64,000 nt of DNA from Nodosilinea sp. FACHB-131. Lineage in GTDB: Bacteria > Cyanobacteriota > Cyanobacteriia > Phormidesmidales > Phormidesmidaceae. This document shows positions 1 to 64,000 of the stretch, piece by piece (within the stretch, counting starts at the first letter, position 1; each line of letters opens with the position of its first letter). Location of the stretch: NCBI RefSeq assembly GCF_014695395.1, contig NZ_JACJOF010000016.1, positions 248,001-312,000 on the forward strand, in the 5' to 3' direction. Below the pieces are notes generated by a model. That model worked only from the letters and a program-made list of their open reading frames with translations, ran no database searches and was not told where the DNA came from. The translations under genes were made by a program, and so were the position numbers.

Positions 1-99
1 GAACCGGGGCAGCGGCTACACCTGCACGCTCAATCGCTGCAATTTACGCATCCGCACAGAATGGATGCTATTCTTCTGGACTCCACCGTGCCGTTTTAG
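1..99 (+). CDS. RluA-family RNA pseudouridine synthase, C-terminal fragment
   Basis: The frame is open from base 1 to a TAG at 97-99 and gives 32 residues. The fragment begins EPGQRLHLHAQSL, continues with FTHPH and ends STVPF. This matches the usual C-terminus of RluA-type synthases, where GxRLxLHAxxLxFxHP is followed by a short strand ending in P and a hydrophobic residue. These enzymes isomerise uridine to pseudouridine in rRNA or tRNA. The catalytic domain lies outside the window, so the specificity cannot be told. The assignment rests on a short tail and is moderate. Confidence 0.66.
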   Translation, partial: EPGQRLHLHAQSLQFTHPHRMDAILLDSTVPF

Positions 100-130
100 C
101 TAAGGCAGCTTTTAGGAAGCAGTTTCCTCA

Positions 131-154
131 GTGGTGGGCACTGCCCACCCTACC
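131..154. repeat. interspersed palindrome, family A
   Basis: GTGGGCACTGCCCAC is a perfect palindrome followed by CCTACC. The same element, in either orientation, recurs at 590-612, 1804-1826, 22191-22214 and 53413-53433. All copies lie between genes or at gene ends. Confidence 0.8.
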
Positions 155-171
155 TCTGGCCGCAGAGCAGA

Positions 172-250
172 GTAGGTTGGGTGGCGCGAAGCAAAACCCA
201 ACAAAACTAGCCCTGGTGTTGGGTTTTCACTGCGTTTAACCCAACCTACC
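172..250. repeat. interspersed inverted repeat, family B
   Basis: The element starts GTAGGTTGGGTGGCGCG and ends with the reverse complement CCCAACCTAC. Inside it is a second pair, AACCCAAC and GTTGGGTT. A nearly identical full copy lies at 5043-5120, with partial copies at 17846-17876 and 30114-30145. It looks like a small non-coding mobile or MITE-like palindromic element. No ORF is present. Confidence 0.75.
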
Positions 251-278
251 TCTTTCCAACCTTTATCCCATCACCCCC

Positions 279-560
279 TTACCCCATCACCCGATCGCGC
301 TGGCTGTAGCGCAGCACATCGCCGACGTCGGGGCGAATGATCAGGCCGTTTTCGGGAATGTCGATCGCATGGCTCCAGCTGACGCGCTCGAGGTAGCCGA
401 GCAGGTGTAGGCGATCGATGGCGTGCTGGGTGTCGTCGGGGGAGCCAACCAGGTAGTGCCGCAGTCGGCGGTGCGACACCACAGCTAAAGGAATTGTAGG
501 CAGCGGAGTCTGTGCCGCCCCCTGGATGTAGGGCGGCAAAAAAGATTGAGCTTGCAACAT
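279..560 (-). CDS. small hypothetical protein (93 aa)
   Basis: A compact ATG-started reading frame encodes 93 residues with no recognisable catalytic motif. The C-terminal half, with segments such as LHLLGYLERVSWSHAI and IIRPDVGDVLRYSQRD, reads like a small folded domain. It resembles conserved cyanobacterial hypothetical proteins in style, but I do not recognise the family. An antisense-overlapping frame at 271-648 is compositionally poorer. The gene stands alone between repeat elements. Function is unknown. Confidence 0.5.
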   Translation of the reverse strand: MLQAQSFLPPYIQGAAQTPLPTIPLAVVSHRRLRHYLVGSPDDTQHAIDRLHLLGYLERVSWSHAIDIPENGLIIRPDVGDVLRYSQRDRVMG

Positions 561-589
561 TTAGAAAGTCCTCAACAGCAGAACAAAGC

Positions 590-612
590 GTAGGGTGGGC
601 ACTGCCCACCAC
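590..612. repeat. interspersed palindrome, family A
   Basis: GTAGGGTGGGCACTGCCCACC, followed by ACC. This copy lies upstream of the hypothetical gene on the minus strand, between it and the XRE operator region. Confidence 0.8.
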
Positions 613-772
613 CCAGCCACAGCGTTTCAGCGACCTCACGGGCAGCAAAAACTAGGCCCCCGCGATCGCAGATGGCAAAAGAACAGGATGGGTAACGGTA
701 GAATGGGGCACGACAGCAGGAACTCACGCACCTCAGCGCTCGATGGATGCCGGGTTCGCTGCTGATTAGCAA

Positions 773-825
773 CTAGACACATTGTCTAGACAACTCGTCT
801 ATTTGTCAAGCTGTCTAGACAGCTT
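773..825. promoter_or_regulatory. palindromic operator cluster upstream of the XRE gene
   Basis: The stretch contains a perfect 12-bp palindrome TTGTCTAGACAA (782-793) and a perfect 18-bp palindrome AAGCTGTCTAGACAGCTT (808-825), both centred on TCTAGA. A half-site CTAGACA (773-779) and the partial motif CGTCTATTTGTC lie around and between them. The last palindrome ends about 18 bp before the ATG of the HTH gene. Tandem palindromes placed like this are typical of autorepressing XRE proteins. Binding is inferred. Confidence 0.66.
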
Positions 826-843
826 GTCTTGTTCTCTCACTGG

Positions 844-1086
844 ATGACAAGGCAAACTGCGGCTGAAATGGAAGAATCGCCACTTAGGAAATTGCGGGAA
901 GAGATGGGCATGTCTCAGGAAGACTTTGCCCGCAGAATTGGTACCTCAGCCCGCACCATTAGCCGATGGGAGACTGGCGATAGCGTGCCGTCGTTTACCA
1001 TTGCCCAAATGAAGGCGCTAGATGCACTATTGCTAGAGCACGGTAAGGCATTGAAGGACTTGCCCGATAGCTTTGCGGCAGGTTGA
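844..1086 (+). CDS. XRE-family helix-turn-helix transcriptional regulator
   Basis: The protein is 80 aa from the ATG at 844. A TTG at 829 would add five residues but nearly abuts the operator palindrome, so I prefer the ATG; neither has a clear Shine-Dalgarno. The HTH lies at about residues 14-45: LRKLREEMGMSQEDFARRIG, then TSARTISRWETGD, then PSFTIAQMKALDALL, the usual five-helix XRE/Cro fold. It probably represses its own operon through the TCTAGA-centred palindromes just upstream. Its stop overlaps the TTG start of the next frame by four bases (TTGA, 1083-1086). This suggests co-translation with the heptapeptide ORF, the effector and the NLR gene that follow. Confidence 0.85.
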   Translation: MTRQTAAEMEESPLRKLREEMGMSQEDFARRIGTSARTISRWETGDSVPSFTIAQMKALDALLLEHGKALKDLPDSFAAG

Positions 1087-1358
1087 TTGGGGCGATCGCC
1101 CCCGCCTTTAAGGTGTTTCAGCAAAAAGACTCGGCGCTTCGAGAAAATTACTCGGCATTCCGAGAAAGTTACTCGGAAGGTGGAGCAGATCGCTCGGTGC
1201 TTCGAGAAAATAACTCGGTGCTTCAAGAAAACAACTCGGCATCTGGAGTAAACAACTCGACGTTTCGAGAAAATTACTCGACACTTGGGGTAAATTCCTC
1301 GGAATCTCAACTTCCGGGATTGAAGACAAAGTACAGAACTGGCAGGAACCTGGTATGA
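1083..1358 (+). CDS. heptapeptide-repeat small protein (91 aa)
   Basis: This frame starts with TTG overlapping the XRE stop (TTGA) and ends in an ATGA overlap with the next gene. That placement argues for real translation. From about residue 17 it is a run of seven-residue units such as SALRENY, SAFRESY, SVLRENN, SVLQENN and STFRENY, encoded by 21-bp DNA repeats. It is hydrophilic, with no signal peptide or membrane segment. Because 21 is a multiple of three, other frames across the repeat are also open, including a minus-strand version reading SNFLEAP and SYFLEAP. The coding strand is therefore inferred from the gene overlaps. No function is known; a linker, sensor or disordered spacer are possibilities only. 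Confidence 0.45.
   Translation: MIGAIAPAFKVFQQKDSALRENYSAFRESYSEGGADRSVLRENNSVLQENNSASGVNNSTFRENYSTLGVNSSESQLPGLKTKYRTGRNLV
1130..1318 (+). repeat. 21-bp tandem repeat array (about nine degenerate units)
   Basis: Units of 21 bp with consensus near CTCGGYGCTTCGAGAAAATA repeat without spacers. Units 1, 4, 5 and 7 are close to the consensus. Units 3, 6 and 8 are diverged, and the ninth is barely recognisable. The array lies wholly inside the small ORF between the XRE gene and the effector gene. It is not CRISPR, because nothing separates the units. Confidence 0.85.
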
Positions 1359-1807
1359 CTGACCCCGTTACGACCATTACCGCCAGTGCGATCGCATCTC
1401 TGGCCTTTCAAAAGTTTATCGACTCGGCGGCTGGGGAGCTGGCCAAAAAGTTTTCGACCGAGGCAATCGCCAAAATGGATATTTTGCTGAAGCGCATTTG
1501 GTCAAAGCTCAGCGGCAAGCCACGCATTGAGGAGGTCAAAGCCACTCTCGACAAAACCGCCAAAATTACCCCAGAGCAAGTGAACCAAATCGCTGCCTAC
1601 CTGCAAGTAGCGATGGATGAAGATCCCAGCTTTGCCCGCGACGTGCAAGTGCTGGCTCAAGAGATTAACGCAGGCAAGCTGATCGACCAGAGCACCATGA
1701 CCCAAAACAACTACGACAACGCTAAAGGCTGGCAAACCAACGTCGAAGGCGGCACCGCCTACATCGGCGACATCAACATCCACAACACCCCACCCACCAC
1801 CCCGTAG
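1355..1807 (+). CDS. putative small effector with C-terminal amyloid-like signalling motif
   Basis: The protein has 150 aa and an ATG overlapping the previous stop. Residues 1-110 look all-helical. An amphipathic, alanine-rich N-terminus (about 5-30) is followed by a Lys-rich helix KMDILLKRIWSKL and two further helices. Residues 119-142 form a polar tail whose core is AKGWQTNVEGGTAYIGD. A matching segment, AKGYQVMVQGGTAYIGD, sits at residues 44-60 of the NLR protein encoded next. An N-terminal helical bundle plus a C-terminal motif shared with the neighbouring NLR is the known layout of bacterial amyloid-signalling effectors, including HeLo/Bell-like membrane-active domains. The specific family is inferred and not verified. 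The stop codon lies inside a family A palindrome. Confidence 0.7.
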   Translation: MTDPVTTITASAIASLAFQKFIDSAAGELAKKFSTEAIAKMDILLKRIWSKLSGKPRIEEVKATLDKTAKITPEQVNQIAAYLQVAMDEDPSFARDVQVLAQEINAGKLIDQSTMTQNNYDNAKGWQTNVEGGTAYIGDINIHNTPPTTP

Positions 1808-1826
1808 GGTGGGCACTGTCCACCAC
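1804..1826. repeat. interspersed palindrome, family A (contains the effector stop codon)
   Basis: GTAGGGTGGGCACTGTCCACC, with one change from the usual GCCC. The TAG at 1805-1807 ends the effector gene, so the repeat has inserted at or replaced the gene end. It fills much of the 56-bp gap before the NLR gene. Confidence 0.75.
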
Positions 1827-1863
1827 CACTTTTGGCAACGAGAGGCCCCCACTGCCCCCGCTC

Positions 1864-4800
1864 ATGCCCAACCCCAAAGATCAAATCCAGACCATTCTGA
1901 ACGACCTGCCCGATGCTGCTTTGCAAGAATTGCTGGCCGCATTGCAGGGGGCACCGTCCACCGCTGCCACTACTCAGCTCAACCTAGGGCAGGCCAAGGG
2001 ATATCAGGTCATGGTGCAGGGCGGCACCGCCTATATTGGCGACCAGCTCAATGTGGATGCAGCAACGCTAGAGGCGGTGCTCAACAAGCTGATCGCCGAG
2101 CGGCAACAGCCCCAAATCAGCGGCATCCCCAACAACCTACCCCGCAGCGGCGCGGTGGAGTTTGTCGGACGCGAAACGGATCTGACCGACCTACATACCC
2201 AACTACATCAGGTCGATCGCCTAGCAATTACCGCCCTGCGTGGCATGGGGGGCATTGGCAAAACTGAGCTAGCCCTGCAATATGCGCTGCATCATCGCGG
2301 CTTGGGCACCTACCCTAGTGGCATCTGCTGGCTTCAGGCCAAAGAGCAAGATATTGGCACCCAAGTCGTCAACTTTGCCACAGACAAGTTGCGGTTGACC
2401 GTGCGAACTGATAGCGATTTGCCTCGTCAGGTGCAGTTCTGCTGGGATAACTGGCCTACCGGAGGCGATGTTCTAGTTGTTATTGATGACGTTAGCGGCC
2501 CCAACGAGAATGCCGCCTACGCCGCTATCAAAACCTACCTGCCACCCCAAGAAACCCGCTTTCGGGTGCTGCTTACCACCCGTTTGCAGTTAGGCACTTC
2601 CATACAGACAGTTCAGATCGATGTGCTGAGTGAGGCGGCCTCTTTAAAGCTGCTGAAGTCGCTGATTGGGGGCAATCGGGTAAACCAGGAACTCGACACC
2701 GCTAAAGCCCTCTGCGAGTGGCTGGGCTACCTGCCCCTGGGCCTAGAGTTGGTAGGCCGCTTTTTAGCCCGCAAGCCAGGGTGGACTCTGGCTAAAATGC
2801 AGCAGCAACTCAACGAAAAACGCCTGGCTGCCAGAGCCCTGTGCCAGGCTCAGCCCGACATGACTGCCACCCATGAAAGCGTAGCTGCTGCTTTTGAGCT
2901 GAGTTGGCAAGACCTGGATGATCCTATTAAAGAACTTACTTATCATCTTTGCTTCTATGCCTTAGCGCCTATCCCTTGGGAATGGATTGAAAACCATTAC
3001 AAAAGCCATAACCCATCTTTGATGCAGCAGCCTATAAGTCTTATTTGGCTGCCTATCAATAATCAGAACAAAACTGATGATTTAGACAGGCTTGAGCACT
3101 GGCGCGATGAGGGATTAGTAGATCGTAGCTTGCTAACTGTGGTGAGCAGCCCTGCCGCTCCGGTGAAGGTGCAGTTGCACCAGCTAATTCGAGAATTTTT
3201 TCGTACTAAACTAGAGCAGTGGCCAGATGCCGAGAGGCTCAAGCGAGCCTATTGCAAAAGAATGGTAAAAGTGGCCCAGCAAATGCCCCAAGCTCATTTC
3301 CTAACCCGCGACCAAATTTTAGCAGTGACGCCAGCCATACCTCACTTGGCCGAAACCGCTAACGCCTGGCAGCAGTGGTTTGAGGCTGGGGCTTTGGTGT
3401 GGCCTTTAAGGGGATTAGGTTCATTTTACCGAAGTCAGGGAGCTTACGAACAAGCAGAAAAATGGTTGCGAGACTGCTTAACAGTGACACTTGATCGCTT
3501 GGGCAATAACCCTCGCGCGGTTGTCGTTAGCCTTAATGAGCTTGCAAGTCTATATGAGCTGTTGGGGCGCTACAGTGAAGCGGAATCACTCCATACAGAT
3601 GCATTGTCGCTTCTTAAGCAGCTGTTGAGTAGTAATCATCCCGATATTATCTCCAACCGTCATGATTTTGTGTCTTTATTTGCCGCAAGTCTCAACAATC
3701 TCGCATTGGTATATGAGTCACAAGGGCGTTACAGTGAGGCAGAACCGCTCTACAAAGAGGGAATATTGCTGGAGGAAAAGCTATTTGGTAAGGAGCATCC
3801 CAATTTAGCTAGAAGTTTGAACAATCTTGCGGAACTATATCGAGCACAAGGGCGTTACAACGAGGCAGAAGCGCTCTATCAAGAGGCTTTGGCATTAAGA
3901 AGACAGCTGCCTGATGCTGCTGATTCTCTTGTCGCTTCCATACTTAACAATCTCGCATTGCTATATAATTTACAGGGGCGCTACAGTGAGGCAGAACCAC
4001 TTTTTCAAGAGGCTCTGGCACTGCTTCAAAAGCTATGGGGAGATGATCATCCCTATACCGCTACCACCTTCGATAATTTAGCGGAACTATATCGGATTCA
4101 AGGTCGGTATAGAGAAGCAGAACCACTTTTCCGAAAGGCTCTATCGATAGCGAAGCAACTGCTAGGTGAGGCCCATCCCCACATCGCAACTAGCCTCAAT
4201 AATCTCGCGTATCTTTATTATTCATCAGGGCGCTTTAGTGAAGCAGAACCGCTTTACCAGGAGGCCCTGACGCTAAGGAAACAATTGTTAGGCAACACGC
4301 ACCCTGCCGTTGCTCAAAGCACTCATAATATCGCGCTGTTATATCAGTCGCAGGGACGGTACAGCGAGGCGGAACCGCTGTACCGCGAGGCACTGGCGCT
4401 GCGCCAACGGCTGCTGGGCAACGAGCATCCTGATGTCGCCACCAGCCTGGAGGATCTCGCCGGTCTATATTATTCACAAGGGCGTTATAGCGAGGCGGAA
4501 CCGCTGTACTGCGACGTGCTGACGCTGCGCCAACGACTTTTAGGCGACGAGCATCCCAAAGTCGCTGCCAGCTTGAATAATCTCGCGGAGTTATATCGGT
4601 TGCAAGGGCGTTACAGCGAGGCAGAACCGCTGCACCGCGACGCACTGACGTTGCGCCAACAGTTCTTAGGCAGCGAACATCCCGATGTTGCCCAGAGTCT
4701 GAATAATCTCGCGTATCTATATGAGTCGCAAGAGCGCTATAGCAAAGCAGAGCCGCTGTATATTCAAGCGCTTTCCATTGCTCATCAACGATTGGGAGAA

Positions 4801-4941
4801 GATCATCCCAATACACAAACTGTCTGGAGAAATTTTGTCGGCCTCCTGCAAGCCGTGGTTGCCGCCGACCAAACCGATAGCCTCTCCGACCAACCCATCA
4901 CCCAAGCCCTGCTCCAACAGATTCAATCAGACCAGCAGTAG
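1864..4941 (+). CDS. NB-ARC/TPR STAND ATPase (bacterial NLR-like protein)
   Basis: The protein has 1025 aa. Residues 1-80 hold a short helical segment and the motif AKGYQVMVQGGTAYIGD (44-60), shared with the upstream small protein. The NB-ARC ATPase follows: FVGRE at 100-104, Walker A GMGGIGKT at 127-134, Walker B LVVIDD at 204-209, sensor LLTTR at 236-240 and the GLPL-like GYLPLGLELVG near 288-298. A winged-helix region leads to about eleven TPR units of 42 residues (about 505-1000), with consensus QGRYSEAEPLYxEALxLR followed by NNLAxLY. These are kinesin-light-chain-like repeats. Such proteins are kept inactive until the repeats sense a signal, then oligomerise. The late repeats are nearly identical in DNA, indicating recent expansion. 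The gene is last in the XRE cassette. The trigger is unknown. Confidence 0.93.
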   Translation: MPNPKDQIQTILNDLPDAALQELLAALQGAPSTAATTQLNLGQAKGYQVMVQGGTAYIGDQLNVDAATLEAVLNKLIAERQQPQISGIPNNLPRSGAVEFVGRETDLTDLHTQLHQVDRLAITALRGMGGIGKTELALQYALHHRGLGTYPSGICWLQAKEQDIGTQVVNFATDKLRLTVRTDSDLPRQVQFCWDNWPTGGDVLVVIDDVSGPNENAAYAAIKTYLPPQETRFRVLLTTRLQLGTSIQTVQIDVLSEAASLKLLKSLIGGNRVNQELDTAKALCEWLGYLPLGLELVGRFLARKPGWTLAKMQQQLNEKRLAARALCQAQPDMTATHESVAAAFELSWQDLDDPIKELTYHLCFYALAPIPWEWIENHYKSHNPSLMQQPISLIWLPINNQNKTDDLDRLEHWRDEGLVDRSLLTVVSSPAAPVKVQLHQLIREFFRTKLEQWPDAERLKRAYCKRMVKVAQQMPQAHFLTRDQILAVTPAIPHLAETANAWQQWFEAGALVWPLRGLGSFYRSQGAYEQAEKWLRDCLTVTLDRLGNNPRAVVVSLNELASLYELLGRYSEAESLHTDALSLLKQLLSSNHPDIISNRHDFVSLFAASLNNLALVYESQGRYSEAEPLYKEGILLEEKLFGKEHPNLARSLNNLAELYRAQGRYNEAEALYQEALALRRQLPDAADSLVASILNNLALLYNLQGRYSEAEPLFQEALALLQKLWGDDHPYTATTFDNLAELYRIQGRYREAEPLFRKALSIAKQLLGEAHPHIATSLNNLAYLYYSSGRFSEAEPLYQEALTLRKQLLGNTHPAVAQSTHNIALLYQSQGRYSEAEPLYREALALRQRLLGNEHPDVATSLEDLAGLYYSQGRYSEAEPLYCDVLTLRQRLLGDEHPKVAASLNNLAELYRLQGRYSEAEPLHRDALTLRQQFLGSEHPDVAQSLNNLAYLYESQERYSKAEPLYIQALSIAHQRLGEDHPNTQTVWRNFVGLLQAVVAADQTDSLSDQPITQALLQQIQSDQQ

Positions 4942-5042
4942 GATGCTGTTGCGGCTTCTACGGGGCAAACTAGGAATTTAGAGATCGCTGTCTTTGGGAG
5001 CCACTCTACGAAGTCACTCTGGTGGGTAGCAAGCTTAAAATT

Positions 5043-5120
5043 GTAGGTTGGGTGGCGCGATAGCAGAACCCAACAGAACTATCTCTGGCGTTGGGTTTCA
5101 CTTCGTTTCACCCAACCTAC
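5043..5120. repeat. interspersed inverted repeat, family B
   Basis: A second full copy of the element at 172-250: it starts GTAGGTTGGGTGGCGCGATA and ends TTTCACCCAACCTAC, with internal AACCCAAC and GTTGGGTT. It lies just downstream of the NLR gene. The cassette from XRE to NLR is therefore bracketed by two copies, about 4.9 kb apart. Confidence 0.75.
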
Positions 5121-5302
5121 GAGAATCCTAATTTCTATTGTTGACGCTGCACTAGCACTTGGTGCATAACGCTAAGGCGAGGCGTTGCCGACGCGCAGCA
5201 GTGCAATGTGGGTATGCACTGGAGAAAAATTTCATCCTTAACAAAGATCTTGTATTTGCAGTTGGGAATCTTGAGAAAACCATCTTGAGAGGCACCTGCC
5301 CT

Positions 5303-5776
5303 ATGGCCAGCAACTACATCAGCGCCACCCTTTCCCCCCAAGCCCGCGACGAAATCATGGGCGCGATCGCCCTTATCCGCGACAATCTCCCCTTCATTCT
5401 CGACGTCGCCCCCAAGGTCAAACGCTCCATGCCCAAAATGGGCGACAAAAGCCGCGCCTTTGTGCAAAAAGCCCTCGATGTCGCCATCCAGCACCCCGAC
5501 TTTTTGCCCCGCTCCTTTGACATCGCCGAACTCCAGCGCGACGTCCACCTGTTTGAGACCATCTACCCTCTGGCCATGGCGATCGCCCAGCTCCAGGCCG
5601 ACCTCGACGACACCCTCGCCGCCGTCGGCAGCGACGCCTTTACCGCCGCCCTTCAGGTTTACCGCCACGCCAAAGCCCACGGCGACGGCAGCGGCCTCGA
5701 CGCCCTGGTCGAAGACCTCGGCCAGCGCTTCGAGCGCCAGCCCCGCAAAAAAGCCCCCGCCGAAGCCACGATGTAA
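5303..5776 (+). CDS. conserved-looking hypothetical protein (157 aa)
   Basis: The start is taken as ATG 5303 (MASNYISATLS). The frame continues 48 codons upstream, but that part is low-quality sequence next to a repeat. The protein is soluble and helical, with segments VKRSMPKMGDKSRAFVQKAL, PRSFDIAELQRDVHLF and a basic C-terminus RQPRKKAPAE. There is no signal peptide, membrane segment or catalytic motif. The phrase LPRSFDIAELQRDV suggests a conserved family found in several bacterial phyla, but I cannot name it. Function is unknown. The gene stands alone between family B and family C repeats. Confidence 0.6.
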   Translation: MASNYISATLSPQARDEIMGAIALIRDNLPFILDVAPKVKRSMPKMGDKSRAFVQKALDVAIQHPDFLPRSFDIAELQRDVHLFETIYPLAMAIAQLQADLDDTLAAVGSDAFTAALQVYRHAKAHGDGSGLDALVEDLGQRFERQPRKKAPAEATM

Positions 5777-5811
5777 TGGCAAATCCACCTGAATTCACCA
5801 ACCGCCACCCC

Positions 5812-5880
5812 GTAGGGGCAAACGGCGTTTGCCCCACCCAACCAGATACCCCGCAGGGCGAATGCCATTCGCCCCTACGT
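5812..5880. repeat. paired short palindromes, family C
   Basis: Two adjacent imperfect palindromes: GTAGGGGCAAACGGCGTTTG followed by CCCC, then AGGGCGAATGCCATTCGCCC followed by CTAC. They are of the GTAGGGGCGAATGGCATTCG type common between cyanobacterial genes. They fill the gap between two convergent genes and could act as a stem-loop terminator. Confidence 0.65.
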
Positions 5881-5885
5881 TGGCA

Positions 5886-6449
5886 TCAACCATCCCTACC
5901 TTTCTCCCAATCCTCGCGTAGCAGACCGTAGAGAGCCACATCGCGATATACCCCCCACTTCGGCGTTTGCCGCCGCCGATAGCCCTCCTGCGCCATGCCC
6001 AGCTTTTCCAGCACCCGGCCAGAGGCAAGGTTGTCGCCAAAACGTATAGCATTAATGCGGTTCAGCCCCAGCGTGCTAAACCCAAAATCCACAACAGCCG
6101 CCCCAGCTTCCGTTGCATAGCCCTGACCCCAGTAGGGCTTTCCTATCCAATAGCCCAGCTCTGCCATGTTGTAAGTCGGGTATAAGCCCAACCCCACCGA
6201 ACCGCAGAGATCGCCGTCAGGCAGCGTAATGGCGTAGTTAATCGCTTTCTTCTCAGTCCAAGCCGCTGGCCGTTGGTTAATCCACTCCTCCGCATCGGCC
6301 TCGCTGTAGGGGTGGGGAATCGAGAGCGTGTATTCAGCAACGGCGCGATCGCCCGCCAGCGCCACCACCGCCGCCACATCCGCCAGCGCAAACGGCCGCA
6401 GCACCAACCGCGACGTACACAAAATTGGCTGCTCAGCCGGTAACTCCAT
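5886..6449 (-). CDS. GNAT-family N-acetyltransferase (RimJ/RimL-like)
   Basis: The protein is 187 aa from the ATG at 6449; a TTG eight codons upstream (6473) sits directly against a GAGAGGAG and is an alternative. It opens with ILCTSRLVLRPFALADVAAV, the classic RimJ/RimL entry. The acetyl-CoA region YWIGKPYWGQGYATEAGAAV follows, with the Q/RxxGxG/A pyrophosphate-binding motif as WGQGYA. Next come GLNRINAIRFGDNLASGRVL and EKLGMAQEGYRR. These enzymes acetylate N-terminal or side-chain amines, with ribosomal proteins, antibiotics and amino acids as known substrates. The actual substrate cannot be read from sequence. The gene is a single unit. Confidence 0.88.
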   Translation of the reverse strand: MELPAEQPILCTSRLVLRPFALADVAAVVALAGDRAVAEYTLSIPHPYSEADAEEWINQRPAAWTEKKAINYAITLPDGDLCGSVGLGLYPTYNMAELGYWIGKPYWGQGYATEAGAAVVDFGFSTLGLNRINAIRFGDNLASGRVLEKLGMAQEGYRRRQTPKWGVYRDVALYGLLREDWEKGRDG

Positions 6450-6499
6450 CAACTCTGGGTAGGACAGTCTCAACTCCTCTCAACCTTAGCGAGTGGCAT

Positions 6500-6545
6500 A
6501 CACTCCACTCTCCCACCCTCCAACTCTCCCACCCTCCAACTCCCT
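6500..6545. repeat. pyrimidine-rich tandem duplication
   Basis: CTCTCCCACCCTCCAA occurs twice in tandem and is flanked by more C/T-rich sequence. Similar C/T tracts lie before the gene at 55102 and upstream of the gene at 57841. No coding potential is seen. Confidence 0.6.
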
Positions 6546-6558
6546 ACTCCCCACCAGC

Positions 6559-8040
6559 CTAGAAGTCGAAATAAATATACGGCAACGTCTCCGCCGGAGC
6601 CAGCAGCCAGGCCAGCACGCTAAACAACGGCACCAGCAGCAGTTTCACCGGCCAGCTCAGCTCTAGCTTGAGCCCCCGCTTGATCACATAGGCCCCCGCC
6701 ATCAGCCCCACCACTCCGCAGAGCAGCAGCAGCAGTTGCGTAAACGTAAAGCCCAGCGATTCTAAATAGACCAGCTGGCTAAACTGGGCATCTGACGGGG
6801 TGCCCCAGAGCCGCTGTAGGGCCAGGGTGTAGCGATCGGGCTCGGGCAGCCGAAAGAAGAGCCAGCTAAAGAACACTAGCCCCTGGGTGAGCAGCCAGCC
6901 CAGCCCGGTCCCTGGCAGCGTGCCCCAAAATGCCTTCAGTTTAGGCACCGCTTTGCCCCACGACTGGGTGAGGCGATGCACCACCAGCCCCGCCCCGTGA
7001 ATGGCACCCCAGATTAAAAAGCCCCAGTTGTTGCCGTGCCAGACCCCCGCAATCAGCATCACCGCCATCAGGTTGATGCAAGTGCGCACCACCCCTCGCC
7101 GCGACCCCCCCAGCGGAAAGTAGAGGTAGTTACGCAGCCAGTCGCCCAGGGTGATGTGCCAGCGTCGCCAAAAGTCGGCCAGGCTGGTGGTGAAGTAGGG
7201 AGCGTCGAAGTTTTGGGGCAGGTTAATGCCCATCAGCAGGGCGCTGCCTCGGGCAATGTTGACGTAGGCGCTGAAGTCGAGGTAGAGCTGAAGGCCGTAG
7301 GCAAAGGTTGCCAGCCAGATATCGGCACTGCCCGCCCGCTCCAAGTTGTCAAAGCTGAGGTTGACCAAAATGGCGATGTGGTCAGCAATCAGCAGCTTTT
7401 TCATCGCCCCGTAGGCGATTAGCCACAGCCCCTCGACGGCGGTGTTGAGCCCCGGCGGCTTTTGCTGCTCGACCTGGTCAATAAACGGGTGAAACCGAGT
7501 GATAGGGCCAGAGATCAGCTTCGGGAAGTAGAGCTTATAGGCGGCAAAGTCAGAGAAGTTGAGCGCCGCTGGCGACCCCCGATACACATCCACCAGGTAA
7601 GCGATGCACTCAAAGACAAAGAAGCTCAGCCCCAGGGGCATGATGATGCGCGTCAAGGTGTCGTCGGGGGCGGTGCCCAGCTCGATCCCCAGCCAGCGAA
7701 ACAGTCCTTCGGCATACTTAAACCCCAGCAGCAGCGCCACGTTGATGCCCACGCCCAGCCACAGTAGCTGGGTGCGGCGCTGGTTCCAGCCCCGTTCAGC
7801 CAGCTGCCAGCGAGGGTTGGGGATGCGCCAGTCGAGGGGAGCAGCGATCGCATTGCCAACAAAAAAGGTCACGATCAGCAGCGCCACCATCAGCAGCAGA
7901 TACTGCACCTGAATCGAGGCGTAGAAGATTAGGCTAGCCACCACCAGCAGCCACAGCCGCGCCTGCAACGACTCCAGCGTCCAAAACACGCCGACAACGC
8001 TGAGCAAAAACAGGGCGTAGACCAGGGAGGGCAGGGTCAT
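6559..8040 (-). CDS. MBOAT-family membrane O-acyltransferase (AlgI-like)
   Basis: The protein has 493 aa and many transmembrane helices from the N-terminus onward. MBOAT/AlgI hallmarks are visible: LPQNFDAPYFTTSLADFWRR, then WHITLGDWLRNYLYFPLGGS, and later AGVWHGNNWGFLIWGAIHG with the invariant catalytic His. These enzymes move acyl groups, usually acetyl, across the membrane onto exported polysaccharide. The ATG overlaps the stop of the DUF1574 gene by four bases (ATGA, 8037-8040), so the two are translationally coupled. In the alginate O-acetylation system an MBOAT works with an SGNH-type partner, and the DUF1574 protein fits that role. The polymer modified is not known. Confidence 0.93.
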   Translation of the reverse strand: MTLPSLVYALFLLSVVGVFWTLESLQARLWLLVVASLIFYASIQVQYLLLMVALLIVTFFVGNAIAAPLDWRIPNPRWQLAERGWNQRRTQLLWLGVGINVALLLGFKYAEGLFRWLGIELGTAPDDTLTRIIMPLGLSFFVFECIAYLVDVYRGSPAALNFSDFAAYKLYFPKLISGPITRFHPFIDQVEQQKPPGLNTAVEGLWLIAYGAMKKLLIADHIAILVNLSFDNLERAGSADIWLATFAYGLQLYLDFSAYVNIARGSALLMGINLPQNFDAPYFTTSLADFWRRWHITLGDWLRNYLYFPLGGSRRGVVRTCINLMAVMLIAGVWHGNNWGFLIWGAIHGAGLVVHRLTQSWGKAVPKLKAFWGTLPGTGLGWLLTQGLVFFSWLFFRLPEPDRYTLALQRLWGTPSDAQFSQLVYLESLGFTFTQLLLLLCGVVGLMAGAYVIKRGLKLELSWPVKLLLVPLFSVLAWLLAPAETLPYIYFDF

Positions 8041-11000
8041 GGCAGAGCGGGGGGAGCAGGGGGAGCGGCGGGTCGGGGCCAGGCAATTAGCGGGTCTTGG
8101 CCCAGCTGGCTAGAGACCTGGTAAGCGCCATAGCGGTTCAGGTGGCTGGGGTCTGAGAAATAGTCGTAGCGATCGGGCCAGAGCTGGGCAAAGTCGCGGA
8201 AGAGAAAGCCGGTCTCGGTGGTGGAGAGCTTGAGCATGTGCTGCAAGAACTCGGCCTCAGCATCGCGCCGGTAGTCGTCGAGGTATTCATCGGTGAGGGG
8301 AGTGTTGATGAACACGATGGGAATGTCCTGCTCCTGGGTAAAGCTGAGCAGATTGGCAAAGGCATCGACCTGCTGGCCCTCGAGGCGAAAGCTGTCGTAG
8401 TCACCGTCGTAGCGGCCCGAAACTCGGGCAAAGTCTTGGTAGTAGGTGGCGGGGTTAAACCGCACCGAGAGGGCCAAAAAACCGTCGAAGTCGATGGTGC
8501 TGCCCTCGGGCATGGCGGCATCGAGGCCTTCTTCGCTAGAGCCGGTGGGGGTGGGGGTGGCGACCATCAGCCGCTGCTGAAACCAGCCCTTGAGCCGATC
8601 GCGATCGCTATACACCGCCGAGACAGTGGCCAGCCGACCGCTAAGCCACTCATCCATCGCGGCGTAGCTCTTGGGCAGCGACCCGGTGGAGGTTTCGGGG
8701 CTACCCGGGGCTGTGGGGTCGCCAGGGGTTGCAGCGGCCTCAACTTCCTCGGCACGGCGGTCGGCCACTTCGCGATAGCCGGGGGAGGCCGCAATGGCGT
8801 TATAGGTGGCATCGACCCGGCCGCTGTTAAAGGCCCGCGCCCCGTCGGCCCAGATAATCAGCTGGGGCAGCTGGTCAGGCTCTAGTACCTGGCGAATCAC
8901 CAGATCCACCACCTGGGCGGTGGCCCCGTTAATGCCGAAGTTGAAGATGCTGACATTGTCGTAGCCGATGGTGGCTAGCTCTTGGCGCAGGGCCACGGGG
9001 TCAACCCCCCGTAGGGCGCGAGAGCTACCCACAATCATCACGTCCGGGGGGCCAGACTGCTCTAGGCGCTGGTAGTAGAGAGCCAGCTTTTCGTTCATCT
9101 GGTCGCTGTTGAAGCTAGAGAACGACGCCTGCTCAACCAGGTCATTGATGGCGACGATGGGCTGGCTGGGGCTGGTGTCGAGGGATTCTGCCCCGGCGGT
9201 GTCGCCATTGGAATCGCTGGTAAAGCCGCCCTCACCCCAGCCGTTGTCGCTGCTTTGAGAACCGGGCCAGTCAAGCTCGGCCAGATCTTCCGCCAGGGGG
9301 TCGCTAGGCTCAGGGGGTTCAGTCAGGGGGGGAGCGATGTCTTCGGCCTTGGCCTGCTGGCTCGGCGGGGTGATGATCTGCCCCAGCAGCCAGTCCACCT
9401 GAAGGGCGACGAGAACGCCGACTGCTGCCCACACCACAGCAATTTTGAACCCGTCGGAGCGGCCCAGATTGTCGAGGCTCTCGACACCGTCGCCCAGGTT
9501 CTCGGGGGTGGCGCTGGTCAGCAGCTGCGATCGCAGCAGCAAATGGCGTCCACGGGTGAGCACGTCTTGCACCCACTGGCTGAGGGCAACGTCCTCCTCT
9601 AGCTCGGCTTCCAGTTCAGCGGTGGTGACGGGGCCGTCGGGCCGCACCAGCAGCTCGTTGACGTAGGAGTCGGAGGCGGTGAACTCTGGGGTCGCCTCGG
9701 GTACCAGGCGACGGCGGGTCAAAAAGTCCTGGCCAAAGGTCCAGGCGGGCTGCGACTGCCCCGATCGCCGCCCATAAATCCGCACCCCCTCGATGCCCAT
9801 GGGGCTAAGGGACAGCAAATAGTCGTTGATGGGCGGGGCCACCAGGCGGCGGCGGGGAGCGACCGGGCCGTCGACCATGACGTGCAGCAGCCCGTCGCGG
9901 CGCAGCAGCTGCACCCGCTGGCCGCCCGTGGCCAGGCGGTCGTCGAGGCTGGGGTTGAGCAGCCGGGTGAGCAGGAAGGCGATCGCGGGCAGGTCGCCGG
10001 TCTGGCCCAGATACTCGGGGGTGTCGGCCAGGGCGCTGTGCTCGGCGGCGGGCAGGTCGAGGTAGTGCACCCAGGCAGGGGTGGCGTTGGCCCCAGCCTG
10101 GCCATAGATCACGGCTCGGGGAATGCCCTGGGGGGCGAGGTCGTTGAGGGGCGTCGTCAGGGCTTCGAGCACGGCCTCCTGGGCGGCGAGCCCCTCGGCT
10201 TGCTGGGTGTCGTGGTCGCCGCTCTGGGGTGAGCAGATCAGGTGCAGGGTGCCGTTGGTGAGTTCGGAGGTGACGCCCAGGTGCCAGCTGGCCACCGCCG
10301 CTGAGAGTAAGCGGGCGATCGCATCGGTATCGCCCCAGCGGCCCCACTCCCGCAGCATTTCCTCGGGCGGGGTGAGGTCAATGCGCAGGCTCCAGTCGGG
10401 CTTAGTTTCGCCCCGCACCTGGAGCAGCAGCACCGCATCCTTAAACTGGGTGAGCTGAAGCTGCCGCAGCCGTTCTGCCGTGGGGCGGGCAATCAGCGAG
10501 GGGTCGGGGCTGTAGGTGGCCTCGCAGAGAATCCACAGCCGAGAGATGGTTGTATCGGTGCCCGCTGGGTCGTCGGCCGCAGTTTCGCCATCGTCACCAG
10601 CGATGCGTGACGCCAGCCCGACAGGAATCGCCATCCGGTGCAGGTGGGCGGTGCCGGGAATGGCCTTAATGCTGACCCACACACCGACGTCGAGGCTGCT
10701 GAGGGTCTCGCTCAGGTACCAGGCGATCGCCTCGGGGTCGCCCTTGCGGGCCAGGCTCAGGTTCGACAGCACGATCGCCCCGCTGCCGCCCTCGACCCCC
10801 CGCGCCGACTGGCCCTGGTTATATTTCTCCAGCAGCGAGTGGGTGGCCTTGATATCGGCCTCATCCTGGTTTTCGAGCACCAGCTGGGCCAGGTGGCGCT
10901 CCAGTCGATTGAGATAGATCGGGGCCGTCCATTCAGGGGTGGGGTTGCCCTCTAGCCGGCTGTAGACGTAGAGCTGATACACCTGGGGGTAGTGCTGGCG

Positions 11001-11222
11001 CACCAAGTCGTCGCCGCCCTCAATCAGCGATCGCACCAGCTTCAGCAGCACCGCCGACTGATCCAGCGCTGCCGGAGTCTCGCAGAGCACGTGGAGAATG
11101 TTGCCCCGCAGCTTGATGTGCAGCTCCGCCGTGGGCAACCCCATGGCCTGCTTTAGCCAGCCCAGCACGGTGGCTGCTGGCGAGTTGGGGCTAAGGGTGG
11201 GGTTGGATAAAGACACAGGCAT
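8037..11222 (-). CDS. DUF1574/SGNH-like protein with four N-terminal repeat modules
   Basis: The protein has 1061 aa. Residues about 17-103, 160-283, 297-390 and 409-500 are four diverged copies of one module: a GDxxAIAxLL helix, a strand ending LHV or LHL, then VxIYG, a Gly, and PxWxxxxDL. One transmembrane helix follows (about 591-617, VVWAAVGVLVALQVDWLLG). The C-terminal DUF1574 domain resembles SGNH hydrolases, with VMIVGSSRALRGVDP (about 723-737), FNFGINGATAQ, and the Asp-His pair in DPSHLNRYGA (about 1023-1032). It is probably inner-membrane anchored, with the esterase/transferase-like domain outside. It is coupled to the MBOAT gene downstream and likely serves as the acyl-acceptor-side partner. 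The same module recurs in the protein at 56089-56997. Confidence 0.88.
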   Translation of the reverse strand: MPVSLSNPTLSPNSPAATVLGWLKQAMGLPTAELHIKLRGNILHVLCETPAALDQSAVLLKLVRSLIEGGDDLVRQHYPQVYQLYVYSRLEGNPTPEWTAPIYLNRLERHLAQLVLENQDEADIKATHSLLEKYNQGQSARGVEGGSGAIVLSNLSLARKGDPEAIAWYLSETLSSLDVGVWVSIKAIPGTAHLHRMAIPVGLASRIAGDDGETAADDPAGTDTTISRLWILCEATYSPDPSLIARPTAERLRQLQLTQFKDAVLLLQVRGETKPDWSLRIDLTPPEEMLREWGRWGDTDAIARLLSAAVASWHLGVTSELTNGTLHLICSPQSGDHDTQQAEGLAAQEAVLEALTTPLNDLAPQGIPRAVIYGQAGANATPAWVHYLDLPAAEHSALADTPEYLGQTGDLPAIAFLLTRLLNPSLDDRLATGGQRVQLLRRDGLLHVMVDGPVAPRRRLVAPPINDYLLSLSPMGIEGVRIYGRRSGQSQPAWTFGQDFLTRRRLVPEATPEFTASDSYVNELLVRPDGPVTTAELEAELEEDVALSQWVQDVLTRGRHLLLRSQLLTSATPENLGDGVESLDNLGRSDGFKIAVVWAAVGVLVALQVDWLLGQIITPPSQQAKAEDIAPPLTEPPEPSDPLAEDLAELDWPGSQSSDNGWGEGGFTSDSNGDTAGAESLDTSPSQPIVAINDLVEQASFSSFNSDQMNEKLALYYQRLEQSGPPDVMIVGSSRALRGVDPVALRQELATIGYDNVSIFNFGINGATAQVVDLVIRQVLEPDQLPQLIIWADGARAFNSGRVDATYNAIAASPGYREVADRRAEEVEAAATPGDPTAPGSPETSTGSLPKSYAAMDEWLSGRLATVSAVYSDRDRLKGWFQQRLMVATPTPTGSSEEGLDAAMPEGSTIDFDGFLALSVRFNPATYYQDFARVSGRYDGDYDSFRLEGQQVDAFANLLSFTQEQDIPIVFINTPLTDEYLDDYRRDAEAEFLQHMLKLSTTETGFLFRDFAQLWPDRYDYFSDPSHLNRYGAYQVSSQLGQDPLIAWPRPAAPPAPPALP

Positions 11223-11613
11223 AGGGGGTCAGGGTAACGGCTAGGCTAGGGCCACACTCCCGAATTGTGAGACAGCGCCTGGCCGTGGCGCAGTCGGTTT
11301 AATTTATACCAACTCCAGCGCCAATCAGCCGATTTCTTTTGGGGCAATTTCAAAACTGGGTCAGCCCGAGGGGGCACAGCCATCGACCCCATCCTACATG
11401 CCCCATCCTACCTGCTCAACAACTTAGAAATGATAGGAGTGCCCTGGCCAAGGCCACCTGGTCAGGCATGAGGCCCCTTGTCTAATATATTAGTGATCAA
11501 TTGCGCTGACGGTACGCTCGGGCGATCGCTCCCCGAGACCCCTCCAGCGGCGCTTCCAGAGTCGGCCCTGACCCTAGATTTTCCCCCTTTGTGCCCCAAC
11601 TTGTGATTGTCCT
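11223..11613. other. intergenic region, no gene seen
   Basis: This 391-bp gap separates the divergent DUF1574 and 77-aa genes and must hold promoters for both. It has moderate AT content, with TAATATATTAGTGATCAATT near 11492-11511 as a candidate core promoter for the plus-strand gene. No RNA gene or repeat was recognised. Confidence 0.4.
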
Positions 11614-11847
11614 ATGACCTCGTCGCACCGTTCTGATTCCGCCCCGGTTAACCGTCAGTCTGCCGAGGTGGCGGTGGGTCTGCTGGTGCCCCCGGTGCTG
11701 CTTGGCATTTTGGTCACCCGTGCCCTGGCCGATGGGCTGACCCAGCTGGGGTTGGTCAGCGAGCAGCTTTTCTCAGGCGATCGCCTGCCCAACCTGAAAA
11801 TGCCGCCGATCGCGCCCGATAGCGCCACCTCTGCGCCGGAGGGTTAG
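11614..11847 (+). CDS. small membrane-associated hypothetical protein (77 aa)
   Basis: The frame starts at ATG 11614. After a polar N-terminus there is one hydrophobic stretch, AEVAVGLLVPPVLLGILVTR, then ADGLTQLGLVSEQLFSGDRL and a Pro-rich tail. Similar short proteins with a single hydrophobic helix and the LGxxSExLFxGxRLP motif exist in cyanobacteria as hypotheticals; that is a recollection, not a search result. The next gene on the same strand is ppc, 179 bp away with its own likely promoter, so co-transcription is uncertain. Function is unknown. Confidence 0.62.
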   Translation: MTSSHRSDSAPVNRQSAEVAVGLLVPPVLLGILVTRALADGLTQLGLVSEQLFSGDRLPNLKMPPIAPDSATSAPEG

Positions 11848-12026
11848 GTCCGTTTTGACAGGGTTTTTGATTTCTCAAAAACCCTTGCTGGAGAAGGGTT
11901 TGACAGCTTCGGTCAGCGCTGATAACGCTGTAACGATTTCAATTTGTTGATCTGGATAAACTTCTTCCGGCCAGGGTAATCCTATAGAATCTTTGCGATA
12001 TCCCCGTTCTCTTTGCTGTCATACCC

Positions 12027-15000
12027 ATGAGTTCAACGCTCCACTCCTCCGGGGATGCCCGGCCCGCAGCTCAGACTGACCCGGCTAGCCTGCCCGCAGC
12101 GGTGGATGATCAGTCTTCCTGGCAAGATTTGCTGCTGCGCCACCGGCTGCGAGTGGTCGAAGACCTGTGGGAGAACGTTTTGGAGCATGCCTGTGGCCCT
12201 GAACTCTTAAAGCTGCTCCAGCAGCTGCGGCGCATGTGCTCCCCCGAGGGGCAGGCTCCCACTGCCGCCGAGGCTCGGGTCAAAGCCGTAGTCGACGTAG
12301 TCGAAGCCCTCGACCTCGAAGATGCCATTCGGGCTTCGCGGGCCTTCGCCCTCTACTTTCAGCTGATTAACATCGTCGAGCAGCACTACGAGCAGCGCGA
12401 TCAGCAGCAGCAGTATCGGGCGGCCTACGAAACCTCAGAACTGGCCCAGCGCATTGGCCAGTCAATTTTTGGAAACAACGTCAGCGACAGCGAGTCGAGC
12501 AACCTTTTCCAGGCTGACCTGCTGACTCGCAGCATCGCCGACCCTCCCAGCAGCCGCAAAGAGGCGGGCACCTTCCATTGGCTGTTCCCCACCCTCAAGC
12601 GGCTGAACGTGCCGCCCCAGGTGATCCAAAACTTGATCGATCAGCTGGACGTGCGGCTGGTGTTTACCGCCCACCCCACCGAGATTGTGCGCCACACCAT
12701 CCGCGACAAGCAGCGGCGGATCGCCAGCATTTTGCGCCAGATGGATCAGGCTGAAGAAAGTGCCCAAACCCTGGGCCTGGCCTCCTCCTGGGAAATTGAA
12801 GAACTCAAAGAACAGCTCACCGAAGAAATTCGCCTCTGGTGGCGCACCGACGAGCTGCACCAGTTTAAGCCCTCGGTGCTTGACGAGGTCGACTACACCC
12901 TGCACTACTTCAACGTGGTGCTGTTTGACGCGCTGCCCCAGCTCTACCAGCGGTTTGAGCGGGCGATCGCCACCACCTTTCCCGAGCTCGACCCGCCCCG
13001 CCACCGCTTTTGCCGGTTTGGCTCCTGGGTGGGGGCCGATCGCGACGGCAACCCCTCCGTCACCCCCGAGGTCACCTGGAAGACCGCCTGCTACCAGCGC
13101 AACCTGGTGCTCACCAAGTACATGGCGTCCGTCGATCGCCTGGTCGAGCTGCTCAGCCTCTCGCTGCACTGGAGCGAGGTGCTGCCCGAGCTGCTCGAAT
13201 CCCTGGAGCAAGACCAGGTCAAAATGGCCGACATCTATGACGAACTGGCGATTCGCTACCGTCAAGAGCCCTACCGCCTCAAGCTGGCCTACATCAAGCA
13301 GCGGCTCAAGAACACCTGCGATCGCAGCCAGCGCCTCTACCAAAGCGACCCCTTCGCCGACCACTCCAACGACCCCAGCGGCTTGCCCATCTACCGCTAC
13401 GGCCACGAATTTCTGGCTGAGCTGCGGCTGATTCAGCGCAACTTAGAAGCCACAGGCCTCAACTGCCAAGACCTCAACACCCTGATCTGCCAGGTCGAAA
13501 TCTTTGGCTTCAACCTGGCCCAGCTCGACCTGCGGCAAGAGAGCACCCGTCACTCCGACGCCCTCGACGAGATCGCCGAGTACCTGCAAGTTTTGCCCCA
13601 GCCCTACAGTGAGCTGCCCGAGGCCGACAAAATTGCCTGGCTGGTCAGCGAACTCACTACCCGCCGCCCCCTCACCCCCCGCGAGCTGCCCTTCTCCGAC
13701 AAAACCCGCGAGACCATCGCTACCCTGCACATGGTGCGCCAGCTCCACCAGGAGTTTGGCCCCGACATCTGCGGCAGCTATGTGATCAGCATGAGCCACA
13801 CCGTCAGTGACCTGCTCGAGGTGCTGCTGCTGGCCAAAGAGGCGGGCCTCTACGACCCCAGCGCCGAGCTCAGCAGCCTGCAGCCGGTGCCCCTGTTTGA
13901 AACCGTCGAAGACCTCCAGCGTGCCCCGGCGGTGATGGAAGAGCTATTTCAGCTGCCGCTGTACCGCAATCTGCTAGAAGGGCAGGCCAACCAGCCTGCT
14001 GACCAAGGTCCTGGCAGCGTGGCCACGCCGCGGGCGGTGCCCCTGCAAGAGGTGATGCTGGGCTATTCCGACAGCAACAAAGACTCCGGTTTCCTCAGCA
14101 GCAACTGGGAAATTCATAAGGCTCAGCAGGCGCTCCAGACCACCGCCGATCGCTACGGCGTCTCCCTGCGCATCTTCCACGGGCGCGGTGGCTCAGTGGG
14201 GCGCGGCGGCGGCCCCGCCTACGAGGCGATTTTGGCCCAGCCGGGCCGCAGCATCAAAGGCCGGATCAAAATCACCGAGCAGGGGGAGGTGCTGGCCTCC
14301 AAGTACAACCTTTCGGACCTGGCCCTCTACAACCTGGAGACGGTGACCACTGCCGTCATTCAGGCCAGCCTGCTGAGCAACAGCGTCGATGACATTCAGC
14401 CCTGGAATGAGACCATGGAGGATCTGGCCACCCGCTCCCGCAGCCACTACCGCCAGCTGATCTACGAACAGCCTGACCTGGTCAACTTCTTCCACCAGGT
14501 CACCCCCATTCAAGAGATTAGCCAGCTCCAGATCAGCTCGCGCCCCTCGCGGCGGGGGGGCAAAAAAGACCTCGGTAGCCTGCGAGCGATTCCCTGGGTG
14601 TTTAGCTGGACTCAGGCCCGGTTCTTGCTGCCCTCCTGGTACGGGGTGGGCACGGCCCTGCAAGAGTTTGTGGACGAGGCACCGGAGGAACACCTCAAGG
14701 TGCTGCGCTACTTCTACAGCAAGTGGCCTTTCTTCAAGATGGTGATCTCAAAGGTTGAGATGACTCTGGCCAAGGTCGATCTGCAAATTGCTGAGCACTA
14801 CGTGCGCGAACTCACCACCCCCGAAGACAAAGAGCGGTTTTTGGACCTGTTCAGCACGATTTCCCAGGAGTTTTACCTGACCCGCGACATGGTGCTGCGG
14901 ATTACTGACTGCGAGCGCCTGCTCGATGGCGACCCCGATTTGCAGCGATCGGTCTACTTGCGCAACGGCACCATTGTGCCCCTAGGCTTTTTGCAGGTGG

Positions 15001-15140
15001 CCCTGCTCAAGCGCCTGCGCCAGTACAAAGACCAGGCGGCGACAGGGGTGATTCGATCGCGCTACAGCCAGGGCGAGCTGCTGCGGGGCGCACTCCTCAC
15101 CATCAACGGCATTGCAGCAGGGATGCGCAATACGGGCTGA
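12027..15140 (+). CDS. ppc: phosphoenolpyruvate carboxylase
   Basis: The protein has 1037 aa, the length usual for cyanobacterial PEPC. It carboxylates PEP with bicarbonate to oxaloacetate, feeding the TCA branch and aspartate-family synthesis. Signatures seen: [13 protein letters not shown] with the catalytic His (about 211-223), [40 protein letters not shown], and the mobile-loop region [20 protein letters not shown] (about 715-735). The invariant C-terminus AAGMRNTG is complete. An N-terminal extension of about 30 residues precedes [24 protein letters not shown] near 11983-11990 could be the -10 element. The gene converges on the coiled-coil gene at 15154, with only 13 bp between stops. 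Confidence 0.98.
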
Positions 15141-15153
15141 TTTTGAGTCTCGG

Positions 15154-15723
15154 TTAGTTGAGATTGGCCTGCTGGGCGACCTGCTGGGCGACCTCGGCCT
15201 CCTGCTGTAGCTGCTCTGCATCCTCTTGGGCTTCCTGGGCTAGCTGTTCGAGGCTGACGGCCATTGCCCGAGCCTCTTGCCCCAACTGTTTGGCCTTCTC
15301 TAGCTGGGAACTAAAGCTATCGGAAACGGTTTCAATTTCAGCAAAGAGGGCTTTGTACTCTTCGGGTGGGTTGACCAGCCAGGCTTGAAAGTCTTGTCGG
15401 TTGGCAGTTAAGAGGGTGAGAGCCTGTTCCCAAGATGTTTTGAAGCTGAAGTTGAGCGCCTTTAGAGATTCGTACTTAGTTTTGAGCTGCTGAGTCGTAG
15501 AGACTTGGGCCAGGGTGTAAACTTCGGCCTTGAGATTGGCGATGGTTCTAGCTGGGGTGCCATCGCTGGGTTGGTTCGTTTCTAGAACGGCGATCGCCTT
15601 TTGCCAAGAGGCTTTGAGGCGAAGGTTGAGTTGATCAATCGCCGCGTATTTAGCTTTGAGCTGCTGGGTGGTAGTGACACCGGCTAACTCATAGGCTCTA
15701 GCCTTTAAGTCGTTAATTCCCAT
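15154..15723 (-). CDS. coiled-coil protein with an internal duplication (189 aa)
   Basis: Two repeats of about 45 residues are visible. The first begins INDLKARAYELAGVTTTQQL and the second IANLKAEVYTLAQVSTTQQL. Each continues with KAKY or KTKY, then LN(L/F)xxKxSW and a short helix. The last 60 residues are a Gln/Glu/Ala-rich coiled coil ending AEVAQQVAQQANLN. There is no signal peptide, membrane segment or catalytic motif. The ATG overlaps the end of the upstream coiled-coil gene by 11 bases, so the pair is translationally coupled. I do not recognise the family. The two proteins may form one complex. Confidence 0.72.
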   Translation of the reverse strand: MGINDLKARAYELAGVTTTQQLKAKYAAIDQLNLRLKASWQKAIAVLETNQPSDGTPARTIANLKAEVYTLAQVSTTQQLKTKYESLKALNFSFKTSWEQALTLLTANRQDFQAWLVNPPEEYKALFAEIETVSDSFSSQLEKAKQLGQEARAMAVSLEQLAQEAQEDAEQLQQEAEVAQQVAQQANLN

Positions 15724-16453
15724 TGCGGCGAACTTCTACAATGCCTAGCTTGGTCTGCTTGCGGAGCTGAGATAGTTCTGACGTTAGCGCCTCATTTTCG
15801 CTGCGGAGTTGCTGGTTATGGTCTGTAACCTGGGCCAGCTTTTGGCGCAGCTCTTCTGCCGCTGCCCGTGCTGCATCGCGCTCGTTCCGGAAGCGGTTAG
15901 TGTGGCTTACTCGGCCGCCAAGACTCTGATTGTTTTTGGCAAGTTCCTGCTTACGCTTAGCAACTTTCTCAAATTCTTTCTTGAGGGTCTCAAACTCTTG
16001 AAGAAGATCGCTGTAGGCTTTTGCCTGCTCAGTCTCGGCTCTCAAGGTCTCGTTTTCTGTCTCCAGAATGGAGATGCGATTTTGCAGCGCCTGAATATCC
16101 TGATCCTTGCCGAAGATAATTTCCTGTAGCGCTTGGATGATTTTTTGAAACTTGCCCTTGGTGTGGGCGAGATCTTGAACTTCGCTCTGGAGCTCTGCAA
16201 TGTGGCTGTTGAGAAAGCCTGCCCGCCGTTGAAGCACCTGGGCTGTGCACTGGTACTTAATGACGGCAATGACCCGACTACGTTCTAGCTCGTCTAGCAG
16301 CTCAACTTCGCGGCTGGCGCGGAGGGTGTCGTAGTTGGTGCAATCGTGGCGCAAGCGAGGAGTTTCGATGTGGCCAGGGGAAGAGACGATGCTCAGGTTT
16401 TTAAGGCGTACCTTGCTATGCCAGTAGTCGAAGAGGGCTTTGGAATCGTTCAT
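15713..16453 (-). CDS. coiled-coil protein (246 aa), first gene of a coupled pair
   Basis: ATG 16453 is chosen over a GTG one codon earlier. The N-terminal 85 residues look globular: FDYWHSKVRLKNLSIVSSPG, then YDTLRASREVELLDELERSR, then VIAVIKYQCTAQVLQRRAGF. Residues 85-235 are a long heptad-type coiled coil rich in Glu, Gln and Leu (for example LQNRISILETENETLRAETE). There is no ATPase motif, so it is not an SMC protein. The gene is followed at once by the 189-aa coiled-coil gene, with an 11-base overlap. The nucleotidyltransferase gene at 16543-16878 lies just upstream on the same strand. Function is unknown; the setting looks accessory. Confidence 0.72.
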   Translation of the reverse strand: MNDSKALFDYWHSKVRLKNLSIVSSPGHIETPRLRHDCTNYDTLRASREVELLDELERSRVIAVIKYQCTAQVLQRRAGFLNSHIAELQSEVQDLAHTKGKFQKIIQALQEIIFGKDQDIQALQNRISILETENETLRAETEQAKAYSDLLQEFETLKKEFEKVAKRKQELAKNNQSLGGRVSHTNRFRNERDAARAAAEELRQKLAQVTDHNQQLRSENEALTSELSQLRKQTKLGIVEVRRNGN

Positions 16454-16542
16454 CACGGCGATCGCGGCGTTGGTTGTCGGCTGATTTAGCCTCAGAATAC
16501 CCGTCTGCCGCTGAGTCTAGGGCTTTCCGTTGGTTCCTTTAC

Positions 16543-16878
16543 TTAAGCTATATAGACTTGATTGTCAGACAATCCGCTGCGGTAAATGGATATACCCTTT
16601 TCGTCGATGTGCTGCTTCAGAGCCTCGCGGGTGATGGTGCCGTAGGCTACGAAGTCAAAGAAATAGGGCAAGTAGGTGTCTTCTTCGATATCAAACTTGA
16701 GCCGGGCTGCCAGCGCTGAGTTAACCCCATTACCCTTGATCGCGATATCCACATCTAAGGCGGGTTTGTGAGTACCGATCGCGCGGGAGCCAAACAAAAT
16801 TGCCTCTTCCACCTGCGGGTAGGCAGCGATGAACTCGACAATTTCCTCAAGCTGCTGATCCGATAATCCGTAGCTCAT
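16543..16878 (-). CDS. stand-alone minimal nucleotidyltransferase (MNT domain)
   Basis: The protein is 111 aa from ATG 16878 (MSYGLSDQQL); an upstream TTG at 16923 would add a basic tail of poor quality. The NTase fold motif is ILFGSRAIGTHKPALDVDIA, giving G30-S31 and metal ligands D42 and D44, the GSx10DxD pattern of MNT antitoxins. The usual Ser before the first Asp is replaced by Leu. MNT proteins normally pair with a HEPN partner and AMPylate it. No HEPN gene is adjacent; the neighbours are coiled-coil genes and an outer-membrane protein gene. It may be an orphan antitoxin or act on another target. Confidence 0.85.
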   Translation of the reverse strand: MSYGLSDQQLEEIVEFIAAYPQVEEAILFGSRAIGTHKPALDVDIAIKGNGVNSALAARLKFDIEEDTYLPYFFDFVAYGTITREALKQHIDEKGISIYRSGLSDNQVYIA

Positions 16879-17115
16879 TACTTTGCGTTGCGATCGCCCT
16901 TCCCAACCAGCCCCCATCCTCACCTCAGATTTTTCCTAACAATCTTACTGACTGAAGAAATTCAGTGTGTCGAAATCTGAGCCATGCAGTAAGCTTATCG
17001 GCAGACTAAGGGTATCAGGGCCAAAATCGCCCTACAGCGATAGGTTCAGGTCGGCATCGGTAAGCCCGCACAGTCAGCCAACACAAAATCGTTTGAAGGG
17101 TTGAGGAGTAACTCC

Positions 17116-17658
17116 ATGAAAAGCTTAGGGCGTTGGATGGGGCGTACGGCAGGGGCTGCTCTGCTAGCAGTGGCGGCCACCGCGACGGGTGCGGCGATCG
17201 CCCCAGAGGCCGCCGAGGCCCAGGTAGCCTACGGTAGCTATGTCGGCATTGGGGCCGGTCTTGGCCTCACCAGCGATGCGGCCACCGGTCAGGGCGGCGG
17301 TGTGCAGGGCGTGATCTCAGGCCGCTATCGCCTGTTGCAGTATCCGGTTTCGCTGCGGGCTCAAGGCTTTATCTTTGGCGGCGATTTTGCGTTTGTGCCA
17401 ACCGTTTCCTACGATGTGCCGCTGAGCTGGAATACTGATGTCTATGTGGGAGCCGGGGCCTCGTTTGTCGGTGGCGGCGGCGACGACCCCTCGATCGTGG
17501 GTGACAAGACAGCGTTTGTCATTCAGCCGGGCATTGACCATCTGTTTCCCAACAGCAACTTAGTCGCCTTCGGCAACGCTATTTTTGCCTTCGACGCCTA
17601 CCGCCAAGGTAACAATATGGCCATCTCGGTGCAGGGTGGTGTCGGCATCCAGTTTTAG
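17116..17658 (+). CDS. outer-membrane beta-barrel protein
   Basis: The start is ATG 17116, with GAGGAG at 17102-17107 as ribosome binding site. The protein has 180 aa. A signal peptide runs to about residue 36: basic start KSLGRWMGR, hydrophobic core AALLAVAATATGAAIA and cleavage after AEA. The mature part alternates Gly/aromatic strands: YGSYVGIGAGLGL, GGGVQGVISGRYRL, NTDVYVGAGASFVG and a final strand NMAISVQGGVGIQF ending in Phe, as barrel proteins do. It probably forms a small eight-stranded barrel of the OmpW/OprF-N kind in the outer membrane. Substrate or role is not evident. A strong terminator follows at 17721-17757. Confidence 0.82.
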   Translation: MKSLGRWMGRTAGAALLAVAATATGAAIAPEAAEAQVAYGSYVGIGAGLGLTSDAATGQGGGVQGVISGRYRLLQYPVSLRAQGFIFGGDFAFVPTVSYDVPLSWNTDVYVGAGASFVGGGGDDPSIVGDKTAFVIQPGIDHLFPNSNLVAFGNAIFAFDAYRQGNNMAISVQGGVGIQF

Positions 17659-17720
17659 CGGTTTATCTAAGATTTGACTCTACTCTTTGAACTTGCCAAT
17701 GTCTTGGCTAACGATGTTGT

Positions 17721-17757
17721 CCTGAGCTATCAAACTGGGTAGCTCAGGGCATTTTTG
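17721..17757 (+). terminator. rho-independent terminator
   Basis: CCTGAGCTA (17721-17729) pairs perfectly with TAGCTCAGG (17740-17748). GC and a run of five T follow. It terminates the beta-barrel gene. Confidence 0.85.
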
Positions 17758-17845
17758 ATCAAAGTTGAGCTAATCAGGACAAGTGTATTAGAATTGGCGG
17801 AGTTGACGAGGCTAGAGTGCCGTCAAATCGGCAGTGAAGAGCTGT

Positions 17846-17876
17846 GTAGGTTGGGTGAAGCAAAGTGAAACCCAAC
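17846..17876. repeat. family B inverted repeat, half copy
   Basis: GTAGGTTGGGTGAAGCAAAG followed by TGAAACCCAAC. It matches the ends of the elements at 172-250 and 5043-5120 but lacks the middle. Confidence 0.65.
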
Positions 17877-17953
17877 TCCAGGGCATGTCGGGTGCTGCTG
17901 GCGCTTCACTCTAGGCCCCTGGGGTTCAACATAAAACGTACGAGGATTGCCTG

Positions 17954-19675
17954 ATGGGGATGAGTCAGCCGCTGGGGTCGGTCATCCAGGGTTCGCTAAG
18001 CCAGGGGCTAGAGGTGCGCCTGCACCCCGATATTTCGGTAGAAGACATGCGGGTGGGCAAGTTTCTGGTGGTGCAGGGGCAGCGATCGCAGTTTTTCTGT
18101 ATGCTCACCGACGTTACCCTAGGCACCGGTAGCCAGCGCATTCTGGCCCACCCGCCGGAGCCGTCAAACCTGTTTTTGCAGGAGGTGCTGGCCGGGACGG
18201 GCACTTACGGCACGATCAACCTGACACCGATGCTGATGTTTACGCAGCAGGAGGGTGAAGGAGTAGGGAGTAAGGGGAAAGCAAAGAAAAAAGGGGCTGA
18301 CAGCAGCTACGGGTCGATGGAGGTGCAGAGTAGCGCTGACGTGGAACTGCTGCCGGTAAAGACGATTCCGGCCCACTTTAGTCAGGTGTATGACGCCAGC
18401 GATCGCGACTTTCGCATCATTTTTGGCTGGGAAGATGACCCCCATCGGCGCAACTTTGCGATCGGTCAACCCATCGATATGGAAGTGCCGGTCTGTCTGG
18501 ATCTCGATCGCTTTGTAGAGCGCAGCAACGGCATTTTTGGTAAGTCGGGCACGGGCAAATCGTTCCTCACCCGGCTGCTGCTGGCGGGCATCATCCAGCG
18601 TCAGGCGGCGGTCAACTTAATTTTCGACATGCACTCTGAGTATGGCTGGGAGGCGGTTAGCGAGGGCAAGCAGTTCAGCACCGTCAAAGGACTGAGGCAG
18701 CTCTTCCCCGGTCAGGTGCAGATGTTTACCCTCGACCCCGAGGCCACCCAGCGGCGGGGGGTGCGCGACGCCCAAGAGCTCTACATCAGCTTCGACCAGA
18801 TCGATGTGGAAGACCTGAACTTAGTGCGGGGCGAGCTGAATCTGTCGGAGGCCAGCCTAGAGAATGCGATCATTCTACGCAACGAGTTTGGTAAGGCCTG
18901 GATCAACCGTCTGCTCACCATGACCAACGAGGAGATCCAAGAATTCTGCGAGACCAAGATGGGCAGCAAGTCGTCGATCATGGCGCTGCAGCGCAAGCTG
19001 ACGAGGCTGGCCGACATCAAATATATGAAGGCGGCCAGCGGCACCAACTACATCACCCAGATTCTCGCCGCCATCGATGAGGGCCGGCATGTGGTGGTGG
19101 AGTTTGGCTCCCAGTCGAACATGCTGGCCTACATGCTGGCTACCAACGTGATTGCCCGGCGCATTCACGCTAGCTACGTCAAAAAAGCCGATCGCTTCTT
19201 ACAGACCAAGAATGTGGTCGATCGCCCCCGCCAGCTGATGATCACCATCGAAGAGGCCCACCGCTTTCTCGACCCAGCTACGGCCCGGCAGACCATTTTT
19301 GGCACCATCGCCCGGGAAATGCGCAAATATTTTGTCACCCTGCTGGTGGTCGATCAGCGGCCCTCGGGCATTGACAACGAGGTAATGTCGCAGATTGGCA
19401 CCCGTATCACCGCTCTGCTCAACGACGAGAAAGATATCGACGCCATCTTTACCGGCGTGTCGGGGGGGCAGAGCCTGCGATCGGTGCTGGCCAAGCTCGA
19501 CTCCAAGCAGCAGGCGCTGGTGCTGGGCCACGCGGTGCCCATGCCCGTGGTCGTGCGCACCCGCCCCTACGACAGTACTTTTTATACTCAAGTGGGAGCC
19601 ACCGCCTGGGAAGAGCTGCCCGACGAGGTGGTGTTTAAGGCTTCAGAAATGGCCCGCGCCGATCTGGGATTTTAA
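17954..19675 (+). CDS. HerA-like ATPase (DUF87 family)
   Basis: The protein has 573 aa. ATG 17954 has GAGG about eight bases upstream. The N-terminal 170 residues form a HAS-barrel-like beta domain (LHPDISVEDMRVGKFLVVQG). The RecA-like hexameric ATPase follows: Walker A GIFGKSGTGKSFLTRLLL (about 195-212), FDMHSEYGWEA, Walker B LMITIEEAHRF (about 428-438), and VVDQRPSGIDNEVMSQIGTR with the conserved Arg. HerA proteins are DNA-pumping translocases; in archaea they work with NurA nuclease, and bacterial forms occur in repair and defence. No nuclease gene is adjacent here, and this form is a common cyanobacterial housekeeping-type protein. A low-complexity Lys/Gly insert (about 95-120) interrupts the N-terminal part. 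Confidence 0.9.
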   Translation: MGMSQPLGSVIQGSLSQGLEVRLHPDISVEDMRVGKFLVVQGQRSQFFCMLTDVTLGTGSQRILAHPPEPSNLFLQEVLAGTGTYGTINLTPMLMFTQQEGEGVGSKGKAKKKGADSSYGSMEVQSSADVELLPVKTIPAHFSQVYDASDRDFRIIFGWEDDPHRRNFAIGQPIDMEVPVCLDLDRFVERSNGIFGKSGTGKSFLTRLLLAGIIQRQAAVNLIFDMHSEYGWEAVSEGKQFSTVKGLRQLFPGQVQMFTLDPEATQRRGVRDAQELYISFDQIDVEDLNLVRGELNLSEASLENAIILRNEFGKAWINRLLTMTNEEIQEFCETKMGSKSSIMALQRKLTRLADIKYMKAASGTNYITQILAAIDEGRHVVVEFGSQSNMLAYMLATNVIARRIHASYVKKADRFLQTKNVVDRPRQLMITIEEAHRFLDPATARQTIFGTIAREMRKYFVTLLVVDQRPSGIDNEVMSQIGTRITALLNDEKDIDAIFTGVSGGQSLRSVLAKLDSKQQALVLGHAVPMPVVVRTRPYDSTFYTQVGATAWEELPDEVVFKASEMARADLGF

Positions 19676-20143
19676 GCAAACTTTGGCGGCCAGGTAGGAG
19701 AGTGGCGCCGTTGTTGGCAAGCCTCTGGAAGCGCTCTAACTGTTGCAGCGAGACCACTTTGGGGCACACTAGCTAAGGGGTGATGCATGTAGAATCTGTC
19801 TCGGCACCGCCATATTATTACAAGAACCCAAATCCTTCCGGAGGGAAAATCTGCCTCTGGATAGAGATGAGATCTATGGCTGAGTAGAGCTTACCTGGCG
19901 TGATACCCTATGGCTAATCGTTGCTACTGATGTAGTACTGCCGCCACTTCAATCTTAAGTTTCTAAGTATTGTTGGGAGAATTGCTAAGGTAGTGGATAA
20001 CCCTGCACTGCGATTGGCTTTGGATGTATCAGCGTTTTGTGTTCCTGCGCATTTCTAGCTGCCATTGAGCTACGGCTCGGTTGGCTCATTATTAACCTGG
20101 GAAACAGGCATCTTCCCCTCTTTTGAGGCCAGGACAAGCACCT
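19676..20143 (+). other. intergenic region, no gene seen
   Basis: 468 bp upstream of the kinase gene. I see no ORF of merit, repeat, tRNA-like cloverleaf or clear stem-loop with T run. It may include a long leader or promoter for the kinase. Confidence 0.4.
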
Positions 20144-21223
20144 ATGGTCAATTCACCGGGCCAACCCCTCGACCGGGCGGCCAATTCTGAAATTCGCCAC
20201 TACTACCAGTCGCACCGGCTGTTTCGCGATCGCTACCGCGTGCTGAAAAAGCTGGGTCAGGGCGGCTTTGGCGTCACCTATCTAGCCCAAAACGCCACCC
20301 TGCCAGGGGAACCCTACTGCGTGATTAAGCAGCTCTGCCCCAAGGCGGGCAGTGAGCTATCCCTGGAGCGAGCCAAGGTGCGGTTTCGCCGTGAGGCTCG
20401 GGCTTTGGCCAACCTAGGCAGCCATTCGCAGATTCCGCAGCTGCTCGACTACTTCACCACCGGGGGCGAGTTTTACCTGGTGCAGGAGTATGTGCATGGC
20501 GAAACTCTGGCCCAGGAAGTGCGTCGCCAGGGGCGGCTGACCGAGGCTCAGGTCAAATATTTTCTGCGTGAAATTATTCCCGTGGTGCGGTTCATTCACC
20601 GCAATCGTATTATTCACCGCGACATCAAGCCTCCCAATATTATTCGCAGTGAGCGCGATCGCCGCCTGGTGTTGATTGACTTCGGGGCCGTGCGCGAGTT
20701 TCTCTCCGACGTGGATGAAGGCGCAATGCAGGCTCCGGCCACCCAGTTTGTCGGCACCCCTGGCTTTGCTCCGCCCGAGCAGCTGGCTCTACGCCCCTGC
20801 TACGCCAGCGACATCTACGCCCTGGGCATGACCTGTCTGTACCTGCTCACCGCCCGCACTCCCATTGAGTTTGACCAAGACCCCCACAGCGGCGTGATTC
20901 GCTGGCACCACACTGTCACCGTCAGCCCCCACCTGACCATGGTGCTCGATCGCATGCTGCTGCCCGACTCCCAGGACCGCTACACCACGGTTGATGAGCT
21001 GGAGCGCGCCCTGGAGCTAGAGCCCCACCTCGATGTGCTGGCTGGCTGCATGAATACGCGTCAGCAACCGCCCAACGAATTTGGCGATGAGTCTGCTGAT
21101 CTACCCAGCGATGCCTATTTGACACCCATTCAGCGGGAGGCCCTGGCAATTCGCAAGTGGCGCAAAAAGCGATCGCTGCCGCAAGGGCAGGGGCGTCCGG
21201 CAGGGCCAGTGTCGCTGCCCTAG
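20144..21223 (+). CDS. serine/threonine protein kinase (Hanks type)
   Basis: The protein is 359 aa from ATG 20144, with AGGA nine bases upstream; a TTG 21 bases earlier is less likely. Kinase motifs: Gly loop GQGGFG (39-44), catalytic Lys in VIKQLC (about 62), HRDIKPPN (about 157-164, with the cyanobacterial PPN in place of PEN), DFG in LIDFGAVREF, and PGFAPPEQ as the activation-segment end. The domain ends near residue 290, and about 65 polar residues follow with a basic stretch KWRKKRSL. No transmembrane helix is seen, so it is cytosolic, unlike PknB-type receptors. Substrates are unknown. It converges with the hydrolase gene at 21231, with seven bases between. Confidence 0.93.
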   Translation: MVNSPGQPLDRAANSEIRHYYQSHRLFRDRYRVLKKLGQGGFGVTYLAQNATLPGEPYCVIKQLCPKAGSELSLERAKVRFRREARALANLGSHSQIPQLLDYFTTGGEFYLVQEYVHGETLAQEVRRQGRLTEAQVKYFLREIIPVVRFIHRNRIIHRDIKPPNIIRSERDRRLVLIDFGAVREFLSDVDEGAMQAPATQFVGTPGFAPPEQLALRPCYASDIYALGMTCLYLLTARTPIEFDQDPHSGVIRWHHTVTVSPHLTMVLDRMLLPDSQDRYTTVDELERALELEPHLDVLAGCMNTRQQPPNEFGDESADLPSDAYLTPIQREALAIRKWRKKRSLPQGQGRPAGPVSLP

Positions 21224-21230
21224 GTCAGTT

Positions 21231-22172
21231 TTAGGACGGCTGCAAGGATGGGCTTGCTTCCCGCAGCCACTCCTGTATACGGGCGTTGAAATCGACGTCG
21301 GATTCGTCGTAGAGGCAGTGGCCACCGTCGGGCACTACCTCTAGGGAAAGCTGGGGGTTCAGGGCTGTTAACCCTGCGGCCAGGGCTACAGGGATGACGC
21401 GGTCTTGGTCGCCCCAAAGCAGCAGGGTGGGCACCGCCAGCGTGGCGACCATGTCTTTGACCGAGGGGCTAAAACTGGGATCGGTGCGCGATCGCACTAG
21501 ATAGCAGAGCGTTCGGGCGGCGCCGCGATCATTGGGGGGCAGCGCAAACAAATTCACCAAGTCATCGTCTACCCGTTCGGCCACCGTGTAGATGCCCGCC
21601 AGCGCTCGTCGCAAAATGCTGGGGCGGCGCACGAGGGCAAAGAGCGATCGCATCAGCAGCGGGTTGGCCACCCAACTCTCGACCCGCAGCGCCAAGGCCG
21701 CCACCCAGCCCGCCACTAGATCCTCACGGTTAGCCTCTAGCGGCAGGGTGATTAGCGCTAGCTGCTTTACCCAGTCGGGATGGTTGTGGGCGGCCGTCAG
21801 CGCCACCAGCGCCCCGAGGGAATGGCCCACCAGCGCCACTGGCTGACCAATTACCTGGTGAATAAAATCTGCTACCTGCGCCGCCCACAGCTCCGCGCCG
21901 TAGAGCGTTGCCGCCTTCTCAGAATCGCCAAAGCCCAGCAAGTCAATGGCATAGACCGGAGCTACCTGGCTCAGGGTGGGCAAGTTGTGCCGCCACTGGT
22001 TGAGGTTGGCCCCAAACCCATGAATCAGCAGCACTGGCGGCACCGCTGCATCCCTGGGCCCGGGGTGAAACCAATAGCGAATGCGCCAGCCCCGCCAGTG
22101 CCAAAAGCGCTGGTAGCCCGCCTCGCTGAGGCCAGAAGACAGGCTGCTGAGTAACGTCGGAGGTAGAGGCAC
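21231..22172 (-). CDS. alpha/beta-fold hydrolase
   Basis: The protein has 313 aa. The oxyanion region is LLIHGFGANLNQWRHNLPTL, the nucleophile elbow is LVGHSLGALVALTAAH with catalytic Ser, the acid is in LLWGDQDRVIPVA, and the His is in VVPDGGHCLYDESD. The cap (about 145-215) has an alanine/leucine-rich helix. There is no signal peptide. It belongs to the broad family with haloalkane dehalogenase, epoxide hydrolase and chlorophyll-pathway hydrolases. Cyanobacterial members with GFGANxNQWRHN are uncharacterised esterases. The substrate cannot be assigned. Confidence 0.88.
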   Translation of the reverse strand: MPLPPTLLSSLSSGLSEAGYQRFWHWRGWRIRYWFHPGPRDAAVPPVLLIHGFGANLNQWRHNLPTLSQVAPVYAIDLLGFGDSEKAATLYGAELWAAQVADFIHQVIGQPVALVGHSLGALVALTAAHNHPDWVKQLALITLPLEANREDLVAGWVAALALRVESWVANPLLMRSLFALVRRPSILRRALAGIYTVAERVDDDLVNLFALPPNDRGAARTLCYLVRSRTDPSFSPSVKDMVATLAVPTLLLWGDQDRVIPVALAAGLTALNPQLSLEVVPDGGHCLYDESDVDFNARIQEWLREASPSLQPS

Positions 22173-22190
22173 AGCACAAAGCCGAGTAGG

Positions 22191-22214
22191 GATGGTGGGC
22201 AGTGCCCACCCTAC
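22191..22214. repeat. interspersed palindrome, family A
   Basis: GGTGGGCAGTGCCCACC followed by CTAC, just upstream of the hydrolase gene in the gap before rpiA. Confidence 0.75.
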
Positions 22215-22335
22215 AATGTTAGCGCTCCTAACTATGCACCCCTTACCTCTTCACCCCCTTACTCTCTATGCAGCCGCCCCGCTTTAGGTCATGCTAGAGA
22301 CCGAAAATGCAGCAATGTGTAGAGGACCTAAAGCC

Positions 22336-23043
22336 ATGACCGAGATGGATCCTGTCAAATTGATGAAGCAGGAAGTGGGCCGCCAGGCAGCGGCACGGGT
22401 GCAGTCAAACACCGTAGTGGGCCTAGGTACTGGGTCGACCACCGCCTATGCTATTCAGTTCATTGGCGAACGGCTGGCGAGCGGTGAAATCAGCAACATC
22501 AAGGGCGTGCCCACCTCTTTTCAGGCATCGGTGCTGGCTAAGCAGTACGGCATTCCCCTCACCACGCTAGACGAAGGCGACGAGATTGCCCTGGCTATCG
22601 ATGGAGCCGACGAAGTTGACCCTCAAATGAACTTGGTGAAGGGGGGCGGTGCCGCCCACACCCGCGAGAAAATCGTTGATTCCCTCGCTAAAGAATTTAT
22701 CGTTGTCGTCGACAGTTCCAAACTCGTTGACAAGCTAGGCACTACCTTCGCTCTGCCCGTTGAAGTTATGCCCCTGGCCGTTACTCCTGTCACTAAAGCT
22801 CTAGAAGCCCTCGGCGGTAAGCCCGATCTGCGCATGGGCATCAAGAAGGACGGCCCGGTGATCACCGACCAGGGCAACATGATTTTAGACGTGAAATTTG
22901 ATGCGATCGACGACCCTGCTGGGTTAGAAAAAACCATCAACAACATCCCCGGCGTGCTCGACAACGGCCTGTTTGTGGGCGTGGCTACTGAAGTGCTGGT
23001 GGGCGAAGTCAAAGATGGACAGGCCAGCGTTCGCAAGCTGTAG
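22336..23043 (+). CDS. rpiA: ribose-5-phosphate isomerase A
   Basis: ATG 22336 gives 235 aa, the normal RpiA length, with AGAGGA at 22321-22326. The upstream in-frame ATG at 22291 would add 15 odd residues. It interconverts ribose 5-phosphate and ribulose 5-phosphate in the Calvin and pentose phosphate cycles. Motifs: [15 protein letters not shown] (phosphate binding), [28 protein letters not shown] with the catalytic Asp and Lys, REKIVDSLA, and [15 protein letters not shown] at the end. It is monocistronic with a strong terminator. Confidence 0.97.
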
Positions 23044-23065
23044 AGATTACAAATCTTAGTTTGAG

Positions 23066-23109
23066 AATAGCCGAGGGCTAAGCGGAGTCGTAGCCCTCGG
23101 CTATTTTTG
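23066..23109 (+). terminator. rho-independent terminator of rpiA
   Basis: AATAGCCGAGGGCTA (23066-23080) and TAGCCCTCGGCTATT (23091-23105) are perfectly complementary over 15 bp with a 10-base loop. A T run follows. Confidence 0.92.
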
Positions 23110-23248
23110 TGTTAAGAGGTGGCAGCGTCGACAGACACAACAGGCTTTGGGCGCGATGCCCGGTTTTAAGGAAATAGATGATTTTGTATGCCCAGCGTTT
23201 AGCCGTCATACACTGCTTATACCCAGCCCAGCCGGGTGGTAAGGTTCA

Positions 23249-25096
23249 GTGTTCTACAGCCAGCTAGCAATCAACGCTATGTTTTTTTTAGCAGATTGGC
23301 GTATTCAGGGGCGACGGCTTAGACACTGGCTGCTGGGCCTGGTGATGGTGCTGCTGGTGCTGGTGCCGCCCACCTTGGCAACTGGGGTCCCAGCCCCCAC
23401 TTTAGAACGTGCTGAGGTAAAGCGTGCAGAGGTAAAAAACGCTGGGGGCGAGAACGCTGGCCCAGTTCCCTCAGAGACGGTAGTGGGCAATGTGGTCGAT
23501 GGCTTTCCGGTGGTGCTGGATGGGGAGCCGCTTTTCTACGTTAGGCAGGGAATTGCGGGGGTCACCTCGGCGGAAGAGCGCGCCGCAATTATTACTCAGC
23601 GGCTAGGGGCGATCGCCGCTGACCCCAACCTGAACCCCAGCGAGATCCGTGCTGAGCCCAACGCTATCCAGAGCGTGGTGCTAGCGGGCGACACTGTGCT
23701 GTTCACCGTGCGCCAGGACGATGTGGCGGCTTACGGACTGTCCCATCCAGAACTGGCCGCCGATGCGGTCAAGCGGATTCAGCGAGGGGTGATTGACTAT
23801 CGCGATCGCCGCAGCATTCGACGTATTGCCACCAGTCTGTCGATGACGGTGCTCAGCACCATAGTGGTGTTTTTGGTGCTGCGGGGCATTTTGTTTGGCA
23901 GCTCTAAGCTGTTGACCTACATTCGCCAGCGGCGGGAAGCCGATACCCTAACCCTGCAAATTCAATCGGTGCGGGTGTTGGGGTCTGGGGCCACCAGCTA
24001 CCTGCTGGGCGGGCTGGTGCGGCTGCTGCGGCCGGTGCTGATCTTACTGACGCTGTACCTATATGTGCCCTTTGTGCTCAGCCAGTTTCCAGCGACGGCG
24101 GCCTTTGGCGACAGCCTGCTGCAAGACATTGCTGTTCGCCTCAACCTACTGGCCCAGGGTTTTGTGGCCTACCTGCCCAAACTGGCGATGATCGGCGTCA
24201 TTGCCCTGCTCACCTATTACGTGATTGAGTTTGCCCGGCAGGTGATTATCGAGTTGGGTCGACACGATGTTTACCCCTGGTTTTACCCCGAGTGGGTGCA
24301 GCCGACGAATCGACTGGCGATGCTGGTGATCGTGGCGATCGCCATGGTGATTGCCGGGCCGTACCTGCCAGGGTTTGGCTCCCCTGCGTTTCAGGGCATT
24401 TCGCTATTTTTGGGAGCGCTGCTGACCTTGGGGTCATCTTCGGCGGTGGCCAACGCTCTGTCGGGGATTATTTTGATCTACACCCGCGCCTTCCAAATCA
24501 AGGATTTTATTCGCATTGACGACATCGTGGGCGAGGTGCAAGATAAGTCGCTGTTTGTGACTCGGGTGCTCACCCCTAAGCAGGAGACGGTCACCATTCC
24601 CAATGCCTCGGTGCTCAACAGCAATGTAATCAACTACAGCGCCATCTGCCGCGAATCGCAGGGGTTTCTTGTGCTCTACACCACCATTACCCTGGGCTAC
24701 GACCTGCCCTGGCGCAAGGTGCATGAGGTGCTGATTGAGGCGGCGAGGGCCACGGCTGATATTGCGATCGCACCCGCGCCCTTTGTGCTGCAAACCGCCC
24801 TCAATGATTTTAACGTCAGCTATGAGCTAAATGCCTACACGGCCTCACCGACCAAAATGCCCGATATTTACTCCCAGCTGCACCAAAACATTCAGGACTA
24901 TTGCAATGCCGCCGACATCGAGATTTTGTCGCCCACCTTCTCGGCCCTGCGCGACGGCAACCGCTCCACCATTCCCGCTGATTATCTGCCTCCCGACTAC
25001 CAGGCTCCCTCGTTTGTGGTGCAGAGCACCAGCGGCGCTGAGCCGGTGGGCAATCCTACCTTTAGGGAGTCGAATCAGGAGAGCAACGGTGCCTGA
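23249..25096 (+). CDS. MscS-family mechanosensitive channel
   Basis: The frame gives 615 aa from GTG 23249 (AAGG four bases upstream); ATG 23279 is a possible later start. A signal-type helix LLGLVMVLLVLVPPTLA is followed by a periplasmic domain of about 140 residues. Membrane helices begin at about 195. The pore region reads SLFLGALLTLGSSSAVANAL, then SGIILIYTRAFQIKDFIRID, the conserved MscS TM3 and beta-domain entry. VTIPNASVLNSNVINYS follows, and a cytoplasmic domain ends about residue 560. MscS channels release solutes on hypo-osmotic shock; the extended N-terminal domain is typical of larger cyanobacterial and plant-like members. The next gene (MFS) lies 68 bp downstream. Confidence 0.93.
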   Translation: MFYSQLAINAMFFLADWRIQGRRLRHWLLGLVMVLLVLVPPTLATGVPAPTLERAEVKRAEVKNAGGENAGPVPSETVVGNVVDGFPVVLDGEPLFYVRQGIAGVTSAEERAAIITQRLGAIAADPNLNPSEIRAEPNAIQSVVLAGDTVLFTVRQDDVAAYGLSHPELAADAVKRIQRGVIDYRDRRSIRRIATSLSMTVLSTIVVFLVLRGILFGSSKLLTYIRQRREADTLTLQIQSVRVLGSGATSYLLGGLVRLLRPVLILLTLYLYVPFVLSQFPATAAFGDSLLQDIAVRLNLLAQGFVAYLPKLAMIGVIALLTYYVIEFARQVIIELGRHDVYPWFYPEWVQPTNRLAMLVIVAIAMVIAGPYLPGFGSPAFQGISLFLGALLTLGSSSAVANALSGIILIYTRAFQIKDFIRIDDIVGEVQDKSLFVTRVLTPKQETVTIPNASVLNSNVINYSAICRESQGFLVLYTTITLGYDLPWRKVHEVLIEAARATADIAIAPAPFVLQTALNDFNVSYELNAYTASPTKMPDIYSQLHQNIQDYCNAADIEILSPTFSALRDGNRSTIPADYLPPDYQAPSFVVQSTSGAEPVGNPTFRESNQESNGA

Positions 25097-25164
25097 AGCC
25101 TATGGATATATCTTTCTATTAAGGGAGCGATTAGGGAGGCAAATCATCGCCTGTTGTCACGGCC

Positions 25165-26796
25165 ATGGTTAAATCAGGAGCCCTGAAAGAGCAGTGGGGC
25201 CAGCCCCTAGGGCTGTGCCTAATTCTCTTTATGCTGTCGTACACCATTGGAGTGGTGCAGCCCATTATGCCTCCTCTGGTGCAGGAGTTTAATTCGAGCG
25301 TGGGCTATGTGCAGTCGGCGCTGGTGCTGATGTCGCTGGTGACGGCCTCGTTCACCCCCACCGCCGAAAACCTGAGCCGACGATTGGGCCGCCAGCCGGT
25401 GCTGGCCGCCGCGCTCAGTCTGTTTGCCCTAGGGCTGCTCGTGGTGATGACGAGCCTAGACATTGGCATCTTTACCCTGGGGCTGGCGGGGCTAGGGGGC
25501 GTGGCCGGAGCCGTGCTAGTGAGCACCCCGGTGGCGCTGATGGATTCCCTTTACCCCGATGAAACAGCTCAGAAGTATGGGCTGGTGGCTCTGGCGATCG
25601 CAGGTGTGCTCGGTGCCCTGGTTGGCTCCATCACTGGCGGGGTGATGGCCTTTGACTTTAGCTGGCGCTGGGCTTTTGTCGTTGAGCTGGGGTTAATTCC
25701 TATCATTTGGCGGCTGGTGCGGCCGATTGCAGCTCCCGCCCCCGCCCAGACCCTGCCGGTTGATTGGCTAGGAGGGCTACTCTCGGTAGCGGGGTTTGGG
25801 TTCACCCTAGTGGGGCTCAGCCTGGCCTCAGAGCTGGGCTGGTGGCAGCCCAAGGGCGACCCCCAAACGCTCGCTTTTGTGCTGACACCCTTTGGCGTCT
25901 CTATGGCTCCAGTGCTGATAGCGACGGGGTTAATTTGCTTGGGGATATTGGTGTTTTGGGAACGGGTGAGGGTGAAACAGGGCCAGTCGTCGCTGTTGCG
26001 TCTGGGGGTGTTTAGCCGCCGCATCTACACCATTGGCCTCGCCATTGGCACCTTGCACACCATGACTACGGTAGCGGTGCAGTTTAATCTGTTCCAGTTC
26101 ATCCCGGCCGTGATGGGGCTCAACCCAGTGCAAACCTCCATTGCGGTAATTCCGTTTAACGTGGCTCAGCTAGCGGTGCTGCTGCTGCTGGTGAAGCGAA
26201 GGCCTCAACTTCCGCCCCGCTATCTGCTTCAGTCGGGGCTGGTGGCCAAAGCGGTTGGCATCGCTATGCTGGTGACGGCGGTTCGCCCGCCGGTGACGGC
26301 CTTGGGCTTGCTACCCGCCCTGGTAGTAATGGGGGTTGGTACGGGGTTGTTCTCGACCTACATTACGTCCCTCACCTTTGCCGACACCCACAGAGATGAC
26401 AAGGCTGAGGCGCGCGGGGTATATCGCCCGTTTCAGAACCTGGGAGCCTCGTTAGGGCGAGGCATCTTGGGCACGGTGCTGGTCAGTGTAGCCTCTTATA
26501 AAATTATCGACGGCATTGTAGCCGAGCTGGGGCAATCGGTGGAACCCGAGGTGCGGAGCAGGGCAGTGCGATCGCTCCAAGTCGCCATTCAAACCCTGCG
26601 GCGCAGCGATCGACGGGATCTATTCAATCAGCTGCCTGATTCGATTCAGCCCGCTCTCAAGGGTATTTTGCAAACAGCTTCGGTTGAGGCGATGCAGAGC
26701 ACGCTGCTGGTAATTTTGGCGCTGTGTCTGCTGTGCCTAGGGCTGTCGTTCTTGCTGCCCAAGACGGTCAAAACGATTGAGGCACCCATTGAGTGA
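25165..26796 (+). CDS. MFS transporter (14-TM type)
   Basis: The protein has 543 aa and about fourteen hydrophobic helices. The first half shows the MFS loop motif in ENLSRRLGRQPVLAAALSLF, and motif C-like GVLGALVGSITGGVMAFDF followed by SWRWAFVVELGLIPI. That pattern fits DHA2/EmrB-like drug:proton antiporters. A C-terminal soluble stretch (about 450-510) contains VRSRAVRSLQVAIQTLRRSD. The substrate is not evident. It follows the MscS gene on the same strand and may share its transcript. Confidence 0.88.
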   Translation: MVKSGALKEQWGQPLGLCLILFMLSYTIGVVQPIMPPLVQEFNSSVGYVQSALVLMSLVTASFTPTAENLSRRLGRQPVLAAALSLFALGLLVVMTSLDIGIFTLGLAGLGGVAGAVLVSTPVALMDSLYPDETAQKYGLVALAIAGVLGALVGSITGGVMAFDFSWRWAFVVELGLIPIIWRLVRPIAAPAPAQTLPVDWLGGLLSVAGFGFTLVGLSLASELGWWQPKGDPQTLAFVLTPFGVSMAPVLIATGLICLGILVFWERVRVKQGQSSLLRLGVFSRRIYTIGLAIGTLHTMTTVAVQFNLFQFIPAVMGLNPVQTSIAVIPFNVAQLAVLLLLVKRRPQLPPRYLLQSGLVAKAVGIAMLVTAVRPPVTALGLLPALVVMGVGTGLFSTYITSLTFADTHRDDKAEARGVYRPFQNLGASLGRGILGTVLVSVASYKIIDGIVAELGQSVEPEVRSRAVRSLQVAIQTLRRSDRRDLFNQLPDSIQPALKGILQTASVEAMQSTLLVILALCLLCLGLSFLLPKTVKTIEAPIE

Positions 26797-27150
26797 AAGG
26801 GGCAAAGTTAACTAAAACAACGCTGCCTTTTACGACCATACAACAGGCTCCCCATCGTTTAGGGTGTAAAGCTCCGGCTCGTCTTGTCAGAAATCAAAGC
26901 TGCCGCCCTTGTCGGCCAGGTGAATTGGCTCTGTTGCAAGCGCTGGGCAGTGGTGGACATGGGAGATCTACAACCTTGGCGGTAACCAGCAAAGCAGAGG
27001 TTGTTTTCTCTCCTCAAACCTTAGCCATAGATCCCGGATGCCTTCAGGTTTTGACCGAAACCTGAACGATGAGTCTTCGGTTGCAAACCGTGATAGGTAC
27101 TTTATTAGCTTCTATAACTCCCTCTCTTGCGGCGATACACCTTCGCACTT
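26797..27150 (+). other. intergenic region downstream of the MFS gene
   Basis: Short open frames here (for example 26793-27065) have compositions unlike the neighbouring proteins and no start signals, so I do not call them. No tRNA, terminator or repeat is clear. Confidence 0.35.
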
Positions 27151-27510
27151 ATGGTTCAGTACATCTCACCCGAGGATGGTGTAACCGTCGCGTTAGGTTT
27201 TATCAAGGCATTTATAGAAAATGGCTTGCCGTTCTGAAGGGAGATCCAGGCATTCATTGAATTTGCCAAGGCGTTACTTGATTTTGTGAACCCGTTTGTT
27301 GATATTGCCTATCCATTCATAAGTAACGCTTTCGCATTAATAACAAACGTGAAAGTGTTTGTTATTAATGAGTACCTATTTGTTGAATTGGCAAACCCAT
27401 TTATTGATATTGCTTACTCATTCATAAGTAACGTTTTCGCGTTATCAAGAAAGGCGAAAGCGTTACTTATTAACGGGTCCTCATCAGTTAGTTTTGGGTT
27501 CCCCTTTTAA
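27151..27510 (+). pseudogene. decayed heptapeptide-repeat ORF
   Basis: From ATG 27151 the frame reads MVQYISPEDGVTVALGFIKA, then FIENGLPF and a TGA at 27235-27237. The same frame then stays open to 27510 with seven-residue units such as NPFVDIA, YPFISNA, YLFVELA and NPFIDIA. A GTG at 27286 can start the second part alone (74 aa). The internal stop lies within the repeat register, so the simplest reading is a repeat protein broken by one nonsense change. Alternatively only the part after 27286 is translated. Base composition is more AT-rich than the flanking genes. No family is recognised. Confidence 0.5.
27208..27501 (+). repeat. 21-bp periodic repeat array (about 14 units)
   Basis: Successive 21-mers begin GCATT, GCGTT, CCGTT, CCATT, GCATT, CTATT, CCATT, TCATT and GCGTT, mostly followed by a T/G-rich core. 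A higher-order duplication of about 105 bp is visible: CCGTTTGTTGATATTGCC at 27292 matches CCATTTATTGATATTGCT at 27397. Within units lie inverted repeats such as CATTAATAACAAAC with GTTTGTTATTAATG. Period and coding style resemble the array at 1130-1318, but the sequence is different. Confidence 0.75.
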
Positions 27511-27527
27511 GAAAACGCCTACCCCGA

Positions 27528-27675
27528 GGACGGGTGCCCTCTGTGCGCTCCATAGAAGGCATTGGATGTACAAAAGGTACCCGTCCCCTTTTAAGAGGAG
27601 TCCCGATTTGCCAAGAGGTCAGGTGATTGCTAAGTGCATAGCAGAGCCCTTAAGCAGCGTTGAGGGTACCTGACC
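27528..27675. repeat. nested inverted repeats between the repeat ORF and manganese catalase
   Basis: GGACGGGTGCC (27528-27538) pairs with GGTACCCGTCC (27576-27586) with one mismatch. GGTCAGGT (27617-27624) pairs with ACCTGACC (27668-27675) perfectly. No ORF is present. These may be terminators or remnants of a small element. Confidence 0.45.
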
Positions 27676-27689
27676 CCTAGACTTACCCT

Positions 27690-28625
27690 CTACTGCTTAA
27701 CCTTAAGCGGCTGCTTAGGAGTGGAGTAAAGTTTGGGATTGGGAATGGGAGCTTCACCCTCAGGACCTTGGGGTTCTGGATTTTCCAGATATTCAAACTC
27801 GCCTTTGCCATCAGGGCTGGGGCCTTTTGCCCAACGACCCTGACTGCTATCGGTGCCTTCTGACAAATTCCAGAACTGGTACGAGACGTCCTGTTTCTCC
27901 TGCGATCGCGAGAATTGGCTGGGCACCGGCATCTCTTCTAACCCATCGGCCTTGAGTTCTTCGATCGCCGCCAACCACTGATTTTGGTGCATAGTATCGC
28001 GGGCAATCATGTAGCTCAGAGTGTCTTTTACGCCGGGGTCGGTAGACATTTCGTACAGACGCACGGCCTGTAGACGGCCCTGGGCCTCGGCCTGCACGTT
28101 GGAGTAAAAGTCGGCCATCAGGTTGCCCGAGGCCACGATATAGTTACCGTTCCACGGATAGCCCGTGCTGTCGGCAGGCAGCGCACCACCGCCAGCCACA
28201 ATGGCATGCTTGGGATTCATGCTGGACATGATAATGTCTTCAGTTTTCATGCCGCCCATCACCCCTTCTACAATGGGGTCTAGAGCAGATTTTTCTTGAA
28301 CATCTGCAGGGGCTTTGTCAACCAAATGAGCAATCATATTGGCCAACATCTCCACGTGGCCAATTTCCTCAGTGCCAATGTCGAGCATCATATCTTTGTA
28401 TTTTGCAGGACCCCGGCAGTTCCAGCCTTGAAATAGGTACTGCATCATCACAGACATTTCACCGAAAGGCCCGCCAATCAACTCTTGTAGCTGTTTCGCA
28501 TAGACCGGATCGGGCTTCTCAGGCTTGGTGAAATATTGCAGGCGCTTCTTGTGGTAAAACATAAATTTCTTCTGGTGAACAGCATTGGAAAGAGCATTAG
28601 AAATCTGCTCCTCTACTGTCCTCAT
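27690..28625 (-). CDS. manganese catalase
   Basis: The protein has 311 aa. It disproportionates hydrogen peroxide with a dinuclear manganese centre rather than haem. The ferritin-like four-helix bundle carries visible ligands: E56 in GPFGEMSVMMQYLFQ, E87 and H90 in IGTEEIGHVEM, then Glu in NVQAEAQGRLQAVRLYEM and His in RDTMHQNQWLAAIEEL. The spacing E56-E87-H90 equals that of the characterised Lactobacillus enzyme (35-66-69). The C-terminus is a Pro/Gly-rich tail ending PKQPLKVKQ. It stands alone, with a cruciform-like repeat upstream. The enzyme is cytosolic, with no signal peptide. Confidence 0.95.
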   Translation of the reverse strand: MRTVEEQISNALSNAVHQKKFMFYHKKRLQYFTKPEKPDPVYAKQLQELIGGPFGEMSVMMQYLFQGWNCRGPAKYKDMMLDIGTEEIGHVEMLANMIAHLVDKAPADVQEKSALDPIVEGVMGGMKTEDIIMSSMNPKHAIVAGGGALPADSTGYPWNGNYIVASGNLMADFYSNVQAEAQGRLQAVRLYEMSTDPGVKDTLSYMIARDTMHQNQWLAAIEELKADGLEEMPVPSQFSRSQEKQDVSYQFWNLSEGTDSSQGRWAKGPSPDGKGEFEYLENPEPQGPEGEAPIPNPKLYSTPKQPLKVKQ

Positions 28626-28773
28626 GGTTGCGAAACGGAAGGGGTTTCTTATCTCTCAAAGGGGTCATAAAAACCTGCTTTTGATCAATCTGCCCCCATA
28701 GCCGTAGAGGGGGTCCTGCTAAAGGTCAATTTGCCTCTCTGGCTTGGTTAGTAGAGCATTTTGATTGTTGTGT

Positions 28774-28814
28774 GTAGGTTATCGCTCAGTGGACTGAGCA
28801 TTTCGACAACCTAC
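28774..28814. repeat. cruciform-type inverted repeat
   Basis: GTAGGTTATC and GACAACCTAC form the outer arms (one mismatch), and GCTCAGT with ACTGAGC the inner hairpin. It lies between the divergent manganese catalase and aldo/keto reductase genes. Confidence 0.65.
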
Positions 28815-28910
28815 TCTCATCTCACCGCTGCCCTAAGCGCACCTTTACAACCAGCAATCCCTTGACTACCGTGAGGGATAGCCCTTTGCTCTTTTGTGAA
28901 TTCATTTCCT

Positions 28911-30092
28911 ATGCAGTACCGCCGCTTTGGTCGCACTGAGCTTCAAATGCCCGTATTTTCTTGCGGTGGCATGCGGTATCAGCACTCGTGGAAAGACGTG
29001 CCGCCGACCGATATTCCCCGCCAAAATCAGGAGAATCTAGAGGCCACTATTCACCGAGCGCTGGCGGTGGGCATCAACCACATCGAAACCGCGCGGGGCT
29101 ACGGCACATCTGAAATTCAGCTAGGGCAGATTTTGCCGGGGTTAGATCGGGAGAGCCTAATTGTGCAAACCAAAGTCTCTCCCACCGCTGACCCCGCTGA
29201 GTTTCGCCAAAACCTGACTCAATCGCTAGCCAACCTTCGGTTAGACACCGTTGACCTGCTCGGGCTCCACGGCATCAACACCCCCGAAATTTTGGACTGG
29301 ACTCTGCGCCCCGGCGGCTGCATGGAGGTGGCCCGCGAGTTTCAGCGGCAGGGGCGGGTGCGGTTTATTGGTTTTTCGACCCATGCGCCAACGGCGGTGA
29401 TTCAGCAGGCGATCGCCTCTGACCAGTTCGACTACGTCAACCTGCACTGGTACTACGTCAACCAAGACAATTGGGCTGCGGTCGATACCGCCCAGCGCCA
29501 CGATGTCGGCGTCTTCATCATCAGCCCGTCCGACAAAGGGGGACACCTCTATAGCCCTCCCGCCAGGCTAGTGGAACTATGCGACCCACTCAGCCCGATG
29601 GTGTTCAACGATCTGTTTTGCCTCAGCCACCCTCAGGTGCACACCCTCAGCGTTGGGGCGGCGCGGCCTACCGATTTTGACGAGCACCTCAAGACCCTGC
29701 CTCTGCTGGAAGACGCTGACCTGCACCTCAAACCCGTGCTCGATCGCCTGCACCACCATGCTCAAACCGTACTGGGCAAAGACTGGCTCCGCACCTGGAA
29801 AATTGGTCTGCCCAGCCCCAATGAAACCCCTGGCAACATCAATATCCCCGCCATCTTGCGGCTGCGCAACCTGCTGCTGGCTTTTGATATGGAGGACTAT
29901 GCCAAGGCCCGCTACAACATGTTGGGCAACGCAGGCCACTGGTTTCCCGGCGAAAAGGCCGAGAACCTAAGCCAGGTGGATCTTTCTGAATGCCTGCGCC
30001 GCAGCCCCCACGCTGAGAAAATTCCGCATCTGCTGGCCGAGACCCACGCTGCGTTGGCCGGTCAAGCGATGGCTCGACTGTCAAATGCCTAA
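28911..30092 (+). CDS. aldo/keto reductase family protein
   Basis: ATG 28911 gives 393 aa; GTG 28896 is an alternative. The N-terminal TIM barrel shows MQYRRFGRTELQMPVFSCGG, GINHIETARGYGTSEIQLG, LIVQTKVSP, TVDLLGLHGIN and GRVRFIGFSTHAP. In the canonical D-Y-K-H set, the expected Asp position reads Glu in HIETARGYG, while Tyr, Lys and His are in place. This matches a cyanobacterial and plant subfamily of long aldo/keto reductases. A C-terminal part of about 110 residues has RLRNLLLAFDMEDYAKARYN and an arginine-rich end. The related ferredoxin-like AKR fusions carry Cys clusters there, but none is seen here. The substrate is unknown. Confidence 0.86.
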   Translation: MQYRRFGRTELQMPVFSCGGMRYQHSWKDVPPTDIPRQNQENLEATIHRALAVGINHIETARGYGTSEIQLGQILPGLDRESLIVQTKVSPTADPAEFRQNLTQSLANLRLDTVDLLGLHGINTPEILDWTLRPGGCMEVAREFQRQGRVRFIGFSTHAPTAVIQQAIASDQFDYVNLHWYYVNQDNWAAVDTAQRHDVGVFIISPSDKGGHLYSPPARLVELCDPLSPMVFNDLFCLSHPQVHTLSVGAARPTDFDEHLKTLPLLEDADLHLKPVLDRLHHHAQTVLGKDWLRTWKIGLPSPNETPGNINIPAILRLRNLLLAFDMEDYAKARYNMLGNAGHWFPGEKAENLSQVDLSECLRRSPHAEKIPHLLAETHAALAGQAMARLSNA

Positions 30093-30113
30093 TGGTTTAT
30101 CGAAGCTGAATAC

Positions 30114-30145
30114 TTAGGTTGGGTACCACTGCGTTTCACCCAGCC
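30114..30145. repeat. family B inverted repeat, deleted copy
   Basis: TAGGTTGGGTACCACTGCGT followed by TTCACCCAGCC: the two ends of the family B element joined with the middle missing. Confidence 0.55.
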
Positions 30146-30168
30146 AAAAGAGTGCCAATTTTTTAATT

Positions 30169-30210
30169 TGATGAAGCACTTGCCCCTTGGGCGATCCCAG
30201 GGCTTCATCA
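30169..30210 (+). terminator. stem-loop downstream of the aldo/keto reductase
   Basis: TGATGAAGC (30169-30177) and GCTTCATCA (30202-30210) pair perfectly, with a weaker inner pair CCTTGGG/CCCAGGG. There is no T run, so termination is uncertain. Confidence 0.45.
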
Positions 30211-30308
30211 TATATTGATGGTGAATTCTCTCAAATTCAGAACTTTTGTGAGAAGAGATTTTAAGACTTTGTTACGATAAACACAAACGCACAGGAGAAC
30301 CATTCCCC

Positions 30309-31016
30309 ATGCCTCACACCTCTTCTCACAAGTCCGTCGTTATCTCTCCCTCCATTCTCTCGGCCGATTTTAGCCGCTTGGGCGAAGAGATCAAGGCCGC
30401 TGATGAAGCCGGTGCCGACTGGATTCATGTGGACGTGATGGATGGTCGCTTTGTGCCCAATATTACTATTGGCCCCCTGATCGTCGAGGCGATTCGCCCT
30501 GTCACCCAAAAGCCTCTCGACGTGCACCTGATGATCGTTGAGCCTGAAAAGTATGTCGCCGATTTTGCTAAGGCTGGTGCTGACATCATCACTGTTCATT
30601 GTGAGCACAACGCCTCGCCCCACCTGCACCGCACCCTAGGCCAAATCAAAGAACTGGGCAAAGAGGCGGGCGTTGTGCTCAACCCTGGCACCCCGCTGTC
30701 GCTGATCGAGAACGTGCTGGATCTCTGCGATCTGGTGCTGATTATGAGCGTTAACCCTGGCTTTGGTGGCCAGAGCTTCATCCCCACCATGGTCGACAAA
30801 ATTCGCGCCCTGCGCACCATGTGTGATGAGCGCGGTCTAGATCCCTGGATTGAAGTGGATGGTGGTCTGAAGGCCAACAATACCTGGCAGGTGTTAGAAG
30901 CTGGGGCCAATGCGATCGTGGCTGGTTCAGCGGTGTTTAACGCGCCCGACTATGCGGCGGCGATCGAAGGCATTCGCCACAGCAAGCGTCCTGCTCCTGA
31001 GCTGGCCGCTGTCTAG
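30309..31016 (+). CDS. rpe: ribulose-phosphate 3-epimerase
   Basis: The protein has 235 aa; ATG 30309 follows AGGAG at 30293-30297. It interconverts ribulose 5-phosphate and xylulose 5-phosphate for the Calvin and pentose phosphate cycles. TIM-barrel motifs: [32 protein letters not shown] with metal-binding His and Asp, [39 protein letters not shown] with catalytic Asp, and [15 protein letters not shown]. The length is normal. It is a single-gene unit with its own terminator. Confidence 0.97.
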
Positions 31017-31069
31017 TTCACTCAACAGTGAAATTTAACACTGTCTACTCCTCTGAGTTGTAGACGCTA

Positions 31070-31108
31070 GGGGGTGAGATCAGCATCTAAGCTGACTCCC
31101 CCTTTTTT
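31070..31108 (+). terminator. rho-independent terminator of rpe
   Basis: GGGGGTGAGATCAGC and GCTGACTCCCCC pair with small bulges. Six T follow at 31103-31108. Confidence 0.8.
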
Positions 31109-31324
31109 GTTGCGGGGAAGCGTTGGTCAAGGCTATCCAGAATTGCCAAAATTCAAGTCTATTCCCTGTTCTTCACCCTGCTTTCTTTCGCGACGTCACA
31201 CTAAATTCTGCTTGGTTAACCCTCAATTCTACTGGGCGAATGCCATAGAGCCTCTGCTCGGCTATGCCTAAGCCTTTACGGTTTCGCTTGTCGGGAGTCG
31301 GGGTTATGTGATGCGGGATGGGTA

Positions 31325-33277
31325 TCAGGTCGGTTTTTCCCTGCTGGTCAAGGTTATTGTCTTCGGCTGGCTCAAGTGTTGAATGAGGTCTTTTTGCACC
31401 TGCTGGTAGAGGTCATCGCTTTCGCCCTTGAAGGCCACAACGCCGTACACCTGAACCGATTCTTGCTCGCGCCCGGCCAGGAAGTGGGTGCCGTGATCGA
31501 CGGTGATGATGTGGTCTTTCACCAGGTCGTAGCAGGTCTGAGTAATCAGCAGATCGGTGCCAACCATTTTGGTGAGTCCCTCAATGCGGCTGGCCACGTT
31601 CACGGTGTCGCCAATGGCGGTATATTCTAGCCGCTGCACCGACCCCACATTGCCCACCACTAGCTCGCCATAGCTGATGCCAATGCCGTTGTAGAGCGGC
31701 GGCAGTCCTTTTTCTTTGAGAATAATGCGCAGGCTGGCGAGCGCCTTTCGCATGGCCAGGGCGGCAGAGATAGCCCCCAAGGCATCTTGCTCTGGCCCGA
31801 GGGATTTGGGTGCGCCGAACTCGGCCATCACCGCGTCGCCAATGAATTTGTCGATGGTGCCCCGGTGCTCCAGAATGGCGTCCACCATCACATCTAGGTA
31901 GGAGTTGAGCAAGCTGACGGTTTCAACTGCCCCCAGCTGATATGAAATGCGGCTGAACCCGCGAATATCTGAAAACAGCACCGCCGCCTGAAACTTTTGC
32001 CCCACGGTGAGGCTAGTAAAGTCTTCGGGCTGGTTGAGAATTTCTTGGGCCACCGACGGGGCCACGTAGCGCTCTAGGGTGCGGCGCAGGCGCTGTTCTT
32101 CGAGTCGGTTGCTGACGGCCCCGGTGGCGATGTAGGTGACACCACCCATGCCCAGACAGGCGACGGGGATGGCGACGGGCATGAGGCGATCGCCATGCAC
32201 CATCAGCAGATAGGCCAGCGCTCCCCAGGTGGCGATCGCGCCTAAAAAGCCTACCAGCCTGGGCACGGGCTGCGTAAAGCGGTAGCCAAGCCCTAGGCCA
32301 ATGGCGCCAATGGCGATCGCCGTCAGCAAACCCTGGGCTAAAGGGTTGGCGATCGCCGCGTTGACCACCCGATCCTCCATCAGGGCGGCCAGGGCGTGGG
32401 CATGGATTTCAACCCCTGGCATGGCCTCATCGCTGGGGGTGCGCTTGCGATCCTGAAATGACGTGGCCATGGGGCCAATCAGCACAATTTTGCCCTCGAA
32501 CTGATCGGCGATTAGGGGCCAGTTGGTGGGGTCAAGCAACTGCACAAACGACACCACCGGGAAACTGCCCGCCGGGCCGTAAAAGAAGAGCTGTTGGCTC
32601 TGGCGCTCTGGGCTAGGGTAGTTGGCTGCTGCCAGAGTGGCTGCTGCCAGAGACGGTAAATCATCTGAGAATTGGTGGGCCTGCCGCAGGGTTTCAATGC
32701 CGCGATCGGGAAAGGCGCGATGCTTGCCGTCGGCATCGACCTCTAGGTTAATGAGGCCCACCTGGGTCTGGCTGCTATAGACGGGCTCTAACAGGTTGGT
32801 AAATAGACCAAAGTCGCTGCTCGACACGTCGTAGGCGGCAGCTAGGGCCACGCGATCGCCCCACCGAGCCAAGGTTGCATCTAAAGCCGCATCATCGTCG
32901 GGGCCGTAGCCGCTGGGGTCAACCAGCAGCACATCAAGGGCTACGGCCTTAGCCCCAGCAGCCATCAGCTGCTCGATCGCCTGGGCATAGGCTTGGCGCT
33001 GCCAGGGCCAGATTGCCAGGGGTTCCAAAAACGGATAGCGTTCTGGATCGGCCTGGTACAGATCGCCCTGGGTCAGCGAATATTCGTCAATACCCACAAT
33101 CACAATTTCCTCGGGTGGGGGCACTGGCCCCCGCAGCCGCAGCAAAAACGACTGAGCCTGTCCCTCAATTAACACAATCCACGGGTGCTGGGAGGTGAGG
33201 GCGATCGCCCCAAACACCGCCCAGCTCACCATCAGCCCATGCCCAATCTGAAAGATACGTCGATAGGATTTAACCAT
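31325..33277 (-). CDS. CHASE2-domain adenylate cyclase
   Basis: The protein has 650 aa. An N-terminal membrane helix precedes an extracytoplasmic CHASE2 sensor (about 35-330; [60 protein letters not shown]). Three membrane helices (about 340-415) lead to a class III cyclase domain (about 430-620). Metal Asp residues are in [14 protein letters not shown] and [11 protein letters not shown]. The purine-specifying Lys is in TIDKFIGD, and [13 protein letters not shown] holds the Asn and Arg transition-state residues. All key residues for ATP to cAMP are present, so it should be active. The FecR-domain gene lies upstream on the same strand, 113 bp away; the two may sense envelope signals together. 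Confidence 0.93.
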
Positions 33278-33390
33278 GGCAACCGCTCCCTAAGACGCCA
33301 ACGCTGAACGAGTGGCTCTGGGATGTGCCAGAGCCTGGCAGCACCCCTATTCCTCACTGTCTGCAAGCTTCCCATGCTGGAAGCTTACCT

Positions 33391-34530
33391 CTAGAACGGA
33401 AAGGGAAATCGGATTGGCGGGGTGGGAATGGCGGGCACCCAATAGTAGGGCAATGGTATCCCTGGGAACAGTTGCTCGAAGGAGCGGCGCAGGTTAGCCA
33501 TGCCAGGTATTTCTACCGCAAAACCGTCAATCAGCGGACCTTCTAAAAGGTCAATAAAATCCTCTGGGCTTAGGGGTGTAATCACCGCCTCGTCATCTTC
33601 GGCATCAACGACGACCTGCTGCCCCTCCGCCAGGGTAATCGAATCCGCTGGCGCAAAGTCTACGGTTTCTGCCTGGGTCTCGTCAGTTAGTACTGGTTTA
33701 GAGTCTTCGCCATCAACTGATGAAGAGCTGTTTTGCTTAGGTGCGGTGAGAAAACCGAGAGGTCCAGTGAGCGGCCCAGTTGGTGTAGTTGGTCCGGTCG
33801 GCGTAGTTGGTCCGATTGGTGTAGTTGGCCCAGTTGGTGTAGTAGGCCCGGTTGGGTCAGGTGGTACGGGATTAGGTGGGTCTACGGGGGGTGGCTCTAC
33901 TGGCGACGGCTCGATCGGAGGCGTAGATGGTTCCATAGGATTAACGAAGGGTACTACCGGGTCGGTAGAAGGCACCTTCGGATCTAGGGATGGATCGAGC
34001 GGATCAAAGTCGTCGGCCATCGGCTCAATGGGCTCGGGGTTACGCTCTACCACCACTTCTCCCTCAAATACCTGAACGATGGTTTCCCCCGTTTCGGTGA
34101 CTTCGATGGTATAAATTGTGCCTCGCACTCCGGCAACGACTGAGGTTGAGCAGCCGTTGAGGTTGCCGTTAACCAGCAGCGTGCCTCGGGTGAGCTGGGC
34201 ACATTGCCCCACCACCAAACTAGAGTTGTGGGCCAAGCGCGCTACAGCCCCAGTGTTGAACCGCAGCGATGCTCGGGCATCCCTAGTCCTGACCTGCTGG
34301 CGCTGCTGGGCCACGCTGTTGACCTGGGCTGCACGGTTTTGAATGTAGACCTGGTTGCTGTCTAAAATTTCGGTCACGGTAGCAGCAGAAATCGACTGGC
34401 CATGGGCCCGCTGCCCCGGTATGGCTAGCAGGCTACTGCCCACTAGCGCCGCCCCCATAAGTCGTGCAAAACGTCCCCAGCTTGTGCTGGACTGTAGTCT
34501 GAGCCCCGATAACCTAAAAGACGCCATCAT
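33391..34530 (-). CDS. FecR-domain secreted protein with Pro/Thr/Gly repeats
   Basis: A start at the adjacent ATGs (34527 or 34530) gives about 379 aa; upstream codons look non-coding. A signal peptide (FARLMGAALVGSSLLAIPGQ, cut near AHG) is followed by a FecR domain (about 35-155: ARASLRFNTGAVARLAHNSS, CSTSVVAGVRGTIYTIEV, VQVFEGEVVVE). A Pro-rich region contains five near-copies of PTGPTTP/PIGPTTP. An acidic segment and a C-terminal PGIPLPYYWVPAIPTPPIRF follow. FecR domains in non-sigma contexts are periplasmic sensors or cell-surface proteins. The neighbour is a CHASE2 cyclase. There is no anti-sigma N-terminus, so it is not a classic FecR regulator. Confidence 0.85.
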   Translation of the reverse strand: MMASFRLSGLRLQSSTSWGRFARLMGAALVGSSLLAIPGQRAHGQSISAATVTEILDSNQVYIQNRAAQVNSVAQQRQQVRTRDARASLRFNTGAVARLAHNSSLVVGQCAQLTRGTLLVNGNLNGCSTSVVAGVRGTIYTIEVTETGETIVQVFEGEVVVERNPEPIEPMADDFDPLDPSLDPKVPSTDPVVPFVNPMEPSTPPIEPSPVEPPPVDPPNPVPPDPTGPTTPTGPTTPIGPTTPTGPTTPTGPLTGPLGFLTAPKQNSSSSVDGEDSKPVLTDETQAETVDFAPADSITLAEGQQVVVDAEDDEAVITPLSPEDFIDLLEGPLIDGFAVEIPGMANLRRSFEQLFPGIPLPYYWVPAIPTPPIRFPFPF

Positions 34531-34617
34531 AAATTCCACTGAGTTGCCTAGATAGGATCTATACACAGGCAACATCCCAAATTCAGCACAGATTGCGAAA
34601 CTTAACTCGCCAAAAAG

Positions 34618-34923
34618 CTAGCTGAACACATCGGGCCGATCGGGGTCATGCACCTGGCCCAGGTCGGGCAGCAGAGCGCTGACATCATCGGGTGACTCGG
34701 CAATCATCGTCAATAAGTCGTAGGCATCCATGGGCTTGCCGGTTTGTGCCGATAGTCGATGGGCGTAGTAGCGCAACTGGGCCATAATGCGCGGTTCGGC
34801 CTGGCGTAGATACATGCAGAGGCAGGCCCGCGCCTGGGCCTCTGAATCGCGCCCCAAAAAGAAGGCTAGGGCCGTCAGCAAATCGCGCTCATAGTCGGGC
34901 AGAGTTTGGGGATCGATGGGCAT
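34618..34923 (-). CDS. conserved cyanobacterial hypothetical protein (101 aa)
   Basis: ATG 34923. The protein is all-helical: LPDYERDLLTALAFFLGRDS, ARACLCMYLRQAEPRIMAQL, RYYAHRLSA, MDAYDLLTMIAESPDDVSAL. There is no signal, membrane segment or catalytic motif. Its style is that of a small helical domain conserved in cyanobacteria, but I cannot name it. It lies upstream of and co-directional with the FecR gene, 87 bp from its ATG, and downstream of a bidirectional terminator. Function is unknown. Confidence 0.68.
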   Translation of the reverse strand: MPIDPQTLPDYERDLLTALAFFLGRDSEAQARACLCMYLRQAEPRIMAQLRYYAHRLSAQTGKPMDAYDLLTMIAESPDDVSALLPDLGQVHDPDRPDVFS

Positions 34924-35050
34924 ATTGATGCAAATAAGATTGGCCTAAGACAACCGCTGAGGGTCGGTGTTGGCCTTCGATACTACCCGTTTACCTGTAA
35001 GGCGGTCTAGACGGCGATCGCCTCGTTGCCACTTGGTTCTTCAAATTAGA

Positions 35051-35099
35051 GTTATACAAAAAAGCACCAGACAAGCTGTCTGGTGCTTTTTTGTATAAC
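35051..35099. terminator. strong bidirectional hairpin terminator
   Basis: A perfect 23-bp inverted repeat: left arm 35051-35073, loop AGC, right arm 35077-35099. The stem GCACCAGACA is flanked by A runs on one side and T runs on the other, so it works in both directions. It ends the NDH-2 transcript on the minus strand. Confidence 0.93.
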
Positions 35100-35116
35100 T
35101 CGCCAGCCTTGAACCC

Positions 35117-36517
35117 TTAGCCAGGGGTGGCTGGGGCCCGAGCCTCGCCTTTTTCAAACACCTTCTCGGTAATTAGGCGTGACCCCTGCTTGCGGGTGAG
35201 GTAGTTGGCTACCCACTGGGTCATCACCACGAGCTTGTTGTCAAACTCAATTAAGTAAAAAATGTGCACAAACAGCCACACAAACCAGGCAAAGAAGCCG
35301 GTGAGCTTGGCCCAGGGTAGGTTGACGACGGCGGCATGACGACCAATCACTGCCAGGCTGCCGGTGTCTTTGTACTCAAAGGGAGGCAGGGTGTCGTTTC
35401 TGAGCTGCTTCTGAATGAGTTTGGCTACGTATTTGCCTTCCTGCATGGCGACGGGGGCTACTCCCGGCAGGGGGCGATCGCCCTGGTGGGCGAAGTGGGC
35501 CAGATCGCCCACCACAAAGATGTTGGGGTAGGTAGGCAGGCTGAGGTCGTTGTTGACGATGACTCGGCCTGAGCGATCGCGCTCTGCCCCAGTGCTCGCA
35601 GCCAAAATACCGCCCATACCGGGGTCGCGCACACCAGCTGCCCAGAGCACGGTGCCCGCTTGGAGAGTGGTAACCTCATCCCCCTGCTTGAGGGTGATCT
35701 GGTGACCTGAAATATCGGTTACTAAAGACTGGGTCAGCACCTCGACACCCATTTTCTCGAGGTCGGTGTTGGCGCGGGTCGACAGCTCAGGCGGGAAGGG
35801 CGGCAGCACCCGATCCATGCCCTCGATCAAGAGAATGCGGCTATCGGTGGTGTCAATGTGGCGAAAGTCGTTGGGCAGGGTGTGAAAAGCCAGCTCAGCG
35901 AGCGCTCCGGCTAGCTCTACCCCAGTAGGGCCGCCGCCCACAATCACAAAGGTGAGCAGGGTTTGTCTAAGCTCGGGGTCAGCGGTGTTCTCGGCTTTCT
36001 CAAAGGCAGCAAAGATGCGTCGCCGCATTTCTAAAGCATCTTCTACGGTTTTGAGACCGGGGGCTACCTCAGCCCAGTCGTCGCGGCCAAAGTAAAAGTG
36101 GCTCATCCCTGTGGCCACAATCAGGCTGTCGTAGGGCACAATGCGGCCATCGGCGAGGCTGACCACCTGCGCGCCAGGGTCGACATTGGTGACCTCCCCC
36201 ATCAGCACCCGCGTATTCTTTTGGGCGCTGAGGATGCCGCGCAGGGGGGAGGCAATGTCTCCAGGGGAGAGGCCACCGGTGGCCACCTGGTACAGCAGCG
36301 GCTGAAACAGGTGGAAGTTGCGCTTATCGATTAGGGTGACTTCCACGTCGGCGCGACCGAGCTGCTGGGCGGCGTAGAGACCACCAAAGCCGCCGCCAAT
36401 AATCACCACCTGATGCTTGCCGGGGGTGACGGGCGGCACCTCAACGGTGGGAGAAGCGTCTTCGCGGGCTGTGTCTTGGGCCCTAGCGGCTTGATCGGAG
36501 CGTGAGACAGTCTGCAT
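35117..36517 (-). CDS. type II NAD(P)H dehydrogenase (NDH-2)
   Basis: The protein has 466 aa. It oxidises NAD(P)H and reduces quinone without pumping protons. The FAD-binding motif VVIIGGGFGGLYAAQQLG (about 37-54) follows a polar N-terminal extension of about 33 residues. Then come NFHLFQPLLYQVATGGLSPG, the NAD(P)H Rossmann motif FVIVGGGPTGVELAGALAEL, VLWAAGVRDPGMG, and IFVVGDLAHFAHQGDRPLPG with the FAD-contacting Asp. The C-terminus has a hydrophobic helix FFAWFVWLFVHIFYLIEF for peripheral membrane attachment. It has its own promoter, divergent from lysC. Confidence 0.95.
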   Translation of the reverse strand: MQTVSRSDQAARAQDTAREDASPTVEVPPVTPGKHQVVIIGGGFGGLYAAQQLGRADVEVTLIDKRNFHLFQPLLYQVATGGLSPGDIASPLRGILSAQKNTRVLMGEVTNVDPGAQVVSLADGRIVPYDSLIVATGMSHFYFGRDDWAEVAPGLKTVEDALEMRRRIFAAFEKAENTADPELRQTLLTFVIVGGGPTGVELAGALAELAFHTLPNDFRHIDTTDSRILLIEGMDRVLPPFPPELSTRANTDLEKMGVEVLTQSLVTDISGHQITLKQGDEVTTLQAGTVLWAAGVRDPGMGGILAASTGAERDRSGRVIVNNDLSLPTYPNIFVVGDLAHFAHQGDRPLPGVAPVAMQEGKYVAKLIQKQLRNDTLPPFEYKDTGSLAVIGRHAAVVNLPWAKLTGFFAWFVWLFVHIFYLIEFDNKLVVMTQWVANYLTRKQGSRLITEKVFEKGEARAPATPG

Positions 36518-36832
36518 GACAATACCAGGGAAGCAGGTTGTTACTTTTCGTTATAAAGCAGGATACCGTTAAATACTGTGCGCTGTGCTATATCCGTGCA
36601 GCTTCATGTAGCCTGTCCAAGATTGTGACAAGTTGAGGCTGAGGGGTTTCGATCGCAGGGGCCGGGCTGATAAATTAAAAGATCTGATTTTTGTTGGCCC
36701 TACTCGATCAATCTGGACAATATCGCGTTTGGACTGCGGTAAGAGGGCTAAAATTTGGGGAGCTTTTCTGCACCTCGACGATGGGGCAAGAGAGGCCGAC
36801 CTCGCGATCGCAGGGAGACAAGACATACGGCT
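36518..36832. other. divergent promoter region between NDH-2 and lysC
   Basis: 315 bp. TTTATAACG on the minus strand near 36550 is a possible -10 for the NDH-2 gene. AGGGAG at 36812-36817 is a rather distant purine tract before the lysC ATG. No RNA element such as a lysine riboswitch was recognised. Confidence 0.4.
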
Positions 36833-38641
36833 ATGACGCTGATCGTACAGAAATATGGCGGCACCTCTGTTGGCACCGTGGAGCGCATTCAGGCGGTGGC
36901 CCAACGGGTCAGAGCCACGGTAGAGGCAGGACACTCAGTGGTGGTGGTGGTCTCGGCCATGGGCAAAACCACCGACGATCTGGTGAAGCTCGCCAGCGAG
37001 ATTACCGATCAGCCCAGCCGCCGCGAAATGGATATGCTGCTCTCCACTGGTGAGCAGGTGACTATTGCCTTGCTGACCATGGCTCTGCACGCTCTGGGTC
37101 AAGAGGCCATTTCCCTCACCGGAGCCCAAGTGGGCATTGTCACCGAGGCCGAGCACACCCGTGCCCGCATTCTAAAAATCAAAACCGATCGCCTCAAGCG
37201 CCACATTGACGAAGGCAAGGTGGTCGTAGTGGCTGGGTTTCAGGGCATTAGTCAAACCTCAGATCTAGAGATCACCACCCTAGGACGGGGCGGGTCTGAC
37301 ACCTCGGCAGTGGCCCTGGCGGCGGCGCTTCAGGCCGAAAAGTGCGAAATCTATACCGATGTGCCGGGCATTCTCACCACCGACCCGCGCCTGGTGCCCG
37401 AGGCCCAGCTGATGGATGAGATTACCAGCGATGAAATGCTGGAGCTGGCCAGTCTGGGGGCCAAGGTGCTGCACCCCCGAGCGGTAGAAATTGCCCGCAA
37501 CTACGGCGTCACCCTGGTGGTGCGATCGAGCTGGACCGATGAGCCAGGCACCCGCGTAATTTCTCCGCGACCTCAACCCCGACCCCTAGAGGGGCTAGAG
37601 CTAGCCCAGCCGGTGGATGCTGTGGAGTTTGACACCGACCAGGCCAAGGTGGCGCTGCTGCGCATTCCCGATCGCCCCGGCATTGCCGCTCGACTGTTTG
37701 GCGAACTGGCCACCCAGTCGCTGAATGTAGATTTGATCATTCAGTCTATCCACGAGGGCAATACCAACGACATTGCCTTCACCATGGTCAGGGCGAACTT
37801 GAACCGGGCGGAGGCGGTGGCCGAGGCTATTGCTCCAGCGCTGCGTAGCAACCCCACCGACACCACCCAGGCGGAGGTGATGATTGACCAGCGTATGGCC
37901 AAAATTAGCATCGCCGGGGCGGGCATGATTGGTCGCCCTGGGGTGGCCGCTAAGATGTTCTCCTCCCTAGCCGCAGCGGGGATCAACATTCAGCTAATTT
38001 CAACCTCAGAGGTAAAGGTTAGCTGCACGATCGATGTAGCAGACTGCGATCGCGCCATTGCGGTCCTCTGTGGTGCCTTTGAGGTCACCTCGTCTCCTAT
38101 GCCCCAGGGCGCATCGCCCACGGCTGTCGAGGCCCCGGTGGTGCGCGGCGCGGCCCTAGATACCAAGCAGGCTCGGGTAGCCATCCGCCACGTGCCCGAC
38201 CGCCCTGGGATGGCGGCCCACATCTTTCAGCTGCTGGCCACCCACGGGGTCAGTGTAGACATGATTATTCAGTCGCAGCGCTGTCGTCTGGTGCAGGGGC
38301 AGGCCACCCGCGATATTGCCTTTACTGTGGCACAGGGTGACGCCCAGACCGCGAAGATTGTGGTGGAGTCGGCTGCTACCGAGCTAGGCCTGGGAGATGT
38401 GGCGGTGGATGAAGCGATCGCCAAAGTCAGCGTCGTCGGCACTGGCATGATCTATGCCCCTGGCGTCGCCGCGCGCATGTTCAAAGCGCTCTCAGAGCAG
38501 GGCATAAATCTGCAAATGATTGCTACCTCAGAGATCAAAATCAGCTGCGTAGTGGCGGAAGATGAGGGCGTTACGGCCTTGCGGGCGGTGCACAACGCCT
38601 TTGGCCTAGCGGGGTTAGAGCGCACGGTAGTGCCTGCCTAA
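36833..38641 (+). CDS. lysC: aspartate kinase with four ACT domains
   Basis: ATG 36833 (MTLIVQKYGGTSVG) gives 602 aa; the frame upstream is non-coding. It phosphorylates aspartate, the first step to lysine, threonine and methionine. The kinase domain (1-240) has KYGGTSVG, SAMGKTTDDLV, STGEQVT, TLGRGGSDTSAVALAAALQA and CEIYTDVPGILTTDPRLVP. Two tandem ACT pairs follow: VALLRIPDRPGIAARLFGEL with ISIAGAGMIGRPGVAAKMFS, then VAIRHVPDRPGMAAHIFQLL with VSVVGTGMIYAPGVAARMFK. The duplicated ACT pair is the known cyanobacterial form and binds feedback amino acids. Confidence 0.97.
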   Translation: MTLIVQKYGGTSVGTVERIQAVAQRVRATVEAGHSVVVVVSAMGKTTDDLVKLASEITDQPSRREMDMLLSTGEQVTIALLTMALHALGQEAISLTGAQVGIVTEAEHTRARILKIKTDRLKRHIDEGKVVVVAGFQGISQTSDLEITTLGRGGSDTSAVALAAALQAEKCEIYTDVPGILTTDPRLVPEAQLMDEITSDEMLELASLGAKVLHPRAVEIARNYGVTLVVRSSWTDEPGTRVISPRPQPRPLEGLELAQPVDAVEFDTDQAKVALLRIPDRPGIAARLFGELATQSLNVDLIIQSIHEGNTNDIAFTMVRANLNRAEAVAEAIAPALRSNPTDTTQAEVMIDQRMAKISIAGAGMIGRPGVAAKMFSSLAAAGINIQLISTSEVKVSCTIDVADCDRAIAVLCGAFEVTSSPMPQGASPTAVEAPVVRGAALDTKQARVAIRHVPDRPGMAAHIFQLLATHGVSVDMIIQSQRCRLVQGQATRDIAFTVAQGDAQTAKIVVESAATELGLGDVAVDEAIAKVSVVGTGMIYAPGVAARMFKALSEQGINLQMIATSEIKISCVVAEDEGVTALRAVHNAFGLAGLERTVVPA

Positions 38642-38863
38642 GAATGTTGCCTGATCCCAAGCCGTTTTGGCAGCACCTTTTGGGTCACAGATACCGAGCT
38701 GAGTGGGTAGTTTCTCTAGGAGCAGAATTGGGTTTGTTGATGCTTGTGAAGCAGGGCTTTGCGAACAGCGCTTCCCCCAAAAACCTGTGTGCTTGGGGAA
38801 CCCACGGCAAACTATCTGGCAGCGCTCCCTAGGGATTGCCTTGACCGCAGTTTAGTTAAATAC

Positions 38864-38892
38864 TAAAAAACACCGATGCTTACAGCGGTGCT
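38864..38892 (-). terminator. terminator of the DUF1815 gene
   Basis: On the minus strand CACCG and CGGTG flank an 10-base loop, followed by six T. The gap from lysC to the DUF1815 gene (38642-38951) holds no other gene. Confidence 0.6.
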
Positions 38893-38951
38893 AGTCCCCT
38901 AAGGGGGGCAAAAGTATAGCTTTCACAAAAGGCTGGCACAACCGAGGGGTG

Positions 38952-39296
38952 CTAAACCTTGCTAGGAACCACTTTCTTAGCACCGACAGGCTGAATGCGG
39001 AACTTGACCAGGTTGGCCAACTCTTGCAGTTGGTGAATAGCCTCAGCCCCTTCCAGCTTCATCAGCTCGCGGTCATCGCGCATTTCTGTCCAGGTGATGC
39101 CGTAGTCGGACACCAAAAAGCGAATCAGATGGTCATCGCCCAGGCTCACCATAAAGGAGGCGCTGTTCATTTGGCCACCACAGGTGTAGCAGGAGGCTAA
39201 ATAGCCCATTTCCTCAAGCACGGTAGCCAGTGCTTGCAGGTTCATAACCAGATCTCTAACAAATTGACGGTGCTGCTCGGCTAGTCTGACAAACAT
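38952..39296 (-). CDS. DUF1815 family protein
   Basis: The protein has 114 aa. GAGGAG about eight bases before the ATG is a good ribosome binding site. The sequence begins MFVRLAEQHRQFVRDLVMNL, then VLEEMGYLASCYTCGGQMNS with a Cys-x2-Cys, FMVSLGDDHLIRFLVSDYGI and WTEMRDDRELMKLEGAEAIH. This is the DUF1815 family, restricted to cyanobacteria and of unknown function. The Cys pair could bind metal or be redox active; that is only a possibility. It is a single gene with its own terminator. Confidence 0.85.
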   Translation of the reverse strand: MFVRLAEQHRQFVRDLVMNLQALATVLEEMGYLASCYTCGGQMNSASFMVSLGDDHLIRFLVSDYGITWTEMRDDRELMKLEGAEAIHQLQELANLVKFRIQPVGAKKVVPSKV

Positions 39297-39648
39297 AACG
39301 ACACTCCTCGTTACCCATAGAAATTGTAGCCCAAAAATTAATTAATTCTTAAGATACTAAATATGTTGCTCGACTTCTGGTTAAGCAATCTATCCATCTT
39401 AGCGACCCTGACGTAGATCTGCCCTCCTCGACACTAAATCTATTTCTCACTGGCTGTCATATCCCCGCAGACATAGGCTGCGAAAGCATCTTGTAGATTG
39501 TGAAAACTTGAGAACTTGTGCGTTCTAACGTGAAGGCGGGCCGTAGCGGTGGTTGAAAATGTACTTTGCATAGGGTAGATAGTAAATTGAGCCCCCACGG
39601 TAGCCGTCACAACTAAATGATGGTTTCTGGCGATAATGTCATGCAACG
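39297..39648. other. intergenic region, no gene seen
   Basis: 352 bp, relatively AT-rich. A short minus-strand frame (39440-39691) overlaps the end of the ABC gene in another frame and lacks any family features, so it is not called. ATTAATTAATTC near 39336-39347 may be promoter sequence for the DUF1815 gene. Confidence 0.4.
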
Positions 39649-41415
39649 TTATAAATCTGCCGTGGCTAAGCTTGAGGGTTTGATGCCCCAAGTGTGGTCT
39701 TCTGCCAGCTTCAAGGTGGTTTGGTGATAGTCGACTAGCGATTCGCGGTGGCCGACACTGATGAATGTGGTGCCGCTGTGGTGCAGGTGATCGTAAAGCT
39801 TGGCTTCGTTGGCCAAATCGAGGGCGCTGGTGGCCTCGTCAAGAATGGCAAATTCGGGCTGGCTGACCAAAATGCGGGCGAAGGTGAGACGCTGCTGTTC
39901 GCCTAGGGAGAGCACGTCGCCCCATTCTTCTACGGCATCAAAGCCGCCAAAGCGCTCGGCTAAATTCGCTAAATTGACCTTCTCTAGAGCAGTTTGGAGG
40001 TCGGTATCGCCGACCGCTTGGCTGGTGTTGGGGTAAAGCAGCTGATCTCGCAGCGTGCCGAGAATCATGTAGGGCTTTTGGGGCAAAAAGAGAATGTTGT
40101 CTAGCTCGGGGCGGTAGATCGTACCGCTGCCGGAATTCCAGAGACCGGCGATCGCCCGCAACAGCGAACTCTTGCCGCAGCCGCTTGGCCCCACAATTAG
40201 CAGCCCGGTTTTGTCAGGGATATCTATAGAGAGATTTTCGACCAGGATGCGCTGGTAGTTGGGGGTTTGCAGGGTGAACTGCTTCAGCGCCAGGGAAGCG
40301 GAGGTTTCAATGGCGATCGTGGGATGGTCTACGGATTCTGAAGGGTCTTCCGCTGTGGGATGGTCTATGGATGCTGATGGCTCTGCTGCTACTTCAGCCT
40401 CAGGCTCTAAGTGGTTGAGGGCTTCGGCAAAGCTGTAGAGGCGATCGATGCCCGCCCCAAAGGAGGTCAGTTCTGAGAACCGGGCCACCACGACGTTGAG
40501 GGAAAAGAACACCCGCACAAAGGCGCCCTGGGCCTCGGAAACCTTGCCCACTTCGAGATCGCCAGAAAACACCGCCGGGGCCACCACGATCGCCGGCAGC
40601 ACAAAGGGAATAAACTCGTAGGCGTTGGTCAGGGCGTTGAGATTGAGTTCCCAGACGATCAGCTTTTTGAAGTTGTCAAAGGCGGCCATGAAGCGGTTGT
40701 TCACCTGGCTGGCTTCCTGGGCTTCGCCTCGGTAAAAGGCGATCGCTTCGGCGTTTTCACGAATTCGCACCAGGCTAAAGCGAAAGTTGGCCTCCCGTTT
40801 CAGCTGCTCAAAGTTGAGCCGCACTAGGGGCTGACCAAAGATTACTACCGTCACCAGGGTGCCCAGCAGGGCGTAGAGCACCAGAAAGCCCACTAGGTTT
40901 TTGGAGATGCCCCACAGCACGCCACTGAAAGCGATCACTTGTAAGACAGAGCTAACGACGACTAACAGCAGCGCTAGAGACTGCTGGGTGAAGTTCTTCA
41001 CATCCTCAGCAATCCGCTGATCGGGGTTGTCGATGTCGGGGTGGAACTGCTGGATGTCGTAGAAGGCGCGATCGCCAAAGTAGTCAGCTACAAACCGCCC
41101 GGTCAGCCAGCGTCGCCACTCTAGCCCCAGGCGCTTTTGCAGGTAGTCGTAGCCCGCCATCAGCGGCGCGTAGGCCACCAGCACGCCAACAAACACCAAC
41201 ACCGTCTCCCAAAAGCGGGCCTCGTCTTTGGCCGAGAGGGCTGAGATCAGCACGCCGCGCTTGTTGTTGAGCACCACGCTGAGGCCGGTGTAGCCCAGCA
41301 GAAACACCGCAATCAGCAGCAGCAGGCCTCCGGCTTTCCACTTCTCGTCGCCAAACCAGTAGGACTTGGCGATCGCCCAAAACCGTCTGAACCCCTTCAG
41401 GTTAAATCGTTCCAT
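39649..41415 (-). CDS. ABC transporter, fused permease/ATPase (SbmA/BacA-YddA-like)
   Basis: The protein has 588 aa. Residues 1-345 form the membrane domain with about six helices and the family signature RRWLTGRFVADYFGDRAFYD, then NPDQRIAEDVKNFT. The ATPase (about 375-575) has Walker A IVGPSGCGKSSLLRAIAGLW, Q-loop FLPQKPYMILGTLRDQLLYP, signature LSLGEQQRLTFARIL, Walker B FAILDEATSALD and H-loop ISVGHRESL. This is the ABCD-like family; bacterial members take up or export peptides or B12-like cofactors. A low-complexity linker (about 340-372) contains SIDHPT and SVDHPT repeats. The direction of transport and substrate are unknown. Confidence 0.93.
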   Translation of the reverse strand: MERFNLKGFRRFWAIAKSYWFGDEKWKAGGLLLLIAVFLLGYTGLSVVLNNKRGVLISALSAKDEARFWETVLVFVGVLVAYAPLMAGYDYLQKRLGLEWRRWLTGRFVADYFGDRAFYDIQQFHPDIDNPDQRIAEDVKNFTQQSLALLLVVVSSVLQVIAFSGVLWGISKNLVGFLVLYALLGTLVTVVIFGQPLVRLNFEQLKREANFRFSLVRIRENAEAIAFYRGEAQEASQVNNRFMAAFDNFKKLIVWELNLNALTNAYEFIPFVLPAIVVAPAVFSGDLEVGKVSEAQGAFVRVFFSLNVVVARFSELTSFGAGIDRLYSFAEALNHLEPEAEVAAEPSASIDHPTAEDPSESVDHPTIAIETSASLALKQFTLQTPNYQRILVENLSIDIPDKTGLLIVGPSGCGKSSLLRAIAGLWNSGSGTIYRPELDNILFLPQKPYMILGTLRDQLLYPNTSQAVGDTDLQTALEKVNLANLAERFGGFDAVEEWGDVLSLGEQQRLTFARILVSQPEFAILDEATSALDLANEAKLYDHLHHSGTTFISVGHRESLVDYHQTTLKLAEDHTWGIKPSSLATADL

Positions 41416-41487
41416 GCCGGTGCAAAATCTCCCGCCGCGCTAAGGGTGCTTTGGGGATCTTACAAAAGTTAAACCTTTTGTGCCGGG

Positions 41488-42384
41488 CTACTGAGCTGTC
41501 AATGCCCCCATTTTGCCGCTTTGGTAGTCGGTTACAGCCTGGTAGATTTCTGCAGAGGTGTTCATCACAAAGGGGCCGTGGCCGACGATGGGCTCGTCGA
41601 TGGGGGAACCCGAGAGCAGCAGGGCCTTGGTGTCTTGCAGGCAGTCGAGGATGAGGGTGGTGTGGGCGCGATCGCAGATGCCGATCTCCGCTTCAGAAAT
41701 CGGCTCCGACCCGCCGATGCGCACCGATCCCTTCAGCACCACCAGTAGGGTAGTGTGGCCCTCGGGCAGTTCAAGAGTCACCTGTTTACCACCGCTCAGT
41801 CGCAGATCCCACATATTGATTGGGGTAAAGGTCTGGGCTGGCCCCTGGGCGTTTTGAAATTCTCCAGCAATTATCCGCAGGCTGCCCTGGCCATTGGGTA
41901 GCTCGACGGTGGGAATGCGATCGCTTGTAATGCCCTGGTATCGGGGCGTAGACATCTTGTCTTCGGCGGGCAAATTCACCCACAGCTGCACCATTTCAAA
42001 GGGACCGCCCTGCTGAGCGAAGTTTGGCCCGTGAAATTCTTCATGCACTAAGCCCGCCGCTGCCGTCATCCACTGCACATCTCCAGGGCCGATGATGCCG
42101 CCGCCCCCAGCCGAGTCGCGGTGCTCGACCTCGCCGTCGTAGACAATGGTGACGGTCTCAAAGCCCCGGTGGGGGTGTTCGCCCACGCCACGCCGGGCAG
42201 TGGTCGGCGAAAACTCGGCTGGCCCGGCATAGTCGAGCAGCAAAAAGGGGCTAATGGTTTGACCCAGACCGTTGTAGGCCATTAGCGTCCGTACCGGAAA
42301 GCCGTCGCCCACCCAGTGGCGACCTTGGGCTCGCTGAATGCTGCGCAGGGTTTTGGCGGTGCTGGGCTGATTGAGGGTCGGCAT
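41488..42384 (-). CDS. pirin family protein
   Basis: ATG 42384 (MPTLNQPSTAK) gives 298 aa; the frame upstream is non-coding. Two cupin domains: the N-terminal one carries the iron ligands in GVGEHPHRGFETVTIVYDGE and EHRDSAG, then MTAAAGLVHEEFHGPNFA. The second has FTPINMWDLRLSGGKQVTLE and TTLLVVLKGSVRIGG. Pirins are iron-containing, and several bacterial members are quercetinases. All four metal ligands (His-His-His-Glu) appear present. The ATG lies 29 bp beyond the stop of the Uma2 gene, which is upstream on the same strand, so the two may form an operon. Confidence 0.93.
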   Translation of the reverse strand: MPTLNQPSTAKTLRSIQRAQGRHWVGDGFPVRTLMAYNGLGQTISPFLLLDYAGPAEFSPTTARRGVGEHPHRGFETVTIVYDGEVEHRDSAGGGGIIGPGDVQWMTAAAGLVHEEFHGPNFAQQGGPFEMVQLWVNLPAEDKMSTPRYQGITSDRIPTVELPNGQGSLRIIAGEFQNAQGPAQTFTPINMWDLRLSGGKQVTLELPEGHTTLLVVLKGSVRIGGSEPISEAEIGICDRAHTTLILDCLQDTKALLLSGSPIDEPIVGHGPFVMNTSAEIYQAVTDYQSGKMGALTAQ

Positions 42385-42412
42385 AATGGCGGTCTTGCTT
42401 GGCTGAGGACGG

Positions 42413-42985
42413 TTACAGGAGCTGGTTGAGATTGTCGTAAAGGGTTGCGATCTCACAGGTAAACCCAATACTGACAAATTCAACAATGCTTCCTATTTGA
42501 TAATTGTAGGGAATCCACAGGTTGTCTGACTTACGCTGAAATCGCTCGACCAACACCTGCTTTTGGTGAATGAGAACGTACTCTTCAAAGGCGGGGTTCG
42601 ATTTGTAGTCAGCAAACTTATCTCCCCGGTCAAAGGCCTCCGTTGAATCTGACAAAACTTCGATGATGAGCTTGGGATGTACAACGAAGTCTTCATCAGA
42701 GCGGAGGTCGCGAGCATCGCAGGTAACCGCTAGGTCAGGATAGTAGAACACATTTAAAGCGGGCAGCCTCACCTTCATATCTGTGGCGTAGGCAATGCAA
42801 TCGGTGCCGCGCAGGTGATTGACCACTAGTGCCGAGAGATTGCCCGTAATAATTACATGGGCTTTGCTAGCGCCAGCCATAGCCACCATCTGGCCCTGCA
42901 GGTACTCGTGCTTGATAGGGCTGATGTGCTCAATCTGAAGGTATTCTTCAGCAGTAAAGTAGGCGTGGCTTTTGCTAACGGTCAT
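42413..42985 (-). CDS. Uma2-family putative restriction-endonuclease-fold protein
   Basis: The protein has 190 aa. It opens YFTAEEYLQIEHISPIKHEY, the usual Uma2 (DUF820) start. The PD-(D/E)xK-like core is YYPDLAVTCD with HPKLIIEVLSDSTEAFDRGD, then KFADYKSNPAFEEYVLIHQK. These proteins are expanded in cyanobacteria with many copies per genome; their function is largely unknown, though the nuclease fold suggests DNA processing. The gene lies just upstream of pirin on the same strand. Nothing suggests truncation. Confidence 0.93.
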   Translation of the reverse strand: MTVSKSHAYFTAEEYLQIEHISPIKHEYLQGQMVAMAGASKAHVIITGNLSALVVNHLRGTDCIAYATDMKVRLPALNVFYYPDLAVTCDARDLRSDEDFVVHPKLIIEVLSDSTEAFDRGDKFADYKSNPAFEEYVLIHQKQVLVERFQRKSDNLWIPYNYQIGSIVEFVSIGFTCEIATLYDNLNQLL

Positions 42986-43208
42986 AGTTGAGACTTATAT
43001 CGCTAGCGGCAGGTATTATCTCCGGCTCCCTATTGATGATAGCGATGTTCTGCTTCGGCATTTTTGACCAACTTCTAAAGCCCGTAGAATTGCCACTGTC
43101 CCATAGGGTCTTTAGCGTTGAGAGAACTATCTGTCCATGATTTACATTGGTTTTAGTCATGGGCTAAACCTGTGACAGCAATGTCTCTTGCAAAACTCGC
43201 TACTGCCA

Positions 43209-43940
43209 ATGACGACGATCGCCCGCCGCCAACCCAAAATCATGGCTCTGCTGACGGCGCTGGGGGTAACCCTGATCGCCCGGCCGCTGGCTTCTCAAAC
43301 GTTGCCCCTGCCCGATCACCTAGTTCCGTTGACCTCAGCGGAGGGTCAAAGGCTGCTGCGAGACAGTGATGCCCTGGCGGATTATGTACCGCTGACGAGC
43401 CAGTTTGTGACCCAGGTTAACCAGGCCTTTTGCGGGGTGGCGAGCACGGTGATGGTGCTCAACGCACTGGGGGTTCCGGCTCCGTTGGCCCCAGAGTGGG
43501 AGCGGAATTACTTCACCCAGGAGAATGTGTTTAACGAGCAGACCGAGGCGATTATTGCTAGGGATGCGATCGCCCGTCAGGGCCTCACTTTGGCAGAACT
43601 TGCAGGCATTCTCGAAGCCTATCCCGTTAGCGCTGAAATTCACCACGGTAGCGATGTGAGTTTGGATGAGTTTCGCCAGCTGATTCGCACCAATTTGGAA
43701 ACCCCCGGCAGCTACGTGCTGATCAATTATCTGCGCCGGGCGATCGGTCAAGAAAGCGGTGGCCACATTTCGCCCATTGCTGCCTACGATGCCGATACCG
43801 ACCAATTTTTGATTTTGGATGTGTCGCGCTACAAATATCCTCCGGTATGGGTGCAGGCTGAGACCCTGTGGGAGTCCACCAACACGGTAGATTCGGTGTC
43901 GGGCAAGACGCGGGGATTTTTGCTGATTGAGGCGCGCTAG
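43209..43940 (+). CDS. phytochelatin synthase-like cysteine protease
   Basis: ATG 43209 gives 243 aa. An N-terminal hydrophobic segment (IMALLTALGVTLIARPLASQ) suggests export. The catalytic triad is visible: Cys in VNQAFCGVASTVMVLNALG, His in ESGGHISPIAAYDADTDQF, and Asp in LILDVSRYKYPPVWV. This is the short bacterial PCS form, which hydrolyses glutathione to gamma-glutamylcysteine and makes little phytochelatin, unlike plant enzymes with an extra C-terminal domain. The characterised Nostoc protein is of this type. The stop overlaps the convergent deaminase gene stop by four bases. Confidence 0.92.
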   Translation: MTTIARRQPKIMALLTALGVTLIARPLASQTLPLPDHLVPLTSAEGQRLLRDSDALADYVPLTSQFVTQVNQAFCGVASTVMVLNALGVPAPLAPEWERNYFTQENVFNEQTEAIIARDAIARQGLTLAELAGILEAYPVSAEIHHGSDVSLDEFRQLIRTNLETPGSYVLINYLRRAIGQESGGHISPIAAYDADTDQFLILDVSRYKYPPVWVQAETLWESTNTVDSVSGKTRGFLLIEAR

Positions 43941-45295
43941 TCGGTCAGCGATCGCGCCACCGCCCTGTGCTTCTCCAGCACCACTGGCAGATCTAGCGAC
44001 AGCAATCCCTCGGGGTTTAGCACCTCTCTGCCGTGGATAAAGCTGTAGTCGACGCGATCGATGGTGCAGAAAATTAGCGCGGCAACGGGGTCGTAGGCGG
44101 TGCCCGACAGCCCCAGGCGATCGAGATCCACAGTAATGAAATCGGCCGCCATGCCGGGGGCGAGGTGGCCAATGTCGGTGCGACCCAGCACTTTAGCCCC
44201 ACCGCGAGTAGCAATTTCTAACGCTTCACGGGCGGTCAGAGCCCCGGCATCTTCTTCGCGCACGCGGGCCATGAGAAAGGCTTGACGCGCTTCGGCCAGC
44301 AGGTGGCTACCGTCGTTGGAGGCTGACCCATCGACCCCCAAGCCCACGGGCACATTGTGGTCGAGCAGCTGGCGCAGGGGGGCCATACCGCTGGCCAGTC
44401 GCATGTTGCTACAGGGGCAGTGGGCCACCCCGGTACCGGTCTGGCCAAAGCTGTGGATGGCCTTGTCGTCGAGCTTGACGCAGTGGGCGTGCCACACATC
44501 TTCCCCCAGCCAGCCCACTGAGGCGGCGTAGTCGCCGGGGGTGAGACCAAAGGTGTCGAGGCTGTAGGTGACGTCGGAGCTGTTTTCAGCCAGGTGGGTG
44601 TGCAGCCGCACACCGGGGTACGACCGGGCCAGGGCGGCCGACTCGCGCATCAGCTCCGTCGAGACGCTGAAGGGCGAGCAGGGAGCCAGGGTAATACGCA
44701 CCAGGGCGTAGGGGGCGTTGTCGTGGTACTGCTCAATCAGCCGCTGGGAGTCTTTAAGAATGTCGGCTTCGGCCTCCACGATCGCGTCGGGGGGCAGGCC
44801 GCCCTTGCTTTCGCCCACGCTCATGCTGCCCCGGCTGGCGTGGAACCGCAGCCCGGTCTGGCGCACTGCTTCGATTTCGTCATCCAGGGTGCAGTTGTTG
44901 GGGAAGAGGTAGAGGTGGTCGCTAGCAGTGGTGCAGCCCGAGTAGATCAGCTCGGCAGCGGCCACCTGGGCGCTGAGTGCGATCGCCTCAGGGGTGAGCT
45001 GCTGCCACAGCGGGTAGAGGGCGCTGAGCCAGTCAAACAGTGACGAGTTTTGCGCTCCCGGCACCACCCGGGTGAGGGTCTGAAAAAAGTGGTGGTGAGT
45101 GTTGACCAGGCCGGGCAGCACCAGGTGGCGATCGCCCAGATCCAGCACCCGATCGGCTGTCTGGGGAAGTTCTTCATTAGTACCCACCTGCTCAATCACG
45201 TGGTCGCGAATGAACAGCGCCCCCGAGTGAATCTCCTGCCGCTGGTCATCCATAGTGACCAGGGTGTGAATGTTCTTGACTAGAAGAGTTGGCAC
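43937..45295 (-). CDS. amidohydrolase, probable 8-oxoguanine deaminase
   Basis: The protein has 452 aa from GTG 45295. Metal-binding HxH is in LPGLVNTHHHFFQTLTR, further ligands are His in VRLHTHLAENSSDV and DVWHAHCVKLDDKAI, and Asp in VGLGVDGSASNDGSHLL. The pattern VAHCPCSNMRLASGMAPL matches the 8-oxoguanine/guanine deaminase-type group of the amidohydrolase superfamily, and NTHHHFFQTLTR is characteristic. It would deaminate oxidised guanine to urate in salvage. Isocytosine or other aminopyrimidine deaminase activity is possible. It is on its own, convergent with the PCS-like gene. Confidence 0.88.
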   Translation of the reverse strand: MPTLLVKNIHTLVTMDDQRQEIHSGALFIRDHVIEQVGTNEELPQTADRVLDLGDRHLVLPGLVNTHHHFFQTLTRVVPGAQNSSLFDWLSALYPLWQQLTPEAIALSAQVAAAELIYSGCTTASDHLYLFPNNCTLDDEIEAVRQTGLRFHASRGSMSVGESKGGLPPDAIVEAEADILKDSQRLIEQYHDNAPYALVRITLAPCSPFSVSTELMRESAALARSYPGVRLHTHLAENSSDVTYSLDTFGLTPGDYAASVGWLGEDVWHAHCVKLDDKAIHSFGQTGTGVAHCPCSNMRLASGMAPLRQLLDHNVPVGLGVDGSASNDGSHLLAEARQAFLMARVREEDAGALTAREALEIATRGGAKVLGRTDIGHLAPGMAADFITVDLDRLGLSGTAYDPVAALIFCTIDRVDYSFIHGREVLNPEGLLSLDLPVVLEKHRAVARSLTD

Positions 45296-45416
45296 GGTGA
45301 GCAGCCTTGCAGCGCAGTATTAGCAGCGGACTATAGCAGGTCGTTCGCTAAAGCTAATGTTTTCCCTTATGCAAAAACAGATTTTGAACGGTTGTAGCAG
45401 GATCAACGACCCCAGC

Positions 45417-46805
45417 CTAAGACAGCCCGATAAATTTCTGAAATAGCTTTACCTTGTCGCCGTAGGGGGGGTAGCGCCAGTCCATTTCCATCCAGAAGGG
45501 CTTTTTGAGCACGCTCTTGAGGTGTGAGAAAGTATTGAAACTGTGCTGACCGTGGTAGCTGCCGACGCCGCTGCTGCCGACGCCGCCAAAGGGTAAATCC
45601 CAGATGGCGATCTGCAAAATCACGTCGTTGATGCACATCGAGCCCGCCGTGGTGCGGTCGAGCACCTGTTCCTGCACCTGGCGATCGCGCGTAAATAGAT
45701 ACAGTGCCAGGGGCTTAGGCTGCTGGTTGACAGCGGCGATCGCATCCCCCAAATCCTTGTAGGTGAGAATTGGCAGAATGGGGCCAAAGATCTCCTCCTG
45801 CATAATCGAATCATCCCAGCTGATGCCGTCGATTAGAGTGGGGGCGATGTAGCGATCACTGCGCTCGTGCTGCCCCCCAGCGAGAATATTGCCCTGGTTC
45901 AGTAGGCCCACCAGGCGATCGAACTGACGATCGTTGACCACCCGCGAAAGGTCGGGGCTGGTGGCGGGGTCATCCCCGTAGCAGGCCTGAATGCGCTGCT
46001 GGAGCGCGGCTACCAGCCCGTCCTTAACCCGCTCATCGACGAGCAGATAGTCGGGGGCCACGCAGGTTTGCCCCGCATTGAGAAATTTGCCCCAGACGAT
46101 GCGCCGGGCCGCAACCTCCAGGTTGACATCGGCATCGATAATGCAGGGGCTTTTGCCGCCTAGCTCCAGGGTGACTGGCGTGAGATGCTGGGCCGCAGCC
46201 TGCATCACAATCTTGCCGATTCGCTCGCTGCCGGTAAAAAAGATGTGGTCAAATTTTTCGGCCAGTAGTGCCTGGGCAGTGTCGATGCCGCCTTCTACCA
46301 GAGCCACGTAGGCAGGGTCAAAGGTGTCTGCTATCAGCCGAGCCAGCACCTTAGATGTGGCTGGGGCCAACTCTGAGGGTTTGAGCATGGCGCAGTTGCC
46401 GGCGGCGATCGCTCCCATCAGCGGCGACACGATCAGCTGAAACGGGTAGTTCCAGGGAGCGATAATCAGTGCTACCCCCAGGGGCTCGGGTTGAACCCAG
46501 GCAGCGCCGGGCAGCTGGCTCAGGGGCAGCGAGGCCTTGCGGGGCTTGACCCAGCGGGGCAGATGCTTGATCACATGATCCAACTCGCTGATGGTGCCAA
46601 CCTCAAAGTAGCCCTCAAACTCAGGGCGGCCTAGGTCTTGCCTAGCCGCATCAATAATGTCTGCCTGATAGGTAACGATCGCCGCTCGCAGCGCTTTGAG
46701 CTGGGCGAGGCGAAAGTCGAGGCCGCGAGTAGCCCCGGTGGCCCAGTAGGCCCGCTGGCGTTGTAGTAGGTCGGCAACAGGAGTGGTGGCGGCAACGGTA
46801 GTCAT
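45417..46805 (-). CDS. aldehyde dehydrogenase family protein
   Basis: The protein has 462 aa, the short class-3-like form. Catalytic Glu is in VTLELGGKSPCIIDADVN (about 213) and Cys in FLNAGQTCVAPDYLLVD (about 246). NAD-site residues are in IIAPWNYPFQLIVSPLMGAI, and FFTGSERIGKIVMQAA is the cofactor loop. The C-terminus PPYGDKVKLFQKFIGL resembles fatty aldehyde dehydrogenases. In cyanobacteria this enzyme (Synechocystis homologue slr0091) oxidises long-chain or apocarotenoid aldehydes. It is a single gene, with no signal peptide. Confidence 0.93.
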   Translation of the reverse strand: MTTVAATTPVADLLQRQRAYWATGATRGLDFRLAQLKALRAAIVTYQADIIDAARQDLGRPEFEGYFEVGTISELDHVIKHLPRWVKPRKASLPLSQLPGAAWVQPEPLGVALIIAPWNYPFQLIVSPLMGAIAAGNCAMLKPSELAPATSKVLARLIADTFDPAYVALVEGGIDTAQALLAEKFDHIFFTGSERIGKIVMQAAAQHLTPVTLELGGKSPCIIDADVNLEVAARRIVWGKFLNAGQTCVAPDYLLVDERVKDGLVAALQQRIQACYGDDPATSPDLSRVVNDRQFDRLVGLLNQGNILAGGQHERSDRYIAPTLIDGISWDDSIMQEEIFGPILPILTYKDLGDAIAAVNQQPKPLALYLFTRDRQVQEQVLDRTTAGSMCINDVILQIAIWDLPFGGVGSSGVGSYHGQHSFNTFSHLKSVLKKPFWMEMDWRYPPYGDKVKLFQKFIGLS

Positions 46806-46895
46806 GGTTAACCTCTGGCAGGGGGGCTGGTTTCGGAGCTAACTCATCTGCTCTATCCTACTAGAGAGCCAACCTAAGGATTTGAACGTTCCATC

Positions 46896-47432
46896 ATGCC
46901 GAGATCAGTTTTTCGCCTTGTCTTTGGGGTTGCTCTGGTTATGATGACTCTGCTGGGCAATGCGTACCCCAGCGCTGCTGTTTCTTTGGATGATGGCCCG
47001 ATGGGAGTACTACCGTTTATGGGTGGTTTGGCAGGTAAGCGCCCCACAAACTTAGGCGTCAAAGACGGTAAGCTGTCCCCCTGTCCCGACACCCCCAACT
47101 GTGTGGTCAGCGAGAGCGATGCCAATCCAGAACATGCGATCGCGCCCTTGGCCTACAGTGGCGACCCGGCCCAAGCCATGGCTCTGCTAGAGGCTGTGGT
47201 CAACGCCATGTCTCGCACGACAATTATTGAGAAAACCGATCGCTACCTCTACGCCGAGTTCACCAGCAAGCTGATGGGCTTTGTGGACGATGTGGAGTTT
47301 TACCTCGACCCGTCTACGCCCGTCATTCAGGTGCGATCGGCGTCGCGCCTCGGCAAGTCTGATTTGGGGGTAAACCGCCAGCGTATAGAGACCATTCGCC
47401 AAGCCCTAACCTCAGCGTCGGTTGTTGAGTAG
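46896..47432 (+). CDS. DUF1499 family exported protein
   Basis: The protein has 178 aa. A signal peptide FRLVFGVALVMMTLLGNAYP with cleavage near SAA is followed by the DUF1499 domain: LSPCPDTPNCVVSESDANPE with the conserved paired Cys, ALLEAVVNAMSRTTIIEKTD, YLYAEFTSKLMGFVDDVEFY, and IQVRSASRLGKSDLGVNRQR. The family is found in cyanobacteria, plants and proteobacteria, and its function is not established. It likely acts in the periplasm or thylakoid lumen. A strong terminator follows. Confidence 0.92.
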   Translation: MPRSVFRLVFGVALVMMTLLGNAYPSAAVSLDDGPMGVLPFMGGLAGKRPTNLGVKDGKLSPCPDTPNCVVSESDANPEHAIAPLAYSGDPAQAMALLEAVVNAMSRTTIIEKTDRYLYAEFTSKLMGFVDDVEFYLDPSTPVIQVRSASRLGKSDLGVNRQRIETIRQALTSASVVE

Positions 47433-47452
47433 ACCATCGCTCTAACCGCCTG

Positions 47453-47494
47453 CCAAAACGATTTCCCTGACCTAGGCCAGGGAAATCGTTTTGG
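47453..47494. terminator. bidirectional terminator
   Basis: CCAAAACGATTTCCCTG (47453-47469) and CAGGGAAATCGTTTTGG (47478-47494) pair perfectly over 17 bp with an 8-base loop. It separates the convergent DUF1499 and gmk genes. Confidence 0.88.
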
Positions 47495-47532
47495 TATATC
47501 TTCCGGACTGAAGAGCTAAAGGAAGATCGAAT

Positions 47533-48165
47533 TTAGTCTTTAAAGATGGCGTTCTCAAGCTGCTGAAGGGCCACTTCTAGGTCGTCGTTGACGATTTGCT
47601 CGTCAAATTCTGAGGCGGCATCAATCTCAACCAGTGCCCGCTGAAGCCGCCGCTGGATGGCATCGTCGGCATCTTTCCCCCGCAGGCGAATGCGACTTTC
47701 TAGCTCTTCTAATGAGGGGGGCAGCACAAACAGCTGTAGCGCATGGGGAAAGGTTTTGCGCACCTGGCGAGCGCCCTCTAGCTCAATTTCTAAAATCACC
47801 CACTGGCCGGCTTCGATCTCTTTGATCACCGGGGTCTTAGGAGTGCCATAGAGGTTGCCCGCAAACTCGGCCCACTCCAGCAGTTCTCCCTGCTCTACCA
47901 TGGTGCGAAATTCGTCGCGGCTGACGAAGTAGTAGTCTTGGCCATTGATCTCGCCGGGGCGGGGCGATCGCGTGGTGGCCGACACCGACAGCTTCAGCGC
48001 CGGATAGCGGTGGCGCAGCGCCCGCAGCAGCGTCCCTTTGCCTACCCCGCTAGGCCCCGTAAACACGATCAGCCGACCCCGACGCGGGGCAAGTTCGGTC
48101 TCGGTGGCTCGGCTGAGGGTCTCTGGGCTGAGGGTCTCTAGGGGTGCTGGAGTGCTGACGGTCAT
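47533..48165 (-). CDS. gmk: guanylate kinase
   Basis: The protein has 210 aa with an N-terminal extension of about 29 residues. It phosphorylates GMP to GDP. The P-loop is [16 protein letters not shown] (35-50). GMP-binding residues are in [20 protein letters not shown], then [18 protein letters not shown] and [20 protein letters not shown]. The lid [17 protein letters not shown] follows, and [11 protein letters not shown] is near the end. The length and motifs are complete. It lies 74 bp downstream of pcyA on the same strand and may be cotranscribed. Confidence 0.97.
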
Positions 48166-48239
48166 GGCGGCGGTGTATAGCTAAGATTTTCTATTCTAGT
48201 CAACCTAGAGCCTGGGGAAAGGCCAAATTCCAGATGACT

Positions 48240-48971
48240 TTAGACCGTCGGTAGATCAAACAGCACGGTGGTCATGTAGCGTTCGGCCCAGGCGTCGCCA
48301 AAGGCTTTTTCGAGCACTCGCCGGGTTTTGTCGTTCTTTTGCTGCTGCTCACAGTAGTGGCGCTGACCGGCCACAATGCTCTCGATCTGGGCTGGGGTTG
48401 CTGGTGTGGCGATCGCCTGTTGGCAGTGCAGAGCTAGATAGGTGGCAATCAGATCGATAAAAGCTGTTTCCTCCTCGGAGCCGGCCGGGCGAATAAATCG
48501 ACAGTAGGGCGAAAAAATGGTGCCCCAACCCGGCAGGTCGCGCTCCTCGCTAAAGCTTTGAGCCGGCAGCGCCTCTAAAACAGCGGTATAGCCCGCCGGC
48601 AGGACATTGCCCACGGGCGACAGATCGACAATCGCAGCGCTAATTTGCCCGCGCCCGCCCACCAGGTCACAGCCAAACATGGGCAGGGCATACTCAGGTC
48701 GGGGAAACATCACGCAGTGCAAAATGTCTAAGTTGTTGCCCACGCGGGCCAGCTCCAGGTGCAGCTTGCGAAACTGGGGGGTCTGATAGCACTGGTTTTC
48801 AATGGTGAGCCGTTCGCCCTCTAGGCGGCCCTCAATGTAGCCGAGATCCTCCGGCAGGTGGTAGGGCGATAGGTCGAGATACTGCCGCCAGGTGGCTTCA
48901 ATGCGATCGGCTAGGCCCCGAATCATCGGGTGCTGCTGGTCGCGCAGGGAGATTGGAGTTGGGGCTACCAT
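48240..48971 (-). CDS. pcyA: phycocyanobilin:ferredoxin oxidoreductase
   Basis: The protein has 243 aa. It reduces biliverdin IXalpha by four electrons from ferredoxin to phycocyanobilin, the chromophore of phycobilisomes and phytochromes. Catalytic residues are visible at positions offset by three from the characterised Synechocystis enzyme: E73 (Glu76), H85 (His88) in [17 protein letters not shown], and D102 (Asp105) in [35 protein letters not shown] and the C-terminal [20 protein letters not shown] follow. The gene is the best single proof of a cyanobacterial host. It is divergent from the permease at 49098. Confidence 0.98.
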
Positions 48972-49097
48972 GACACCCGAAGAAACAGCAATAAGTATTT
49001 AGCATACCAGTCGCAGTCAGGATACTAGAGCTCTCCGTTACTATAGCCAGCTACAATTTGGCCACGGGCGTCGTTAACTGCATAAGGTGCCATTACC

Positions 49098-50210
49098 GTG
49101 AAGCTCATCGACTGGATCAACCTGGCTGCTCTGGGCATTGTCCTCGTCATTGTTTGGCAGTTTCGCCAGATCGTTTTACTGATCTTTGCAGCAGTGGTAA
49201 TTACCATTGCGCTCAACAGCCTGGTGCGATTTTTCTCACGGGTATACGGCTGGCCGCGCGATCGCGCCGTGTTGGTCACTGGGGCGCTGGTGCTGTTGGG
49301 CGGCGTGGTTTTTTTGGGCTTAGTGCTGCCCCTGTTTATCAACCAGTTTCAAGAACTGCTACTGCTGACGCCCAGAGGGTTTGAGCAACTGGGGGGATGG
49401 TTTGATGCCTTCCAGGAGAACCCGCCTGAATGGTTTCCTGAGCAAGATTTGCGGGTGCTTCCGGCCCTGCCCGACCTGCTGCGTCAGGTGGCTTCCATCG
49501 GCTCAACGGTGTTTGGCAACTTTCTGACGTTTTTCTCCAGCTCTGTGGCGATTGTGCTCCAGCTGCTGCTGCTAGCCGTGCTGACGCTGATGATGCTGGC
49601 TAACCCCCCTGCCTACCGCAGACTGCTACTGCGCCTGTTTCCGTCGAGCTACCGTCGCCGGGCCGACGAAATTTTGACGAAGTGCGAGCATTCGCTCATG
49701 TTCTGGCTGGGTGGGGTGGCGCTGAGCTCAATTTTTGTAGCCACAATCAGCTTCACCGGTCTGGTGCTGCTGGGGGTGCCCTACGCCTTTGCCCACGCGG
49801 TGCTGGCTGGAGTGTTTAACTTTATTCCTAATCTAGGGCCGACCCTAAGCGCGGTGTTTCCGGTGTTTGTGGCGCTTCTCCAGTCGCCGGGTAAAGCGCT
49901 AGCCGTTGTTGTGCTCTACGTGCTGATTCAAAACGTTGAGAGCTACTGGTTTTCGCCAATGGTGATGCAGAAGCAGGTGTCACTACTGCCCGCTGCTACC
50001 CTGGTGTCTCAAATCTTTTTTGCTACTTTCCTAGGCCCCGTGGGGCTGGTGTTAGCTCTGCCCCTGGCGGTGGTCTGCAAGACCTGGATTGAAGAAGCCT
50101 GGATTATCGACGTGCTCGATCGCCCCAGAGGCAGTGCGGCTGAGCCCCTATCTAGGTCGGCCGAAGGCCTAGAACCGATTGCGGAACCTTTGGCCTCTGA
50201 GGATGTCTAG
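49098..50210 (+). CDS. AI-2E family (PerM-like) permease
   Basis: The protein is 370 aa from GTG 49098. Hydrophobic helices start at once (LAALGIVLVIVWQFRQIVLL). A hydrophilic loop (about 85-130) is followed by helices near AIVLQLLLLAVLTLMMLANP. The family motif is VLLGVPYAFAHAVLAGVFNF followed by IPNLGPTLSAVFPVFVALL, then VENVESYWFSPMVMQKQV-like text (here QNVESYWFSPMVMQKQVSLL) and ATFLGPVGLVLALPLAVV. Members export diverse small molecules or ions; an AI-2 role is proven for few. Substrate is unknown. Confidence 0.93.
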   Translation: MKLIDWINLAALGIVLVIVWQFRQIVLLIFAAVVITIALNSLVRFFSRVYGWPRDRAVLVTGALVLLGGVVFLGLVLPLFINQFQELLLLTPRGFEQLGGWFDAFQENPPEWFPEQDLRVLPALPDLLRQVASIGSTVFGNFLTFFSSSVAIVLQLLLLAVLTLMMLANPPAYRRLLLRLFPSSYRRRADEILTKCEHSLMFWLGGVALSSIFVATISFTGLVLLGVPYAFAHAVLAGVFNFIPNLGPTLSAVFPVFVALLQSPGKALAVVVLYVLIQNVESYWFSPMVMQKQVSLLPAATLVSQIFFATFLGPVGLVLALPLAVVCKTWIEEAWIIDVLDRPRGSAAEPLSRSAEGLEPIAEPLASEDV

Positions 50211-50358
50211 GTCAACTAACTTGATTCAACTTGAGCTTGAGTTCAACTAGGTGTTTCCATAAACATCCTCCCGCCCCAAATTTCTCATAGGCCGAACCGC
50301 CCTAAGTGTTGGGGAGGCTACAGTTGCTAGCGGAAGTATAATTTAAGACATCAGGGTC

Positions 50359-50406
50359 GATCCCCTCAGGCTGGCAACGGTAGAGACTTGTCAGCCTGAG
50401 GGGATC
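50359..50406. promoter_or_regulatory. 19-bp inverted repeat in the glycosyltransferase leader
   Basis: GATCCCCTCAGGCTGGCAA (50359-50377) pairs with TTGTCAGCCTGAGGGGATC (50388-50406) with one mismatch, with 10 bases between. No T run follows. A smaller hairpin TAGACAAG/CTTGTCTA lies downstream near 50469-50489. It could be a terminator of the permease or a leader structure before the gene at 50539. Confidence 0.65.
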
Positions 50407-50538
50407 TTCATAGACTAGCTAGGAACTGCTGCGGAGAGACCTACGTCTCGCCATTGACGGGTGTACGTAGACAAGCAGGCCTTGTCTATGGCTATACCTG
50501 CTTCCTTAAAATCTATATAAATCCATATTGACAGCCCT

Positions 50539-51444
50539 ATGCTGAGCGTTATTATCCCGGCCTACAACGCTGCAACCACGATTGCAGACCAGCTAGATGC
50601 CCTATCCCAACAGGTATTTGCTGGACCTTGGGAGATTGTAGTTGGCGACAATGGCTCGACCGACGGCACCCTAGATGTAGTGCAGCGCTACCAGCAAACC
50701 ATGCCCCACCTCAAGGTAGTTGATGCCTCGGCTCGCCGGGGGGCTGCCCACGCTCGCAACATGGCCTGCGCCCAGGCCCAGGGCGACGCGCTGTTGTTCT
50801 GTGACGCTGACGATGCAGTCGCCCCCGGCTGGCTGGCGGCGATGGCAGCAGCTTTAGAACAGCACGACCTGGTCTGCGGTCGGCGCGAGATGGCGCAGCT
50901 CAACAATCGCAACGAATTTTCTGCTGCGCTGACCAGCATTGAGGGCACCGGAAAGCTCTACCATCCGTTTCGGCCCTTTGGCTCAGCCAGCAACCTGGCG
51001 GTTAAGCGGGTGCACCACGAGGCAGTGAGTGGGTTTGACGGGCAGTTTTTGGCCTTGCAAGATATCGACTATTGCTGGCGCATCCAAGCGCTGGGGGTGA
51101 CGCTGCACGAAGTCAAAGATGCGGTGGTGAATTTTCGCTTTCGGGGCGATGTCAGGTCCAACTTTCGGCGGTTGAAAAAATTTGGCTACTACTCTGCCCG
51201 GCTATACCGCAAGCACTGGGCCTATGGCTTTCCAAAAGGGATGCTGTTCAAGTGTTTTCTGTCGCTGCCGCTGGTGCCGGTGAAGTTTGTGGTGCGGGTG
51301 CGCGATCGCCCCACACTCTTTCTTTGGTTTCTCAACCTGGGCTGGAGCTTAGGCTACTGGCACAGCTGGCTTGACATGGCGAAGGAGGCGGTGGTGGCCC
51401 AGCTCGGTCGTGGTAAGGCCGATCCGGAGCTGTCTGCGGGCTAG
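50539..51444 (+). CDS. family 2 glycosyltransferase
   Basis: The protein has 301 aa. The GT-A fold starts MLSVIIPAYNAATTIADQLD, then VVGDNGSTDGTLDVVQRYQQ, ARRGAAHARNMACAQAQGDA and the DxD-type metal motif FCDADDAVAPGWL. ASNLAVKRVHHEAVSGFDGQ and DIDYCWRIQALG with the catalytic acid region follow. The C-terminal part has a hydrophobic stretch LFLWFLNLGWSLGYWHSWL, so it may be membrane associated. It transfers a sugar from a nucleotide donor; the acceptor is unknown. A terminator shared with pgk follows. Confidence 0.93.
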   Translation: MLSVIIPAYNAATTIADQLDALSQQVFAGPWEIVVGDNGSTDGTLDVVQRYQQTMPHLKVVDASARRGAAHARNMACAQAQGDALLFCDADDAVAPGWLAAMAAALEQHDLVCGRREMAQLNNRNEFSAALTSIEGTGKLYHPFRPFGSASNLAVKRVHHEAVSGFDGQFLALQDIDYCWRIQALGVTLHEVKDAVVNFRFRGDVRSNFRRLKKFGYYSARLYRKHWAYGFPKGMLFKCFLSLPLVPVKFVVRVRDRPTLFLWFLNLGWSLGYWHSWLDMAKEAVVAQLGRGKADPELSAG

Positions 51445-51458
51445 GACTGTTATTCAGC

Positions 51459-51500
51459 AAAAAGGGATTGGGGTTCAATAACATCCCAATCCCTTTTTGT
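51459..51500. terminator. bidirectional terminator
   Basis: AAAAAGGGATTGGG and CCCAATCCCTTTTT pair perfectly over 14 bp and give T runs on both strands. The convergent glycosyltransferase and pgk genes share it. Confidence 0.9.
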
Positions 51501-51526
51501 TTAAACCTCAGCTAGCAAATCTGGGC

Positions 51527-52732
51527 CTAGGCGTCGTCTAGGGCAGCGATGCCGGGCAGCTCTTTGCCTTCGAGCAGCTCTAGGCTAGCGCCGCCGCCGG
51601 TGGAGATGTGGCTCATTTTCTCAGCCATGCCCACTTTCTCGACCGCAGCCACTGAGTCGCCGCCGCCAATGATGGTGGTAACGCCCTGGCCGGTGAGTTC
51701 GGCTAGGGTATGGGCGATCGCCTCGGTACCCGCCGCAAACTTGTCGAACTCAAACACGCCCATGGGGCCGTTCCAGATCACTGACTTGCATTGCTTCAGC
51801 GCGTCTTGGAACACCTTGATCGAGTCGGGGCCAATGTCGAGACCCATCCAGCCGTCGGGGATGGCGTCAACGCTGGTGGTTTGAGCATTGGCGTCGGGGG
51901 CGAAGTTGTCGGCCAGCACCACGTCGGTGGGCAGCAGCAGGTCAACGCCCTTTTCCTTGGCCTTGGCTTCTAGAGCTTTGGCTAGTTCCAGCTTGTCTTC
52001 TTCGACCAGCGACTTGCCCACGTTGAGGCCTCGCGCCTTATAAAAGGTGAAAATCATGCCGCCGCCGATCAGCAGCTTGTCGACCTTGTCGAGCAGGGTC
52101 TCAATCACGCCAATTTTGCTGGAGACCTTGGAACCGCCGATGATCGCCGCCAAAGGCTTTTGGGGATTCTCGATCGCCGCTTGCAGATACTGAAGCTCTT
52201 TCTCAATCAGGTAGCCGGCCACGGAGGGGCTGAGGTATTTGGTCACGCCCTCAGTGGAAGCGTGGGCCCGGTGGGCGGTGCCGAAAGCATCGTTCACATA
52301 GAGGTCGGCGTTGGCGGCGAGCTGCTTAGCAAACTCAGGGTCGTTGGCCTCTTCGCCTGCGTAGAAGCGCACGTTTTCGAGCAGAGCCACCTGGCCGTTT
52401 TCCATCGCGCCCACGGCGGCGGCAACTTCGTCACCGATGCAGTCATCGCACTTGATCACCTCTTGACCCAGCAGCTCGCTCAGGCGCTTGGCTACGGGGG
52501 TGAGGCGCATGCTCTCAACCACCTGGGCCTTAGGGCGACCAAAGTGGCTGGTGAGAATCACCTTGGCCCCCTTGCCAGTGAGGTCTTGGATAGTGGGCAG
52601 GGCAGCCCGAATGCGGGTGTCGTCAGTAATCGCACCCTGGTCATCGAGGGGCACGTTGAAATCGGCCCGCACCAGTACCCGCTTGCCCGAAAGGTCGGCT
52701 GCCGTCAGGCTTGCCACCGATTTTTTAACCAC
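51527..52732 (-). CDS. pgk: phosphoglycerate kinase
   Basis: The protein is 401 aa from GTG 52732, with a perfect AGGAGGT (complement of 52739-52745) six to seven bases before it, which fixes the start. It transfers phosphate between 1,3-bisphosphoglycerate and ADP in glycolysis and the Calvin cycle. Motifs: [105 protein letters not shown] and [17 protein letters not shown] followed by [14 protein letters not shown]. Complete and typical. Confidence 0.98.
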
Positions 52733-52918
52733 GCTATTACCTCCTAAAACGGTTTAAGACTCTGTATTTATTACGTTATGCAGCGCACGGGTGGCGGCGG
52801 CCCCAACCTTGACTAAGGTAGATTTGAGGGAGCGGTGCAGCCCAGGTGCTGTGTCTGTCGTAATGTTTACCTATTGCCGCCCTCATTTTACCGGAGTGTG
52901 AGTTCCCTTCGATACGCC

Positions 52919-53323
52919 ATGTTCAAGACGGTTTTATTTCCCATCGACATGAGTTCTGAGGCGCAGCAGGCGGCTCCCAAAGTTGCAGAACTGGTTAAAA
53001 CCCACCAGAGTCGCCTAGTTTTGCTGTCGGTCGTCGAACCGAAGGTGGATGCGAGTCAGCCTTCGGCCCAGTCATCCCCCGAGGCGGTGGCTAAGCTGCT
53101 AGGGCAGGCTAAGGCTCTATTTGCCGCTCAATCGATTGATACCGAAGTGCTGGAGCGGGAAGGTCAACCGGCCTTTGTGATCTGCGATGTGGCTGATGAG
53201 CTCAACGCCGACCTGATCGTGATGGGCTGTCGCGGTGTAGGCCTGATCGAAGACGTGCAGGACGAAAGCGTGACCACGCGGGTGATTAATTTATCGCCCT
53301 GCCCGGTGCTGATTATTCCCTAG
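52919..53323 (+). CDS. universal stress protein (UspA family)
   Basis: ATG 52919 (MFKTVLFPIDMSSEAQQA) gives 134 aa; the extension upstream is non-coding. The Usp fold is shown by the N-terminal strand and Asp (LFPID) and the ATP-binding loop VMGCRGVGLIEDVQDESVTT (G-x2-G-x9-ST type, although the last residues read SVTTRV). NLSPCPVLIIP ends it. It has no membrane segments and is a cytosolic stress protein. It is divergent from pgk. Its ligand and role are not determined. Confidence 0.93.
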   Translation: MFKTVLFPIDMSSEAQQAAPKVAELVKTHQSRLVLLSVVEPKVDASQPSAQSSPEAVAKLLGQAKALFAAQSIDTEVLEREGQPAFVICDVADELNADLIVMGCRGVGLIEDVQDESVTTRVINLSPCPVLIIP

Positions 53324-53412
53324 GGGAAGAGGTGGATGGGTAGGCGGGTGAATGGGTGGATGGGTAGGCCAAGCGCCACAATCCCGATAGCACATAGGGG
53401 CATTGCCAGCGT

Positions 53413-53433
53413 GTAGGGTGGGCACTGCCCACC
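53413..53433. repeat. interspersed palindrome, family A
   Basis: GTAGGGTGGGCACTGCCCACC between the UspA and Coq4-family genes. G-rich GGGTGGATGGGTAGG units precede it at about 53330-53370. Confidence 0.75.
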
Positions 53434-53473
53434 AAAATCTCCTTTTACCTTGGCCCACCTATCCCCGTAGACC

Positions 53474-54133
53474 TCAGAAAAACTCTCCCAGCCCTAGCTC
53501 CTGACGGACGATCGCCAGCGGCTTGTCCCAATTGAGTTCGGGCGGGTAGGCGATCGCCGCCCGCCCCCTGACCCCCATGCGCAAGCCGCGCCATATTGCT
53601 CGCAGCAGTGGCACCGTCCACAGCGGGTTGGTCAAGCTCAACGGCACGAAGGAGAGCACAAACACGTTCAGCAGATCGCGGTACTGCACCAGGGTGTAGG
53701 CGGCCACGCCAAATTCGCCAATGGGTGAGGCATCAAAGCCGGTGTAGATGTGATAGATGTCGTGGCTGATGGCGGTGCGCTGGCGCAGCCATTCGCTATT
53801 GGCCTCGTCGGTCATAAATGCTTCAGGATTAAACCCGTAGCGGATCATATGACGGGCGTAGGCACCACCTAAAGTGTCGGGCGGTAGCTGCACTAGGGCA
53901 TTGAGATCGACTGAAATGGTGCGATAGGCCAGGTGAGTTGCTTGCTGCTCCAGGCGGTGCTCGACCCAACGCTGCCATTGGCTATGGCGTCCAGCCGCGA
54001 GAATGTGTAGGATGCCCGCGGCAGGGTCACCCAAGAAGGCTCGGTAGGCAGCTCTCAGCTCTGACCAGTTGATGCCGCTTAGGGGCGATCGCGGGCGTTG
54101 ACGATGGGAGTATGGTTGAATTCGGCTAACCAT
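53474..54133 (-). CDS. Coq4-family protein
   Basis: ATG 54133 with GGAG in the right place gives 219 aa; the ORF upstream is non-coding. The Coq4 signature is visible as TAISHDIYHIYTGFDASPIG, the HDxxHxxxG metal-binding motif, after SVDLNALVQLPPDTLGGAYA. In eukaryotes Coq4 supports ubiquinone synthesis, with recent evidence for oxidative decarboxylation of the ring. Cyanobacteria make plastoquinone and lack ubiquinone, so the substrate here must differ or be a related quinone; that is inference. It is divergent from the PadR regulator across a palindrome-rich gap. Confidence 0.85.
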   Translation of the reverse strand: MVSRIQPYSHRQRPRSPLSGINWSELRAAYRAFLGDPAAGILHILAAGRHSQWQRWVEHRLEQQATHLAYRTISVDLNALVQLPPDTLGGAYARHMIRYGFNPEAFMTDEANSEWLRQRTAISHDIYHIYTGFDASPIGEFGVAAYTLVQYRDLLNVFVLSFVPLSLTNPLWTVPLLRAIWRGLRMGVRGRAAIAYPPELNWDKPLAIVRQELGLGEFF

Positions 54134-54228
54134 GACGTTTCTCCAGTGAGGAAAGGATGTGAACAAATGCGATCGCAGACAAGGGCGCTCGCCCAGAACA
54201 GACATAATGAGAATGCAATTGAGTGAAT

Positions 54229-54279
54229 ATGCAACTTTTTGCATTTCCGATGACCCAATACTATGTGCACTTAAGTGCA
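54229..54279. promoter_or_regulatory. candidate PadR operator between the Coq4 and PadR genes
   Basis: Two palindromes: ATGCAACTTTTTGCAT (54229-54244) and the perfect TGCACTTAAGTGCA (54266-54279). Further TTGCAT and TTGCAA half-sites follow at about 54291-54310. PadR proteins bind AT-rich dyads next to their own genes. That this cluster is the operator is inferred. Confidence 0.6.
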
Positions 54280-54318
54280 TAGTCAATATTTTGCATATTT
54301 AGTTTTGCAACGTTCTCT

Positions 54319-54909
54319 ATGGCCCTTTCCCACGCAATTCTCTCGGCCCTCACCGATCGCCCCTGTAGTGGCTACGATCTGGCTAAGCAGTTTGACGGCT
54401 CGGTGGGTTTCTTCTGGCACGCCAGCCACCAGCAGATCTATCGCGAGTTGACCAAGTTGGAGCAGCAGGGGTTGGTCACTGCCGAAGCGATCGCCCAGGC
54501 GGGCAAACCCGATAAAAAGATCTACTGCGTCACCGCAGCGGGCAAGACCCAGCTCAAGGAGTGGATTGCCCAGCCTGCCAAATGTGTACCGACCAAAGAT
54601 GATCTGCTGGTCAAGCTCTTTGTGGGCTACCTAGTGCCGCCCGATACCATGGGGGCTACCCTTGAGCATGAGCGTGCCCAGCATGTGGCGACGCTGGCAG
54701 CCTATCGAGATATTGAGCAAAAATACTTCTCCCAGCCTGAGGCCATGCCCTTAGCGGCGCGCTTCCAGTACATCACTCTGCGTAACGGCATCCACTACGA
54801 AACCAGCTGGCTCACCTGGTGCGATGAAACCCTGGCCACCCTCAGCACCCTTCCCACTGAGGATGCCCCCCCGCCCTGGGTGGAACCCTGTGAAGAACCC
54901 CACGCCTAG
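54319..54909 (+). CDS. PadR-family transcriptional regulator
   Basis: The protein has 196 aa. The winged helix (1-75) reads ALSHAILSALTDRPCSGYDL, FFWHASHQQIYRELTKLEQQ, GLVTAEA and KKIYCVTAAGKTQLKEWIAQ, the PadR pattern. The C-terminal helical domain (about 95-180) is the Vir-type PadR dimerisation domain. PadR proteins usually repress stress or detoxification genes and release on ligand binding. It likely controls the divergent Coq4-family gene and itself through the palindromes at 54229-54279. Confidence 0.93.
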   Translation: MALSHAILSALTDRPCSGYDLAKQFDGSVGFFWHASHQQIYRELTKLEQQGLVTAEAIAQAGKPDKKIYCVTAAGKTQLKEWIAQPAKCVPTKDDLLVKLFVGYLVPPDTMGATLEHERAQHVATLAAYRDIEQKYFSQPEAMPLAARFQYITLRNGIHYETSWLTWCDETLATLSTLPTEDAPPPWVEPCEEPHA

Positions 54910-55028
54910 CTCCTTCCCCAAGGGATTCACGGAGGTAAGGGAAGCCGATTTCCGGAATAGGTTTATTCTCAATAGGGGCGTCGCTGGGAAATGAGCTGCA
55001 TTATGCGCCCTACGATCGCTAAAGAACT

Positions 55029-55101
55029 TTTCCCCATCTTCCCCATCACTTCCTCACCTCCTCCATCTCCCCTAACCCCTTACCCCTCCCCCCACTCCCC
55101 C
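55029..55101 (+). repeat. pyrimidine-only tract upstream of the RbgA-like gene
   Basis: Seventy-odd bases almost without G, with CCCCATCTTCCCCATCACTT and further C/T runs up to the ATG at 55102. There is no Shine-Dalgarno. Similar tracts lie at 6500-6545. Confidence 0.55.
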
Positions 55102-55965
55102 ATGTCCACCCCCGAAATCCAGTGGTATCCCGGCCATATCGCCAAGGCAGAAAAAGCCCTGGTCGATCAGCTCAACCGCGTGGATGTGGTGCTCGAGGTG
55201 CGCGATGCCCGCATTCCGGTATCGACGCGGCACCCCAAGGTTGACGCCTGGGTGGGTGAGAAACCTCGGGTATTGGTGATCAACCGGGTCGATATGATTT
55301 CATCGGAGGCCCGCACCGCCTGGGAAACCTGGTTTCGTCAGCAGGGGGAGGTGCCCTACTTCACCGATGGTCAGCAGGGTAAGGGGGTGAAGGCGATCGC
55401 AAAAGCCGCCCAGACCGCTGGTGAGGCCGTCAACCAGCGCCGCCAGGCTCGCGGTATGAAGCCCCGCCCCATCCGCGCCGTGGTGATTGGCTTTCCCAAC
55501 GTGGGTAAATCGGCGCTGATCAATCGCCTGCTGAACCGCAAGGTGGTGGCCAGCGCCCGCAAAGCCGGAGTCACCCGCCAGCTACGGTGGGTGCGTCTGT
55601 CGGGCGATCTCGACCTGCTCGATGCGCCAGGCGTCATCCCTTCTCGCATGGATGACCAGGCCGCTGCCCTAAAGCTAGCTATCTGTGACGACATTGGCGA
55701 AGCCTCCTACGATACCCAGCGCACCGCTGCCGCGTTTCTAGATGTGCTCAAAGGCTTGCAGCAGGCAGGCTTCCCAGACGATTACCGCGACAGTTTGCAG
55801 TCCCGCTACGGCCTGACGCTAGATGACTGCACCGGGGAAGACTTTGTGGTTCAGGTGGCGACCCAAAAATTTCAGGACAATGTGGAACGCACGGCTAAGC
55901 GTATTCTCAACGACTTTCGGACTGGGCTACTGGGGCCGTGGGTGCTGGAGTGGCCTCCAGTTTGA
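55102..55965 (+). CDS. RbgA/YlqF-like circularly permuted ribosome-assembly GTPase
   Basis: ATG 55102 (MSTPEIQWYPGHIAKAEKAL) gives 287 aa; codons upstream are non-coding. The GTPase motifs come in permuted order: G4 NRVD (61-64) after VVLEVRDARIPVSTRHP, then G1 IGFPNVGKSALINRLL (about 129), then G3 LLDAPGVIPSRM (about 173). The N-terminal WYPGHIAKAE is the family mark, and the C-terminus has the helical ANTAR-like end. RbgA proteins mature the large ribosomal subunit. The family name is secure; the exact particle step in cyanobacteria is inferred. Confidence 0.95.
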   Translation: MSTPEIQWYPGHIAKAEKALVDQLNRVDVVLEVRDARIPVSTRHPKVDAWVGEKPRVLVINRVDMISSEARTAWETWFRQQGEVPYFTDGQQGKGVKAIAKAAQTAGEAVNQRRQARGMKPRPIRAVVIGFPNVGKSALINRLLNRKVVASARKAGVTRQLRWVRLSGDLDLLDAPGVIPSRMDDQAAALKLAICDDIGEASYDTQRTAAAFLDVLKGLQQAGFPDDYRDSLQSRYGLTLDDCTGEDFVVQVATQKFQDNVERTAKRILNDFRTGLLGPWVLEWPPV

Positions 55966-56088
55966 GACCGTAAGGTTCTCACCCTGAGACTGACCGAAGT
56001 TATGGCAACTGACAGTGACCCTTAAAACTTAAAAAGAGGCAAATTAGCTAACCTTAGACTAAAGAAACTGGTTGAGAGGTTAACCACA

Positions 56089-56997
56089 GTGCCCATCTCA
56101 TTGCTAGAGCAGGCTAAAGAGGGCGATGCCGCTGCGATCGCCGCGTTGATGAACCAGGCCCTACAGCCCAAGGGCGTTACCGTGCGCTGCGATCGCCAAA
56201 GCGATTGCCTACAGCTATGGCTTACGGGGCAAACCCTACCTCCCCAGACGGCAACGGTCTCCTATGTGCGACGGGGGCTAGAGCGATTGCAGGTTACCTC
56301 AATTACGGTTCTTCAAATTTACGCAGAACAGGCCGATCAGCGAGAGCCTGGCTGGGGAGTTGAAGTTGACCTCAGTGCGGCTACAGATGAGGTTCGGCCA
56401 TTAACGCTAGAGAGCGACTTCGATCATCAGTCCGCAGCGTCTGAAGATCTGACGGAGCCCGTCGCCGGACCTGAACAACCAGCTCCAGGTACTGTTGCCT
56501 ATGCCTATGCCCTGCTTGGCCTAAAGCAGGGAGACTCACTGAAAAAAGTTGAGGACGCTTACTTTAAACTCAAAGCTCAGACCCTACGCGAGGGCGATCG
56601 GGCCAAGGTAGAAGACTTGAAGCAGGCGTTCCGCCAGCTCAAGGAATATATAGAAAATCCACCCCAGCAACAAGCCGCAGAGGCTTCTGCCGAGACTGAG
56701 GCCCCTGTTTTAGCTTCTCAAGATGAATCTCTTCCTGCGGTGGAACGAGTCGAAGCCCTGCTTAAAGAACGAGGTGTTGCGGCTCAGGTCAGCACGCAGG
56801 GTAGCCAGCTTAATATTTCCTGGCTAGCCGTTCGCGTGATTAACCCCGAAGACGCGGCTAACCAGGTTCAAACTCTGTTGACGCATCAAACATTAGCTTC
56901 TTTAGGACTCTCTAGCATAGAAAACTTGGTTTTTTCAGGGTTGAGTCGCGACCAGGCAGTTGTTTGGCAGCAGACTTCGCCTTTGACTAAGCGTTAG
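56089..56997 (+). CDS. cyanobacterial multi-module protein with a degenerate J-like domain
   Basis: The protein is 302 aa from GTG 56089, just after a short AT-rich leader. Residues 11-96 form the module seen four times in the DUF1574 protein: GDAAAIAALMNQALQPKGVT, LQLWLTGQTLPP, VTSITVLQIYAE, PGWGVEVDL. Residues about 136-190 resemble a J domain (YAYALLGLKQGDSLKKVEDA, YFKLKAQTLREGDR, KQAFRQLKEYI), but the HPD that stimulates DnaK is missing, so it should not act as a standard co-chaperone. Residues 218-295 look like a second, partial copy of the module. There is no signal or membrane segment. Function is unknown. Confidence 0.78.
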   Translation: MPISLLEQAKEGDAAAIAALMNQALQPKGVTVRCDRQSDCLQLWLTGQTLPPQTATVSYVRRGLERLQVTSITVLQIYAEQADQREPGWGVEVDLSAATDEVRPLTLESDFDHQSAASEDLTEPVAGPEQPAPGTVAYAYALLGLKQGDSLKKVEDAYFKLKAQTLREGDRAKVEDLKQAFRQLKEYIENPPQQQAAEASAETEAPVLASQDESLPAVERVEALLKERGVAAQVSTQGSQLNISWLAVRVINPEDAANQVQTLLTHQTLASLGLSSIENLVFSGLSRDQAVVWQQTSPLTKR

Positions 56998-57189
56998 GGC
57001 TGCTGAAGCCTTACCGTTACCCTTCTCTCTTTAAGCCTGCCATCTTTGAGTAGGTAGGCTGGATTAAACGCGGGATGGATCATTGCACCATAATCGACGC
57101 CGGTCGATAGTTTTCGCGCCGTGGAGAGTCTACGGGATTTGCAAATAATTGCACTCTCCTACTTAGCCAGCTCCCTTAATTAGCCAACA

Positions 57190-57225
57190 GCAAAATGGCA
57201 GAAGATAGTCATCCTCTGCCATTGC
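57190..57225 (-). terminator. terminator of the RNA-binding protein gene
   Basis: AATGGCAGA (57194-57202) and TCTGCCATT (57215-57223) pair perfectly. On the minus strand a short T run follows. Confidence 0.65.
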
Positions 57226-57254
57226 AAAAAATAATTTAGTTGTGTCTAGGCGAT

Positions 57255-57587
57255 CTACCAGCGGGAAAACTCGCGGTTGCCACCATCTCGGCCGCCGCCG
57301 CCACCGCCGAAGTTGCCGCGGGGAGCACCACCACCGGCGCGCTTTTCTTTGGGACGAGCTTTGTTAACGCGCAGCTCGCGACCCATCCACTCAGCTCCGT
57401 CGAGGGCCTCAATGGCAGCGTCTTCGTCAGCTTCCTTCTCCATCTCGACAAACGCGAAGCCCCGGGGGCGACCGGTTTCGCGATCGGTGGGCACCGTTAC
57501 TCGGCTAACGGCCCCGTACTCGGAAAAGACTTCAGTGATGTCTCCTTCCGTAGCATTGTAGGCGAGGTTTCCTACATAGATCGACAT
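57255..57587 (-). CDS. RRM glycine-rich RNA-binding protein (Rbp)
   Basis: The protein has 110 aa, with GGAG about eight bases before the ATG. One RRM (1-80) has RNP2 IYVGNLAY and RNP1 RGFAFVEM. A Gly/Arg-rich tail follows (AGGGAPRGNFGGGGGGRDGG) and it ends REFSRW. Cyanobacterial Rbp proteins of this layout bind RNA and most are induced by cold; some help localise thylakoid-protein mRNAs. The long upstream gap (57588 to about 57750) may be the 5' leader through which cold control acts. That control is inferred. Confidence 0.96.
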   Translation of the reverse strand: MSIYVGNLAYNATEGDITEVFSEYGAVSRVTVPTDRETGRPRGFAFVEMEKEADEDAAIEALDGAEWMGRELRVNKARPKEKRAGGGAPRGNFGGGGGGRDGGNREFSRW

Positions 57588-57840
57588 GGCACAACTCCAA
57601 AATTGACATGTAATGTAGACAAGTTCGATTCGGAGTGGTACACACGATTACCCGAAAACTGAGATCAGACTGTGATTAACCAGCCTACCGAAAGCAAAAC
57701 ATGTTACCCGCCTACTTTAGCATAAGGTTTCTGGAGATTAATCGTTCTGTAATACTGTGACAGCAGTCGTTACAGCCATTGAGGACGGGGCTTCCCATAA
57801 GTTTTGTAACACGCTACTTAGAGCACTTGCCAAGGCTTGA

Positions 57841-58143
57841 TCAGCGTCTGCCGTAGAAGGTAACCTCAACATCAGCACACCAGCCAGCGGCCAAATTTTC
57901 ATACAAAAAGACGCGCTCTACTCGGTAGTACACGCCGTCTCTGAATACGCAGTCACCGATGCGCGGAATAATCGGGTAGGTAGCAAACCACAGGGCGTCT
58001 TTGGTGGGAGCGCTGGGGCTGTTGCTGCTGGCCGCTAAATAAAATACCTGAACCTTAAACCCCCGGTCCGTGCTGACGGGAGTTGGGATAGGACTTGCGC
58101 TGGGCTGGCCGCTGCTTTTGCCGGTAGTTTTTTTAGTGGCCAC
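57841..58143 (-). CDS. hypothetical protein (about 100 aa)
   Basis: The conserved-looking part is FKVQVFYLAASSNSPSAPTK, then DALWFATYPIIPRIGDCVFR, DGVYYRVERVFLYENLAAGW and CADVEVTFYGRR, a small beta-rich domain. I place the start at GTG 58143, because the frame upstream (to TTG 58245) runs through pyrimidine-rich sequence like that found in front of other genes here. A Ser/Pro-rich segment (SGQPSASPIPTPVST) precedes the domain. No motif is recognised. It lies upstream of the RNA-binding protein gene on the same strand, about 250 bp away. Confidence 0.55.
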   Translation of the reverse strand: MATKKTTGKSSGQPSASPIPTPVSTDRGFKVQVFYLAASSNSPSAPTKDALWFATYPIIPRIGDCVFRDGVYYRVERVFLYENLAAGWCADVEVTFYGRR

Positions 58144-58356
58144 AGAGTTGGCGATGAGGGGTACGGGTGCTTTGAGGGGAGATTGCACCAGTAGTCTACC
58201 AAGACTATGGAGGGGAGTTCGTGGAGTATGGAGGGTGGAGCGCAAAATTTAGGATTGAGGGTGCAAGGTTTGACCCAAGTCTGGCAACTAAAACCTTGCA
58301 CCCTTCGCTCTGGTAGTTAAGACTGCCCTGGGGGCGAGTCTTTGACCAACGCAGTT

Positions 58357-58494
58357 CTAGCTGTTACCGCGACGCTTGAGGGCAGCCACCATCTGCTGGC
58401 GCACGGCCCTAGCCCACTGGTCAAACTCAACGGTGGGGCGAGCGTCTTGGTCGAGGGTGGCTCCAAATCCCTGGTTATTTCTGTCCTGCGTCAT
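58357..58494 (-). CDS. small conserved-looking protein (45 aa)
   Basis: The frame runs from ATG 58494 to TAG at 58357-58359. A ribosome-binding sequence AAGGACAAGG stands just upstream. The product is hydrophilic: MTQDRNNQGFGATLDQDARP, then TVEFDQWARAVRQQMVAALK and RRGNS. The second half is a probable amphipathic helix with a basic end. Codon use, start context and the isolated setting make it credible. The overlapping plus-strand frame (58342-58527) lacks these features. Function is unknown. It lies upstream of the hypothetical gene at 57841 on the same strand. Confidence 0.58.
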   Translation of the reverse strand: MTQDRNNQGFGATLDQDARPTVEFDQWARAVRQQMVAALKRRGNS

Positions 58495-58758
58495 AGCCTT
58501 GTCCTTGTTGTCTGTATAGATAGTTAGGTTATTTTTCTGACCTAGATTATTATTCCCTGAGGTTACCTGCCTAGGCTATGCCCCCGGGTAGGGATTTCAT
58601 AACCTGGATGTTGGGGAGAAGCGCTAATTGCGGCGGCGGGATGGCGGCTGTAAGTCAGGCTGGGAGCCAAAGAGAGTGTTAAAAGCAATGGCTCCAAGAC
58701 CGCCTAAGGACTGATAGGGCAGAATGGCTCTATATGAAATTATTGCGAATTCTTTTCT

Positions 58759-61380
58759 ATGCGCCCCATTCGTACGTTTAACGTTACCCCAGCTCTGCCC
58801 CAGCGGCTAGAGGCGCTGCGCACCCTGGCCTACAACCTCCACTGGGATTGGGATGTGGAGATGGTAGACCTATTTCGGCGGCTGGACGGCGATCTGTGGG
58901 AATCGAGCCGCTACAACCCGGTGCTGATGATGGGCACCATTAGCCAGGCGCGGCTGAATGAAATTGCGGAAGATGAGGGGTTTTTGGCCCAGATGGATCG
59001 GGCGGCCCAGCGGCTGGAGGACTATCTGCGCGATCGCACCTGGTACAAAAAGCACCGCAAGTCGCCTGTCTCGGGGGAATGCTACGCCTACTTTTCTATG
59101 GAGTTTGGCCTCACCACCTGCATGCCGGTGTATTCCGGGGGATTGGGGGTGTTGGCTGGCGATCACCTCAAGTCGGCTAGCGATCTGGGCCTGCCCCTGG
59201 TGGCGGTGGGCCTGCTCTATCAGGAGGGCTACTTTGCCCAGTATCTGAATGCCGACGGCTGGCAGCAGGAGCGCTACCCGATCAATGACTTTTACAACAT
59301 GCCCCTGCACCTAGAGCGGGATGCCAAGGGTCAGGAGATCAGAATTGAGGTGGAGTACCCGGGACGCGTGGTGTACGCGCGGGTGTGGCGAGTGCAGGTG
59401 GGCACGGTACCGTTGTACCTACTCGACACCAATATCGAACCCAACAATCAGTACGACCAGGATATCTGCGATCGCCTCTACGGCGGCGACATCGACATGC
59501 GCATTCACCAGGAGGTGATGCTGGGCATTGGCGGGATTCGCATGTTGAGGGCTTTAGGGCTGACGCCGACGGCCTACCACATGAACGAGGGCCACTCGGC
59601 CTTTATGGCCCTAGAGCGCATGCGGGTACTGGTAGAAGAACAGGGCCTGACCTTTGCTGAAGCCCTCCAGGTGGCCCAGGCCAGCCAAATGTTTACTACC
59701 CACACCCCAGTGCCCGCCGGTATCGACCTATTTCCGCCGGAGAAGGTGCTGCACTACCTGCGTCCCTACTGTGAGCGATTTGGCCTGGGCGATGCTGAGT
59801 TTCTAGCCCTAGGCCGCACCGATACAGGAGATTTTTCGGCTCCTTTTAGCATGGCGGTGCTGGCAATTAAGACGGCAACCTTTATCAACGGGGTGAGCAA
59901 GCTCCATGCGGAGGTGTCGCGCGATATGTTCGGCGAGCTGTGGACAGGTCTGCCCCAGGGCGAGGTGCCGATTACCGCTATCACCAACGGGGTGCACGCC
60001 CGCAGCTGCGTCGCTCGCTCGACCCAAACACTCTACGATCGCTACCTTGGCCCCAACTGGGCTGAGGCGAGCCCGGGCGCATCGCTCTGGAAACGGGTGT
60101 ACGCCATCCCCGACGATGAACTGTGGCGCAACCACGAGCAGTGCCGATCGCACCTGGTGGTGACGGTGCGCGATCGCCTGGCCAAGAGCACGCGCGATCG
60201 CGGCGGCTCGACCCGCGAGCTGGCCGAAGCCCAGGAGTGCCTCGACCCCTTTGTGCTCACCATTGGCTTTGCTCGCCGCTTTGCCACCTACAAGCGCGCC
60301 ACCCTGTTTCTCCACGACCTCGAGCGCATCCGCAATATCATTAACGGCAATGGCGGCGATCGCCGCGTGCAGTTTGTGATTGCGGGCAAAGCCCACCCCA
60401 AAGACATTCCCGGCAAAGAACTGATCCGCAGCATCATTCACTTCACCCGCGATCAGGGGTTGAGTAAATCCATTGTGTTTGTGCCCAATTACGACATTCA
60501 CCTGTCGCGGGACATGGTGGCCGGTTGCGACGTGTGGCTCAACAACCCCCGCCGCCCCCGCGAGGCCAGCGGCACCAGCGGCATGAAAGCGGCGATGAAC
60601 GGCCTCCCCAACCTCAGCGTGCTCGACGGCTGGTGGGATGAGGCCGACTACATTCGCACCGGCTGGCCCATCGGCCACGGCGAAGACTACGACGACCCTA
60701 ACTACCAAGACGACGTGGAGGCCAACGCCCTCTACGACATCTTGGAAAAAGAGGTGGTGCCGCTGTTCTACGATCGCGACAAAGACGAAATCCCTCGGGG
60801 CTGGGTAGCCAAAATGAAGGAGGCAATCTACTTCAATACGCCCCAGTTCAACACCGCCCGCATGGTGAAGGACTACGCCAATTTGGGGTACTTTGCGGCC
60901 AGCGATCGCGCCTCTACCCTAGCCTCGGCCAGCTATAGCCCCGGCAAAGAGCTGGCCACTTGGCAGGCCCGCATGGCCGACCACTGGTATGACGTGCGCT
61001 TTGAAGAAGTGGCTATCTCCGACACGACCAACCTCCAGGTGAACCAGCCTTTTAAAGTGACTGCCGCCATTCAGCTCGGTGCCCTCACCCCCGACGATGT
61101 GCAGGTCGAACTCTACCAGGGCACAGTCTCGGTGGATGGCGAAATTCACTCGGGGGTAGCGGTGCCCATGGCCCATCAGGGGCCAGATGCCAACGGCAGA
61201 AGCATCTACGCCTTGGAAATGGAGTACACCGCCAGCGGGTTACAGGGCCTGTCACTGCGCATTTTGCCCCGTCACCGATACCTCAACAGCCCCTACGATC
61301 CCAAGCTAGTGCTCTGGGCCGACCCAGACTCGGTGCGGATTGTCTCGGGGGTGGTGACACCTACAGCAGCGCTGGTGTAA
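58759..61380 (+). CDS. glgP: alpha-glucan (glycogen) phosphorylase
   Basis: The protein has 873 aa. It releases glucose 1-phosphate from glycogen. The N-terminal DUF3417-like part (RLEALRTLAYNLHWDWDVEM) is followed by CYAYFSMEFGLTTCMPVYSG, GLGVLAGDHLKSASDLGLPL, TAYHMNEGHSAFMALERMRV and FTTHTPVPAGIDLFP. TIGFARRFATYKRATL follows, and the PLP Lys region is ASGTSGMKAAMNGLPNLSVL (Lys near 610). The C-terminal about 110 residues hold an extra beta-rich domain. This is the second, bacterial/archaeal type of GT35 phosphorylase rather than the classic MalP form. Confidence 0.95.
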   Translation: MRPIRTFNVTPALPQRLEALRTLAYNLHWDWDVEMVDLFRRLDGDLWESSRYNPVLMMGTISQARLNEIAEDEGFLAQMDRAAQRLEDYLRDRTWYKKHRKSPVSGECYAYFSMEFGLTTCMPVYSGGLGVLAGDHLKSASDLGLPLVAVGLLYQEGYFAQYLNADGWQQERYPINDFYNMPLHLERDAKGQEIRIEVEYPGRVVYARVWRVQVGTVPLYLLDTNIEPNNQYDQDICDRLYGGDIDMRIHQEVMLGIGGIRMLRALGLTPTAYHMNEGHSAFMALERMRVLVEEQGLTFAEALQVAQASQMFTTHTPVPAGIDLFPPEKVLHYLRPYCERFGLGDAEFLALGRTDTGDFSAPFSMAVLAIKTATFINGVSKLHAEVSRDMFGELWTGLPQGEVPITAITNGVHARSCVARSTQTLYDRYLGPNWAEASPGASLWKRVYAIPDDELWRNHEQCRSHLVVTVRDRLAKSTRDRGGSTRELAEAQECLDPFVLTIGFARRFATYKRATLFLHDLERIRNIINGNGGDRRVQFVIAGKAHPKDIPGKELIRSIIHFTRDQGLSKSIVFVPNYDIHLSRDMVAGCDVWLNNPRRPREASGTSGMKAAMNGLPNLSVLDGWWDEADYIRTGWPIGHGEDYDDPNYQDDVEANALYDILEKEVVPLFYDRDKDEIPRGWVAKMKEAIYFNTPQFNTARMVKDYANLGYFAASDRASTLASASYSPGKELATWQARMADHWYDVRFEEVAISDTTNLQVNQPFKVTAAIQLGALTPDDVQVELYQGTVSVDGEIHSGVAVPMAHQGPDANGRSIYALEMEYTASGLQGLSLRILPRHRYLNSPYDPKLVLWADPDSVRIVSGVVTPTAALV

Positions 61381-61688
61381 GCAAGATCTGTCTGGTTCAC
61401 CATGGGCTAAGCGCTTGTGGATCAAATGCCGATTGTCAAAAACGGATTGCACAGTGCGCAGGCAGGTCGGAAGCTAGGGCAGGGGCGATCGCCCTGTTGC
61501 TCTCTAGGCAATCGGCCTGGGTGACGGGGGCAGTTTGGGCCGTTGACAGCGGCGCATAGCCCAGCGTAATCACTACGCTTGAGATGGTGTAGTGATTGGG
61601 TTTCTAGGGATAATCAGCAGATCTAAAACGTCACCCTAAAAGCCCGGTTTCTAACCGCAAGCATCAGTCGCACTATGGAGAAATCACC
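61381..61688 (+). other. intergenic region upstream of the OsmC gene
   Basis: 308 bp. AATCACTAC (61568-61576) and GTAGTGATT (61589-61597) form a perfect 9-bp dyad, a possible operator or hairpin. GGATAAT at about 61609-61615 may be the -10 of the OsmC-LLM-Rof operon. No gene is seen. Confidence 0.5.
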
Positions 61689-62096
61689 ATGGCCTCAGTT
61701 CAGGTTTCGTCGAACGCGTCGCGCTTTGGCCAAGACGTGGCTATCCGCCAGTTTCAGCTGGTTGCCGACGAGCCAACCCACCTCGGCGGCAGCGACCAGG
61801 GGCCGACTCCAACGGAGCTAGTTTTAGCGGGACTGGGCAGCTGCAAAGCGATCACGATCAAAATGTATGCCGAGCGCAAGGGTTGGCCGGTTGAGCATGT
61901 CTACGTGGCGGCGGAGCTGCAAACCGTAGAGAAACAGTCAACCATTGCGGTCTACCTGACTTTGGTGGGCGACCTGACCGCTGAGCAGCGCGATCGCCTG
62001 CGGGAAATTGGCGATCGCTGCCCGGTGCACCGCCTGCTCAGCGCCAGCACCCCAATTCAAACCGTCTTGACCCCTGCCGCGATTCCGTCGCCATAA
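61689..62096 (+). CDS. OsmC-family protein
   Basis: The protein has 135 aa, with GGAG about nine bases before the ATG. The OsmC fold has its first redox Cys in LVLAGLGSCKAITIKMYAER and the second in IGDRCPVHRLLSAS. That places it in the YhfA-like branch rather than Ohr. OsmC proteins reduce organic and inorganic peroxides using these Cys residues. GPTPTELVLAG is typical. The LLM oxidoreductase gene starts three bases after its stop, and the Rof gene overlaps that one, so the three form an operon. Confidence 0.94.
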   Translation: MASVQVSSNASRFGQDVAIRQFQLVADEPTHLGGSDQGPTPTELVLAGLGSCKAITIKMYAERKGWPVEHVYVAAELQTVEKQSTIAVYLTLVGDLTAEQRDRLREIGDRCPVHRLLSASTPIQTVLTPAAIPSP

Positions 62097-62099
62097 CCC

Positions 62100-63080
62100 A
62101 TGAACTCATCCCCCATTCAGACCGGGTTTGATCGCATGTTCCAACCCAATCAGCTGACGGTCGGCGTGTTCTTTCCTATCGAGGCGTACAAGGGCAGCAT
62201 TCCCACCATGCAGCATCAGGTGGAGCTGGCCCAGCGAGCCGAGGCCCTGGGCTATGCCGCCCTCTGGGTGCGAGACGTGCCGCTCTATGACCCCACCTTT
62301 GGAGACGTGGGGCAGATTTTTGACCCCTGGGTTTACTTAGGCTACATGGCGGCCCAGACCGATCGCATTGCCTTGGCCACCGGCAGCATTATCTTTAGCC
62401 AGCGCCACCCGTTGCACCTGGCGAAGTCAGCGGCTTCGGTCGATCAGCTCTCCCAAGGACGGTTGGTGATGGGGGTGGCTTCGGGCGATCGCCCGGTGGA
62501 GTTTCCTGCCTTTGGGGTTGACTTTGAGACGCGGGGCGATCGCTTTCGTCAGACCTTTGCTGACTTTAGGCAGGCCTTGGCCACAGAGTTTCCGGTGATG
62601 CGCTCGTCGCTGACCCAGATGGAGGGGGCCGACCTGCTGCCCAAGCCCGTCAACGGCAGCATTCCCCTGCTGGTGACGGGCCACAGCCGTCAAACCCCCG
62701 AGTGGATCGCCGAGCACGCTGACGGCTGGCTCTATTACCCACGCCATCCCCACATGCAGGCCCGCATGATTCAAGACTGGCGCGCCCTGGTCGATCGCGT
62801 CGCCCCTGGCAGATTCAAACCCTACGCCCAATCGCTCTACGTCGATCTGGTGGATGACCCCACCGCTGCGGCAACGCCCATTCACCTGGGCTATAGGCTG
62901 GGGCGCGATCGCCTGCTCGACCTGCTGCTGCACCTGCGCGACATTGGCGTCAACCACGTCGGCCTCAACCTCAAGTATGGTGAGCGCCCCGCAGGCGATG
63001 TGCTAGAAGAAATTGGTCGAGAGGTTTTACCGCACATTCATTCAGAGGTTTTAACCCATGGACGAGTATCAGTCGGTTAG
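62100..63080 (+). CDS. LLM-class flavin-dependent oxidoreductase
   Basis: The protein has 326 aa. The bacterial luciferase-like TIM barrel is shown by LTVGVFFPIEAYKGSIPTMQ, LAQRAEALGYAALWVRDVPL, RIALATGSIIFSQRHPLHLA, SQGRLVMGVASGDRP, LLVTGHSRQTPEWIAEHADG and VGLNLKYGERPAGDVLEEIG. It uses FMN (or F420) and probably oxygen to oxidise an unknown substrate. It resembles the cluster of LLM proteins placed beside OsmC or peroxide genes. Its end overlaps the start of the Rof-like gene by 23 bases. Confidence 0.93.
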   Translation: MNSSPIQTGFDRMFQPNQLTVGVFFPIEAYKGSIPTMQHQVELAQRAEALGYAALWVRDVPLYDPTFGDVGQIFDPWVYLGYMAAQTDRIALATGSIIFSQRHPLHLAKSAASVDQLSQGRLVMGVASGDRPVEFPAFGVDFETRGDRFRQTFADFRQALATEFPVMRSSLTQMEGADLLPKPVNGSIPLLVTGHSRQTPEWIAEHADGWLYYPRHPHMQARMIQDWRALVDRVAPGRFKPYAQSLYVDLVDDPTAAATPIHLGYRLGRDRLLDLLLHLRDIGVNHVGLNLKYGERPAGDVLEEIGREVLPHIHSEVLTHGRVSVG

Positions 63081-63306
63081 CTGTGATTTCTACGACGAGT
63101 TAGAGGCTCTGGCCACCCTACACCAAACTTGCCCAATTCACTACCGCACCGAGGGCGGCGATGAAGTGAGCACTGAAGGCCAAATCGTCGATTTCTTTGC
63201 GGTTGAGAAAGCCGAATATCTGCGGCTGAAGGACGGCACCGAAATTCGCCTCGATCGCTTGATTTCTGTAGACGGCAAGCCGGTACAGTTTGCGGCCAGC
63301 GAGTAG
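63058..63306 (+). CDS. Rof/YaeO-like protein (Rho-binding antiterminator family)
   Basis: The protein has 82 aa. The start region YQSVSCDFYDELEALATLHQ matches the Rof pattern (YxPIxCDxYDxLE), and EKAEYLRLKDGTEIRLDRLI matches its strands ending in LRLDxI. Rof binds Rho and inhibits termination in enterobacteria. Cyanobacteria are known to lack Rho, so this member must bind another partner or act as an Sm-like RNA-binding protein; that is inference. It is translationally coupled to the LLM gene (overlap 63058-63080). Confidence 0.82.
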   Translation: MDEYQSVSCDFYDELEALATLHQTCPIHYRTEGGDEVSTEGQIVDFFAVEKAEYLRLKDGTEIRLDRLISVDGKPVQFAASE

Positions 63307-63392
63307 CAGGGCTGGCGATAGATCAACCCCCGCCATTTTGTCCTCACCCAGTTTGTTTGCGATAATGGCTGTATCTCCAGGAGATTTAGGCT

Positions 63393-63695
63393 ATGCCTAA
63401 CAGCCTTAATTGCCAGGACATCGTCGCTAGGGTTAAAGCCCATCAAAGTACTCTTGAGCAGATGGGTGTTAAATCTCTAGAGATTTTTGGTTCTGTAGCT
63501 CGCGATGAAGCCACCCCTCAAAGCGATGTTGACTTCTTAGTGGAATTTTCTAGGCCAGTCGGGTTTTTCCAAGTTTTTGATATTCAATACTTTTTAGAAG
63601 ATCTGCTTCAGCGTCCTATTGATTTAGGCACAGTGGATGCTTTAAAGGAACACCTACGACTTCCAGTTTTGGAGAGCACGATTCGTGTCTTCTAG
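63393..63695 (+). CDS. MntA-type nucleotidyltransferase antitoxin
   Basis: The protein has 100 aa. The minimal NTase motif is LEIFGSVARDEATPQSDVDF followed by LVEF: G33-S34 with D45 and D47, the full GSx10DxD. In known pairs MntA adds AMP units to a tyrosine of the HEPN toxin and so silences it. AGGAG at about 63379 precedes the ATG. Its end overlaps the GTG start of the HEPN gene by 11 bases, which gives coupled translation, as usual for this type VII toxin-antitoxin system. Intact. Confidence 0.93.
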   Translation: MPNSLNCQDIVARVKAHQSTLEQMGVKSLEIFGSVARDEATPQSDVDFLVEFSRPVGFFQVFDIQYFLEDLLQRPIDLGTVDALKEHLRLPVLESTIRVF

Positions 63696-63984
63696 GAACT
63701 GGAGGTTGCGGGTAGAAGATATTTTGAATGCCATCGAGACAATTCAGACTCGTTTAGACGGCTTTGATTTTGCAGCCTTTGTTAATGACGCTATCTTGGT
63801 TGAGTCGATAATTTATCAGCTCATCATTATTGGGGAAGCTTCAGCAAATATTCCCTCGGACATCAAAGCCCTGGCACCAGACTTGCCCTGGCGACAAATG
63901 ACCGATATGCGAAATATCATGGCCCATGCTTACTTTCGAGTAAAGCTGGATGTTGTTTGGGAAACCGCTTGCGAAAACTTATAG
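63685..63984 (+). CDS. HepT-type HEPN toxin (possibly C-terminally short)
   Basis: The protein is 99 aa from GTG 63685, overlapping mntA by 11 bases. The HEPN RNase motif is DMRNIMAHAYF: R76-x4-H81-x-Y83, with the Tyr being the AMPylation target. LVESIIYQLIIIGEASANIP is the usual preceding helix. It should cleave RNA unless modified by MntA. It stops at CENL, while many HepT proteins continue about ten residues with another short helix, so the end may be trimmed. The active site is intact. The gene ends 16 bases before the window end. Confidence 0.92.
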   Translation: MSSRNWRLRVEDILNAIETIQTRLDGFDFAAFVNDAILVESIIYQLIIIGEASANIPSDIKALAPDLPWRQMTDMRNIMAHAYFRVKLDVVWETACENL

Positions 63985-64000
63985 CTGTGGTCATCTAGGT

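Follow-up and report, generated by a model that had tools for sequence, protein, structure and literature searches.

We analysed a window of 64,000 nucleotides from Nodosilinea sp. FACHB-131, the window being the whole stretch of DNA under study, and identified in it three tightly spaced, co-directional genes encoding an OsmC-like protein, an LLM-class oxidoreductase and a small Rof-like protein (Table 1). The osmC stop codon and the LLM start are separated by 3 nt, and the rof-like gene overlaps the LLM gene by 23 nt, bearing out the coupling proposed in an earlier, sequence-only reading of this DNA. An AGAGG stretch, read by eye at 63044-63048, stands 9 nt 5' of the rof-like ATG. The same spacing of -23 between the LLM and rof-like genes recurs in two related loci, L012 and L013, where the OsmC gene is likewise present. 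The dN/dS ratio in the window's own subgroup is 0.10-0.32 (nine usable pairs of 15), which argues that the rof-like frame is not a chance ORF. Its GC content of 0.538 is near the mean of 0.574 (SD 0.057) for 249-bp pieces of the window and thus gives no sign of foreign contamination, and the host genome (G000), at 6.16 Mb, is listed as 100% complete. We also observed a toxin-antitoxin-like pair of the MNT/HepT kind (NTP_transf_2 plus HepT-like) at 63393-63984, 3' of the operon; the window's HepT, of 99 aa, stops 13 aa short of that in L012 (112 aa).

Table 1. Features of the rof-like operon in the window (positions without a locus prefix) and gene cassettes found beside rof-like genes elsewhere.
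Feature	Location	Strand	Remarks
OsmC-like protein gene, 135 aa	61689..62096	+	First gene of unit; PF02566, 2.3e-17
LLM-class (luciferase-like) oxidoreductase gene, 326 aa	62100..63080	+	TIGR03571, 1.7e-127, 424.9 bits, above cut-off
Rof-like protein gene, 82 aa	63058..63306	+	ATG start; last gene of unit
Start of helix 1, codons 9-16, CDFYDELE	63082..63105	+	From residue table; predicted helix 9-21
beta3-beta4 loop, codons 49-53, VEKAE	63202..63216	+	Second Rho contact in E. coli Rof
OsmC-LLM cassette	Window, L012, L013		
LLM with SDR, TetR, Pyr_redox	L014		
NIPSNAP-SDR-Pyr_redox-nitronate monooxygenase	L015; partly L016		
globin-MOSC-HTHP-[rof]-thioredoxin-family-redoxin-MarR	L018, L020-L026, L029		Varying completeness
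Globin, thioredoxin-family gene, Tpx, MarR with rof-like gene	Nostoc sp. C057 plasmid p057_A		
SDR-glyoxalase	L034		
Rieske	L036		
Divergent Rieske/Pyr_redox oxidoreductase genes	L052:3232-4890, L065:3266-4918	-	Beside rof-like gene

The earlier reading had credited the small protein with clear Rof features. These are real, although the window protein on its own scores below the curated cut-offs of both family models: PF07073 matches at E 0.001 with 19.6 bits (cut-off 27.6), and NF008636, the "Rho-binding antiterminator" model, at E 1.9e-6 with 28 bits (cut-off 117). A phmmer search of the PDB with the window protein returns Rof chains only, at E about 0.004. That reading had also named a profile search as a means of placing the protein outside the family; our profile of 56 relatives (A2) has no significant PDB match other than Rof, with three sequences at 2.5e-8 to 3.6e-8 and the next match at 0.79, and no placement outside Rof was seen. 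Among the 56 members of the profile, 40 match PF07073 and 44 match NF008636 at E<=0.01, and a relative in G038 clears the PF07073 cut-off (31.7 bits, E 8.4e-7). The AlphaFold2 model made from the A2 alignment (pLDDT 83.9, pTM 0.65) predicts an N-terminal helix (residues 9-21) plus an Sm-like barrel, and in the structural comparison with Rof that the reading had suggested, the best PDB alignment is to Rho-bound Rof (8w8d_d), with Z 9.9 and 31% identity at an rmsd of 1.7 across 72 residues. Further alignments are to CapW (Z 8.9 and 8.8), BrxR (8.4), Vibrio YaeO, itself a Rof (8.3), and Hfq (at most 8.1). These Z-scores are from a second aligner; Foldseek returned no PDB match at E<=0.001, with a Rof chain ranked first at a best value of 5.0e-3. 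The window protein is a Rof homologue. Calling it "a Rof" is a separate matter, given its scores below the cut-offs, its altered contact loop and a host in which no Rho is detectable.

Genes of this kind are rare in the window's phylum, where single-sequence and profile searches of a sample of 386 genomes give the same five carriers, four of them in the window's class. Searched over the same sample, PF07073 finds one of the 386 (G038) and misses all four Cyanobacteriia carriers, and there is no PF07073 match at 1e-5 in G400, a genome bearing the Rof-like locus L028. Because PMC11018626 used the same PF07073 model in Annotree, such relatives may have gone unseen before. Scanning 84,980 species genomes yielded 125 relatives, of which the best 80 were kept. 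Among these best 80 of 125, 28 loci are cyanobacterial and many belong to Hymenobacter, and Methylocaldum, Rhodopirellula, a Leptospiraceae MAG and others are represented once each. By name, the closest matches are to a Nodosilinea MAG and to Leptolyngbya sp. FACHB-60, as would suit a filamentous cyanobacterium. The scan used two patterns, one of them the helix motif discussed below, and may have passed over divergent members. Among the 31 cyanobacterial rows in our alignment, 17 match the second pattern too and all 17 keep the helix motif, while four whole-genome matches and a Nostoc plasmid copy were recovered without the helix pattern.

With regard to mobile elements, no match pointing to a phage origin was found among 50,697 phage records, and four of 72,556 plasmid records hold a rof-like match. 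One copy lies on plasmid p057_A of Nostoc sp. C057 (L092:6016-6246, NZ_CP040282.1), flanked by genes for a globin and a thioredoxin-family protein, where the ORF is annotated merely as a shorter hypothetical protein. Several other loci show peculiarities of their own. In Hymenobacter persicinus (L075, near 5001-5228) there is an in-frame stop within the Rof-like reading frame, and eight Hymenobacter loci (L060, L061, L074, L079, L083-L086) have a second small ORF just upstream of the rof-like gene, which by eye resembles the Rof barrel and, in the example shown, has no CxxYDxLE motif.

A tree of 90 rows and 83 columns, weak inside and with a bootstrap not quite settled, has all 31 cyanobacterial rows on the same side of a branch supported at 97/92; in a thinned tree of 52 rows they again stand together (85/95). 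The 31 rows come from 29 genomes, since L014 and L025 share one and L018 and L036 another. Two loci were dropped before counting, L015 (genome of L004) and L042 (genome of L005), and five Hymenobacter loci (L047, L049, L058, L075 and L076), all carrying the helix motif, had been missed by the ORF filter and were left out of the counts. The dN/dS ratio ranges from 0.03 to 0.32 in the 41 listed cyanobacterial pairs, of 52 usable and 129 tried. On the strength of the joint grouping and these ratios, one Rof-like lineage persists in cyanobacteria without detectable Rho, maintained by purifying selection.

The apparent absence of Rho is central to how this lineage is understood. Passages of PMC13289151 describe cyanobacteria as lacking Rho, and the earlier reading had put forward a full-genome search for rho as the result that could overturn its argument. 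No rho is detectable in G000 or in the Rof-bearing cyanobacterial relatives. In G000, TIGR00767 gives two matches, both below its cut-off and named by NCBIfam as ATP synthase beta and alpha, and PF07497, the Rho RNA-binding domain, gives no match at E<=1; over the four Cyanobacteriia carriers searched, PF07497 has a single match, at E 0.4 in G005. A search through the Rof-bearing loci covered 36 genomes of 37 loci, L012 being left out. A rho gene over the cut-off (509 bits) is present in none of the 25 cyanobacterial genomes reached in this way, where the best match is 37.1 bits, and in 10 of the 11 non-cyanobacterial ones; the eleventh, a Lewinella MAG, has part of a rho gene where a contig ends. 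Twelve of the 386 genomes in the phylum sample have rho over the cut-off, none of them in the window's class, and one of these twelve, G038, has a Rof-like gene as well. The rho searches covered the hosts of the 31 cyanobacterial rows except L012 and L092, and those of 12 of the 48 rows outside the class (11 over the cut-off, one a fragment). Because a Rof homologue is found, here in a redox operon, and no rho was found in its host or relatives, the protein very likely acts otherwise than by inhibiting host Rho, as the sequence-only reading had argued.

The residues with which Rof grips Rho offer a further view of what has been kept. In passages of PMC11018607 and PMC11018626, E. coli Rof is reported to dock on Rho via helix 1 (N9, C10, D11, Y13, D14, E17), with a second contact made by the beta3-beta4 loop (R46, K47, N48, E50). 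Passages of PMC11018626 add that the Y13 and E50 positions both touch Rho R88, and that Rof docks mainly beside the Rho OB fold, the loop alone touching the N-terminal helix bundle. As for mutants, the same passages report that Rho binding is lost in D14A and Rof toxicity in E17K, both proteins being made at normal or higher levels, that E17A hardly weakens Rho binding and is nearly as active as the wild type, and that Y13A lowers the level of Rof in E. coli. When the window protein is compared at these positions, as the earlier reading had proposed, the helix set is kept (C9, Y12, D13 and E16 for Rof C10, Y13, D14 and E17), and the loop has kept one position in four, with V49, E50, K51 and E53 standing against R46, K47, N48 and E50 and the last alone conserved.

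All 31 cyanobacterial rows have the same residues at the equivalents of C10, D14 and E17, a count to be read with the helix motif having been favoured by the search patterns. Helix 1 has a mean column entropy of 0.39 vs 1.18 for the rest of the protein in these rows (p 0.0006, in a test that ignores the kinship of rows), with values of 0.45 vs 1.07 in other rows and 0.85 vs 1.65 in Pseudomonadota, whose "invariant" positions 32-35 are gaps. At the Y13 equivalent the cyanobacterial rows have H in 25 and Y in six, and at the E50 equivalent D in 25 and E in six; H is always paired with D (25 H/D, 6 Y/E), and the window protein is of the Y/E type. Outside the class, the E50 equivalent is E in all 48 rows and in 11 of 11 Pseudomonadota rows. 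In the cyanobacterial rows the second Rho-contact loop has thus drifted, and the change at E50 alone is confined to them. We considered the change of Y13 to H as a mark of Rho loss and rejected it, H being found also in six of 11 Pseudomonadota Rof rows, taken from a family search, and in the rho-bearing G038. A redox switch between Cys9 and Cys25 was likewise set aside, as C25 is present in 42 of the 48 rows outside the class and the predicted helix would hold the two cysteines apart. The helix motif is shared by the whole family and could therefore be kept for folding, a reading to which the lowered Rof level of Y13A lends some weight. Conservation of D14 and E17 is nevertheless easier to explain by binding, because the D14A and E17K proteins are made normally yet are inactive on Rho; the near-normal activity of E17A counts against this.

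We also examined the genes beside each rof-like gene, taking as a chain the co-directional genes with gaps of <=250 nt, up to three on each side. A redox gene is present in the chain at 17 of 29 cyanobacterial loci and absent at 12 (hand tally). Of the 77 cyanobacterial chain genes, 71 were scanned with Pfam, and at least 28 of the 71 fall in eight redox or detoxification families (HTHP 6, SDR 5, globin 5, LLM 3, Redoxin 3, nitronate monooxygenase 2, Pyr_redox 2, OsmC 2), a count that assumes one family per gene and is inflated by related loci repeating one cassette. Beside the rows outside the class, 2 of 68 chain genes are redox genes (tyrosinase and Fer2), in a comparison set that is mostly Hymenobacter and in which 34 of 48 loci have any chain gene. 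The idea that relatives outside cyanobacteria have no redox neighbours is, however, refuted by an opposite-strand Rieske/Pyr_redox oxidoreductase gene near 20 of 47 non-cyanobacterial loci, its identity checked in L052 and L065. These divergent genes weaken the cyanobacterial contrast, not the link with redox genes, and because of them that link may predate the cyanobacterial group. A better argument than the neighbour counts is how much the cyanobacterial cassettes vary (Table 1).

Two further observations concern these neighbourhoods. Directly downstream of several cyanobacterial rof-like genes (L018:5215-5883 and relatives) is a gene for a protein with a CPGC motif, for which neither Pfam nor NCBIfam gives a match; a PDB profile search with this thioredoxin-family protein finds 3lor (thiol-disulfide isomerase and thioredoxins) at 9.6e-9 and also 3eyt (uncharacterised). 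In L026:4752-5246, a single frame of 164 aa joins an N-terminal part that is HTHP-like by eye to the Rof-like protein, reflecting either a fusion or a local deletion.

Such close spacing raises the possibility, which we judge unlikely, that the Rof-like protein assists the redox proteins encoded beside it (LLM, HTHP, redoxin-like, globin), as an accessory subunit or as a chaperone, and has no relation to nucleic-acid-binding proteins. The 23-nt overlap with the LLM gene, repeated in L012 and L013, would fit such a role, as would the overlaps of 8-32 nt (longest-ORF starts) between the rof-like and thioredoxin-family genes in seven loci (L018, L020, L021, L023-L026) and the redox gene near many Hymenobacter loci. 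However, the would-be partners vary from OsmC-LLM to NIPSNAP-Pyr_redox-NMO, globin-HTHP-redoxin and SDR-glyoxalase, and with the 12 of 29 cyanobacterial loci whose chain has no redox gene, this argues against any single enzyme as a fixed partner.

We tentatively favour, with a little less than even confidence, a Rof-family docking protein that has been re-aimed at a partner other than Rho and is carried in oxidative-stress cassettes. The small acidic Sm-like barrel would retain the working principle of Rof in a Rho-less host, with helix 1 (CxF[Y/H]DxLE) plugging the face by which a protein binds nucleic acid and thereby blocking that face. The protein gripped would differ from Rho and is probably nucleic-acid-binding; a different partner is suggested by a conserved helix, a second contact that has drifted, continuing selection and searches that found no Rho. 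The block would probably be applied under oxidative or electrophile stress, since the gene is often made from operons for the detoxification of oxidants or reactive compounds. Continued docking by the helix, inhibition by docking and oxidative-stress timing are what we infer. Against a re-aimed docking protein stand the rarity of the gene in the phylum sample and the Rho PBS/OB domain (PF07497), the site gripped by Rof, which has no counterpart at E<=1 in G000. A Rho-like partner recognisable by that domain in G000 was accordingly rejected as a candidate. The Rho_N model (PF07498) does find a protein in G000, a 447-aa Rho_N-DUF4912 protein (L109:1480-2820, G000:C21), and similar ORFs are present in G170, G185 and G005; because Rof docks mainly beside the Rho OB fold, we regard this protein as a lead only.

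The earlier reading had offered RNA binding through the Sm-like fold as one option for the protein's function. More broadly, the barrel may directly bind RNA, single-stranded DNA or a small ligand in the manner of Sm-like or WYL-like domains, which we consider improbable. In the predicted model, Hfq, CapW and BrxR do align at Z-scores comparable to that of Vibrio Rof. A shared barrel fold is no proof of function, however, and RNA binding fits poorly with a protein as strongly acidic as this one (net charge -11, pI 4.3; mean net charge -6.1 over the 31 cyanobacterial rows), in which the putative docking helix is more conserved than the barrel.

A bolder form of the re-aimed docking protein is that, in place of Rho, cyanobacteria acquired an unrecognised factor for termination or RNA surveillance whose nucleic-acid-binding face is Rho-like, and that this Rof clade was re-aimed at that factor and silences it under oxidative stress. 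We regard this as a long shot. If true, the rof-like protein would already provide a bait for the termination factor that is missing in cyanobacteria.

It is also conceivable, and in our view very improbable, that the helix motif serves folding only and that stress islands carry the protein as a passenger in slow decay. The sporadic distribution (5 of 386) and the copy on a Nostoc plasmid would suit a passenger; the low dN/dS ratios in the pairs listed, the grouping of rows from several cyanobacterial families and a full-length open frame at every cyanobacterial locus examined would not. That the protein still inhibits a Rho, brought by mobile DNA or missed in these genomes, is scarcely credible: the window subgroup keeps most of the residues with which E. 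coli Rof contacts Rho (C10, Y13, D14, E17 and E50), but no rho is over the cut-off in G000 or in 25 of 25 locus-reached carriers, with positive controls present, and both side chains touching Rho R88 are changed in 25 of 31 rows.

Passages of PMC11018626 describe Rof as restricted to Pseudomonadota, based on PF07073 at 1e-5 in Annotree, and passages of PMC11018607 describe it as found only in rho-encoding organisms. If homologues are counted as Rof, both claims fail, and further relatives are found in Bacteroidota, Planctomycetota, Spirochaetota (a MAG) and others. We found no report of Rof in cyanobacteria among the literature matches listed. The Rof family itself is known; what is new is a Rof-family group in bacteria without detectable Rho. 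According to passages of PMC9765468, the effects of Rof on sRNA terminators trace to Rho. In Synechococcus elongatus, passages of PMC13289151 (2026) report that known mechanisms end a minority of transcription units and that, among the candidates tested, Mfd alone had an effect; Rof has no occurrence in that paper. A Rof homologue whose docking helix is conserved in hosts lacking detectable Rho is a concrete bait for the partner it may grip.

Among known systems, the closest is E. coli Rof, or YaeO (PF07073, NF008636; PDB 1sg5, 8w8d, 8ptm), whose activity is lost on N-terminal tagging and which is like the window protein in fold and length, in the helix equivalents of C10, Y13, D14 and E17, and in the loop equivalent of E50. 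The two differ in the rest of the loop, where R46, K47 and N48 are replaced by V49, E50 and K51, and the window protein, unlike E. coli Rof, scores below the Pfam and NCBIfam cut-offs and has no detectable host Rho. Their genes also keep different company, with E. coli rof going with yaeP (passages of PMC11018626) and the window gene with those for OsmC and LLM proteins. The Rof-like proteins of Hymenobacter, Phaeodactylibacter, Methylocaldum and Rhodopirellula are 44-61% identical to the window protein and share its helix motif. Unlike the cyanobacterial group, the relatives in Bacteroidota and other phyla belong to hosts with rho (10 of 11 tested, plus G038) and have E50 in 48 of 48 rows; co-directional redox genes are few beside them, and a divergent one lies near 20 of 47 loci. 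The Sm-like RNA chaperone Hfq has the barrel fold of the window model (Z about 7.5-8.1 over 57-60 residues, with 10-21% identity in the rows shown), whereas the window protein is acidic and bears the helix motif of Rof docking. WYL domains, which passages of PMC4012209 describe as Sm-like ligand binders whose groove bears basic residues, combine a barrel with a preceding helix and align with the predicted model at Z <=8.9 (CapW) and 8.4 (BrxR) over 72-73 residues. CapW and BrxR share 10-11% identity with the window protein, which, unlike them, stands alone with no attached DNA-binding domain.
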